Source: Tomocerus qinae (lineage: Eukaryota; Arthropoda; Collembola; Entomobryomorpha; Tomoceridae). Taken from it: 64,000 nt of DNA. The position numbers and the translations under genes are program-made. The notes under the pieces are model-generated. The model saw only the letters and a list, made by a program, of their open reading frames with translations. It was not told the origin of the DNA and did no database searches. Positions 1 through 64,000 of this stretch are shown here, piece by piece (position 1 is the first letter of the stretch; the number at the start of each line of letters is the position of its first letter). Location of the stretch: assembly GCA_020055645.1 (NCBI GenBank), contig CM034546.1:91512001-91576000 (forward strand). The letters are read 5' to 3'.

Positions 1-1
1 A

Positions 2-655
2 GTTGGAGATAAATGTGATCATTCGTCTTGGGGGTCGCTATACAAGCCTTACTTAGATGCCCGAGATACTGCTCATTCAATGGAAGGATTTGATTCCGTA
101 GAATCCGAAATAGCGGAAGAGAAATCTACTGACTTATTTAGAAAGCTGATGAATGCGATGGACGCTAATCCTGATCTTTATGGGGACGTTTGTTATACGG
201 CCGATCATGTACTATTTTGCGATGAGAATAGCAAATGTGCTTGTAATAAGCCCTATGTTCCAGATCCCAAAACTAGGTTATGCCGAACTGCCACCGGAGA
301 TACTTGCTTTATGAGATGCATTCATTTACAGGAAGATCAATGTCTGTCCAGTGATCATTGCTTTACATATGACGTGTACAAAGGTGAAGCGATCTGTTAT
401 CCCAAAGGCGTTTTCCCTCCAAGGAAAAACGTTGGGCGCAGAGCAAATCCTACAAGTTCTGCAAATCGCTTAAACATTGGCCAGCCTCTAAAATTCTACA
501 TTTTCTGTTTAGAAGCTATTACTATAATTACAATTTTCTTTTTATTGTGTTGTCAACTGTCCTGTTACCTTTGTCGGAGGTATTGGGGGATCCCCCGCCG
601 CCCACAGAGATTGCCAGTGCATACTTCTTATCGACAAAATGTAGATTTTGCATAA
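2..655 (+). CDS. C-terminal exon of a cysteine-rich single-pass membrane protein (5' truncated by window edge)
   Basis: The frame is open from base 2 to the TAA at 653-655 (217 codons), with an in-frame ATG at 80. With no stop upstream, this is probably the last exon of a gene entering from the left, not a gene starting at 80. Counting from that ATG, residues 32-108 form a cysteine-rich ectodomain (VCYTADHVLFC, KCAC, RLC, DTCFMRC and further Cys), reminiscent of EGF/EB-type modules. A linker rich in Pro, Arg and Ser follows, then a hydrophobic helix at about 140-166 (FYIFCLEAITIITIFFLLCC), then a short tail with CRRYWG and RRPQR. The inferred topology is type I, cysteine-rich side outside and basic tail inside. 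The family and function are not recognised. No clear AATAAA lies just downstream, so the 3' end is undefined. Confidence 0.72.
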   Translation, partial: VGDKCDHSSWGSLYKPYLDARDTAHSMEGFDSVESEIAEEKSTDLFRKLMNAMDANPDLYGDVCYTADHVLFCDENSKCACNKPYVPDPKTRLCRTATGDTCFMRCIHLQEDQCLSSDHCFTYDVYKGEAICYPKGVFPPRKNVGRRANPTSSANRLNIGQPLKFYIFCLEAITIITIFFLLCCQLSCYLCRRYWGIPRRPQRLPVHTSYRQNVDFA

Positions 656-3600
656 CTTACAGAATTGTTCAATATTACTCTGTCACACACCATTAGCCTT
701 TTAAGATACTCACAGAATTCTCCCTCTGTAGGCATGCAACGGCGCAATGTACCTCGAAGCCAGTAAAGTTAATATTGTGAACAGACAAACTTTTGCATTA
801 TTTTTTATTTGTTAAGTTGTGTCATTCATAGAACAGAGCATACTTAAAAGCGGATCTAATTTCTAGTGAATGTTGCCAAGTATAAAAATGATCAGATGCG
901 ATAGGAATTTTGGGTCTACAATATGGGTCTGGTTGTATATGGTAATGGCACTGGATATTCGTAAGGTTGATAATTTGGGTAGTACAGTAAGACAAATAAT
1001 GGCAATGTTCATGTAAGTGTTTGTTTTGTTGTCCATCTGTCTGCATGTGGCTGTTGAGTTAGTTGATTACCATATTATGCCCAAAGTGCTTGAAAGATAA
1101 AAGATGCTACTGTTAAAATTTAATTACCCACCCTGACTTGCATTAACAATATTACATCCGCAATCTAGAGGTTCTCAGCTTTTCGACTCTTGATGGGTGC
1201 TCTCCTACTTAAATACACTCTGTACTAGTTTGGTTTTTATTACAGTAGTTGTATAAGCTATTGGAAATGTTCATAGCAAACTAATACATATACACTGCTG
1301 ACAGTAATAATCTGAAATTTATAGGGAAGGTGATAAAATTTTAACATGCACTTACATTTCTTCCTATTCTGCTCACACAGGCATTGTAAATTCCGTAAGA
1401 AGGTATCTGTTGCGATTTATTCTTCTTTTATACCTTACTGCCTTGTTCTGTTTGACCTGATGTTCCTTAAATTCTTAATAGCCAAGCGGACTTGATGCCG
1501 TTGCTCATTCTTTGGGAAATTATGTTGTGACCTGCTTCAGAAAAAATGTGCGCATAAGTAAACAGTAAATCTAACATTCATTATTGGGATATGAATTTCT
1601 CAAGTGTCAAGCCAGTTATGAGCACAAGTTAGCAAAAACCTTTTAGACCTGAAGTTACTGACAAATAGCTTAGCACCTATTGGCACTTCATTGGCATTTC
1701 CTTCATGGGTTGGTTCAATCTCAATAAGTATGAGAATCTTGCCAATTAAATTGAGCTGGAGGAAAACCCGTATATTGTAATTCAACTGTTGCAGCAGTGG
1801 CAATGAACACTCGTGAGATGAGGATTTTTCATTCCTACATTTTCTCTGTGCAAGAAATAATATCAATAGATAGTATAGCAAGTATGATATAGCCTTTAGG
1901 AAGTAGGTAAAAGAGATTTAAGGGAAAGCCGGGATAGAGACAACAGTGAGCTAAATCAAAGGTAACTAAAATCAAAAATGCAAATAATTGCTGTAAAGTA
2001 AGCAAAGCGGTTCCGTCTCGATTATGTAATAATTTATTACTTTGACCACGAGTTCATTTAAGTCATGCCCCATTGAATCCATTTGTTACGAGGACGATGA
2101 CTAAGAGCGTTCGTCTGTCTTGTATTGTTGTTGTCCATGTCATGTCCACGCTGTTGAGCAGTCTACACTGCATCTCGTGCTCTCTACATATATCTCTCTC
2201 TTCCTTTAATGATAACTCAGAAAAAACTGGACACTTGTGTACAAGCATGGCACACTACACGATTTTTTGTTTACTTTTGTAGTAACGTGTGTTTCTGTCT
2301 GATGTAGACATGGACAAACGGTACGGGTTCTTTTCTTCATTCTACAATTTCATTTGAGCATGAAATATTCATCTATAAGTTGACTTGAGTTATTGTTGCT
2401 CAAGTGGTTTGGTTTGGCATGGATAGCGTTGTAAGACAATCTATTGGGATATTTGCATGTGGGCAGCAGACATTTACATTGTACCATACAGAATTATGGA
2501 CCTATTGTATTTTCCACTGAGCTCCTACAACTTAACTCATTCGATTACTTTCCCGTTGGAAGACCCTTGAGGGCTCTGCTACGTACATAAAATATTATCT
2601 AACCTGCAAAATCATCCTCTAAGTAAATTCTGTCTCGATTCCACTCAGACTGTCTCGTCTGCCCTGCTCTAACGTTTTTAATGTGCTTACCAGTCTTTCG
2701 TGTTAGATATGCTAAACCTCTTGACTTCATTCTCTAACTTGATTGTAGCCAGATCGTCTAATATTATAAAATGTTATCACAATCACATCTTTTCTATGGA
2801 CAGAAGAACAGAGGAAATAAAGAATAGGAGTATTACTCAATAGCTGCATAACACTTATTTCCAAAGCAGAGCATCATATTATGATCCACTCGTCTGCACT
2901 TCAACACATAACCATGTCAGCCAACAATGCCAGAATATCAACATTTCATATTTGACACTTTCCTCAGTTACACTTACATTCCATCTCAGCACGAATACCA
3001 ACTAAATTGGCGCACCATTGTCAAAATACGTTCGTATGTTATGTAATTACGTATTACGTAGTTTTACCAAGTGAGTTTATCATGCCAACTTATAAGTGCA
3101 AGTAGAAGTTCGTAGTACACAACACAATGATTGTTCTTAAAACATTGTGTGAATCCCCTTGATGTGAATTTATTATCACAATACTATTCATCGGTGACAA
3201 TTTTTTTATAACACCACAAGAATGTAAACCTATATACGCAAGACATAGATTTGGCGATAAACTGTATAAGATGGCAGTGGCTCTGACTACGAAGTTATTT
3301 TAACTATACAGCTATTTATAATGATAGTGATTTATGTTTATAGTATGTATGTAACTGGATACATCTATGTTTTTACTGAATTTTTTTACTTTACAACGTA
3401 AAGAATGCATATAAGGTATACCCTTTCAAATGTAAGTGGCTAATTAGCAAGCTGGGACACTACTGCACTGTCCTTTTTCATATGACTAAAACCGTAAAGA
3501 AGCATAATGTCTTTTAATACTACTCAAGAGTCAATAGATAGTCCAATCATACAAAGGAAGCGTAAGCATTCAGGATCGGCGTAGATTTGATTGTGAGAGA

Positions 3601-6600
3601 GTAACTGACCTGACCCGACCAAATAATGTTATTCACCGCCAGACAGAAGGAGAAGTGTAGATATATTCGAAAAGAGTAAGAAACCCAGGAAGGCCGTTTA
3701 TATGGTTATTCTTCCATATTATTAACGAAGATGTTGATAAAAGTTACAGCATTCACATTTTTGATTTATTCCTCCAATCCAATTTTGAGTTTTCTTTGTT
3801 GATTTGCCAAATTCGAGCGAGAATTTACATAATTCAATTCAATTATTTTCTATTCTCTGTGTCTTCCGTCTCTATTCATCTTCGTTCACTCTTGTTGAAT
3901 ATCTTGATCTGCTTGGCTTTCTCGTCTTCTTAATAAGTGTTCGATCCATTTAGTGTGTCTAGAAGTACCTGCTAATATTCAATTTACTTTTCCCGTATCA
4001 GCGAATGTGACCGGTTTTACAAAACACAAAAGTTAAATGTAGTATATCTTATTGCATGCGATATTACTATATCTTAAAAGTTGAACACTTGCTTGCCTTG
4101 GCTCACACTTTAATTTAGTTACCTGTGCAGCTTCACTGGCTTTTTACAGCTTCCACAAGGCTTTCCATCTGCAATATTATATATCAAATTATAGCAACTT
4201 ATACTATACTGATTTTTATAGTGAGCGTTGTAAAAAGAATAAAAATCTCCAATAAAGCTCATACCAAACGAGATGAAGCGAATCCGAGCCAGGACAGTCC
4301 AACCAGCCAGCAGACGAAGAGCATTTAAAATCCTGAATAATATTAAGCATTGAAAGAGTTGAATGTAGAATCAAGACATAAAATCAAAAAAAAAATCAGC
4401 CAATATACTCATATACTTATACATATCCCAGTGTAAAGAGTCCGTATCGTCCAATCGTGCTTGCTTGTCGTGATTGTAAAGAAAAGTGGCTGATTGCATT
4501 GTTTGTTACACTGTGAACATTTGAGTTCGACTTCAATTCGGCTTTGACTTGGGCATTCAATGTTGAATCTCAACTTGCTCGCAGTTTTAACAAGTAGATG
4601 TGGATTTTTCATTATGGTTAAGCCCCGTCTGTGTTATCATTAAAATTCTGCAGTCTTGCGATTAGTCTTGTTACTTTACGTCTCTTTATTATTGTCAGAT
4701 CATCATCATGAGTTTGTCAGAGGAGTTTATTAGTGCCCTCGAATCAAAGGCGTTCTTTTCCTATTATTTTTATGACTTTGAATCTTCAATACTATGTCTC
4801 AGTGGTATAACTTAATCAGATGAGAGGAGAGCTGCGCCGACGAAAGGAGATTAATTGTGTTACATCGCACTTCATATCGCATTGCCTTTTCCCTTTGATT
4901 TACAATTAGCAGTTCACAATGAGTTCCTTTTATCTCTTCAGCTTCACTAAAAATTGCCAGCCAATACTAAATACCTTTTACACATACTTAACAAATAGTA
5001 AAAACTTCTAAATCCGTAATATCGTGCAATAACCGCGGAGAGTGCACCACCATATCAAAATTTATGGCTTTTCTCATGTATTGTGATATAATGATATTAA
5101 TTACTCTATAAGTATGTAGGCAACGTTTCGCCGAAACACATTTACCACAGGAAACTAGATCATTGCATTTTATTTTAATTTGACTCATATGTAATCAATC
5201 TTCTATGGTGCAATTGTACTAATGTGTAAGATTAGATAGATTTATAGATAATCAGATAACTACTTACCTGTTTATTTGGTGCGTCTCTTTGATGAATGCT
5301 TAACAATTTTCAGACATAATGACCAAAGTAGGTCTTTATTCCTTTGTTGACTAAATCTGAAACTCCTACTTATTTAAGAATTCAATTTTACTCCATCGCA
5401 TGTTGAGACTTCAATCTTTACCTTCTATTCTAGTAGGTTAGGATGTTACTACATATGTAAGTTTTAACTACGGTGGACAGAGAAAATGATAATGACACAG
5501 CATATAGATATAATTTCGCTATTGAATTTGCAATCAGCGTTCGCTCAACTGAAGAGTTTAATACCAATGTCATGGAAGTAAATACATGAAATGAGTCTAA
5601 TCTCTTCTCGCAGATACTTTATTATGTATGTCATCTTATAGGCATCTCTTTCGAATCCTACTTATTTTGTAACCTGCCACATTACTTCAGCTGCACATGC
5701 ATCGGCTTTGGAGTGCATGTGGATTATATGTCATCCTAAGTCACGTTATCCCAAGTTAGTGTACACATTACTCTCAATATGTTGTTTTTAAACTATTTCT
5801 ATGTAATCTGTCCAGACGTGTTGAAAACAAACCACAATTTATTTTTTGGTTGGGAAAGTATTTGTATTTGTAAAGTATATGTATTTATTAGTAAAGTATA
5901 TGTATTTGTTATAATATTTAGTTTTACCACTAATTTCAATTGTTCCACGCTACATGCATTGCTTTGGATGTATTGTAACCTCAAGTGAAAGAACGACCTT
6001 CCGGTATAGGCTACAATTAATTTAACTAGTTGATTACAATAATAATAGGAGAGATCAGACACTTAGTAATTGCACAATTTTTAATTGATTTGTACTGTTA
6101 TATTATAATGAAATATATTTCAACCAATGAACTTGTAAAACGTACAGAATTGTATTCATACACTCATACCTATGTAAAGTGTTTTGTCTATGATCCACTG
6201 AGTGATTTTACGATTTAATTTTACTGTGAAGTATAAATATTTTCGACTTAGTAGCATGTAAACGATTCTGTTGTAAACATAAAGTGTTTTTATTCCTAGT
6301 GTTGCTGATTGTCCTAGAAGATTAATGCAGTTGTAATTGTAATATTTTTTGCAATAATTTTGTGCGAGTAAAAACTGCTGTACTTATTGTAGTTGGTTTG
6401 CTAAGTAGGCGCATTTTAGAGAAACATATAAAGTTTAGGCACAAGATTTCCAAGAAAGGCATAATGAGATTTAAGTATGGCTATGAGAGGATGTATCTGT
6501 TGTGTGACATGATATGAAAGACGAGCATATAGGCGTTAGACAGTTGAGACATGGAATTGACGTATATGGGTAATCAGGGGATGTTTCATTCAATTCATTG

Positions 6601-8826
6601 TTAATGAAGATAGCCAGCGATTCTCTGCTTGTGAACAATGAGAACCTATCCTATGAGTCAGCTCAACCAAAATCTCAAATGATTAAGTTATTAATAGTAC
6701 AGTGGATACGGAGCTAGAAATTCGTCTAACAAAAGGCTACTGCATTTCGGCTAATTGGTCTCATTAAACTTTCTCAGTTTTAATTGGGAGTGCTCTGTGT
6801 ATCTACTTGTAATTGCAGCCTACTTACACTATTTCTTTTTAGTGACCACCTAAATTATGTAGGTGAGCCTCAATTACTCAGCTATATATTTATGTAATTA
6901 TGAGAGTAGACACCTATACATTATAGTAATGCATCAGGCTGGCAATTATGCCAATAAGCCTGTCATTATTACATGTAATACTTACAGCAAATATTAAAAA
7001 TGTAGGTATTTGGTATTTAGGAACCTGGACGAGGCTAATGTAACCATTACATTCTCTATAATATACAAACATATCCTATGCAATAAATACTCTTGCATCT
7101 ACACAAAGTCTTGGCCTATTAAATCAGTAATTCTACCTACTTTAATTTCTGCAATGTGTAAACATATCGCTACTATATTCCTTGCTTTTTAGGAATGACC
7201 ATTTTTGTATAATCTCTGTAAGGAGATATGGTAGTCAATAAGTAAAGCTGAAAGCACAGACAGGCTAATTGTGTCCTGGTACTGTATGTATACCTATGTA
7301 TATTATTTCATGAGCATTGGATAGAGAGGGCGAAAACTCTGGCTGGGGATTTTATTAGGTGATATGATGAGAGGAACTGCCGCAGAGAGCTGGACTATAT
7401 ATTTAAAGTATCTAACGATTACAACATAACTGTACTCTCTTCTCATGTCTTGTGCTGATGCTGAATTATAAAGTTACCTTGCATTGTGTGTCATTAGGTT
7501 TTCTTGCTGAATAAATTCGTTGATAATGTCGTTGTCGTTTCTTGTCGTCGCCCCATTATTAGAATTTGGACCTGGTGTGCTCTGGGACACGAACGAAGCT
7601 CCGACTCACAATGAGCCATTTCATTCAATGGAAGAATGATGTAAAGGACAAATCTTAGTAGGTATGCTTTCTTTTATTATAATACTTTTATCCTGGCGAA
7701 CGAACGTAAGGAGACTCGGCTAAACAACACCCAACCAACACATTATGATAACAACAACTCAATACAGCGAAATTAAACTGAACCAAATCACAAAGCTGTA
7801 ATGTAATACTTACTTTATTATTTTACAATGCTCTACGTTTACTTGCATTGCTTGCATTCTCTATTCTATGGCACTGAGCGACAAACAAAATTGATGACAA
7901 AATAACGAGTGGTCCAGTTGCACACTTTTCCATCTTTTGCGTTGTGACTGTCCTATTAATGGATAGCCAGGAGAAGTCACATTCGAAAATGCAGTTTTCT
8001 TGTATTGTGCTACCCACTGCATACAAATTAATCGTTTTCATTGTCATTTATTGCATCGGAAAATCGACGTGGAGTCCACCCTCTTGTCCAAAACCTTATA
8101 GCTAACTTCCCTGTTATATCCTGCACATCTAAAATGCATGTGAAGCAGGGTGAATCTTGCAAATATTTTAATTAGTTATGTTAATGGTATAGTTACTGCG
8201 CTACACTTCCAATACCACAAGCTTTAGATTCTAACGTCAGCAAAATTTGTGACCTATTTTTGGGCTGTAAAAGATTATAAAAAATTTTATAACAAATTTC
8301 CGGCATGAATTTACCGACATTTTATATGTATCTATGTGTCTGGTACGGAGAGTCGAAATGCAATAGTTAAATAGCTATAGTTTTTTAAATGAAGACCATT
8401 TGAAGACCGAAATGTAACGAATCCGACACCATAAAATCGAATCAGACTTAGTTCAGCTAAATTGGTCTAAGATGTGCTACATGGGTTTAAGTTGGGGTAC
8501 AATGCATTGCAATGGGCCGAAACTGAAAATACAGACGTCCTAAGACATATGCTACCTGTACCTATATCTTATGTGGATAATTCAACTACAGATATAACTT
8601 AATAAGTAGTATGCTGACTGAAGAAACTGGCTTGCTGATTGATACTACTTGAGTGAGACTAATTTTATTGTAATACAATTTAACAATTTTATATTTCACA
8701 ATTAAATGGGAATTGTGGTGTAAAATAAACATGCATTTATAGCTGAATGCTACACACAACAAAACTTTAGTTTGATTGATAATCTTACAACTGTTTGGGT
8801 AAGGCATTTGTGTACTAATAATTGTT
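656..8826. other. 3' UTR of the left-edge gene, then non-coding sequence
   Basis: The 3' UTR of the left-edge gene starts here, but its end cannot be set. The first canonical AATAAA noticed is at 2816-2821, far downstream. The rest is AT-rich sequence with short open frames that show no domain, codon bias or splice context. Small local repeats occur, for example runs of GTATTTGTA/AAGTATATG near 5868-5910 and a CACATGCA/TGCATGTG hairpin near 5693-5722. Nothing else is supported. Confidence 0.4.
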
Positions 8827-9096
8827 ATGATTTTGAAGGTTTTAATTGTTTTGACATCAATATGCAATATGATATTGCCACCGACTCTAACTCCTACTTC
8901 TTTGGGTAATATTCTTGAGAGTTATTTTGTACGACAAGTGTTTGATCTTGTGCGAGTATTAGCATGTGAAAATCACTCAATTTTTTGTAATAGTTACGAT
9001 ATGGCTCAAAATGGGGTTTGTATTACATGTCAGTTTCAAAGGGCGCGTTACGCTACATTAAATTGGTACCTACCTAAATCTCTAGTTTTGAATTAG
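8827..9096 (+). CDS. Candidate small secreted cysteine-containing protein (weak)
   Basis: A single-exon frame of 89 codons starts at a real ATG. The first ~20 residues (MILKVLIVLTSICNMILPP) look like a signal peptide. The C-terminal half has closely spaced cysteines, with core ACENHSIFC, then GVC and ITC, so C-x7-C-x10-C-x2-C. An AATAAA lies at 9140-9145, about 45 bp after the stop, which would fit a compact transcription unit. Against it, frames of this length occur by chance several times in this window, no family is recognised and no promoter is evident. No function is assigned. Confidence 0.22.
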   Translation: MILKVLIVLTSICNMILPPTLTPTSLGNILESYFVRQVFDLVRVLACENHSIFCNSYDMAQNGVCITCQFQRARYATLNWYLPKSLVLN

Positions 9097-9145
9097 ATGT
9101 AAATGATCCTTTACTACCACTACTTACCAACACTAACACAATAAA

Positions 9146-12100
9146 TCGAAATGTGAAGCAAAGACACAAATCACCATCTCATTCAATTTAATGATAACTA
9201 CGCAAGTAAAATTGAAGTTGAGTTATTGTCGACCAAATTCGATTGAAGTCAAACCGTAATGACACATTCTGCTCTGTATATGAACCATGTGCATATGCAG
9301 AAGAAACCTCATTTCATTTTTACTTAGTCTGTCAATATAAGAATTGGATCAACTTTCAAGTTTTCTTTAACCATAATTTCTTAAATCGCCTTCTGTCTTT
9401 ACTCGAAGATTATTAGCTACTATTAGGTTAAGATGACGCACGCAGGTTTCACACAAAACATCTATTGCCTACACCTGTGTCATTACAAATACTACAATCA
9501 GCACAGTTCTATAGGCATTTAATGAAGTCAGGAAAAACAATCTAAATATTTGGTTTCTAACATAAGTAATGTTAACCTGAAAAGATATGGGAAATAACAT
9601 GTATCGGTTTAGAAGTATATTTATTGCAGAAATTGGCTTGCATGTACGCAATTAAACATGTTGATGTATTTTACTTTTTGGCAATGTGCATGGATTTGAG
9701 TGAATGTAACTGACATTTGAGCTTTATCTGCAAAAAGGCAAATCCGCTCACCTTACTCATCACTTTTTGTTCTTTGCGGATGATTAGTCGTGTTCAGTGT
9801 TCATTGAGATATTTTTCATTGTCCCACATCCCATCACATCACGTGCCATCACATGCACATTGCAGATTGAGATCTCATCATTACAAAGTAGAAAGAAAAT
9901 GGATAGCATCACATTTATGTAGACAGACAATGGCCGATCGGAGATCGTTGATTGAGTTCTCAAACAAGACATTAGTCTCCCAGATCAGCGTTTGTTTTGT
10001 TGGATTAGTATCGTTCTTTCTATCTATTGATGAGACTACATGAAATTCTACATATTAGTGTCTGCATTAGTGCATACAAACATCCTTTCTTTCTGGGTTT
10101 TACTCCATCTTTAACCGCAAACTCATGGTACAGAATTCCATTGTAAGTAGGAGGCCTTGCTTAAATAGTGCAATTTGGCTGTAGAAAATCAATGAGAAAA
10201 GCAGTACAAAAGAATTCGACCCGACCGACTGACTCACTGATGAGTGATAAAGTGCTAAAGATCAGCCTGTGTTACTTACGTAATGATGAAAACAAGCAGA
10301 GCAGTAAATATTCTAATGTCTGCAGCAGTTCACATCGGAAATTTATTTTGCTGATACAATGATGTTCTTCAAAAGAATGAAGTGATGATTGAAAAGTCAA
10401 GGCAAAGCAAGGCAAGTGACCTAACACTTGATTTGCTTCGATTCAAATCAAAAGAATTTCTTCGTCCACTACTGACCATTTCCCACGGAATCGGGATAGC
10501 CTCATCTAACCGACCGGACTAAAGCCCATCTCATCCTATGCTAGCTAATAGCCATTCTAAAGGTGTTTTATGCGATGTAGGTGAAGTGATTTGATTTGAT
10601 GTGAGTGGAGTGAAACGAATTTCCTTTTATCGTGAATATGCCATTTGGTATTGTGTAGATCTACCTCTGACATTCAATTCATGACATGACATTACACAAT
10701 AGAGCCAAAAGCCACACTACACATACACTGGCAAATAAAGTGGACACGACTGTACATATATGGAGATGCTGTCTACGTGTAATCTTGTAGTGGTAGGTTC
10801 TTTACGCGCTATTAGTCTAGTAACATGGGTAAGTGTTTAGAATCCGGATCTAAATTTGTTTGCTAGGTACAATACAAATGGTGTAGATTTACAATAGTGA
10901 GAGGGCAAGGTAATTAACTAGGTACACATCATAATATAAAGTGGGATTGATGAAGAAGTTGACTTTTCGCAATTTGATATATGGCGAGGACACTTAAGAC
11001 AGATAGAGTCGACGTCGACACAGACCGTTATTTACGTACACGCTGTGTGGCAAAGGTCTCGGGTCCTCCTCATTTTTCCTCTGACTCAATTAATTGCAAC
11101 ACTTTTTTGTCCATCGCATAAAGCGTTCTTATCATTCGTTGCACTGTCTTGTCATGTCATGAAATCTAATGTACTTTTTTGGCCCTTCTGTCTATCCATG
11201 ACTTACACTACATTACGTTACGTATATGTAAGCAACAATAGAATAAGTAGCATGAATCGAATCCCCTAAAGAACGAGCTCTGCATATTGGGCTAACGTAC
11301 GTATCGACCTATTGTACCTACCTATACATAATATTATTACGTTTTTTTATAGATGGAAGTTTGCTTTGGGTGCTTGGAGTGCCCCGTAAATCTTCGGAGA
11401 GGAAATGATAGGCAAAAACGCTTTAAGTAGCTGTGAATAAGAAAAACGTATTCTGAACGAGTATATGTGCAAATTGAAGATGCAGTTGCACTATAACGCT
11501 TTGAGTGAGTGACTGTCCGTGTGTTACTCATCAACTAAGTCGAACGAAACTAAACAAACGGTGATTTGATGCAATAAGATTGAATGTGAAGGTCATTGTG
11601 AAGTATAGTAATGGAATTGTTGATGCTGTGTGGTATTAAATTGAACTCGACTCGACTTGTCTTGTCCAACTCATCCAACCTTAAAGAAAAATGTTGGAAC
11701 TGACTACGCAAGTAGAATATAGGCACTGAGGATGTTGATTGTTTACTGTAATGCTTTGTGTTAGTTGTGTTTGTAGATAGATGCACCTTCTGTATAATAT
11801 GAAGTTTGTCTGCTTTTTCGTTTCCTACTTTGGCTTTAGCCTACCTTGCGTGCTTTGTCATTATTACTGATATTATTTACGATTTTTTCAAAATTGACAC
11901 TTTCTTGGATTGTACTCACTGTAATTCAACTCGAGGAAATTACACAGCGGTTTTACAACGAGCTATTAGCTTAGAATGACATGGAATTATTAAATCTGTC
12001 TTGCACACAGCTAATGTTTAAGTAGCCAACTTTTTCTCATATTTATGCATTGTGAATCATTTGGGAGTGAAGCAAGCAAATAAAATACATGCCCTGTGTT

Positions 12101-15100
12101 GCACAGAATCTATCTTCATCATTATCATCTTCTATGGCATTAGCATTAGTATAGCTACTAGTATTTTATTTAATAGTACTCATTAGAGTCGGTTTACGAT
12201 TCCCCTTCTTCCCCAGTTTACATTACAAATTAATTAGGGTCGAAAGGCTTATAGGTTTTATTATCGTTACACACTAGGTACTACCTGAAGAAGATGGATT
12301 GCACACGTATCTAAATATTGAGCCACCTGATAATGAGTGTTGCTTTGCTATATAGGTAAAGATGGAATATAGAAAGGATAATGTAGTAAATAGGTATGAG
12401 CATATTATTGGGATACGAATCGCATTAGCTGTAAGCGACTCCCTTACAATTGTAATTATCCAAAAAACGACTTGTTTTCTGCGTATTACTTACAAGTTTG
12501 TAGCCAAGTGTCCCTATTCATTATGAAATCCTGAAGTTTTCATCCGTAAATATCATGAGGATGGCCAATGTCCAGTTTTAACGATTGTGCTAAATACAAA
12601 GTTGAAAATACCAAAGTTGATTATGCATTCTACCACGCAGACTAATTGTTTCAGTGATTTGATTATTTCCTAGAGTGAATCCAATGAATCCACGGATGAA
12701 TGAATATAGACTTCTTTGTTGGAGGCATTTATGTAGGAGAGGTTGCTTAACAAACCAATTAAAGAATAAATACATGTGTATGTTAAACTACTTTATTGCG
12801 AATGATCAGTGTGCTTTACGCAAAAACGGGATTATGACCCCGTGGGTACACAGATAGTATTTTATAGTGTAGTCTTAAACAAGCTCTGGTGCAGTAGGTA
12901 TTACTATCTGAATAACACTAAAAGTAAGTGAGCTTTTTAACTGAGAACAAGGCAAGGCAAGGACAGGTAATGTAAAGCACAGTTCGACGAGGAAAAGAAC
13001 CATTATTACTAGAAACTAAATAGGTAATGCATCTTTGATATGTTCATTGCATCTTAAGCGTATAGAGGGAAAGACGGAGACCGGAAAACGTGGTATAGAC
13101 AGTTGCCTGTTGTAAGAATGATATAGAATTACAAAAGAGCAAGTGCCCCTCCCTGTCCATTTAAATTAAATGTATATCACTTGAGAGACTTCATGCCATG
13201 AATGTAAAGTGGGCAGTTGCTCAAGTTGTGAAGACGATGATATGTAGGAACACTATTGCACTCTTGAAGTCGGATTCAATAGAGATGCATCCAGTTCAGT
13301 CTTACTTACCACAAGACAATAGGAAACCAATAGCTTCAGCATTCCTGTAGGAAATCGAGCAAAAACTGACCATACGACGAACGACTGTGCGGGATGAGCA
13401 TTAAAGGACTGCCTTTACGAGTAGCCTAACGTAACATAGATAATAAAATAAATGTTGTAGTTGTAGTTGGTGGGTATCTGTAGTTTGCACTCTCGTCTCG
13501 TCTCATCCTCCCTACCGATGAAAGCTGAACTTGTGCAGGTAATGGTCGATAACGCTTCTGGGTCAATGAAAAGATTTGCATAGTGTATAGCCGTGTGGGT
13601 AGGCGAAGTAGTAATCAAAACATTATTACCAAATCCTAGTACTACAACGGAGGTAATTATTGTAGTTAAAGAAAAACTTAATGCTTAACATTATGGAATA
13701 ATGAGCAACATAAACTTTACGATACAACTTAATCACAAAATATTCAGTTTTTTGTTTACTACGTATCAATAGGTAATGTAAGCACTGTGCCGTTAAGACA
13801 ATTCGGGTTACGGCTAAAAAACTGGTATATAGTTCAAGTATTGTACATAACATAGCATTGAAAGGCATTTTTGTATACATACTTGAGATTCACTATTTAC
13901 TATGTCCTTATTTATTTACAAAAGAAAGAGCAATTCCTCCTAGTATCTCCTTCGTTTATTTTATTGCGGTTGTCAATGCAAAGTATCCTTCGAGATGTAT
14001 GCGAGATGAAATGACTGTAATGTAAATACAGTACCTATAGTTGTAATGGAGTCAATGCAATGAAAACCATGACATTGACATTGGCTTGACACGAACTGGG
14101 AGTTAAACTTGAAAACAAAAGAGTCGCGGGTTGAGCACAGTTCATTCGAAAGTTTTCGCATATCTCCATTGTGTGCATAGAAAATCCAGATATCCATGTA
14201 AGTAGGCATGGTGGATGGTAACGCATAAAAAACGCTAGCAATGTGGGGATTTACCCACACAACCAGACTTTTTTGTTTGGTTTTTTCCTCTTGGTGCAGT
14301 TTGCATTGCAGAGATTTATTCACCGAGAGTCCTCGACTTGACTTGCTAGGCGACTATTTCTGTGTTATTCTGCTATAGCAGATAATAAATGCAGCAGTGA
14401 GCAATGAAACATTTTGCTCTGGATGAGCTAAAGAAAGGAAAGAAAAGTAATTGCCTCGTCGTCTTTCCTCGGAATCTCATTATTATTCATTCTTTAGTCT
14501 TACGATTAGTTTGCTTGCTACTGTGACTCTGAGTTGTTAGTTAGTGCCGGACCAAGAAAAAGTTCATCTGAGTTTGCTTCCATTTCGTCTTAGTGGAACA
14601 GAGCTCTTTTCATTTCTGCCCTTTACTTTCTTGCTCCCTTTTGCTTCTTGTGGAATACTTATAAGTATATTTACATGGAGGGTGGATGCCTAATTCTCCA
14701 ATTCATTCACACAGAAAATGAAATAGAAGAATGGCACAGATGAGAATAGAAATAAATCCAGAGAAAAAGATTCGATCTTAAAATGCCTTGGTGGGAAGTC
14801 TCCTTTTGTCGCTTTTGTTGATTTTCATGCCTCTGCTCTACACTCATTGTTCGAATTAGGCTTTTTGAAGTGATATATTCCTGTGACTATGAAAACTGCT
14901 TTCAACTACATTAACTCATTTAAAAATTCAAGTCTCACGCTCGTCAAATCTTTGCTCATATTCATCTGAATCCCACCCCACCCCTATCATGCCAAAAAGT
15001 ACGTTTAGATTGTATCTACCTTGTAAAAATTAAGAGCGTATTTAACTTGGAATTTGGATGGATAAACAGATGGCTATAAACGTATATTGGAAGTGTAATC

Positions 15101-15306
15101 CCTACATAATATTTACAAACAAACTGCCTGTAAGCACAAATATAATTCTAGGTATAAAGTTGGCGTTTGCCTAATATGAAATTTATTGATCTTTTTTAAA
15201 ATATTTATCAAGCTGTGAATTTGCAGTTATTCAATTTGTATTCAAATTCCAAATCAACATCAATCAAATGCTGACTGTGATATGGAATTGCTGCCAATTA
15301 GTATTA
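9146..15306. other. Non-coding interval, no gene recognised
   Basis: AT-rich sequence carrying many short imperfect repeats of GTAGGTA, ACTGACTC and GACTTGACTCGACTTG type (for example near 11645-11665 and 14333-14345). Several 60-116-codon frames on both strands lack any domain or splice signature and were not accepted. The interval ends at the left target-site copy of the LTR element. Confidence 0.4.
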
Positions 15307-15310
15307 AGTT
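15307..15310. repeat. Target-site duplication, left copy (AGTT)
   Basis: The 4 bp AGTT directly abuts the left LTR and recurs directly after the right LTR at 23016-23019. The preceding base is A on the left, and the last LTR base on the right is also A, so the duplication could be read as 5 bp AAGTT. Four or five bases is the usual size for Ty3/gypsy-type integration. Confidence 0.75.
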
Positions 15311-15733
15311 TATGAGGAGTCTGGGTCACCAGATAGCTGATTAGACTGAATAGTAGCACATTCTACCCTTTATCTACCCGTGATTCCTACTCAGTTCACC
15401 TTTAATGCCAGGATTATGATCGGATGCGAAGTAAATGACGGCACGACAGAACCAGAAGAATGTAGACACAGGCAAATGTATAAGTTTATTGTAACAGAAA
15501 TATGTCTTGACTGGGATTACTCTAAGTTCCTATCTAATAGTTGACTGGACTGACCTCCAGCCCGACTTGTCCCACGCACGGTACTCGACCAACTGGCGAT
15601 GCCACCGTCCGACACTCGCTTTGGAATGATAGATTCCAAGTGTAACCTTTGTGGGTGGTGGGAGGTGAATTAGAATACTACCGACGGGATGTAAATGAAG
15701 GTGTTAGTGTGGCTGGTGAGGCTGCTCCTCACA
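15311..15733 (-). repeat. 3' LTR (left copy)
   Basis: 423 bp, reading base for base like the copy at 22593-23015. In element orientation it begins TGTGAGGAG and ends CTCCTCATA, so the ends form a short inverted repeat around GAGGAG/CTCCTC. On the minus strand it contains AATAAA (plus-strand TTTATT at 15485-15490), a plausible polyadenylation signal. The 3' end is TA instead of the usual CA. Confidence 0.93.
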
Positions 15734-15757
15734 TACTCCCCCCGACAAAGCCCCCCC
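15734..15757 (-). other. Polypurine tract
   Basis: On the minus strand the sequence next to the 3' LTR is purine-rich: GGGGGGAGTA directly abuts the LTR, with a further run of seven G at 15751-15757. This is where the plus-strand primer of reverse transcription is expected. Confidence 0.75.
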
Positions 15758-16274
15758 TAACGACTGTGGTGGACGTAGGAAAGAATGATAGGGTTAAAAT
15801 AGATCATAGTAATTTTCCTAAGTCCCCCTTACATAATTCATACAAAAATCCAAATCTATCATTCATAATTACATTATAAAAATCATATTGCATAATAATT
15901 CACGAATGTTGATGTGATGTATAAATGTTATATGTGCATGTTGTGTAATTGTTGAAAATGATATTCATAATTGACATAATACATGAATTAATTGTAATAT
16001 AATGTTGCCTTTAACCTTGATATGTGTCCTTATATTATGCTATACAAATGTCCTTAATTATTTTAACCAAATAGTGTAAATTAAGTTTAGTGTGTTAGTA
16101 TATGTTTTAAACTGAAATGCATGCTAATGTAACATTGAATTAACTGTAAATTAAATCTATATATACAAATTTTTGGGTAAGAGAGTTAAATGCCTAATTA
16201 GTTGTGGTGGACTCGCAGATATAAAAGAATTTCTAAAAGGATGTTGTTTCGACGTAGTCCGTACTTTTGAAGAT
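15758..16274 (-). other. AT-rich 3' non-coding part of the LTR element
   Basis: About 0.5 kb of AT-rich sequence between the polypurine tract and the first minisatellite array. No open frame with recognisable content was found on either strand. It is presumed to be 3' untranslated sequence of the element RNA. Confidence 0.5.
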
Positions 16275-16620
16275 CTCGTTCGAATGACATCAATGTAGAA
16301 TTCCTCCTGATTAACTCGTTCGAATGACATCAATGTAGAATACCTCTGATTAACTCGTTCGAATGCCATCAATGTAGAATTTCTCCAGATTAACTCGTTG
16401 GAATGATACAATGTAGAATTCCTCCAGATTAACTCGTTCGAATGATACAATGTAGAATTCCTCCAGATTAACTCGTTCGAATGGCATCAGTGTAGTTGTC
16501 CTCCAGATTAACTCGTTGGAATGACATCAGTGTAGTTGTCCTCCAGGTTAACTCCTTCGAATGACAACAGTGTAGTTGTTCTCCAGGTTTAACTCCTTCG
16601 AATGACAACTATGTAAACTT
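16275..16620. repeat. Minisatellite array A, ~40-bp unit, about 9 copies
   Basis: Nine copies of a 39-41-bp unit start at about 16275, 16315, 16354, 16394, 16433, 16472, 16512, 16552 and 16593. Each begins CTCGTTCGAATGACATCA or a close variant and carries AATGTAGAATTCCTCCAGAT. Later copies drift (CTCCTTCGAATGACAACA, TAGTTGTCCTCCAGGT). The period is mostly not a multiple of three, so the repeated minus-strand peptide it yields is probably incidental. Confidence 0.9.
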
Positions 16621-17329
16621 TCCCTTTCGTGTTGTAGTAGTATTGCTGTCTTAGATGCAGCGATTCAAAGTTGTTTTCCCGGATTTAAGAGTTACGTAAT
16701 GGTAGATCTTATGTGAGATTAAGGCAGAATTAGTTCCGAAAGTCCATAGATTCTTGGCTAAGTGATCGAAAAAAAAGAAGAGTAAAGTTTTGTAGATTGA
16801 TAGTAATGAAATTTCGCTAACTCGCGTTTGCCAAATAGTCGTTGGTAAGTGGACGTTTTGCCAAGAGGTTTATTATATAGCAGGTTCTTCAGCGAAGTAG
16901 TTGATATTACTGTTGTTATACTGTTGATATTGTTGAGCAACTTATATCAGCTTTTGTAGTTTTTTGAGATTGTGATCACACAACTCTGCGCTATCTCGCG
17001 TATTTGTAGCTTAAACGGATTAATTATTTAAGTTTTCCTCCAAAGGATACTGTTTTTAGTTAGTGAAATGAAGTAGTTGTAAGATTTGATTAGTCTCGCG
17101 ATTTCCCGCAAAAATTGTAGTAACGTTAGCTGTCTTCCATAGCTCTTAATTTTCTTCGTACAGGAACCCTATGCCATCTTCCGATGCATTCGTAATCCCA
17201 CGAATATTCAGTAGTTGCTTTTATAGACACTAAAAACGTTAGTAATTAAGCATAGTGAACAAGTTAAACCTTTTAAAATGGTGTCATTATAATAGAGTTG
17301 GTAATCTGTACTAGAATAGGTCTAATGAA
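16621..17329. other. Spacer between minisatellite arrays A and B
   Basis: About 0.7 kb of AT-rich sequence inside the LTR element. No coding frame or clear repeat is recognised. Confidence 0.4.
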
Positions 17330-17975
17330 CCCTTAAGGTAGGTCTTATACAATCAATAGTAAAGTATGGTAACCACACATAATGCATAGTAAAGAAGGGT
17401 AACCACAATTTTGAACATAGTAGGGTAGAGTAATCACAATTCCATACATAATAAGTCAACGTCAACACATCCACGCATATATCTAAGTAGACTCGCCACA
17501 TTGTATGATCACAGGTAAGTAGCGTCAACGCATTTATAAGTACATCTAAATAGAGTCACCACACTGTATGCGCATAATACAATATGGTCAACACATAGAT
17601 ACATAGATCTAAATAAAGTCAACACATTCTATACCCATAGTAAAGCAGGGTCAACACCTAACTACGTATATCTAAATAGAGTCAACACAGACTATACACA
17701 TTTTAAAGTAGGGTCAACACACTGTTTACATGTATTAAAATAGCGTCAACACACTGACTACATAGAAAAGTAAAGTCAACGCGCCCATTACACATAGTAA
17801 AGTACCGTCAACTCACTATTACACTTAGTAAAGTAGGCTCAACTCACTACTACTCATATAGTAAAGTAGTGTCAACTCACTGTTACCATAGTAAAGTAGT
17901 GTCAACTCTCTAATACACATATAGTAACGTAGTGTGTACTTCCTAATATACATATAGTAAAGTAACTCATTTCCT
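17330..17975. repeat. Minisatellite array B, ~36-40-bp unit, about 16 degenerate copies
   Basis: Tandem copies of a unit built on CATAGTAAAGTAGGGTCAAC followed by ACACTATTACA. The right-hand copies are the most regular (17770-17975). The left-hand copies are more diverged, with GGTAACCACA in place of GGTCAACACA and interspersed ATCTAAATAGAGTCAACACA variants. Exact copy borders are approximate. The array is unrelated to array A. Confidence 0.85.
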
Positions 17976-18029
17976 GACTCGTGCTGTGCTTTAAACTGAT
18001 ATGAAATATGATGTAATCCATATTTCAAA

Positions 18030-18345
18030 ACTGTCGCAGCTTATAGCTTCAGTGCCTAAAGTTTCATCTTTGTTTAATGTTAGCGTTTTTAAAATACATG
18101 TTAACTATGCCTGTCGCAAAATATAGTTTAAGTACATACATTAAGAGTAACTGCTTTAAGTACACAAGTTTTTTTTATGGCAGTATATAGCTTAACTACA
18201 TAAATTGTAAGGTAACGGTTGTAAATACATGAGTGCAAAAGCCTATGGCAGTGTATAGTACACGTACATATGTAGTAGTAAGTAAGGTAATACTATTGCT
18301 AATACCCATAGCTGTGTATATATATAGTTGTATGCATGGCCCGAC
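18030..18345. repeat. Tandem array C, ~65-80-bp unit, about 4 degenerate copies
   Basis: Four imperfect units share a core of GTCGCA or GGCAGT followed by ATATAGCTTAA, AGTACATA and GTAAGGTAACTGC-like segments. They start near 18031, 18112, 18178 and 18246. The array is more diverged than A and B, so borders are approximate. It continues the run of tandem repeats in the 3' half of the LTR element. Confidence 0.65.
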
Positions 18346-18747
18346 CTATGTATACGAATATATTAATGCTTACGCTGGGGCTCCTTGCCAATTGACTAAG
18401 TTACATCAACGTGATATAGTTTTGACCTTCTGAAGCAATCCTTTGCTTCCTTAGTGGTTCTATGTGTTACTTCCGGTGGTCAATGAATAAGCCAGTAAAA
18501 TAAATGAGTCGTTCTTTAACGCTATCATGTGGTCCTGAAGGCGATAGTGATAAACCGTGATGTCTAAAATGTTTCAAAACATCCCAGCTTCAATCCAAAA
18601 ATAGTTCGGTGTGAATTAATTTCAAAAACAATTTGATAAATTTCTAAAAATGGCATCCAAAGTCCTCTTTATAATCTAATTTTAATATTTTCATTGCAGG
18701 AAAGATCCAGAAAATTGTTAAATATTTTCCCCCAATAAGTCGTAGCT
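18346..18747 (-). other. Segment between array C and the downstream open frame
   Basis: About 0.4 kb following the stop of the 268-codon frame in element orientation. No coding content or clear repeat was recognised. Confidence 0.4.
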
Positions 18748-19554
18748 TTAATTTAAAGAAATATTGTCAAAATAGCTCGTATTTATGCGTTTTATCCTCA
18801 AAATTCTTGGAATTTTCCAGCTTTTTTTTTCTATTTTGAAATAATAATTGGTTTTAAATCTAAGTAAGTCGAATTGGTAGGTTGAAGTACACCTCCATTC
18901 TTGAGCTGTTATTATACTAGCCTTGACAATCCGTTTGTCCTCAAAGAAAATTAATAAATAGATGAAAAGACAATCTCTAATTTTAACCTTCTGTTTCAAC
19001 TTAATCGTAACTAACTTTAATTTGCGCTCTCTGAAGCAAGTGAGAAACATAATTCGCTTAAACTTAAACTTCCTCAAAGCCCAATAAAACTGAATTTCCG
19101 TCCAAATGGCGTTTTGCTCACAAGTCCATGCAACATTACCTAGCTGATACTCAGCTGCAGAATAAATCTGTGTAGCGATGCTCGCTTTTAGTAATGCTAT
19201 ATTACTGACAATAATTGCTCCTCTAGCCAAGCCTTGCTCCCTTCGCACTGCCCTGCTGAACAAGATTAACAGAATCAAAACTCTTGACCTCAATAGACTT
19301 CGTCCCTTGATCGCAGCCCATTTTGACAATGTGAACCATGTCCTCGAACCATAATTTTCGCTTCCATGTCTGTTCCATTTCCAAGTAATTGCACACATAA
19401 TCTTAGGAATTTTCCCGGCAATTCTGAATTTTTGTAGTTGATTACTACCTGGCGCTGATTGGCTTAATTGGCACTGCTTCGCTTTCTTCTGTGTAATACA
19501 CACACTCTTCTTTATACGAAATAGCTCGCTTTCACGTAAATGATCCAATTTCAT
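18748..19554 (-). CDS. Second open frame of the LTR element, in frame with gag (function unknown)
   Basis: 268 codons, starting at an ATG 27 bases after the gag stop and in the same reading frame: gag ends at TAG (19582-19584), then nine sense codons, then this ATG. An open stretch this long in AT-rich DNA is unlikely by chance, so it was probably translated, either from its own start or as a readthrough extension of Gag. The product is strongly basic (KKAKQC, WKWNRHG, LRKFKFKR, KQKVKIRD) with two hydrophobic stretches, near residues 88-99 (SRVLILLILFSR) and 200-210 (CLFIYLLIFF). No CCHC zinc knuckle, YxDD, RNase H, integrase or envelope motif was found. It could be a diverged nucleocapsid-like tail or a domain unique to this element. 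Confidence 0.5.
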   Translation of the reverse strand: MKLDHLRESELFRIKKSVCITQKKAKQCQLSQSAPGSNQLQKFRIAGKIPKIMCAITWKWNRHGSENYGSRTWFTLSKWAAIKGRSLLRSRVLILLILFSRAVRREQGLARGAIIVSNIALLKASIATQIYSAAEYQLGNVAWTCEQNAIWTEIQFYWALRKFKFKRIMFLTCFRERKLKLVTIKLKQKVKIRDCLFIYLLIFFEDKRIVKASIITAQEWRCTSTYQFDLLRFKTNYYFKIEKKSWKIPRILRIKRINTSYFDNISLN

Positions 19555-19581
19555 TTTAATTGATTTGCAATCGTCATCTTC

Positions 19582-20493
19582 CTATGATCCCAATTCCTCA
19601 CCAAATGCTGGGCCGCGGCTCCCAACATCTGTGCTAATCGAACTATTTGTTGTCGCTTCAATTGATTTGTTGTTCTTACGATTACAAGTCGGAAAATTGA
19701 AATTTTTCAATTCGTCTCCAGCTGATCCAAAAAATTCCGGTGCTAAGGCGTCCCCCAGCATGCAATCACGCAAATCTGCTGTATCCATCCGAGTTGTTTC
19801 TCCTATGCTCGTATTTATTTTCATACGCTGTTGTTGACATAAATAGTTGATGTTTCTTCTTCTTTGACGACTATCATCCCGTAGCTGAAATTGGTAATAC
19901 TCGCCGAAGTTTTCCATTCCGACGTCTTCCTTTCCTTCTTCCCCTAAGCGAAGTTCTAGGTGACTCACACCTATTGCATCACTGCAACGCAACCAACGCG
20001 AATATTCCTCTTGATTCCTTTCTACCATTTTCGCGCAATCAATTAATGCATCTACTGTGTATTCAGTTAAACTACAAGTAAATATTCTAAGCCTCGGATG
20101 CAATGCCTCTCTACACTTTTTAACAGCAATTTCCTCACTATCTGCAGGAAAAAGTGATCTATTCCAATACATGAAATCATATATAAACTCTTCTACACTC
20201 TCTTCAAATCTTTGTTTCCTATGAACAAAATGTCTGTAAGCTTTATACTTCTCAGGATAAAAATTATGTCTTTCTGCGTACAGTAATTTAAACACGTCCC
20301 AAGTATAATTCTGCTTTATCGTATTTTTAAACCAATGATAATCATTGTCTCTTAAAACCGAAGGTAGGTAGTCAAACCATAAGTCTTTATCTATCCCAAT
20401 GGCTTTAAAATAAAACTCTAAGTCCTTCAAATACTCTACAGCATTATCCCTGACTTCAGGTATAGGTACCCTGCATCCACAAACAAAATCCAT
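19582..20493 (-). CDS. gag: gag: retrotransposon capsid protein
   Basis: 303 codons from an ATG at 20491-20493, with an in-frame stop six codons upstream. Residues about 18-165 read as a Ty3/gypsy-type capsid domain: YLKDLEFYFKAIGI (the F/Y-x-x-A-I helix), W39 and Y42-LP, W54-F, the TWDVFK helix at 64-69, RKQRFEESVEEF at 92-103 (the Q-x-x-x-ES-V signature of retrotransposon Gag), then a LHPRLRIF segment and VERNQEEY. The C-terminal 120 residues are acidic and polar with one basic patch (RQRRRN). The usual CCHC zinc knuckle is missing, so RNA packaging would need another basic region, perhaps the following frame. Gag would form the virus-like particle in the cytoplasm. It ends in a single TAG before a long in-frame extension. 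Confidence 0.85.
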   Translation of the reverse strand: MDFVCGCRVPIPEVRDNAVEYLKDLEFYFKAIGIDKDLWFDYLPSVLRDNDYHWFKNTIKQNYTWDVFKLLYAERHNFYPEKYKAYRHFVHRKQRFEESVEEFIYDFMYWNRSLFPADSEEIAVKKCREALHPRLRIFTCSLTEYTVDALIDCAKMVERNQEEYSRWLRCSDAIGVSHLELRLGEEGKEDVGMENFGEYYQFQLRDDSRQRRRNINYLCQQQRMKINTSIGETTRMDTADLRDCMLGDALAPEFFGSAGDELKNFNFPTCNRKNNKSIEATTNSSISTDVGSRGPAFGEELGS

Positions 20494-20644
20494 TTTCTCT
20501 GGTAGTAGTTAAATCGATGTCTAAGTTAAGAAATACTTAAAATTCAACTCATTTAAAATAGCTCTAATGTTAAATATTTACATTTACGCAGATCATGACT
20601 ATTCTTAAGCAAATTTGTGGTAGAAATTTAAAATAGTGATTAGA

Positions 20645-21070
20645 TTAATTCCCTATTTGACGACGTCTGAATCTGGTTATTGCGTCCCCAAACTCTGAAA
20701 TATCTGCTTGTTCGAAGTCTGTAAATATGATGTCTCTTCCGATAATTATAGGAATTTTACTGCAGTGTGCTATTCTAAAGTCATGAAATACTACAACATT
20801 ATGCGTCTTTAACCTTAATCTTACTGTCTGAGGTCTTGAATTTCCAGATGTGTCAATTTATATAGGATACGTTATAAGCAAATTAGGAAATAATTTTAAT
20901 GTTTCTATGTGTATTATTGAAATTTCTGCTTCTGAATCTGCTCGAGTAACTAAATTTATCGATGTTCTTGGTGTACTAGGATGGCTGACTTCTACTGTAG
21001 TGTATACGTACATAATTTTCTTAGAATTATTCAAAGGCGATTTCCAAATCCACTTATATTGTTCATAAAG
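20645..21070 (-). pseudogene. Degenerate retropepsin-like segment upstream of gag, with one internal stop
   Basis: A minus-strand frame runs from after a stop at 21071-21073 to a stop at 20645-20647, interrupted by TAA at 20858-20860. It shows both hallmarks of an aspartic protease of retroelement type, spaced by about 60 residues: INLVTRADSEAEIS (active-site region, 20921-20959), where D-S/T-G-A is expected, and PIIIGRDIIF (20723-20752), matching the terminal hydrophobic-hydrophobic-Gly-R-D motif. Gly is replaced by Glu in the active-site triplet, so activity is unlikely. The usual order is gag then protease; here the protease lies 5' of gag in a different frame, which suggests rearrangement. 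The protease identity rests on two motifs only. Confidence 0.6.
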
Positions 21071-21073
21071 TTA

Positions 21074-22572
21074 TCTTCACAAGAATTTAGTTATCCTTCA
21101 AAAGTTCCTTTGCCCTTCTGACGAGCAGTGTGATATCCCCACCCAGAATATTATTCCATTAGCCGGTGACTTTTCCCTTGTCCCCGCCGTTAAAATATGT
21201 TAAGTTCCCAAAATTAATTATTTTAAGACTGCTGCAGGATTTACTGAGTATGTCCTTTATCTGATAATTCAAATATGTTTGCATTTGCTGATTTAAAATG
21301 GTTACTATGTTGTAGACTACTGCTTCAGAATTCCCCGAGCCAGTCCCTCATAACTCATGCAATAATTATAATAAAACCTTCCCCGATGAGTTGTCGAGCC
21401 GTGGAGTCGTCCCTAACTGTGGCCAGTCCCTTAGTTTTAGTCTTTATCTTTTCAAATTAAAATATTTCTCCAAATGGTATACGTATACTGGTGGTGCTAC
21501 TATCTAATAATCTTTTAGTCTTCTATTCCCAGGAAAGAGATAGTAGGTAAAAATATTCAAACGTACCGATATCAGCATACTATTCGTGCGTCAACACTGT
21601 GTTGACCATATGTGAACACACACATAGTGCATCGTAAGCACACGTATTGCACTGTAAGGCGATGCTCACCTATTTAATTTGAACTTGAACAGTAAACGCA
21701 CTGTGTGGCTACGTGATGCTCACGTATAGCCCAAGTATCTCGCTGATGTGTCGATATGCTGTTCCGCTTGTATTCTAGCTGTGCAGAAGATCCCCTCTGG
21801 AAAACGGCTCCTGATTGGTCGGCCAGTAGATAAGCGGTCAAGTCTCTCCAAGCGTTTTTCTAGAACTCAAGTACAAAGGGAATTAGCATAAAATCCTCTG
21901 GAGAACCTGAATGCATAATTCGACCTCTTTGTCCTCTTGCTTCTGTACTTACACACGTAATGCTCACGTATGATATGCATGTACCATGCCCGTAACCTCA
22001 CGGAATATCTCCAAGCCAATAAAATATTTTTCAATAATTCCAATTCCAGATAATATTAGTTAATACTTCAAAATTTTGATGAAATCTCCAATGAAAATGA
22101 CGATAAAGAATAATAGGATAATATCAAGCGATTTAAAATTGACAATTTGGTAAGTTAATGTGCAAAATTTTTGATAGTTTAACAATTAATTAGTGTATAA
22201 CTTGCTCTCCGTTTTTATGTATAGTTCTACCAATAAATGTATTATATTGGATGCGAAAGAAAGAAATTTTTGGAACGATACCCATTTACGATTAGCAGGC
22301 TCCCTGTTGAATATGGTCCAGTTTCCAAGTCCGAAAAGTCCAAATTAGGGCACTGTAATTTTCTTGTTCACTTCCCGAAGTTTTCTAGATAGCCACCGAA
22401 TTTTTCTTCCACAAAAGCAGCAATATTATACTTAGGTTATGCTCACCTAGTAATTGTAATACCCACAATACTTAGTAGTCCTCTTCCTCTTCTTCTACGT
22501 CGTGTCTCGTTCCGCCCCAAGACCAAATCACAAGTCCGAAAATAACGCTGACACTCCGAAAACGGTGAAAAA
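21074..22572 (-). other. 5' leader of the LTR element with four ATGCTCAC(C/G)TA motifs
   Basis: About 1.5 kb between the primer site and the protease-like segment, with no substantial open frame. ATGCTCACCTA or ATGCTCACGTA occurs at about 21662, 21716, 21960 and 22439. On the element's sense strand this is TA(C/G)GTGAGCAT. The two TAGGTGAGC copies match a splice-donor consensus, and the two TACGTGAGC copies carry an ACGTG core. Which, if either, matters is unknown. A TCAACACTGTGTTGA palindrome lies near 21591-21605. Confidence 0.45.
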
Positions 22573-22590
22573 GAGTCGGGTTTCGCACCA
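22573..22590 (-). other. Primer-binding site, tRNA-Phe-like
   Basis: On the minus strand, two bases (AA) after the 5' LTR, the sequence is TGGTGCGAAACCCGACTC. It begins with the obligatory TGG and resembles the complement of the eukaryotic tRNA-Phe 3' end (TGGTGCCGAAACCCGGG) with one base missing and changes at the far end. The tRNA assignment comes from general knowledge of tRNA-Phe, not from a local tRNA gene. Confidence 0.7.
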
Positions 22591-22592
22591 TT

Positions 22593-23015
22593 TATGAGGA
22601 GTCTGGGTCACCAGATAGCTGATTAGACTGAATAGTAGCACATTCTACCCTTTATCTACCCGTGATTCCTACTCAGTTCACCTTTAATGCCAGGATTATG
22701 ATCGGATGCGAAGTAAATGACGGCACGACAGAACCAGAAGAATGTAGACACAGGCAAATGTATAAGTTTATTGTAACAGAAATATGTCTTGACTGGGATT
22801 ACTCTAAGTTCCTATCTAATAGTTGACTGGACTGACCTCCAGCCCGACTTGTCCCACGCACGGTACTCGACCAACTGGCGATGCCACCGTCCGACACTCG
22901 CTTTGGAATGATAGATTCCAAGTGTAACCTTTGTGGGTGGTGGGAGGTGAATTAGAATACTACCGACGGGATGTAAATGAAGGTGTTAGTGTGGCTGGTG
23001 AGGCTGCTCCTCACA
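22593..23015 (-). repeat. 5' LTR (right copy)
   Basis: 423 bp, no difference seen from the copy at 15311-15733. In element orientation this is the upstream LTR and should contain the promoter. No convincing TATA box was picked out. It is followed directly by the second AGTT target-site copy. Confidence 0.93.
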
Positions 23016-23019
23016 AGTT
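23016..23019. repeat. Target-site duplication, right copy (AGTT)
   Basis: Matches AGTT at 15307-15310 on the other side of the LTR element. It marks the end of the insertion. Confidence 0.75.
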
Positions 23020-26000
23020 CCATTTTCATTTCAGCCAAAGTCAACTTGCATGAACGATTCTTATATGTATGTTTTATTGCTATTTCAATTCCAGAACGTG
23101 ACTTATTTTTGCATCGTTTTGAATCATTGCTCTAACAAGTGCTAAATAATCGAGTGACAAATTCTGAAATACTAGATTATGTACTATTAGTTCTACTTAC
23201 TACTTACTAGAACTACAACCAAGCATATGGGTAATATTATTCTTATTACTAACTCATGTCCATTGCATGAATTGTGGACAATTCACTTTGTCGGTCTCCA
23301 TTTGATCTGCAAAGCATGACGGATCATCTAATTTGCATTTTTTACTCTCACACTACAATTTAGCTAGGATTGCAAGGTAAATATTCTAAAGTAGGTAGGT
23401 CAATACTCGTTTTAGCTCAATCGGCAAAGTTAAACGCACACAAGGTAACAAAATAAAATGGATGGAGGAGGTTTCTTTTTTAATGAAAGATGTTTATAGT
23501 CTCCCTGTTCCACAAATCAGTGCACAAGTCAAGTAACCATTAATTTTCGTTAATCTACTGAATAAATCTTAGAAGATGAAAAGGACAATAAATGTTTTGT
23601 GGGAATTCTAAAAACGTTATTAGTACAACTCAGAAGAAGCTTGTATATGTTACAATTATGAGTTTATTTAATGGAAAGTAGATATATCCAAGAGGACTTG
23701 AATCGGTTTAAATCGCAAAAAATTGATTTGGTTAGCCTGACGCATGAAAAAGTGAGAGAATGTGTAAATTTGCAAAACGTGCTCAAGGGACTACATGTGT
23801 AAGTGAACGCGGTTTACATGATAACTACCCAATTATACACGTGCATTTGTATTTGAGTAAATAAACATTGTGTACCTACTTATTGCTATTTGTTTTGGGT
23901 TTAAGAGTGTTTTCACAAAATTTTTCATGTCAAGTACTGTACATTGTAAGGTAGACGTAATTTGAGGACGGTAATATAGTTAAGGATAAGACAAATTGCT
24001 TTGCGTAGCGTTACAGGTGATGCATCAAACCGAACCGAAGCAAACGAAAGCAACTTTTAGCAAAGGAGAGGATTGTTAAGACTTTTCATTGTATCGTGAC
24101 GAATAACGTGTGCAGTCTTTTTATTTCAATTCAGATTCATACTGTGAGTGCTCACGAGTCCATGGAAAATTATCGACAAGTGCTACGCTGCGCTTAGAAC
24201 ACATCAAAGCAGAAAGCTATTTCGTGTAATCTTTCCTTTGTCAGTGGTAAATACCTTTGTCGAAAAACTATTCACTTACCTTTGCATTAGAGACAAAATG
24301 TACATATGTACAGAGGAGTCTTACGTATTAAGATAAAGTTGAGCTTCTTTCATTTGAGCATTTTGTCAGGAAAATATTTTGATGTTGTATTTTCATGGTT
24401 ATTAACTCAGTTTTGCGAATTTATATGGCAAAACGTGGCTTAGCAAAAACATTATGTGCAAAGTAGCCATATTCAATTCAATGATCAGGCACAGAGTGGT
24501 GGTGTGGTTCTCCGACTCGTAATATGTAGGTAGGTATTAATGTTTTTATTTTAGTCCTCAGCACAGCGCAGTCGGAATATTGAAGCGTTGCATTATTGCA
24601 CTGACACGATAATAATCACAGTAAAAAGCATTAAGTGCCTAACACAAAACCGTATGTATGTAGGTAAGTGACATTTCTGCTTTGAGGGCGGTTCGTTATG
24701 TTCTGAGTGCGTTGTACTACTTTGTTTTTCTCAAGAATCCGAAGGTAGGCCAAGGTGAAGATGATTATTATTTCCATAGTCTTTTCCTTTTGGTCTCAAT
24801 TTGTTTATTGCACTGATGAAAATTAAGAATTTGTATTCGATGCAGACATACTTTATCTAATTATTAATCTCGAATGTGGGATTTCTTCAGAACATATTTG
24901 CCATATTAGTCATCATGGAGGTTCTTATAAAGGATGGAATAGGAAGACTTTTTTGCAAAACGTCTGCTCACATAAGATTTATGAGGATCAGCTGCTCTGT
25001 TACAAGAGGCGGAATTGAAAAAAAGTTTTGCAATATTTTCTGTTTTCTTAGCTGTAGGCAGTACAAATAAAGTTTAGGTGATGGGTTATAGGAAATCGTC
25101 AAAACGTAAACCCATTTTCCTCTCCACGATATCTCAGACTCAGACTGGCGTAGACGGAGCATTTATTAAATATATCATAATTGTAATGCAGCAGACAATG
25201 TAACTACAGATATCGCATTGTACCTAATGGAATCCGCCTTTTTTATAATTTTTCGGATGCACCCTGCTGTGCTCAACACATCCTTCTTTCTGATGCAGTC
25301 TGATATTAAACTTTTAACGCGTTTGAATTGGCAATCCGTATAGTTTACTGTTACTCGCATATGCTTTGTAAATCTATCATAATTGCCTTGTTAACTGATG
25401 TTTTCACATTAGGTAAACTGCAAATAAAAAGGAGCAATTTTCTTCCATCTTTTCATATGATTAATCACAAAATTAGTATGAATTCTTGCTAAAAAGGAAA
25501 AATTCATTGTTTAAATATGGGGCATTGTAACTGAAAAGATATGAAAACGCAGTCTTCTGCTAATACAAAAAGGATGATGATTCTAATGAACCATTTTACG
25601 AATTATTTAGGTAGGCAAATTATACTGGGAAAAAAGTAAGCCTGTTTTGCCTGACCTGGCTCTAGCTTTAAGATTTTAAAAAACTTTTTAACATCATTTG
25701 CATTATTCGTTATGACTCTTAGCTTAACAAGCCAATATTGAATTCAGCGAATTAGGGATAAACTCACATCCTATAAAATAATAAAGAGCCATAGAAGACA
25801 TGGAAATGGACCTGTCCCAAGAGCAAAGGGATGTCTCTTCATTCTCACTTGTTTTTAATGCAGAGATGAGATGTGGACGTACAGGTAGGTAGGTATTTGT
25901 TGACTAAGAGTATTATTACACCATTAGTCTCCTAATTTTGAAAACTTGTTTTTACGGACACTACATGCTGCTTACACGTAGTAATTTATTTCCTAGTCCT

Positions 26001-27363
26001 AATTTTTGAAGTCATTTATTCGTTTCATCTTCCTTTGCATATCTCATTAGGATCTGCCGTTATTGAAATTAAATAACTCTGACTCTGAGATTTTTCGAAT
26101 AAAAAGTGTTAATGGAATGGCGATCAAGCACAAAGCACAACTGGCAAGAATCAAGCATAGTAATCACCCAGCATATATGCAAATCTCAAACGTCAACTTT
26201 ATTCGTTTATTGTGTTTGCATATTGAATGACACTCTTTCTGTCTGATTTGGTGTGCCCGAGTGAGTAAGACATTTAGTTTTCTCGGCCACAAAGGTCATC
26301 TGTCAATCTCTGTATTATTTGCCTTTAATTTCCCTGTACAACTGTTAAGAAAGACATTTAATTGTAATAAGACACTACTACAGCATTTTAAAGATTCTGT
26401 GCAATTTATAACGGTTAAAAAAGAAAATATGCAATTGAATCAACGTGCTTAGCTACAATTTTTTAACACGTTAGCCATATGAAACCTTAACCTTAGAGGA
26501 AGATTCTCATGAGTCGTGATTGATAAATGTAAATAATCGTACACAAAATTTCTAATTTACCACAAATGTTAACTAAATGCAACTTTCATTTGAAATTGGC
26601 CATTTAAATCCTCCTGTCCAACGATTTAAACAAACGAGAAATACAATTCGTAGGCTATTCACCACTGAAATGCATGTTAATATATAACTACTGTAGAACT
26701 GTCCATTTCAACACTAATTAATTATGTATAACAGAAAAAAAGCGTTTTTGTCGCATCTTTTCCTTTGAAAACCACGGAAATAGAAAAGCTTTAGCATACA
26801 GTAAATAGTTGCGAGAATGACAATAATAAAATAGTAATTTGTTCTGCATTATGTGCATTTATAATGGATAAATATAGGGTAAAGAAAACAGTAAAGTTGA
26901 CAGAAATGAAGGAAAGGCCATTAGCTATAAGCCAGTGCACATGGTTGAGGTTGGAAGTGAGAAAAGATGGACAACACAACGTCAAAAGTTTGAAAAGAGA
27001 ACAGAGTAGGAAAAAAGAGTTTTGTATATGAATAGCAACTATGCAGTGCATCTATTTTATCACTGTTACAATCTACCTTAGCTATACATTGAATTTCAGA
27101 ATGTATATTCTAGAAAACACAAGGAGTCAAGTACAGTCTGAATATAGCAAGGCATACTAGAATAGCATACCTACTTGACTTTTGTAAGAACTCTCTTGAA
27201 TTCAGTTCAGGTGTAGTGCATACCTATATGTACTTGTATGCACCATTACAATGTATTATAATGCTGTGTGTATGGGATAAAATAAAACAGGCATAGTGTG
27301 AGCTTCCTGCATCTTCACCTTGCAGTCATCAACTTCCAGTCTGCGAATCAACACTACTACTAG
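23020..27363. other. Non-coding interval, no gene recognised
   Basis: AT-rich sequence right of the LTR element. Short frames (60-86 codons) on both strands show no domain, signal peptide or splice context. No tRNA-like or terminal-repeat structure was noticed. Confidence 0.4.
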
Positions 27364-27372
27364 CTATATAAG
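27364..27372 (+). promoter_or_regulatory. Candidate TATA box (CTATATAAG)
   Basis: A good TATA match lies just upstream of a compositionally distinct, less AT-rich stretch that ends in a consensus splice donor. A start site about 30 bp downstream (near 27395) is predicted from the usual spacing only. No clear TCAGT initiator is seen at that spot. Confidence 0.3.
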
Positions 27373-27394
27373 TCTGGTAACTTTGAGAATATCC

Positions 27395-27930
27395 ATCTTG
27401 AACCACCTAACTCAAGTTCACGCAGTTAGATACGTAGATTGTCAAGACAAGAACGTACATCTTATGCAGCGAGATATCTCATCTCTGTAGTGAGCAAGGA
27501 TTTGCACAGAGGAGATACAAGAATACATACCAAGTACAAGGTAGAGCGAAGGAATTGGTCCGAGAGGGGAATCCTGAGAGAGATTCTTAAAGACGAGTAG
27601 ATCAGATCAGTCAGTTGAAGTCTTACCTTTGTTGCTGTTACAACATCACAACAATCAAGTCAGCAGCAGCGAGTCATCGTCATCATCACTCATCAACAAG
27701 TGTTGCAGTTGCTCCTCTGGCTTGAGCGACATACCAAACCAAATCAACTTCTCCACTCATCTTCCCCCAATTATCTACTTGAGAAAACTTTCAAGTGTTA
27801 TTTATAGCCCAAAAGAAGGAAGAAAATATTATTGCTTTCTGTGGTTTCCTCGAGACCGACTTCTGCAAACAAAAACACTCGACTTACACTCACTCGTGCT
27901 TCTTTATCATCCTCCTCCAACGTCAACAAG
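27395..27930 (+). other. Candidate non-coding first exon with splice donor
   Basis: A CAACA/GTCATC-rich stretch that differs in composition from its AT-rich surroundings. It is preceded by a TATA box and ends CAACAAG|GTATGT (donor at 27931), which looks like a first exon on the plus strand. It has no convincing ATG-initiated frame, so it would be 5' UTR. The next gene downstream on this strand, the lipocalin at 51732, begins directly at a splice acceptor and needs an upstream 5' UTR exon. Pairing the two implies a ~23.8-kb intron and is inference. It could also belong to an unannotated gene or a non-coding RNA. Confidence 0.3.
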
Positions 27931-30900
27931 GTATGTTTCATTTTGTATCTACTAACAATAGAATTTACAGGGAAAAAATCTTAATTCAAAAATCCATTTG
28001 CACTTGTTATTACCAAACTTTTGTCAAAACCATTATTATTTGGTATACAAACAAAAACAGGTATTCTTGAATTGAGATTTCAATATGTAATTTTAAGACT
28101 TACTCAAACTGCAAATTGTGTCTTACAAGATTACCTATTTGTGACCGTAGCCTACTAACATAATAGCATTGAGACTTATCTGTCACTTTATCATTTAGTC
28201 GGTCCGTAGAAGGAAAAGTACAAGAAGATGCACGGTGCATCAAAATGGTTACATTAGTTCCTAAGTTTCTGGAATCCCACGCACAAATACCACATACTTG
28301 TTTTATAAGATTGATTTACTAGATATGAATACAAATGTTGCATCTTGTCTGCATTAACTAAGGAGGTAGGTGTACATGTTGCTATTAAGGGATCCTTATT
28401 TGTTTTCTCACAGTCATAATTTACACTAACAAACTTGATGAGCGAACTGAAATCTGACTTATTGACTGATTTCTACAGATAGAGTCAGTATTACGCAGCT
28501 CATCTGTACTAGTGTAACATGCATCTGTAATAGTATTATTAACCTCTATGTAATTTATGGAGAATCCATTTCGATACACCCTATTTTAATTTTTGGCTAC
28601 TTAATTTCAAACACGCCCTCGGTGACCCTCCAAATCATCTATTATGATTGTTAGCCTAGATAAATGTTTTATTAGATATACATTGGGAATTTTGTTGTTT
28701 ATAATCCTCGGATCTTAATTAGCTTCGAATAAATAACACTTTTGATATCTAAAATTGTGTTTATTATTGGTAGGTAGCCTAAGTTTTACCTTCACTGCTA
28801 TAGTAAATATGGGCTTAATATACAAGACGCATAATGTGGAAATGGTGTAATACATTTAACCACTGCTTATTACAGAGTGCATTCACAACAAACAATTTGT
28901 GCCTGCATGTGAAACAGTGAAACCAAGTTGTACTTGTAAAGTTAGTTATGAGTCAGAATGGTTAATGCTAGTGTAGTGCATGAGAATTCGATAATGTGAG
29001 AGGTATTTGCTTGAGAATCTCAACAACAATAGCTATAGCTACATGCATTTTTGGCTACTCAAATAATATGTGTTTAAATAGGAGTTTCTTGGTAATGTAC
29101 GTTACACTCATAACATTGTCAGTTGCTGTATGGTGAACGTAATTAGCTATTTAAAACATGCATTGTGATAGGCAACGATTGACAGGATAGGATTTTTTTA
29201 CAAGTCTCATAATTGTCAGCCCATTATGGCATTTAATTGAAATGATAAGTTGTGCATTGCTAGGATTAATAGAACGCTGGGAGTTAGTAGAAAGGACATG
29301 ATTAGAAATAATAATGCATAAATGGATGCTGTTGGGTAGCTAGATATATAAAACAGATAGGGATGTGTTAATTAGTATCCCCTGCAGTGGCACTGTACAG
29401 TTTTGATGACAATCGGATGAGCAAACCAGTAAATGGAACAAATCCTTCTGATAGTAACTTTCATGGTGGTAAAAATATTGCCCTTTCCATTACGTTTATC
29501 TAATGCTACATACGCAGATAATTAAGGCAGCGTTCATAACGCAGATAGCTACAGAGCAAACCAAATCAGAGCTACTACAAGTTACATTCAGATAAAATTA
29601 GTACTCTTATTATTTTGATTATCATTAATTTTGATTTTGCTCTAACTTAAACGAAAAGGTTAAATGCTGGATCAACGATAATCTTGTAATTTTATAAACG
29701 ACAAAAAATGTTGCACACGATTGTTCTTCTAGTAGATATTACCAATTCAACCTCATGGCCGCTACAAAATTGTGTAACAGTGCCAAAAAATTTACCTGTA
29801 ATTTTGCATATGTATCAAATTATTTGTAACCGTAACCTGATAGCCCACCTTTTGTCACCCAAAGCATTTTTGTATCTGTACATAATAGGCATAAAGATTG
29901 TATACTCATTTCTCTAAAATTTAAGAGTTATTTTGTTGCAATTGAACCGGTATGTTTTCCTGGCCTTGTACCTTTAAAATAACAGCTTAATCTGAATTTA
30001 AATAGGAGCATGTAGTGTGTCGATGATAATACATTGAGAGTTTTAACTGCACATATGTGTATTTATGAAGGATAAGATGGAGACAAAAGAGTGAAATATT
30101 ATCGCATTTTGTAGATGTATCTACATTGAAGACAGAGTAAATTGCTAAGCAGAATCTCAATAGATCGTAAATCACGGCGTGTTTAATAGAAAATAAGAAT
30201 AGGGCAGGACGGGAGGATGAGATTATCTAACAGAAAGGATGAATGCAGAAAAAGGAGTAAGCTTACCGTTGGCGGTCACACAATTCTGTGCTTAAATAAC
30301 GTATTTTGGTAATATGGGCATGGAAGACGTCCCTAATACGCAGTGCCTATATACCTGCCTGTTGTATACATTACTCATTTTCAATAGAATTCAATTCATC
30401 TACATAAACGGCTAATGGATTCTGAGCATACGGTGAACACAGTGAATGTCAAGGCTTGTACGGCATGTCAAAGATGGGAATCTATATGAAATGAAATGAT
30501 AATAGGTAGGTTTGCCTTTCTTCTCCTCATCTTATTCTTCACATCTCATCGCATATCGGCTCAGTTAGTTAAGTAATTCACAGTATGTGAAATGATGTCG
30601 GTTATGTGCATTGAAAATCCAATCAGTCCGTCTTTATACGAGAGGGACACGTGGAGGAAGAAGGCATGGCAGTTACGTTTACAAGAAACAGACAGATAAG
30701 GCACGTCAACAACATTTAGCAAGGTGTACTCTACTGTTCGACTATTCAATATCACAAACGATGACGGTAATCCATTCTGCCCAAGCTCAATTGTGTTTTA
30801 TACAGCTCACATTAAAATGAAATGAGACTCACGGGTTTATTAACTAACTAACACATTGCAATTGCACATGCCATTCCGTCCTCATAACTCTCACAGTTCC

Positions 30901-33900
30901 AGCCCAAAAACTCTCAAACTTCGTTTATTGCATTCTTATGCACTCTACCTACATAAGTAGATTTTTCCAGCATTATTATGATGTTCATGTTAATCCTAAG
31001 ATAAGATTAGGTGTGTGTCTTGATTTTCTCTGAGTCTGTAGGAATGTTTTGGCAATTCCAAGTAAGGAGAGAGTAGGCAAGAAGCTGGGAAAATCTCATT
31101 CATTCATTCATCAAGGAAATAAAGTACTTCTTACCATTTTTTATCACTCTTCCTCTATGTTCGTTAGAAATGAGAATTGGAAATTAAGCATCGTACTAAT
31201 AGTCATTCTGCCTATAGATACACATCCACGGACGAAGATCAAATGAATTCTGCTGGGGAAGAACGGGGCACTAATATCCAACATTATTTTATGCAGACAG
31301 ATACTTTGAACATTAAAACATAGCAGACGGAGAGAATTATAGATTCATAATATACGTACGCATACATGATCATCGCGAGAATCATGTCCTTTGTACTCTT
31401 TTCTTCTGATGCCGTCTGTTCTGTTCCTTTTGGCGGGGTCGACCAACATTGGCATAACAGACAAAAGCCTTTATTTCCTCCTTTCCCTAACTTTTGAATC
31501 GCTAATAGTTAAACAAGTCATCGGAACCAGTTCTTAAGTAAATTACATGGTCGGAAAAAGGGGAATTAGTAAAAAGGAAGGTAATCAAGATTTTAAATGA
31601 ATTTTTTTTCTTCTGTCACCTCATTTTTATTCACATGTGTTTTTGTCAGAGAGAAAAATTGTTTTTCCACACTTATAATTCCGTCATCCAGGAATTAATT
31701 TCCATTGCAAACTTGTTAATCAGTAATGTAGATTTAAACATGTTGGTATTTGTCCAGTAGATATAGTAGATATGGTTGAAAATAGAGTGATGGGGATTTA
31801 AAACGGAGATAACTGTAAGTAAGCAAAGGAAATGATATAATTAATGATATTTACTCGGTAAATAAACGAAGAGCACTTAAAATGGAGTACAGAGAATGTA
31901 GCCATATGTCGACACAGCAGGAAGATAGTTAGCTAAGAGTGAACCGCTTGGAGCTCGAATAAAAAATTGAATTGAATTCCTTTCGGAACCTAAAGTTACA
32001 TTGCCAACCTCAAGATGATGATATGAGAGGAAAATAAGTAACAATAACTTTTGACTGGTCTCTATATTTCGTAGCGTACTGTACACACACTGAGTTCTGT
32101 TATGTGCTAAGTTGTGTCTGATTCTCACCATAAGATTCTATCGTGGCATGCCATGCCAAGTCAAATAAGATTACACGAGACTGTAGGTGGTCCACTCTAG
32201 CTGTCCTGTCCCGTCCTGTCCTGGTCAAGTCTTTTCTGGTCTGCTCTTCGAGAAAATTGATGTCGTCTGTGAAGAGAAGTCTCAACAGAAGATAGAAACC
32301 AAATCAAACGAAACCAGTTAAGGTCCGATTGTATTGAGGAAAACAAAGTGTACTGAAATGAGGTTACCCTATCGTATTCTCATGTGAATGGCCACATTTT
32401 GCATAATGCACTTATTATGTAACATCCCTCTACACGGCTATATAGCTATAGGCATGTACAATTCCATCGGAGACAGGAAAAGGGATTTGTAAGAGCAGAA
32501 AAGAACAGGTCAAGTCAAAGCAACTAACTTCATGAGAAAATTACGACGGTGCGAGACAATTGACAATGTTATCACAACATAGCAGTTAATGGGACTCTGT
32601 AAAATATCTGTCTGCAAGTGAAGCTAGTTTTGAATTCGTCGACTACAATAAATTTTTGAGGGAAAATGCCCGTAGCCAAATAAAATCACATCATATGCCA
32701 TGCCATGTGATTTTATTTGCAATGCAACTCTGTTAGCAATGTTACTCAGCAGACAGGACTCACAGACAGAAATGTCATGAAAAATGTAAATTCATACTGA
32801 CAATCACTCAGTGTTCAAAGAAGGATGTGTACCTATACCTTCTACTACTACCTTACGATATCCATTAATTTATGATTTTATTTTTCATCATTGCTCGTCT
32901 TCCCATCCTGTTTGGTTAGAGAAGTGTGAAACATCCAGCCGTTTCCTAGTACAATCGAAATTAAGAAGTACCTTTAGGATCGCCTGTCTGCGGTGGTTTG
33001 GTCTGCTCTTCTTGTTGGTCTACACTCATCTGGAGAGATGAAATGAGTGACTGTCAGAGATCAAAGGTTGCCTCGAGTAATAAAAGAAAGGCACCACCCA
33101 AAGTGCATACATTGCATTATGTAAAGATTTGAATGGACGATGCATTTTATCTTCCTTTTCTTCATTCAATTGTATTTATTGTCCCAGGGAGGCAAACATG
33201 GAGCAGAAGACTGTCTCTAAAACTTGCATTATTATATTGAATTCCGGTCGCATTCAGCAATGCCAATTGCAATTCTAATCGCAACAAAACGGCCAAACGT
33301 TCACTCACCTCCTTGCCTCCAATTTTCCTGTTGTTTTCACGGGTGAGTCAGTCTATCTGTCTGCTGAGATTGTCTGAAGCTCAATTTTAGTGACTTAACT
33401 CAATAGCTTCCCGTACTAGTTTCTTCTACTTAAGTGGATGTTATTACTGAATGTATTTAAGTAGGTACGAGACTTAATAGCAAGTTTCTTTAGTGCACTA
33501 CGGTAGTGCCTAATGTGATGTGGTTATTCTGGTCAGAGTTTGAGAGACATTTCTCTCTAGAGTTATATCTTCTGTGACGTAAAGTAACGTAAGTAATGTT
33601 ATAAATTACTTATCAAGCAACGAACCACACCAATTCCTCCATATTATCTTTAGATAGAGTTTTATTTTCCATCTCTCAACTTATACCCCCAACTACAGCT
33701 GTTGGAATTATATTAAATTACTATTTACATGATTCTTTTCTCACCATTTTTCAACCCGTGAGTTGCTGCAGTAGTAAGTAGCTATGCATTTTCTATACTT
33801 TGACTTTCTCAATGATTTTAAAATTAGAGGAGATGCACGGTAGAATGGCAAGCAAGTCTGTTCCTTGAAATTCAGATGTCATTTAGAAAAGTAGACAGAG

Positions 33901-36900
33901 CAAGACAACTGTTACCTAGATAGATAGCTGAAGGTAGGTAGATAATAAATAGATGAAGGTTGGTTAGGTAGCTTAACTATTTATACAGTTTAGCTCTAAT
34001 TTAAGCATTGATTCAAAGCAGAGGGCTACATAGACTAGGTCGGTCGAACTCTGTTGAATTCTATTGAATTGCCGTGCGCTGTATTGAAGACTATTTCAAT
34101 GAATTCGGTTGCATCGTGCCAAGCCCAGCGAAGCTCTATCCAATTCGTTTTGTTTGCAACGAAATGCACTATAAATGCTAAGCATGCTTTTAGCCTTTTC
34201 TTTACATCGACTGAGACACTCGACAAGATCGTGTAATTAGTTCCGATTTGTCTTGTTTTCTGCTGTCTCCTAAGGCTTCCTTATTCTTTGATCAAGTTCG
34301 CATAGTTCAATTCTGCCGTACGATTCCTTTACGTAACTCACATCAGTCAGCTCAACTTTTATTCTATATTGGCCAACTGAGTCTTTACCCCTTCTCCTAT
34401 ATTTATACCATCCTGAAATTCTCTTTTTCCTACATCAAGGTAATTTTTTCTGCTCAACTTAATGCGGCATGTCCTTTTCATCTTCACATTTTTATAGCGG
34501 GATCCGAAATCTTGTCATGTCAAATCAAATCATTGCAAATCTTTGCAACAGTACAGAACAATACCTAAATAACGTGTACACTCGTCGTTAGTAAACACAC
34601 GTCAACTTGAAATTCCGTAAATTGATGGAGAAATCACCAAAAGTAATTAAAATTCGTAGACCCTATAATAAAAACATTTTTGCCATGTAGATTGAAATTA
34701 TTTGCAGTTAGAATTAGGCAGGAGTAGTAGAAGTAGTAATATCTTGTATAAGTAAATGACTTCGTTATGTTCTCTACGCATTCTGTTCATCCCTCATAAT
34801 TCAATTTATAAATTACGTCAAAACAACTTCATTTCTCATATGGACAGCAAGTCTGTTCTGATAAAGCATTTGGTTGTGCAGTAATCATCGAATGCAATCC
34901 TGTCCAAGTAGGTATAGGCTTACATCTTTACGTGGGATAAACTTCTACTGAAAAATCATAGAAAGTTTAGACATCGACAACGCTCGTGTGGCCTGGAGGT
35001 TGGAAGTGTCAAAGGGTTTAAACCCTCATGCTAAGATAGATGATTACGAGGAAATTTATTATGGCCAGTCGAAAATGCTCGTAACAATTAGTAAGAAATG
35101 AAAAGCTTAAGTCAAAACTAAACTAAACATTTTAGCTTGCATAATAACAACCAATCTGAACCAAAATGCAATTCTCTGCCTTGTCTTCAGGGAAGCGAAC
35201 CATGTGAACATTTCAGTTTAGTCGATTTTTAATACTGGTAGAAATTACATGAGAATTGTCAGCTAACACTGGCCTTTGGCCTTACTATAATGGATAGCAG
35301 TGCTAGACTTGCATTATTCTTTCGGCACTGTACAATTCTACTAATACAAGGTGTAGGTCGACGAAAATCACACACAAGAGGAAATTCCAATTAATTCACT
35401 CCCTACCATTCTCAGATTCAATCTGCGGAAAACATTACTTTTATTATCTAATCCCAAGCAATCATTCTTTACCAGAAGTGACTTATCTCAAACTTTTAGC
35501 AATTCTCATTTATTAAACATATTTGCACTGTACTGTTCTTCTCTAGTATCTCTAATCGTAGATAAGTGTATGTACATAGTAATATGGCAGATAAGCATAA
35601 TTTACAGATATAAAAGGAAATACGTTTGCGTGGGTAATTACAAACTAAAGTATTGGTTGACTAAAGTCGACTTGACTACTTAATTCCATGCACTCACTCC
35701 ACTGTCCGGCATTGTATGGGACTGTTGTTGAATTTCAATGTGTACATTGCATAATAAAAAAGTTTCTGTTTTGCATAGGAAGAGATACTAATAAGTACGT
35801 AGCCAAAGATATTAACTCACTCAAACGATTCGCATATGGCATTAGTGTGGCAATCATAGGGAATATTCTCTATTTATCTATGCATTTTCTATAACACTTA
35901 AGTATAGCCTATGCAATGTTGGCCAGACAGAGTAAGTGCAGAGCTCTGATGTAAAGTGCTCTTTGCCTAGGCTTTGTGAAAAGAATGTTGTATGGAGGCC
36001 GATGGAGTAGATAGTTAATGCAGACACTAACTAACCAACTAACTAAGCTAATGCAACTCATCTGAGCTTAAAAGTGTTTGTGTAATGTAATTTAACTTTA
36101 TGTAAATGTTATCTGAAGCCTAGGGCTGTCTCAGCACATCATCTCTGTCTGTGCAGACGGACGGATGGAGCATGATCTTCTTGTCTGTCTCCTTCTCGTC
36201 TCATCTCTACACTAACATTTCTCTTGACTTACAAATGATACAGCCTTACCTTGCCCGGTCTCAGCTACGCACTGCAATTAATTCTATCTCTCAGATTAAT
36301 AAGCCAGATCTGTCATTTACCACTCTATAATAATTCACTCAGTCCCCTATCTTATTTAACTAACCAACAAACACTTCCTGCTCTTTTTCGAAGGAATTCT
36401 TCGAAATTACTCTCCGAAACTCAAGCCCTACATTTCTGTCGCGCTTATAAATGTTAGATGCAACTATTTAGCCATTCTAAATCTGTAAACAGAATTTAGC
36501 CTGTTAATGTTGCCCCCATTTTGAGATAGTAGTTTAGCAATACGAAAATGGGAAACCGCGGCTCGTTGATATAATGCAGTTTTCTACTCCTTATATTTCT
36601 TTTTGATGCAATTCCCATTTCTCCTTACTATACTAACTGCCTCAATGACATTAACTACAGGAAGCAATGGATAACATAGGTACACTCGAGCTCTTTTTTC
36701 AAGTGCTAGAACATTAGTAATTACATTTTCATACTTCCTTCCAAGCAGAAATAATAATTAAAACCCAACTGGGAAGTTAATATGAAAGTGGCAGGGAGAA
36801 TGAAATATATGAATGGGATTTATGAAAAAATGCAGAGTGGGAACGCTATTTTTTAACCAGAGTGGAAGTGGTTTTCGAGTTTTAAAAAATCCTGGAATCT

Positions 36901-39900
36901 TAAGAAGAGTCTCACAGGTAGTAGACGATAATAATCAGAGGGTATTTATGTGGTAGGTATTCTGTGTGCAATTCCTAGCATGCGGATGTACACAAAAAGA
37001 CATTTTTATACAATTGTCGTTTCTCATGTCGCCTAGTGCTTAAACAACTTATGCATACGAGTTCGATGCATAACGGAAGAAAATTATTCGTCATAGTTGG
37101 CTATTTCATTCTAAGTTGGCATGTCCATGTTGACTGTCATTAATGCAGCATTGTTACATATGACAACATTATCTGGTGAAAAAAACGTAACCGTATATGG
37201 TAAAAAGACACTTGTATAAACTAAAATGTGAAGTGCATATGAGTCTGTTGGTGAAAATTAGAGAGGAGATGAGTATTTAATTTCCTGTCTTTTAATATCA
37301 CGTTTCTTTTCTTTTCGTCCACGTTGTTTTTCCTTTGAGCGCATAGCTGAAGACATGTTCAAGTGGACAATTAATTGTGGAGTAGCCGCAGCCGCATACC
37401 ACATAAATATATAGCAGAAGGATGCTTGAATTGAAATGAATTTTCAATTAAAGCCCTTAGTGTAGCAAAATGGAATGCAATTTATATTTCTATACACAAT
37501 GGTTGTTTCATTGACAGTTTCAATTGGACTCCCAATTCACATTTATTGATTTTTTAATTGAGAAAAGAATGGGGAGTTAAAAGGGATTCTTTATTTGGGC
37601 ATTACTGTACAATTCCGTGTATAGCTAGGGGAAAAGTGATTATGTACACAGAATAGCTGACCAATTGGATAACTATGAGGGAAGTATTCACAGAGAATAT
37701 CATTAAATAGTAGCAGTAGTGACATGGCATTCAGTACAGTTCGAATTCGAAGCAACTCTTGTCCACTAATTCAATAAATCGTATCTAAACGGAGTGCGTG
37801 ATGCTTATGGTGTATCACGATGTTTATTTATTCATTGGCCATATATCTAACTCACTAACTAACGTAACACCAGTCATTTCTGCACGCTTGTTAAAATGAC
37901 ATGAAAAGCTTGGCCACATCCTTTATTATTTCCTTATGAATGGACAAATCGTATGGGCAACTATTAGACACTAAATTCTCGTAAGACAGGCAATGCATTT
38001 CTTGTATGTAAATTTTACGGCATTCGGTAATGGAAAAAAGCAAAGAGTTGAGTTCTGAGAGAAGTTAGCTTACCTAATGTAAGTTACTTTTTCATAGCCA
38101 GTACAAAGTCAGAGAGATGCTAAAAATCCGCAACGCATCATAAACACTCTAACGAGGCAGAAGAGCTTACAAACAAAGACTGCATGAACCAAAGTAAAAC
38201 AAAATGATGAACTCCGCCTTATTCTCTTGCAGTGGAAATCAACGAACCGATTGTTAGTTATTGCTTTACTTAACTCTGCAACATTAACATTTGCATTTTT
38301 CTTTCAACTACTCACTAAACTTATGCAATGCATTAACCATACATGCAGGAAACACACTGCCCAACGCATTAAAACTACAGTCGTTACCTACTCTCAGGTA
38401 CAACCCAGTGTACTACTTATGCTAAGAAATATTCGTTTTTAATTATTATTGATAATATGTAGGTATATTTATTTATGTCTCTACGGTTCGTTTTAGATGT
38501 AAGTTCTAGCTAATGTGTTGTTCATAGTGTGTAATATTGAGCAATTAAAAACATCTAACATGAACATAGCCATATTTATTGCGTTAAGTTACCTTCTACA
38601 CTACTTGGTCACTGTTCCTTCACTTATTAGCAAATTATGTTTTATGATCATCAGTTCATTTGCACTGGTACGTTACCCGTAAGTCATAAATATAAATAAT
38701 TTCAAAGCAGTGAGCGTTTAATCGCTGTAATTCTAGGAAAAACTGACAAAAGCTAACGTAGCTGCAGAAGACACGAACTCAAATGTGATAGTCACAATCT
38801 TAGGTCAAGATTCTTGTGCTAGCGTCTTTATCTGGCTGAGTGAGTGAATGAGAGAAAGAGACCAAAGCAAAGAGAGTAAAAAATCCGAGTGTTGTGGATT
38901 TGCATAAGGAGTAGTATTCTATTCACTCCGGTTTGGTAATTCAAGGCAACATCTCGCTCTAACATGAACATGCTCACCCGCTGTCTTCTCTCCGCTTGAT
39001 ATGATAGGATCTTGGATTTTGACAACATTACCGTATAGTAGTCAAGTCAGTCACTCGTACTAATGTAAGCAAGTCAACACGACCCGACAAAAAATGATCG
39101 AGTAAATTATACTTTCTTCTCTGTAACTGCTTTGTGCCTACCTACACGTATCTTTAATGTACATATAAATATAGCTAAGTACTTATGTAATATGATAAAG
39201 GTACTAAACGCTTAAAGCCAATGTCCATGTGGACATCGAATCTCGTCTACAAGTCGGGTTTAGGATTTTTGCGGAGTCCTGCTCAGTCTTTTATGTTTCA
39301 ATCGGTGGAGTCGCATTCAGCCATCAACTATGTAGGTAACCTCAGTTGAACCAAGTTATGTTAGAGGTAGGTAGGAGACTTAAATTACTTGTTATACTTA
39401 TACACGAACAAAAAATTAGTACTTACTCAAGGTAAAAGTGCTTTTCGAGCAGCAGATTTTCTTGCACGAATCAATGTATCAGGTACCCATGCATTATCTA
39501 CTAGAAGGTACTTTTACAGACTCTGCCAATACTTAACAAGAGCAATCAAATTCAGTGGTCAGATTAACTTCGCATATTTAATACAATCCAGTTGTTTTCA
39601 TCCCTACAACTTTATATCCATATCCAAGCAATACGTGCGCAACAAACCATATGTTATCAAGAACAGAGTCTCTCTCCTTTGGTAAATATAATATGAGTAG
39701 TCATTTCTACTCTGATCTTTAATTTCAACTCGTTAACTTAACAGAACTCGTAACTTTAGAGTAGTCACTGATCTGATAAATGAACAAGTGCATAAAATAA
39801 ATAAATAACTTGTTTATGCTGCGCAAAGTCCAGTCAACTTTACTACAACTCAACTCAGACACTTTTATGCACATCTTCATCTATCTAGATATTAAAGTTT

Positions 39901-40328
39901 TTACTACTACACCATCATAACGTCCAGCCAACTCAGATGAAATCAAACCATCATGGATGAATCATCCGAACCCTATACAGTGTATGCAAACAAATAGCTG
40001 GCTAGTTTGAAATTTTGATAAATGATTTGCTGCATGTTTTTATTAGATTGGAGGTGGGTATCATTATTTACACAGACTTTGACAATTCAGTGAAAATAAT
40101 TACGATTCTGTTTAAGATTTGTTGAAGTCGTTATAAGATTCTAAAAGTTGAATTTTAATTGTACACTAAATATTTAAGGACGCTGTTTACGTTGGTTGCT
40201 AACGAAAAAAATATAATTTCCAAAATTTAACCCGTCAATTGTCACATCCGAAACCCCATAGTTAACCTACCCGGCCATTCCACTACCTCAAGGGGAAGTT
40301 TTGGCAGTGCAATATTGATAAACAAGAT
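27931..40328. other. Long interval without recognised gene
   Basis: About 12 kb of AT-rich, cryptically simple sequence. Tandem TAGATAGATAG/GAAGGTAGGTAG imperfect repeats occur near 33900-33975. One short perfect hairpin lies at 32677-32719. Short frames were examined and not accepted. This may be intron if the candidate first exon at 27.4 kb belongs to the lipocalin gene. Confidence 0.4.
32677..32719. repeat. Perfect 15-bp hairpin
   Basis: CAAATAAAATCACAT at 32677-32691 is followed after a 13-nt loop by its exact reverse complement at 32705-32719. It is too short and isolated to assign to a transposon family. Confidence 0.8.
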
Positions 40329-40505
40329 GCTATCAAGTCAATAACAAAATGAATTCCATGCGACATAAACGGCCGTCTTATGGTATAATATTTGTAAATC
40401 TATTGGTTAGTACTTTGGTTAGTACTATATCACTATGACTACGGCGTCAATGCTTGTACTTGATGGCCGTTTATGTCACATGGACAATAGACATCCTTGA
40501 TAGTA
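40329..40505. repeat. Inverted-repeat element 1 (about 177 bp)
   Basis: CCATGCGACATAAACGGCC (from 40356) pairs with GGCCGTTTATGTCACATGG (ending 40483), one mismatch. A farther-out CTATCAAG (40331) pairs with CTTGATAG (about 40497), giving an imperfect palindrome around a loop that contains a direct repeat of TTGGTTAGTACT. No coding capacity. It looks like a small foldback or MITE-type sequence; target duplication is unclear. Confidence 0.6.
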
Positions 40506-40775
40506 GTTATAACAACCATGGTTATAACTTAAACTTACAAGTATGAATGCATTGAAGCAAGATGCAAACAAAAAGATTTTTGTACTAAAGTAATAACATT
40601 GCCAATGACGACAGGTGGAAATGCTACTATACAAGTCAGTATAGAAATCTTTATAATATAATACACTTCCCCGTTTCTAGAAACTAATTTTTTGGAATTG
40701 CATTGACTTATGCCCTCGGTATTCCATCATCAGCAATTCGGGTCAACCTCCATGCATTTAAAATTCATCATAATA

Positions 40776-41102
40776 TCTTTACATCGACTGTTATAACTTC
40801 CGGAGGATCAGTCTGATTTTTATGGGACCTACATTTTTGGAACCGTGGACTATCAAGGAACAAAAGTTACCATTCGGAATTTTGATATAGTTGTTTTAAA
40901 TGCATTTAAAAAAATCAAATTCCCAAAAAAATGAGTCATTTTTAGTTTTTTATAAAACGTTGATGTTTTTGGTCCATTTAAAGCAACTATATCAAAATTC
41001 CGAATGCTAACTTTTGTTCCTTGATAGTCCACGGTTCCAAAAATGTAGGTCCCATAAAAATCAGACTGATCCTCCGGAAGTTATAATAGTCGATGTAAAA
41101 GA
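40776..41102. repeat. Long near-perfect inverted repeat (foldback element 2)
   Basis: The left arm (40776-40902) and right arm (40975-41102) are reverse complements over about 127 bp with only a handful of mismatches, separated by a 72-nt loop. Landmarks: TCTTTACATCGACTGTTATA versus TATAATAGTCGATGTAAAAGA at the ends, and CAAGGAACAAAAGTTA versus TAACTTTTGTTCCTTG in the middle. An RNA from either strand would fold into a ~127-bp duplex. No open frame. Clear target-site duplications were not found, so the family (foldback, MITE or head-to-head duplication) is open. Confidence 0.9.
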
Positions 41103-44100
41103 TTTTTTAACATGCATTTTGATAGTCCCCTGTGGTTGCTATGCAGGGCCAAAGTGTAACCTTAAATTAGAATATCGCTCATGAATTTCAAGCTCTTTTA
41201 AATGAATATTTCTACGTAAATTGCAGGTATATGTGTAGTTGTTGGAGAAGTACTAAATGTAGTACTGAGCTACCTAAAGAAAAACAAATAGATGGAATGT
41301 CAAGAAAATAGCTGTTGTTTCCATTCCAGTTGGATTTTGACTTAAGTGTCGAGAGAGTTTCCGTTTATTGAATTCGTAATAGGTCTGGAATTTAATACTA
41401 TGTGATTATGATTCCAAGGTACTTTTGATCAGTTGGTTAGTCATGGCTACATTACATGGAGTCAACTCTACTTACTACCTTTTTAGAAAAGGCAATGCTC
41501 TTTTCATCTAACGTTACGGCACACACCATCAGAACGTATGGTAAAGTAAATACGGACAATAGGGTGCAAAATATTATCTGTCAGGAAAGGAAGGAACACG
41601 CCATCAAAGTACACACTTACACTGACACTCTCTAACTGAAGCACTTCGTAATTTATACTCGCCTTTCTGTCTCTACTCAATTCTAACGGTCGTCTAGACT
41701 TACACGATGGATTAAAGTGTTAATCTAACCTATTAAGACTTCTTTGTTATCACTGATATTGTTTGTTTGCTGTGCCACGGTACATTCAATTCAATTCTGT
41801 TACAACTCTCTAGATATGTATTTATAACGTTTATTTATTGATATAGCTCTCTCGTTACGTTTGCTAAAAGCTCCAACTCCATTAATCTCGACTTAAAAGT
41901 CAAATGCTTTGCAGTTAAGAAATCATAATACCTTAACAATACCATATTCACAGTAAGCAGAATGCGGCCTGATACTACTTCCATTCGCTAAACAATGGGG
42001 CGTGGGCAGCTTTTGTCATACATGCTACATGCATCCACCTTTGAAGAAATCCACTATACCTAAAGATTATCGCTTATTACCGACCCGAAAGATGAATCAT
42101 TAATATAAGTCAACAAAGAAATGCTCTACTGCCTCTACCAACTCACTGACATACGTTACCTGACTATCTACTTTAGTGTAAATAAGGTATCAATTTTTTA
42201 TTGTGTCGGAATAACCCTTAAGTATGTGGGCTATCAAAGTTTAAAATCCTAATTTCCACTCTAATAGGTTGTTAACCTTTAACACAATATCAATTTAAAT
42301 TTTACTACCAAATAGACCATATCTCCATCATGATCTCTCTTATTTTCGATGCAATTAGTTGCACGATTTGGGAATTAGTTTTCTCCGAGAATACTACCTG
42401 ATAATGACCAGTTTATAGTTCATACCACACAGAAAATATTCATCCTATATAAGTACATGTAACTGCTTATGTAATGTTTAACTAGAAAATCTATTAGCTA
42501 ACAGAAATTGTAATGTGATAAGCTATACCTTAGAGCAATAAATTGTCACATGAATATTACGTTACCGTCTTGAGAGCATCTCACGATCCCTGTCGATATC
42601 TTACATCTTCCCAGATAAAGGATTATTAAAGATTTCGAAACAGCTCAATCCAGTCAGTGCTCTTCTTTTGTGCTGCTGGGTTGTATTTTACACTGTCAAA
42701 TGGAGTGAGTATCTGGAACAGAATCTTCCCCCTTCATTTCTTAGGCACCTACTTTTACATATATCACAAGATTTAACAAGATTGACCTTTTCACCCCGGA
42801 AATGTGTTTGGATCGTAAAAGTCAATCCCTTCAGCGCGTAAAGTTAGAAGTGTATGCAGTTTATGCATGTGCGTATATATTGCGTGAGGAGCATGTGCAT
42901 TCTATTTATTATTCATCTTTTTAGGATCAAGTGCATAATTCACCGCTATAAACGCGGACTACTTTATTTTATGGACATGTAATGGTAACTTTACCTTGCA
43001 TGCACGCTCTTTCTCGTTTCCTTTGACTTTCAAATAAGTTCTCTAAGCTGAGCAGAGTCAATTGAATAATTATGTTGCCCTGCTATTTGTTCCAAGTGCA
43101 TTGTACAAATGTGAATAAGTATCTCACTGGAAGATCATTAGCCTAGAGCAGTAAGATCACGGTAGGAGTTTTCATTCGCGAACACGTATTTTTAAAGGAC
43201 AGGCATATTCTCGGGCAATACACAAGCAAACGCGTTTTTGTGCGTGTCTTCTTCTGATATAAATGACAAGTCTTGACAGACAAGATAGCATTTGACGATT
43301 TAAGTAACGTGCACAGCCATAATACAAAACATTTCCGTATCTATACACAAATGCAGCTAATCCAGAGTGCAGATTGAAAACTAAGTTAGTAAACATGTAA
43401 GTAACGTTTGATGCTATGCATTTTTTATACATAATTTAGCAATGAAATTCAGTAAGTCTTGGTTTAGTTTAGCACGAGAAACAGTACATTGGACATGTAC
43501 CCATAAACTTAATAACACGACTAACTAAAAGTCACACCATCGGCTTGACCATAGATAATCCCTAGATCCACCACAATTGAACAGGACATCACCTCAGATT
43601 ACCAAGTCTCAAGTATCGTGTAAACTAATAGCCATAGTACCTTACTGATAATACTTATTTGAATTGATATCATGCAAATGTATGCAAAACATTGGCATTA
43701 CTTACCTACATAATACATTAGCGATTACACAGCAGAAAACATTAAGCATTGTGGATTTTCCGGGTTATTGTGAAAAACGCTGATTTCTGGTCACATCTCA
43801 ATGCTCGGTATGATATTAACTAAAGCACAACTGTTGTTTGTTTCAACCTACATGTAATACAGGAGAAGGTAACACGATGATAAATCCTTCCTTGATACTG
43901 ATTTGTTGGTTGGACTTAATGATATCGACATTGTAATATGATATGTCATAGTTTTGTCATATATACTCTCAAGTTACATTTCAGGTGCGACTTTATTGAG
44001 AGAAAGAGAGGTTATATTATAATCAGTAGCAGATTTTAGCTGGTGTGGTTGGGTTAGCTACTGTTTAGAGACAAGTTGAGTCAAGACAGTAGTAGATGTT

Positions 44101-47100
44101 TGGCGTAGTGAATGAGTGCAAGTAAACGGCAGCAATATGGTAATAGAGAGGGTGCAAACATTTGGCTGGCAGGCTAGGCTTCCGTACGTACGTACAAATA
44201 ATACGTATGCCATTTAGTGCCGATACACTACTGATAAGTCTGTATTTGCAATCAGATTTGCGATTCTTTCTATGCTGTCAGAATGCTAATGCTCACTTAG
44301 ACTTAATGTCATGTTATATTAGCAATATCCTCTAAATTATGCTGAGAGTAAGCCTTCCAGTCAAATTGGCTATAATTTTCGCAGTTTTGCTGGTTGACTG
44401 CTACACTAGTGAACCTAAGTATGTGAAAGCATAATATTATTATGTCTGACTTGACTGCATGTCTTTCTGTAGAGAGTCTGCCACTGCCATTGCATTTATT
44501 TACTGCCATTACCATTACTGCTATTACCACTAATACAAGTTTTTTAATGTATGTATGGAATAATAGCAGGTACACTTTTACACAGACGCCAACCAGGCAA
44601 GAGCCAATCCTTTTTCTCTGTGTACCTACACACACTGCATATTATTATGTCTTCCTGCTCCCTTGTCAGTGTCGAGTGTATCTAATGTAACAGTTTTAAT
44701 TCAATTCTGTATAAAGTGAGCCTAATTGTAAGTCCAAGTCAAAGGCAACCTAAACCAATTCAAGTTGTTTTTTGCAAATGTCGAGTCAACTTCCACTATA
44801 GCGTGACTCGTCAATTCTATGGTAATATTATTCACACTAGACTTGATTAGACTCGACTTGCTCCTTTTCCTATCCTTCATTAATGTACCAACTTTTATTT
44901 CCTAACTAATTATTAAAGCTGCATTAAGTTTCGCTTATTGCGCAGTCAAAAATTAGAACCTTTGCAAAAATACAACTCAGTACGACGGAAAATTAAACTT
45001 GAATTGGGATCGGATGAAAAAAATTAAGAGAGTATTCGAAAGGTCATGAGATCACTAGTTTATTGATATTTGATATCTCCGACGAATGATCGGTGAAATG
45101 AAATGTTGAGTTACTCCATTGAAATATGATACTGCCTTACCTGTTAGATTACAAGGGGAAATCCACAACTACAAATCGATTCTGTCTGTTGCTCCAGTTT
45201 GATAGATTGAACAATTTTTCTTTTGTGTAATGATGATTCTTTTGTGAGGAGGAGAGTGAAGGATGCATGAGTCATTTTCGATATTCGTTTTCCTTTGATG
45301 TCTTCATAAGTCAATTTGGAAAAGGTGGAAATACGTAATAGAACAAGTAATAGAAATATATCATCTGAAATGGACATCATCTCTGTCTATTCATGTAGAG
45401 TAGAAAGTATATCATGTCTCACCTTTTGCATTTAGAGTCTTGTAAAAAAGCATCGTTAAACGTTATCATGTTCATCGAAACAGTTATTACATTTCATTGA
45501 GTTGAGTGTTGAGTTAACTTGTCATTGATCGGATTGGTTGGATCCAGAGAAAAAACTAGTGAAGCCAAGGAAGAGAATCAAGGAACGAGTCAATAACCAT
45601 TGATAACATTATTTCTATTGATTCTCAGCTTTGTTCTTGTTAGGTGTCTTCTCCTGTCCCTCCATCGCTTCATCTTCCCTTTCTGTCTCATTATGGGAGA
45701 TTCACTAAGCTTTTTACTCTAACTATCCTCTACACCATCAGACAATACATAACGTCAATGTCCACTTTACTCTGGCCAAGAAAATATTTTCCTATATGCA
45801 GCGATAGTCCAAAAGATACATAAAAGCTAAAACGTGGCATGGCTCTACAATGCTTATTGGGTTGGTCCTGCTTTTTTGCTATCTTTCTACATTCTATGTG
45901 GCTACTGGTCTTTCGCTCTAGGCGAGATGAAATACTTGTACAAAATAATCAAATAGTCGTTTCCTTGCTCAATTCAACATTGCACTGCACTCCTTTGCTA
46001 ATATATTTCTGCTCAACACCTTCATCCTCACAAATACATAACTGGATCTCATGTTTCGTAGTTCGATTTAGCATTCCGTTGACAGACTCGACTTCTTCAA
46101 CATTCCATCATCTTCATTTCACATTTCTTATTCTTCAACCACAGCTACTATTATCAACAGACAAATTGTTGACTAGGTATAATTCAAGTAATTAAAATAT
46201 TTCGTTTTCGAGATACCTGAACAGATTTTGAGCTTAGTAAAGAAGAATACAATCCTCCTTTTGTGTTGTAGGTTTCATCATTGATCGTACTTATACTAAA
46301 AGGGAGTTGTAAGATTTTTAAGTCTAGCTTGTTCCTAAAACATGGATTTTCATATTTAAAAATCATTAAGTATGCTTTGATATAATAATTGTATTTTTTC
46401 CAAAATAAATTGTAGTTCTGGACAATATGCATATTTAATGAGGGAGTAAATACCAATTAGAGACTAGATGTCTAACAATTTTCAATTATTAATGAATTTT
46501 GCATGTTTAATGTAAGCACAAATTACCCACAATTCGAATTAATGATAAGCACACTGAGACAATGGAAATGTGATTGATTTTCCATAATGAAGGTCGGGGT
46601 AGGAGAAATCAATATTCAGTAGAAAATTAGAAAATTAATACTGCAAGTATTTCCTAATTCCGAATGAAGAGAGTAAATGATTGTTTTGTCTCTAGTCTTT
46701 AATTTGCCATATTTTGATTGCATTAGAGTGCAGCGGATGATAATGATTAAAGTACTCGGGTTGCATCTCATTGCACTGCTGGAGTATACTGACAGGGTGC
46801 ATTAATTTCCATGAGCAGCGTATGTACTTACACAGCAAATTGGTTTGATAACACAAAAGGCCAACCTTGCAATTAATCAAAATCAAACATTGAGCTCTAC
46901 CAATAACTCAGAGAACTGTCGAAACTAAATGCCCAAATCAAAACACACGGCGGTCGACATGACTGCTCTCTCAGACAACTTTCAGCATCAACACTAATTT
47001 TTTCTGTGTTTGATTTGAATTTTGATGTGTTGGCAAAAAATGAAGGATCTGTCGTTAAGTACCGCTCAAAGTCAGTAAATGCATATAACTTTGCTACAGA

Positions 47101-49773
47101 AAACCACACAATAGTATAGTATTGCTAAATGCTAAGCAGTCTTATACCAAGTTATCTGTTCGTGTAAGAAAATTACCTTAATTGTCAGCCTTTCTCATTA
47201 TACAATGACTACTTATATTGATCAAGTAAAAAATACAATTTGTATTCAAGTCTAATAACTAGGTACCTACGGGATTTGGAGTGTAACTTCAAGTGTTATA
47301 TAACTTTAAAACGTAGCGATGCCAATATATTACCAAATGATGGCAGGAACCTATGAAACGGTCTTAACTAGTGCATGTAGATTCAACTGATTTTATTTGA
47401 CGTGACGAATGCCATGAGATATCATATATTAGTTTCGCATTCCACAAGTGTATGATACACATAATAAATAGTGTCTACCACAAAGACTTTGAAAATGAAA
47501 TCCCTCTAATCATTATCTTCACTTGAGTAATATTTCATTTCAACAAAACGCAACAGAGCAGAATGGCACGTCAAAGACGGGCCTTGTCTGGCACTTATTG
47601 CCCATCTTTCAATAGTGCATTGTGCAGAGCAGACGGTAGCATGCCGTCTCAAATCTACAGAACAAAATCATCGTTTGACAGATTGATTGGCGACTTTCGT
47701 CTCATTTGCATAAGCGATATGACGGAATAATCATTTCTTCTCATTATCATTATCATCGACAAAGTCTTCTGGAATATTCCTATACAGCCGATCGTAATAT
47801 TTGGCATTCCTTATAACCGGAACGCTCACATGGACACAACTTGCAAGTTCTCATACATATTATTGTCTGCATGCTAATTTCTCTTTTGCTCTAAGTATTT
47901 ACGATATACTTAAGAAATGCGTAATAGACTATACTGCTTACAAATATGTACTCTCACCTGTACAGACAAATATATAATCACAAGTTGAAATTCATAATTT
48001 ACGTATGAATACTTATGTGATATAAAATTGTAAGTATCTGCTTATAGGTATTACTTGTGTACGTAGACCAGCATACCTACTTAAACCCTTCGCTTATAAT
48101 TTCAACATAATCATCTGGTAGCAATTTCAGAACCCATATTCTCTCAGGGCTTTTCCATGTTTATATTTATTACCATATAAGAAATGAAGACGAAAGTTGC
48201 TCTGATGAGTTATACGCCTTGAATCATGAGTAAAGACTGGATACACACAAGCAAAATACATAAAATAGTGCTGCCATAAATACACGTATCAATATCAATT
48301 TGATATTTTATTTTCATTTACTACATTACATTTACTTTTATTGCAATTCAGTTAGCCAAGCCATATAACCTATAATTGCTGAAACACAAAAATTAAAATA
48401 GAATTGGAAAATTGTGGCTTAGAAATAAAATATTATTATGAACCTCCGATATCGACATGTACTGTGAACTCTAACCAAAACTATGTACTCTTTCATAATA
48501 TATGTATAATAAAGTTTTTACAGTGGATATTAAGAGAAAGACATATTGGTTTTGTACATGCGTATCCCATCTTTGGATGTACAGCGAGAAAAGACTTAGT
48601 TACTATTACGTGAACTAAGTTCAACAAGAAATAAAATGATAACAGGTAGCTATTAGTCAACAATAGAAACTGTAGGTGAAGGTTAGCAAAGGTGTAGAAA
48701 GAATGAAACGCTTGTAAAGAGTTGGAATGTCAAATCATAACTTGCAACTTGTAAGCAAAGCACAAAGTGATGCCCAAGAGAAATGGGAATAAAGGAAACA
48801 GCAGTTTTAATTTCTCTATTTACCTGCAGTACATCCTACCTGTATGTATGCACATTAAACTCTATAAAATGAAATAGGGCAGAAATGTAGTTTAGGCTTA
48901 GAGCAGTTGCTTTCGTTATCCTTTTGTCGTTAGTCACTTTTATGCTAGATTGACTTTCAATGAAAATAATAATGTGTTCACATTTAATGCTCAGGGATTA
49001 AAAATCAAACTTTGCCATAGGATATGAACTTTTATACAATCAATTTGCATATTGTTAACATAGAGATACATGGTGTTGAATGTAAGTTATGTTGGATTCC
49101 AGTTTCAATGTTGGTGTAACCTGAAGTTAATAAAGGGACGAACTAGACAGGCAGGATAGGGTAGCATAAAATTCTGTTGCACAGAACTTGGATCCATAAG
49201 TCAGGAATATTACATTAGCAATCCCTCTCACAGTCTCACATAAAAATGGTTCCAGGGCCAATCTTTACTACTACAACTTAACTATTGTATCAGAGTTGGG
49301 AGAAAAGCTGTGAGACAGGATTTGCTAATGGCAATAAATGTTCAGTCGTAATCCTGATGATTAGTGTATAGAAATGAGCAGAATCTGTCCATGGCTGTGT
49401 GGCACCATAATGTTTATAGTAATCTATCCCTCTTTATAATTGGCAAGGTTGAATTTTCATTTGAAGAGATTCATTACTACTATAGAATGCCAGGATCCGT
49501 TGTGGTGCTGCCTTGGCTAGAATGCGGCCGAGGCTGCTTGGCTGTAGGGAACTGGACTACATTTAAGCACTACTGGGCTCTGCTCTTAAGCTACGTGATG
49601 TAACTTATTAATGCTTTTATTAATCCCACTAGTATGAAAACATGCAAGTTGAGATGCTGGCCATATCAAGATCGGTCCACTTTTGTACTTAGGCATAGAA
49701 ACAGAAGACAAGACAAATATAAGCACCCACCAATGCATTATGTAATTGTGTAAATCTATGAGGAATAGTATTA
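41103..49773. other. Non-coding interval, no gene recognised
   Basis: About 8.7 kb of AT-rich sequence. A short alternating CGTACGTACGTAC run sits near 44182 and ATTACCATTACTGC-type triplet-like repeats near 44500-44530. No coding exon is supported. Confidence 0.4.
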
Positions 49774-49993
49774 TACCGTATTAATCGATTTAGTTCCCCA
49801 TATCGCAATAATTCCCCAGTTGGGGAACTAAATGAATAAATTTGGGAAAATATGGCTCTCCAAATGTTTAGTTCCCCATATCGAAATAGTTCCCCACCCT
49901 AAAATCCTAAATTAAAGGCATATGAACCATATTATTATACAAATCAATGAATCTGTACTCAGTCAGTTCACATGTGCCAACCAGTGTACAAAA

Positions 49994-50533
49994 TACTACC
50001 ACTTATGATTGGTAAGTGGTTTTTAATGGTATTTAATGTTATTACCACCACCTAAACATTGGTGATAAATAATTTAATTGGTAAGAAATGGTAAAAAAAT
50101 TTTATTTAAATTACGTACAGAGTTGTGAATAAAATTCGACATCAATACATAAAATACCGTTGCAGCTGACGATTGTTGTCCTAATTTGACTGCCCAACTT
50201 AATGTGTGTTAATTAATCCCAGAAAGGGGCAACTAATTGGGACAAAATCATGCTTACTAACTTATTCAATAATTAATTTTAATTAAATGAGTACTTTTCT
50301 AATTAAATGAAAGTTGGCTGTATACCAAGCGAATAATGTCTGTTTCAATAATGACTGTTTCACTACTTCAGTGAGCATTCAAATATAAATCTGAATTAAA
50401 AATATTTTAGACAAAATAGAGCATGAAAACTTATTTTAATGTGTCGTTGCCGTTTGTGTATCTCTTCTAAGTATTTACTATAAATTACCATTTTTACCAT
50501 TAAATGTATTTTTACCACTGTGATGGTAAAAGT
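49994..50533. repeat. GGTAA/TTACC-rich internal segment, possibly a nested inverted element
   Basis: ACCACTTA/TAAGTGGT forms an 8-bp hairpin near 50000-50020. AATGGTAAAAA-type words near 50088 recur in inverted form (TTTTTACCATTAAATG, near 50492). This may be a smaller element inserted in the TA-flanked transposon or a subterminal array. Borders are not defined. Confidence 0.35.
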
Positions 50534-50537
50534 CTAA

Positions 50538-50648
50538 AAAGTTGTTAAGTTTGTAAAGCAGAATGACGATGATGACGAAGAAATGGATGTTGATCTAACC
50601 GAAGCTATGAACATTTCTCTATCCTCTGACGGCAACGTTGGAAACTAA
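50538..50648 (+). pseudogene. Acidic C-terminal coding remnant of a transposase
   Basis: A short frame ends in TAA with a strongly acidic stretch (NDDDDEEMDVDLTEAMNIS). Its first part follows an in-frame stop at 50535, and a CAG at 50558-50560 could be a splice acceptor. It sits near the right end of the TA-flanked element, where the 3' end of a transposase gene would be. Acidic tails are common in pogo/Tigger-type transposases, but no catalytic region remains here, so the origin is inferred. Confidence 0.4.
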
Positions 50649-50855
50649 ATTCCTTCTATATGCTCATTCACTATATTTATAATTTAATTTTGACTTAAAA
50701 TAATAATTTGACACTAAATTTTTTAATTTGCTATTCGAAATATAGTTCCCCATATCATAATAATTCCCCATGTGGGGAACTATAAGAATATTTTTGACCA
50801 AAAAATGGTCTCCAAATTGGAGTTCCCCTGGGGAACTAAATCGATTAATACGGTA

Positions 50856-51731
50856 ATATTCACTAACTAACTATTTACTAAGCATTTACCAGCATTTTGT
50901 TACAAACAAAAGAACTATCTCAACCCCAAAGCTTAGCTTGCTAATTCATAGTTTTGCATTGTTTTCTAAATAAATTTGAGGTATGATGCTCTAATTAATT
51001 GTCGTAGAGAGTAGAGACGTAGAGCTGCTAAAGATTAATATAGTAGAAATCTGTGACAGAAACACTTCATATAGTATAATAATATATGCATAGCAATTAT
51101 GATATTTGTGTGTATTGTGTAACAATCCTATTCTTAAACACCTCAACTAGATTTCATGAAAACCTGAACCAGCAACCGAAACCCAATGCAATTTCTAAAT
51201 AATAAATTTAGATCAGGATATATAATGAAATAATGTTCAATATGTGGAACTAGCTGCAGACCTAGCACAATGCGCTAGTAAAATTTTGAAATAAGTATTG
51301 CGGTGCATTGGATTGAAATTTGAATGTCATCGATAGACCGTTGGTTATTTAGTGGATCAATTATCGATGCCTAAGCGTGTTGAAATGTGAAACAAAATCA
51401 GAAGAACTAGTAGTCTAGTTATTACTAAACGATACGGACATATATGCACACAAACATTTATACAAGAATACCGACAGAATTCCATGCGATGTCCCACTTT
51501 ACGTTTATGTAGTAGTAAAGATATTAAATACAATTTATCTAACGAACCAAAGTATGTAGTATTGGGAAATGGAATATTTAGAAACTACTGGCTGTTGGTT
51601 ATGAAAGCTAACTTTCAAAATATGGTACCACTTTATAAAGGAAGTTCCAATTGTGTTAAGGTTAAATATAATTTATTTTATGCAACACTGTATGTAATTA
51701 TTGCATGTAATGTACGTCTTTTTTGTTTCAG
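50856..51731 (+). other. Sequence upstream of the lipocalin start, ending in a splice acceptor
   Basis: AT-rich, no promoter elements seen. It ends with the pyrimidine tract TCTTTTTTGTTTCAG, whose AG is at 51730-51731, directly before the lipocalin ATG. That makes this stretch most likely the end of an intron and places the transcription start further upstream. Confidence 0.6.
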
Positions 51732-51851
51732 ATGATTGTGTGTATGCGACTGGCAGCTTTCCTATCTATCATCTCGTTTTCCACTGGCCAAGTCTTAATG
51801 CAAGGTTCCTGTCCGCCTATTCCAGTATTTAAAAACTTCTCTCCGGAAAAG
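51732..51851 (+). CDS. Lipocalin coding exon 1
   Basis: 40 codons: signal peptide, SCPPIPVFKNFSPEK with the first conserved Cys, phase-0 donor AAG|GTAAGC. The ATG sits immediately after an acceptor, so at least one upstream 5' UTR exon exists. A second Met at codon 5 (MRLAAFLS) is an alternative start. Confidence 0.9.
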
Positions 51852-54800
51852 GTAAGCTTGCCTAGTTGATTGTGTAGTTGGTTTTTCTGAATAGAATTTT
51901 TAGCAATAATAAATTACATATTTGTTTTTGAAGTTGTACCTAACCTAACCAATTGCTGGTGCTATGCACTTTCGTTAAGTCTTTGTAAACGAGTAGTAAG
52001 TAGTAGCATGCCTGTGGATTGTCAAACTGGGGATAGCTACTTCATCAATATATTTCAAGTCTGTTTCTGTAGTGTTGCGATACTGTGTTATGAGCCGGTA
52101 AAGCTCTAAGTCTTGTATATCCAATTGCATTAAGCATTAGATTAAATATTTGAATGTTTTAGAATACGTATTAAGCTTTATTTTCGTATATGATTTACGA
52201 TAGCAATTAATCACTCCGGGAGTAGAGCGGGCTGAGCATGAATGCATCGTATCGTATGTTCGTATTGTCAGAAAAGAGTCACAGATACGATATGAGTTAT
52301 GAATGTACATTTAGGCCACGAGAACTTGGGTGCTCTATTCCCTATTCAATAGTTCTCCGTATTGTCGTAGTTTCTACTCACATCTCATCCCACTGGAAAC
52401 ACCCAGCTTAAAACTAACCAAAGTCATGCAAGCTATTGCATTATGTATACGGAGCAGCAAAAGTCTCATTCTGTTCCAACAATATGTTTGCTAGTCTTTC
52501 ACAGATGCAAAATACTTGGTGCACAGAACACAGAGCTGAATAATGTCTATGACATCTATAAATTCAAGACAACAATGTAAAACCCATACACAACTACTAG
52601 TATGTATGACTTTTCCTTAGGTATCTAAACAAGCATGAAGATTTGTGCATTTTTAGCTTCAAAATATGGAATGACTTAGCAATAAACCCGAATTTTAGCT
52701 TTGAATTTTAGTGTTCAAAGTAATTTTTACATTTCTAAGATTAAATCTTGAGTTGATATGTTGAAGGAAAGTTGTCTTTTGAGGATGATGTACCTATATT
52801 TATTTCCCTCTCGTTAATGCTATTACGCAAAAGATTCCAATTTCTTAACTTGGCATGAATAATTGTCTGTCCTTCACGGTTGACAGATATAAGAAGCGCA
52901 TAGGTACCTCTTCTCGCCTAACGACAACGGAAAGACGGGCTGGGCAAACTACAGATCATCGGCACTTGTTTTCCTTTGTGGCGAGTTGACATTTTTCCTA
53001 AATTAGAATATCTATTCTGTATGTAGTGCAACCACTTGACAACACATTTTTTACAGGACAGATCAGTTCAGTAGTTTCATTTCAGTGACTTGTATTTTAG
53101 CCTCGCCTCACAATTTCCTTTATTGTGCCGATGTCTTTCAATGATGAAAAATGCATGCAAGAAGTCTTAATTCTGGCTTAGTGACTTCGGTTAGCGTAAT
53201 GTATAAAATTTTCCTTTATCGGTAACATTTTACTAGTATTACTGAAAGTCCTGAGAACCAAGGGTATTTTTGCTCGAACGAATTCCGTAGCTGGTGTGTC
53301 ATTTTTCTGCATCCGGAGAAAAATGTTTTTAAAAGTTGAAAGTGATATCTATGTGACAAAATAAACTTATTTATACATTGTTATTGCAATCTTGTACTTA
53401 CATTTACGCAAACATCGTACAGATAGTACTCTTGAAAGAACACTGTAAGTATATTATTAGCTCACCACACTAACAGAGTAACATTCATTTTTGTAATTTA
53501 AACCCATTGGTGTGGAATTATAGCTCATGTGAATGAATAATTCGTATAGTCCCTATAAAAATAAGCGAACTAAAAACTATAGGTTATGAATGGCAATTCA
53601 TTTTAAGTATTGTATGTATATTTTCACGAGCTACATTACTCCTTAAGCCCTTACGCATGAATTAGGCAACAGAATGAGGAATGATGATGTAGATTTTAGC
53701 TCTGAGTTCGTCTTTGAATCTCTGAATGCCAGGTCATTGCATGTTGCAGGTTTGTCCTGGCACACTCAATGGTGTTACATAAGTAAGGCGTATATAAGAT
53801 ACCAAAGCAAGTATTTTATGGACTTAGTTGTTTTCATAGTGCCCTAGATATCTGCAAGGCTTCTTGTGATGCTGAGACAGCAGATCTCCCATTTTAATGC
53901 ATTTCTAAATAAAAGAGCCATTGGAAGTTGGAATTAAGTAGTTTGGACATGGAATCTGTAGCTTTGCAAAAAAGAAATGACGTAAAGAAAGCGATAAAAG
54001 CAAGTTAAGTATTTACATTTGGCAAATCATGCTCCATTCTTTAAAAGGGTTTTGTGTGTCACTTCAACAGTGCCAACTGCCAAACTAAGCTATGTATCTG
54101 CAGACACTCAGCATGGCAATAAACTGAATGATTCCATTTTAATTTAATTTGCTAAGGCTGGTGGTTGCTGATGCTGACGGTAAACAAATTTCAATTTACA
54201 ATCTACTTTTGGAGAAAATTAAACTTTTGCACTAGGGACATAAATTTTAGATAGAATTTAAAATATTTTCGGTATTCAACCCCTATATTAAGTGATAACA
54301 TTAACTATGATAATAAGGAAATCGAGTTCATTGTAGGTATATGCATTTTATTGATAATATTAGTAGAATGTATAGAGAAGGAAATCAATGCCCTTCTTAA
54401 ATGACAATGCAATGAGCTGAAATCTACAAAAGATTTTTTCTCCATGTCTGACTACTTAAAATAAATGTAGTTCAAAAACCCTCGTTTACTTTTTGTTTGG
54501 CCAAACATTTACTATTATTGCCATTGCATTTCTATAGTTGGCCTTTGCAGAGATGATTTAAGTTTTAAGTTGAACGAGTAAGTGGATATTCTCATCAACT
54601 ACACAATCAGCCATACCAGTTGAGTCCGTCTATATAATTCTGTATCTTATTGTACTTGGTCTATAATGTCTTTCTTGAGATCTGCTGAATATACATGTGA
54701 TACTTATTTACAATATCTTTTGCGATACATTGAAAGCATGTTTGAAATATCCGTATGGGTCTTGTTAAACAGAAAAGGCAATCCCTTTCGGGTGACTGCA

Positions 54801-57800
54801 TGGAAGAGGGACAGCAGATCCCATTTTCTTTCAATTGAAATAATGAAATAGAATGAGCTCGTAGGATTGAGATTGGCAAGAAAAGGAAAGAGGCGAAAAG
54901 CGATTAGTAATCATGACTTCAACATCAAATTCCTCTCGAGCAAAGAACATACAAGATTTAATACCCAAATCGAAAAACTTTTTTTGTCCTTCTGAGACTC
55001 CCTTGCCATTTCAGTGGGAGAGAAGAAGGATTTTTTTGAGAAAGGATTATATTTATCTACTTATGAAACACACGCTGTGCTCTTTGTTTTCCATCTCATT
55101 CTGCACTCTGTCGATAAAACACTTAAGTTCAAGAAAGCAAAGAAACGACTAATCTCTCTTCGCAGAGAGTCCATAGAATTTCTATATGTCAGCGAAGACT
55201 ATAGAAATATGAACATTACTTACTGGCATTACTGATTAATATTATTACTGTTGAGTAACATATCAAGCCTTACGATTTGACTATTGTCACCCTTTTAGAT
55301 TTTTCAAAGGAATGGTCCGACAACTAACCAATATTTGTTTAAAGGCTTAGGAACTGAGTTCAGACATATGCAATGCCTGCCCATTTCGAAAAACCAACTG
55401 AGAACAAAAAACTTTTAAATGAGTGATACTATTTATGATTTTTTCTTTAGTTTCTAGGAACGTGGTATGAAATAGAGAGATACTATGCTGATTGGACTGT
55501 GAATACAAAATGCAATAAGATTGACTTCACGTACAACCCTGATGGTCGGATAGCCATTCTAACAACTGCCCTTCATGAAAAGTAAGTTTTCCCTTTCACA
55601 ACAGTTAAAGCAAGACTTAGTAAGAACAAGGTAATTGATCTTGAGTCACAAGTGAGAATATTTTGCGCTACATATGTATTTATTAAAGTTTTTGTATTCT
55701 TTTGACTGAAAAGAAACGTATTTATAATTTAAGTTTTAACTCTATTTTTAAATGTTCCATTGACTTCACGTTGCAGTTGCAGCTTCACGTATTCAGTTGC
55801 AGTATTTTCATAGTCATTCCCGCTTTGTAGATAGAGATATGTAAGACAAGAGTAAAGGAAACATAGTCAGAGTAAAATCAGTTAGAAGCACGTAGCTATA
55901 CACTTAATTTGGAGCACGAACACCATTATGAAGAAATGCACTGAATAAAGCAGAGTTGCCGCTACAGAAGTTAAGGAAAGTCATCTCGTTAAGATAACGC
56001 GTTTCATTTATGAATTATATGAAGGCTGCTACACATAGCCGGTACAGCATTAATAGAGTGTTGATGATAGTGTCATCGTCATAATAATGGTAGAGTAAGT
56101 ATTTGTATTGTAAGAAAAAGATGAAAGAAAAAATTCTGGGAAATATTCATCAAGCAGTAATTTATCGGTAAGAAGAGGAACGGTGAGTGTATGACAGTAG
56201 AGACTCTATCTAATCGATATTCCCATAAAGATAAAATGCGGCGTTTTCTACGAGTTCTTTAATTCCTAGAGACAATATGAAGAAAGACAAAAACACTTGG
56301 TACTATTAGTAGATCCGCTTTGTTCTACTCTGTCTTGAACAATGGATGTATGCAGTTGGCTCCTTTGTTAGTGTATAAACAAGTGCAATAGCAATTTGTC
56401 ACATACACAGTTAACCACACACATTAAAAGTAGTAACCAGAGTCAGAGGCATAAAGAAACATCAACATATCCATTCTGCGGTGTACTACAGTATGCCATC
56501 ACTTACGATTGCGCTGCCTACAACTTTGTCAACAACAAGGAAGATGATTTACGGAAGCTACACACAAGCGAAATGCCGTAAGGCGAGAAAAAATGTGAAA
56601 CGAAAAGTAAAGCTAAGCAAAACGAAAAGAAACTAAAGAGTTTTTTCAGTTGCACACATGCAATAAAAATGACGAGACGGATTGATATGGTTTGATGGGA
56701 ATTGCTTCGTTTCTATTGCCGTGAAGGTGTTTATTGCATCTGGATATCCCAGAGTCCATACACATTCGTCTTGTTATTAAAGTCTTAATACCAGCAATGG
56801 GAGGAAATGTGCGTTAAAGTGTTAAGCGTGTTCATTTACACTAGAAGGGACAATAAACACGTCGCAGTGCTAGCTAACAGAGCGGCCTGACACAAATAGC
56901 AACAACAAAGTAAATCATAAATTGAACTCCGCATAGGTACTTACTGTTATTTTGTGAGAGATTTTGTTTTGACGGTTACTTTCTGTGACTTGTAGTGCTG
57001 CCATTAAGTAACTGTCTTAACTTCAGGCTCTTTTGTCTTGTCACGTTTTCTCTATTTCTTTTCTCTCGTTTTTTCCAACTTTTATCATCCTTGCTTTTGT
57101 ACTATTTATGAGCTCTCGTCCGAAGATGCAATTATACAGCAGCCATACATTACACTATTCACAAACATATAAATATGCTGATGGGTTTCAAATTAAGCGT
57201 GTGTTCTTTTAACACATTCACTCTTACTCCTATTTACTTGCACTGAAGGAGACTTTTAAATAGTGGTTGTCAACTCTTCTTTAATCCACAATGTTAGATA
57301 CAAGTTCTGCCCATGACGGATGTGAAAATATGTGAAATAACGGGAGTGCCCCTAATTGGCATATACCTTTTTGGCATAAATTTTTTTTATCAAAAACCCT
57401 TTTTGGCATACTTTATTGGCATAATTTTATTGAACAATCAAATAATTAGTCATAATACTCAGTCAAAAAATGTGTGAAGTGTCGGTATTTATACATACAT
57501 ACTACATCTTTAGTTACCTCGTCGTAAATGTCCCCAGCGCACTTCATAGGATTTTCTAAGGCAACCCGTTTGGCTTCTCCAAAACACAGTTTTTCTGACA
57601 CTTTGACACTATCTGGGACATGAGATATGTGACGACCATTTGCCCACCCTTTCTTGCACTCCCTATATATCCCATCTTTTTCCACCACTGAAGCACCACA
57701 TATATCTCTTTCAGTACACACCCAGTAGTTGGAGCCCTTATAAGTATAACGCTTTGTGTATACGTAACCATTCCTTGCTAACTGTTTCGTAATTTTATTT

Positions 57801-60800
57801 TTAATTTGTGAAAAGAAAGGACGTGCATAGTCGGCCATTTTTGGAATGAAACGAAGAACTAAAGAGAAGAAGAAAAGAGAAGTCACTAGAACTTCGGAGA
57901 ACCATTCTTATCAGCCATCAACATGTTATGCATATTGGAAATGTTAATTCATTCTTAGCATAGCATAGCATGTTAATTCATCCTAACTTACTGTCTGTGG
58001 ATGTATACATATCGCAGGACCTCGTATCCTCCTATAGTTTATGCCAATTAGTGAAACATATTTTTATGCCAATAAGGAGAAAAAAATTATGCCAAAAAGT
58101 GGGTTTTTATGCCAAGCAGTGATTATTTTTTTTATGCCAAAAAGCGTATGCCAATTAGGGGTAGGAGGAGACAATTTTTCATGTGTAAACGAGAGTGTCA
58201 GGTTTTCTTTGTACTCTGCGCCTATCATTTGATTTCCTGATCAAATTAATATTGCATTGCAATTAGTACAACCACCTAGCTGTTACGTTACCCAGTTGTT
58301 GAAACTGAGTGCGTAAAAATATTGTTATCCATTGTCATTATACTTAACCTCGGTTTGTTAATATTCATATTGCGGATTACAAACAAAAATGCAGTTCACG
58401 TTCTCACATTGATTTACTTTGGCTACCTTTTACATCTCGTTTAGTTTTAATTAGTGCCACTAGTACTTGCGTAGTTCTTATGTACCTGTTGTACGTGAAA
58501 TGCTTCACAAAATATTTCTTGGCAGTTGAAAGTTGAAACACAATAATAATTGCAGTTCAGGAAATCCCAAACCAAGTTGTTCATTCCATGTAAATGAAAA
58601 AATTATGTGTTTGTGTTAAGGTCTGTAAAAAACCGGAAACTCCATATCAAAAGGTTTTTTGTCTCATGCAAAATATTATTGTAGCATGTTGTGTTTTAAG
58701 GTGAACTACAAATAGGAAACCAATTTGATACAATGAACTTCGTGTCTGTAAATGGCAAATTAAAACACTAAGCATGTTTACTCTATATGCCTTCATGTTA
58801 GTTTCATTGTTAGTCCATCTACTATATACAATTCCAGTATCCAGTAGCTTCGAATTACAATACAATACATACATAGTGCGTATTAATGTAATTAGCATTG
58901 GATCTGCCTGAGTTATCACAACAGAGAACACAACAGTTGTGCACTTTATAAAGGCCGATTCACCTTGATAAAGTATTTCTACTATCATGATGAACCTATT
59001 AATGTTTACAAATTAAAATAAGGTAGAAGCAACGGGAATGCATTTAGCATACTGATTGCGAGCATCAGCTTATTAAATAATGTAATGTAATATACTTGTA
59101 GTTAGGAAAATAAATGATGTAACGCTATAAGTTACATGACTACTAGTAACTAGTAAAGTCACGCTTGTAAGTAATGCATGCAGTGAAATGCATGCGAAGG
59201 GATCACTTACTGTGTAAATCATGTAAGAACAGCTCTGTTATGTTTCTGATTTATTGCTGAAGAAGGTATCAGGCTTGAATTTTTTGCCCATATTATTATA
59301 TCGATATGTAACTGAGCTGTATAAAAATTGAAACTTGAATAGTAGTGGTCATTATGTAAGTCTTTGTTTTATTATTCGTTTTCCAATGCATAATTTAGTG
59401 AGGACCTTCGGTACAATTATACGAGATAAACTTTCGTATATCATATGTGGCATATAATAATTCAGTAATCTCTATAAGAATCGTTATTAAATCATGGTGA
59501 AGTAAAAACATTAAGTAAGCACAAAGATTCCAATGTTATGAAATATTATTGTTCGAGACTGACAATGAGTGAATGTGCACTTCCTATTTTATTGGAGGTA
59601 TTGTTTTATTTCTCGAGCTAAGTGAATTGAAAGGAAACCCGTTAATACGCACGGAAATATTTGTCTTTAGTCAATAGCCTTTGGTCGAAGATCTGGTTTT
59701 GTCTAAACAGTCTGTCGTTGTTGTGTTTTCTGGTGGAGACAGTGTGTACCATTATATATGTCTTTATGGTAATTGCATTGCTTAATTAAAAGTTAGAGAT
59801 TCCATTAGGTATGTTTATGTACGTTATGTTAGTGTCTATGTCAAAGTAGAAGAATATTTCTAGTCCATTAGGAACACTCTTTGCAGTTGTGTTGAGAGAG
59901 TTGATGATGGTGCTGAGTCGAATTAAAAGTTGAATGTTTAGATATTTGATAGATACCTAGAGAGCATATTATGGTAGAGACATGGGAGAGTGGACTTGCC
60001 TGACTCACACTCTCCCTGCCTAAGTTGTTAATACCAGTAGCTGGTTTTGTTTTGATTAGTTTCTATTAGCAAAGTTGAAATAAAAGATGCTGCTTACGTT
60101 GCTCTGTTGTTACCTTGAAAGGTGAAGGTGAATAGTTCACAATAAGGAAATGCACGGAATGTTCTAAGCTGTAAAGCTAGTCGTGAAGAGAAACAAGCCT
60201 ACAACTGAGTAACAATACAAGCAAGGCAGACAACTTAGGAAAGCTGCGAGACAGGCAAGATGCTAGACTGGCAATAAATACTAGTTGACTATTCTTAAGA
60301 ATATAGGTACTGCCAATATTCAATGATCTCCTATTGAAACACTACAAGATTTGTGTTCTGCGACAATCTATGGAGATGTATTGTAGTAAATAATGAGGGT
60401 ATCCATTATATTTATTACTTAAGTCACATACTTAAGTAGAGAGTCACTACTTTTCTAATGTGCTTTCCTTTGTTTTGCTGCGTGCAAATAATTGTGTTTT
60501 ATGATCGCGAGAAAGATATACATGCACGTCGATTTGGTCGATAATAAATAGAGTGAGCCAATTAACTATTTTACTACAAGTGTTACACATTTTTTTTCTT
60601 TTTCAAGGAGCGGAATGCCTAAGGTTGCTTACGGCTTGGCTAACTTTGAGTACGGAGAATCTGCAAGAATGACCATAAGCATTACACCAACACCAGGGGC
60701 TCCGACTCCAAAGGAATTCGGATACTGGGTCCTCGATACAGATTACGAATCATATGCCGTTGTTTACTCGTGCGATGACTTCTGTCGAGGTCGTCAACAC

Positions 60801-61457
60801 TCAGGTAAGGAATCAATGAGCAAAAAGTGGAAAATACAAATACCTGTATTTAATAGCATGATTTTAATTATGTGAATTCAATAATCTTTCAGAATCCATT
60901 TGGGTCTTGGGACGCACTGCCATCATTCCCCAGCAAGTTATCAACCGAATTTACGATAAAATAAAAATCTTGGGTTTGGATCCTAAGCGTCTCATGAAAG
61001 TAAATCTTTGGACATAATTTAGGAATAATTCATACTAGGCCCCCAGTACTATTGCTGAATTTCAAAATGATTAGCCATATTAACATTGTTTAGTTTCGAA
61101 ATAAGCTAATGTTTACTTATATCGGACTTCTTTGTTTTATGAAATATGCATTGTATACACGCACATGTACATTGTAACAAAAAGCCTCATTTCCCATGGC
61201 ATAGATAGATAATTGCGACATAGGAATAAATAATTTTATTTATAGTGATGATAGTTAATAAAGGATTACATTACATGTTGATTAATGTATGGTTATTGTT
61301 TTCATAGGTTGATCAACACAAGTGCGTCAACGTAGCAGTATCTGTCCGTAGCGAGAATTCTGGATTCACGAGTAATTCTTTCGATCGCAATTCAGCCCGC
61401 AAATTTTTGGCATCCTTAACTAACATTTTTGGACGGAAAAAATACAATTATTATTAG
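51732..61457 (+). CDS. Apolipoprotein-D-like secreted lipocalin (5 coding exons, 234 aa)
   Basis: Coding join: 51732-51851, 55451-55581, 60608-60804, 60893-60999, 61308-61457 (705 nt including the stop, phases consistent). Residues 1-19 form a signal peptide (MIVCMRLAAFLSIISFSTG). The lipocalin GxW motif is GTWYEIERYY at 43-52, the second conserved region is TDYESYAVVYSC at 128-139, and the third is WVLGRT at 153-158. Cysteines 27, 61, 139 and 191 match the ApoD pattern, so bonds 27-139 and 61-191 are expected; C4 (signal peptide) and C143 are extra. N35 (NFS) is a possible glycosylation site. ApoD-like lipocalins bind small hydrophobic ligands in an eight-stranded barrel outside the cell; the ligand here is unknown. 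The 43-residue tail after C191 is longer than in typical ApoD. Introns are ~3.6 kb, ~5.0 kb, 88 bp and 308 bp. Confidence 0.93.
55451..55581 (+). CDS. Lipocalin coding exon 2
   Basis: Acceptor TTTTTTCTTTAG, donor GAAAA|GTAAGT. Encodes the GTWYEIERYY signature and the second conserved Cys (NTKCNKIDFTY). Ends in phase 2. Confidence 0.93.
57349..58161 (-). mobile_element. TIR element carrying a FLYWCH fragment, with TTTTTGGCATAA subterminal repeats (MULE-like)
   Basis: Perfect 15-bp terminal inverted repeats, CCCCTAATTGGCATA (57349-57363) and TATGCCAATTAGGGG (58147-58161), extend imperfectly to about 30 bp. Within them the word TTTTTGGCATAA or a close variant recurs about ten times, inverted between the two ends (about four on the left, six on the right). 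The only coding content is a FLYWCH domain without the MULE transposase that normally follows. A clean 8-9-bp target duplication expected of a MULE was not seen; only GGAG can be matched, so the family rests mainly on the FLYWCH domain. It lies antisense in lipocalin intron 2. Confidence 0.75.
57446..57838 (-). CDS. FLYWCH zinc-finger protein fragment of a MULE-type transposon
   Basis: 130 codons from an ATG (MADYARPFF) at 57836-57838; the same frame continues 16 codons upstream without another ATG. Residues 24-75 read as a FLYWCH finger: GYVYTKRYTYKGSNYWVC (aromatics and W39-x-C41), C47, then H70 and H73. Spacing is C-x5-C-x22-H-x2-H, so both the C-C and H-H gaps differ by a residue from the usual C-x6-12-C and H-x-H. 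The segment after it (EAKRVALENPMKCAGDIYDEV) resembles the linker that precedes the catalytic domain in FLYWCH-MULE transposases. The frame then ends within about 20 residues, so the catalytic domain is missing. Likely DNA binding only, if expressed; it could also be a dead remnant. Confidence 0.65.
   Translation of the reverse strand: MADYARPFFSQIKNKITKQLARNGYVYTKRYTYKGSNYWVCTERDICGASVVEKDGIYRECKKGWANGRHISHVPDSVKVSEKLCFGEAKRVALENPMKCAGDIYDEVTKDVVCMYKYRHFTHFLTEYYD
60608..60804 (+). CDS. Lipocalin coding exon 3
   Basis: Encodes MPKVAYGLANFEYG through TDYESYAVVYSC (third conserved Cys) and RGRQHS. Acceptor CTTTTTCAAG, donor TCAG|GTAAGG. A second AG three bases downstream (60609-60610) would also keep frame, giving K84-S85 or N84 at the junction. 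Confidence 0.93.
60893..60999 (+). CDS. Lipocalin coding exon 4
   Basis: Encodes ESIWVLGRTAIIPQQ and the C-terminal helix (VINRIYDKIKILGLD). Acceptor AATCTTTCAG. The donor AAA|GTAAAT is weaker than the others. Without splicing the frame reads VNLWT and stops at 61015-61017. Confidence 0.88.
61225..61230 (+). terminator. Intronic AATAAA: candidate alternative polyadenylation signal
   Basis: Lies in the 308-bp last intron, about 210 bp after the stop reached by retaining the intron. It would allow a shorter mRNA ending VNLWT and lacking C191. Presence of the hexamer is direct; use is inferred. Confidence 0.3.
61308..61457 (+). CDS. Lipocalin coding exon 5 (terminal)
   Basis: Acceptor GTTTTCATAG. 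Encodes VDQHKC with the fourth conserved Cys, then a 43-residue Ser/Asn/Lys-rich tail ending GRKKYNYY, TAG at 61455-61457. Confidence 0.9.
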   Translation, partial: VDQHKCVNVAVSVRSENSGFTSNSFDRNSARKFLASLTNIFGRKKYNYY

Positions 61458-61950
61458 ATGTTTTCTATGTTAGCAATTAATTAATTTCTGCCAAAATAGC
61501 CCTTAGAATAAGTAACCTTTCCAATAGACATTTCAATTAATGTTTTCTGTTACAAGATTACACATACCCTTCGTTGACCGACGGAATACCACCGACATGG
61601 ACAATCTACTCTTCTTCTTCATATAGTTAAACTCTAAATCTTTTTACACACACGTATTTGAAATGTTTCAAAGAGAATTTCTTAAAGTACGACTTATGAA
61701 TACCCTGCAAAAACTGAGATAATGGTCCATTATTTTAAGTATTTAAACACCTGTTAAGGGTACAGTAGTAGTACTAATAGAAGTCCCGGTATCACATTAT
61801 TCCATTCATTTCTTCAGCAGATAGAAGTACTTATTCATGAAAACCTAGGTTATTTCTAAGCAGATAACTTGCATTTATGTACGGACTTAACTTATGAAAG
61901 CTAATTAAGTAAATTATTACGTTGTTGATTGTTGTTATGTATTTAATAAA
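61458..61950 (+). terminator. Lipocalin 3' UTR with AATAAA at 61945-61950
   Basis: The first canonical AATAAA after the stop lies 488 bp downstream. No stronger signal is seen earlier (AATAAG near 61507). The cleavage site is not identifiable. Confidence 0.5.
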
Positions 61951-64000
61951 TTAAAGAAATGAGATTAATGTAATTTACCAAAGTAAGTAACCGTTTGTTA
62001 ATGGAGCTGTGAGCAAAGTGAATCTTAACACAATTGTGCACAAGAACAGTTCATTTATACCGATACCGTAATATTATAAATATACCTACTGTATTTACAT
62101 TACCTGCGACTAGGGTATTAATATTCAGAGCAAAAAATCACATTAAGTTATAAATACAAACTAGAGTGTCTAGTTACAATAGTTAGATGATTAAGAGATA
62201 CATTTGACATGGACAAAAGTATTGTGCTAATGGTACTCTTTTAATTTCTTCTGCATACCATTACTTTTAATTACATTACACTATGTATTGTTTACACATA
62301 ATTTGTCGCTCATTTAATTAGACATAATTATTTAGGTTTTTGGGTAGCTCTTCAAGAGTAAATGAGACATTTTTGAGTGCTGGTTGTTTTCAGTTGTGTC
62401 AGTTATTATTAATACTTTACCAACAACTTAATTTATTGTTAGGTAGTTTTACATTTAAAACTCGAAGAGTAACAATGTGCCAGTTTTGTACTAATTCCAG
62501 ATTGTCTCTGGTATGCATTTGCAGCAGCTAACAAGGAGAAAATGGTTAAGGCTAAACTGTATCAACGAAATAAAAAATAATTTGGCATTTGCACTAACAT
62601 GAAAAATTAAATAGCAATACTGCTGGTTTTAAAACTAATTTTTAATGAGTATAAGTATATGTTACTGTTGTCAGTTAAGTGTATGATGCTACTGAAGTGT
62701 TGGGGTAATAAAGTTTCAGACCAAACAAAACTATTAAAATGATGAAAATTCTTCAAGATGGTTGGCTCTAGTTGATTTACAAATAATAAAAATGCATTAA
62801 TGATATACTCTGCAGTTAATTACCCATTCTAATCCAAGTGCAAATTCATTTCTCTTCATTGGCTACATGTGGATATCACGATGTACAGTAGTGATATACA
62901 TGGTAAAACAATAACAACATTTTGAGATCGTAGCTGTCTGAGATCAACAGAAAGGTTAACATCTCTGCTGCTGTGCCATTTACTAAGATTGATCAAGTTC
63001 CCTCTAACACGTTAAATCCTCACTTTCTCAAGGAATTCTCGTGATATTATGTGAGTATTACGCTTGGGCTTGCCGTCCTTATCCTTACAGTTACACAGTT
63101 ACGGCTATATTATTTTCATCTATCTGTATGCATGATCATGTTTGTATACAGTCACAGAATACATGTTTATATACACTTACAACCGTCTCAACTTTCACAA
63201 CTTGTAAGTGAAACAAACACCGTTATGTCATCATGCAAAACATTATGTGACTGAATTGTTGGCAACAATAACGGAACCTATAAATACAATAGTACCAAAA
63301 CATTGTTTAATTTAAGAGTTTTGCTTTAGCTTTCATCACATAAAGCATTCGCTCCTAAGGAAAAATTCGCTCTGAAGTAATAAGAAATATTTGTGTGCAT
63401 CAAATTATGAAATGAAAAGCATTGTCAGGCGTGTCCTCTACGGTCTGCATCAATCTATGATTATATATTATTTGCAGTTTCCATTATTGGTACTTTAAAG
63501 ATATATATTGTAAATTGGCAAAGTGAGAATTATTAACATTCTTTAAAAATTAAAATTAATACAAAGCTTGTATATATAGTTCAAGTAATTACACGATTCA
63601 CTGTTACTCTACTTAATAAGTTGACGAAGCAAGTCATAATCTTACTAAAACATAACAATAAATTAAATATAGCCTTGGAGCATGGTTACATTCATTATTT
63701 CTTTTCATTAGTACGGTGTTTAGTGTATACTATATACAAATCATACACGTATAATCGTTTACATCAAGGCAGCTATAATTGCTTGCAGCATTTGGCAAAT
63801 AATTTTCAAGATCACCTTTCAAGTATTTATGATTACGAAGTTACACTAAATCTACTAAATAATTAATTATAATAATCTTTAACAATGCTAATCATGCATA
63901 TGAATAGCACATTACTAATCTGTATTTAGACAAAATAGATATAGAATATTTAAGTACAGGCAAAACTCTGGTTCTTGAATCCTTTATATATAGGATACGT
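61951..64000. other. Non-coding sequence to window end
   Basis: About 2 kb of AT-rich sequence. Frames of 63-81 codons on the plus strand (62340, 63051, 63621) show no domain or signal and are not accepted as genes. Confidence 0.4.

What the first reader, a model, noticed from the sequence alone, without database searches (positions are those of the whole stretch)
15311..23015. Recently transposed LTR element that carries gag but no pol
The two 423-bp LTRs read identical and both flanks carry AGTT, so the insertion is young. Yet the 6.86-kb interior shows no reverse transcriptase or integrase motif, and half of it is tandem repeats. Such an element must be copied by a partner. Gag-only non-autonomous elements (TR-GAG) are described in plants; an animal example with its own rearranged interior would be unusual.
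Basis: partly seen in the sequence, partly recalled or inferred. Interest (0 to 1): 0.8.

Follow-up and report, generated by a model that had tools for sequence, protein, structure and literature searches.

The report
Young gag-bearing, pol-less LTR retrotransposon
A recently inserted mobile element, probably in an animal genome, that carries a capsid-like (gag) gene but none of the enzymes needed to copy itself, so a partner element probably copied it; similar pol-less elements are already described in mosquitoes and plants.

Summary
Two 423-bp LTRs (15311-15733, 22593-23015) are identical and flanked by AGTT. The element reads on the minus strand, with a primer-binding-like site beside the 5' LTR and a G-rich polypurine tract beside the 3' LTR. 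A 303-aa gag-like ORF shows weak but specific similarity to Arc capsid domains (best E=0.0024). After one TAG the same frame runs on for 277 basic codons. No interior ORF is long enough for pol, and no Pfam RT, RNase H, integrase or protease model matched any of 148 translated pieces. 'Half tandem repeats' is not borne out: 13-14% detected. New here: a degraded protease-like stretch upstream of gag, the reverse of the usual order (seen by eye and by a post hoc pattern only). Most likely this is a gag-carrying non-autonomous Ty3-type element copied in trans. It is not the first in an animal: a cited Culex paper's title reports CM-gag with 'only a gag gene', and 38 Culex families of coding-less LTR elements with tandem repeats are described. 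Copy number, partner and host are untested: the own-genome search was busy in 10 of 10 attempts.

The parts
22593..23015 (-). 5' LTR (element sense), 423 bp, starts TGTGAGGAG, ends CTCCTCATA
   Evidence: identical to the other LTR over 423 of 423
15311..15733 (-). 3' LTR (element sense), 423 bp
23016..23019 (.). target-site duplication, AGTT on the + strand
   Evidence: chance 0.0055 per boundary choice
15307..15310 (.). target-site duplication, AGTT on the + strand
22573..22590 (-). putative primer-binding site TGGTGCGAAACCCGACTC, two bases after the 5' LTR; resembles the tRNA-Phe 3' end with a one-base gap (tRNA recalled, not tested)
   Evidence: sequence
15734..15757 (-). G-rich polypurine tract directly before the 3' LTR
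   Evidence: sequence
22767..22772 (-). AATAAA, possible polyadenylation signal inside the LTR (by the 7282-nt spacing its copy in the 3' LTR is 15485-15490)
20648..21070 (-). two adjacent in-frame open pieces with one stop between (20858-20860), retropepsin-like by eye and by a post hoc pattern (20729-20938), Gly of the Asp-Ser/Thr-Gly motif replaced by Glu; lies upstream of gag
   Evidence: no Pfam and no PDB retropepsin hit
19582..20493 (-). gag-like ORF, 303 aa from its first Met, TAG stop at 19582-19584; Arc-like capsid region in about the first 165 aa; no CCHC knuckle by the two spacings tried
18748..19581 (-). 277-codon basic open frame, same frame as gag after the single TAG; K+R 55, D+E 20
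17426..17964 (.). degenerate tandem repeats, periods of about 32, 63 and 95
16275..16615 (.). tandem array, 40-bp unit, 8.6 copies, 89% matches

Best explanation
This is a young insertion of a non-autonomous LTR retrotransposon, probably of Ty3/gypsy type. It keeps what is needed in cis (LTRs, primer-binding-like site, polypurine tract) and a gag-like ORF but no pol. Shown: identical LTRs, the short duplication, an ORF with Arc-capsid similarity, and no ORF that could be pol. Inferred: its RNA was packaged in particles, reverse transcribed and integrated with the RT and integrase of an autonomous partner. Its own gag may have supplied capsid protein; the open 303-codon frame is compatible with that, but whether it is translated or functional is not shown.
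For: LTRs identical over 423 nt with AGTT on both sides. PBS-like site and PPT beside the LTRs, in the orientation of gag. Gag-like ORF of 303 aa; of 8 distinct PDB sequences at E<=1, 6 are Arc proteins, best 0.0024. No RT, RNase H, integrase or protease family in 148 pieces and no interior ORF over 308 aa. The 308- and 277-aa ORFs exceed every one of 500 Markov-1 random interiors. The RLG_Quinta/RLG_Cereba pair in wheat is a precedent for the proposed arrangement (PMC11302176, passages).
Against: The gag similarity is weak, Pfam gives nothing for it, and the AlphaFold model, though helical, is unusable (pLDDT 34.6). No homologue at the thresholds used was found in the protein collection (E<=0.01), viral contigs or prokaryote genomes. 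No partner and no second copy were seen in the window, and the own-genome search did not complete. The primer site is not a clean match to a tRNA that I can recall. The LTR has no TATAA or TATAT.
Confidence: 0.68

Rival explanations
1. A single defective derivative: an autonomous element lost and rearranged its interior, and one such RNA was copied once in trans. Gag and the 277-codon frame are relics that are not maintained.
For: The protease-like stretch has a stop and a changed motif, gag is followed by a TAG in an otherwise open frame, and the order protease-gag is unusual.
Against: Two long frames of 308 and 277 codons remain open, which relics of any age would tend to lose (inference).
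Confidence: 0.22
2. The insertion is older, or the interior is a misassembly; identical LTRs come from gene conversion or from collapse during assembly.
For: Nothing direct; reads were not available.
Against: PBS-like site, PPT, gag strand and AGTT all agree with one intact insertion.
Confidence: 0.05
3. A pol is present but too diverged or broken for Pfam and my 26-aa piece limit.
For: No positive control for the piece scan was run; very short or very divergent pieces would be missed.
Against: An intact pol needs an ORF of about 1,000 codons (general knowledge); the longest here is 308. A broken one could not serve the element in cis.
Confidence: 0.05

Closest known systems
TR-GAG (plants)
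   Same: LTR element with only a gag domain, or gag and aspartic protease, and no other pol domain (rule as used in PMC6022998, passages seen)
   Different: Probably an animal host; Arc-like gag; tandem arrays; protease-like stretch upstream of gag
RLG_Quinta of wheat, partner of RLG_Cereba
   Same: Encodes only gag and a second domain of unknown function, lacks RT and integrase, proposed to be cross-mobilised (PMC11302176, passages seen)
   Different: Partner proposed there, none seen here; here the second frame follows gag after a TAG
CM-gag of Culex pipiens
   Same: Reported as a reiterated transposable-like element that contains only a gag gene (title only, in the reference list of PMC3286476)
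   Different: Paper and sequence not seen; no comparison made
cqUNK non-autonomous LTR families of Culex quinquefasciatus
   Same: LTRs over 98% identical, PBS, PPT, target duplication (not determined for several in the table), internal tandem repeats, no known master copy (PMC3286476 section 14 read)
   Different: Those lack coding sequence; this one has a gag-like ORF
LARD (large retrotransposon derivative)
   Same: Large LTR derivative without pol; LARD is listed in the honey bee repeat table (PMC4028053, passages seen)
   Different: By the rule in PMC6022998 a LARD carries no domain at all; this element has a gag-like ORF

Membership tests
LTR retrotransposon | Two direct LTRs | tested here: met
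   423 of 423 identical
LTR retrotransposon | Target-site duplication | tested here: met
   AGTT at both flanks; 4 nt only, chance about 1.6% over three boundaries (and my arithmetic)
LTR retrotransposon | PBS complementary to a tRNA | tested here: inconclusive
   Site starts TGG two bases after the LTR; tRNA-Phe with a gap, from recall only; no tRNA gene found in the window
LTR retrotransposon | Polypurine tract before the 3' LTR | tested here: met
   G-rich tract 15734-15757, minus strand
Ty3/gypsy | Gag with Ty3-type capsid | tested here: inconclusive
   6 of 8 distinct PDB sequences at E<=1 are Arc, best 0.0024; Pfam none
Ty3/gypsy | RT-based placement and pol order RT-RNaseH-integrase | not testable with these tools
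   No pol found
TR-GAG-like non-autonomous element | Gag present, RT and integrase absent | tested here: met
   the gag assignment rests on weak similarity and the piece scan had no positive control
TR-GAG-like non-autonomous element | Several copies with the same structure | not tested
   Own-genome search unanswered in 10 of 10 attempts; no second copy in the rest of the window
Autonomous partner relation | Partner shares LTR ends, PBS and PPT | not tested
   Same unanswered calls

The most novel reading that the evidence does not exclude
An established animal family of semi-autonomous LTR elements with its own order (protease-like piece, gag, TAG, basic second frame) that contributes capsid protein and possibly a basic RNA-binding extension by stop-codon read-through, while a partner supplies RT and integrase.
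Probability: 0.2. Interest if true: 0.55.

Novelty: new member of a known kind. Interest (0 to 1): 0.33.

Why it matters
If copies with the same interior exist, it would be an animal counterpart of the wheat Quinta/Cereba pair and would let one test whether a pol-less element keeps gag because it is useful or only because it is young. As a single copy it is an ordinary defective element.

Tried and rejected
Not borne out: 'half tandem repeats' (12.7-14.1% detected; arrays with copies under about 70% alike would be missed). Led nowhere: homologues of gag in the protein collection (556 candidates, none at E<=0.01) and of the 277-aa frame (326 candidates, none at E<=0.1); for comparison a 217-aa ORF at 2-652 found one relative among 16 candidates (58% identity), so the collection holds at least that one. 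Gag in viral contigs (3 stretches matched a pattern, 0 confirmed) and in prokaryote genomes (31 matched, 0 confirmed); a 26-nt LTR pattern in viral contigs (0 matches). AlphaFold of gag without an alignment: pLDDT 34.6, so no fold search was made. Retropepsin test of the two upstream pieces in Pfam up to E=10 gave nothing; in PDB one piece had 0 hits at E<=5 and the other 2 hits at E=1.8, both proteasome subunits. What remains is the pattern hit, whose pattern I loosened after seeing the sequence (1 hit in the window, 1 in 200 random 64-kb sequences; the strict pattern with Gly found none in the window). By eye I also saw a protease-like string in another frame near 19293-19463; Pfam gave nothing and I do not claim it. 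NCBIfam scan of the 148 pieces at E<=0.01: none, of little weight since that library is for bacteria and archaea. Rfam at gathering scores over the window: none. Element against the rest of the window: no hit at E<=1e-3. Of 156 pieces of at least 25 aa, 148 of at least 26 aa were scanned; 8 of 25 aa and all shorter ones were not. No positive control of the piece scan was run.

Full report
Observation. The direct repeats at 15311-15733 and 22593-23015 are identical over 423 nt, and the identical block is 425 nt because both copies are preceded by TT. AGTT stands on both outer flanks. Four bases match by chance with P=0.0055 in this composition, or about 1.6% if three boundary choices are allowed. 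With 0 differences in 423 sites the upper 95% bound on LTR divergence is about 0.7% (3/423, my arithmetic). The insertion is therefore young unless gene conversion has made the LTRs alike.

Orientation and signals. Gag lies on the minus strand, so the 5' LTR is 22593-23015. Two bases inside it begins TGGTGCGAAACCCGACTC (22590-22573), a PBS-like site that resembles the 3' end of tRNA-Phe with one base missing; the tRNA is recalled and was not tested, and ARAGORN finds no tRNA gene in the window. Next to the 3' LTR is a G-rich polypurine tract (15757-15734). The LTR has AATAAA but neither TATAA nor TATAT. It has two TCAGT initiator-like words, at LTR positions 183 and 387, which is weak evidence for a TATA-less promoter.

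Coding content. Stop to stop, the interior holds two long frames, 308 aa and 277 aa. They lie in the same frame and are separated by one TAG at 19582-19584. In 500 Markov-1 random interiors the longest ORF has a median of 99 and a maximum of 159 aa, so neither is likely by chance. The first frame, 303 aa from its Met, is gag-like: phmmer of its first 180 residues against PDB sequences gives 8 distinct sequences at E<=1, of which 6 are Arc proteins (best 0.0024, 0.022, 0.082) and 2 are unrelated (CutA 0.31, NucC 0.51); the whole ORF gives Arc 0.0027, 0.043 and 0.17 and CutA 0.65. That Arc derives from a Ty3/gypsy capsid is stated in the opening of PMC6525542 (search listing). Pfam gives nothing for the ORF and the AlphaFold model made without an alignment is not usable, so the assignment is fair but not strong. 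It has no CCHC knuckle by the two spacings tried. The second frame is strongly basic, 55 K+R against 20 D+E, as an RNA-binding tail might be, but no relatives were found, and its codon-position composition looks less gene-like to me than that of gag.

Absence of pol. The 148 stop-to-stop pieces of 26 aa or more from both strands of 15734-22590 were scanned against Pfam: 19 families appear at E<=1, none of them RT, RNase H, integrase, retroviral protease or gag. Simple patterns for YxDD-type RT motifs, one spacing of the HHCC finger and two of the CCHC knuckle found nothing in the interior. More simply, no open frame in the interior is long enough for pol. I ran no positive control of the piece scan, so a decayed remnant is not excluded, but an intact pol is.

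A protease-like stretch upstream of gag. Two adjacent in-frame pieces (21070-20861 and 20857-20648, one stop between) carry the spacing of a retropepsin (motifs from general knowledge): Asp-Ser-x-Ala-Glu-Ile-Ser and, with Gly 66 residues after the Asp, Ile-Ile-Gly-Arg-Asp, with Glu in place of the first motif's Gly. The pattern, which I loosened after seeing the sequence, hits once in the window and once in 200 random 64-kb sequences; the strict pattern finds nothing in the window. Pfam up to E=10 and PDB give no retropepsin. If real, it lies 5' of gag, the reverse of the usual gag-protease order, and points to a rearranged interior.

Repeats. Tandem Repeats Finder arrays cover 870 nt, or 968 nt with BLAST-detected degenerate copies: 12.7% and 14.1% of the interior, not half. 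Very degenerate copies would be missed, so this is a lower bound. The two main arrays lie between the second frame and the 3' LTR.

Mechanism. The anatomy is that of an RNA that could be packaged, primed, reverse transcribed and integrated but that encodes neither RT nor integrase. Because the copy looks young, a partner most likely supplied these (inferred). The open gag-like frame allows, but does not show, that it supplies capsid protein. Wheat RLG_Quinta, which encodes GAG and an unknown domain and is proposed to be mobilised by RLG_Cereba (PMC11302176, passages), is the best parallel I found.

Known or new. TR-GAG is the plant class with gag, or gag and protease, and no other domain (PMC6022998, passages). 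In animals, PMC3286476 (passages, section 14 read) describes 38 Culex families of LTR elements with PBS, PPT, target duplication and tandem repeats but no coding sequence and no known master copy, and its reference list cites 'CM-gag ... contains only a gag gene' for Culex pipiens (title only). My paper searches covered open PMC text only. So the kind is known, also in insects; this appears to be a further member with its own details.

What could not be settled. The own-genome search was busy in 10 of 10 attempts, so copy number, partner and sharing of the interior are untested. The host was not identified; weak FLYWCH-like and lipocalin-like matches fit an animal but do not prove it.

Noticed in passing
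window 57449-57907, minus strand: ORF with a FLYWCH zinc-finger-like stretch (E=0.00085, below Pfam's cut-off), perhaps a host gene or transposon-derived
   Followed up: partly
window 60552-60872, plus strand: Exon-like ORF with a lipocalin-like stretch (E=0.00071, below Pfam's cut-off)
   Followed up: partly
window 2-652, plus strand: 217-aa ORF, cysteine-rich by eye, with one relative (58% identity, P0001) in JGI data; no Pfam domain at E<=10
   Followed up: partly
window 19582-19584: A single TAG parts gag from a 277-codon open frame in the same frame; read-through or a recent nonsense change are both possible
   Followed up: partly
window 21660-22450: Four scattered ATGCTCAC(G/C)TA words in the leader between the 5' LTR and the protease-like stretch, seen by eye
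   Followed up: no
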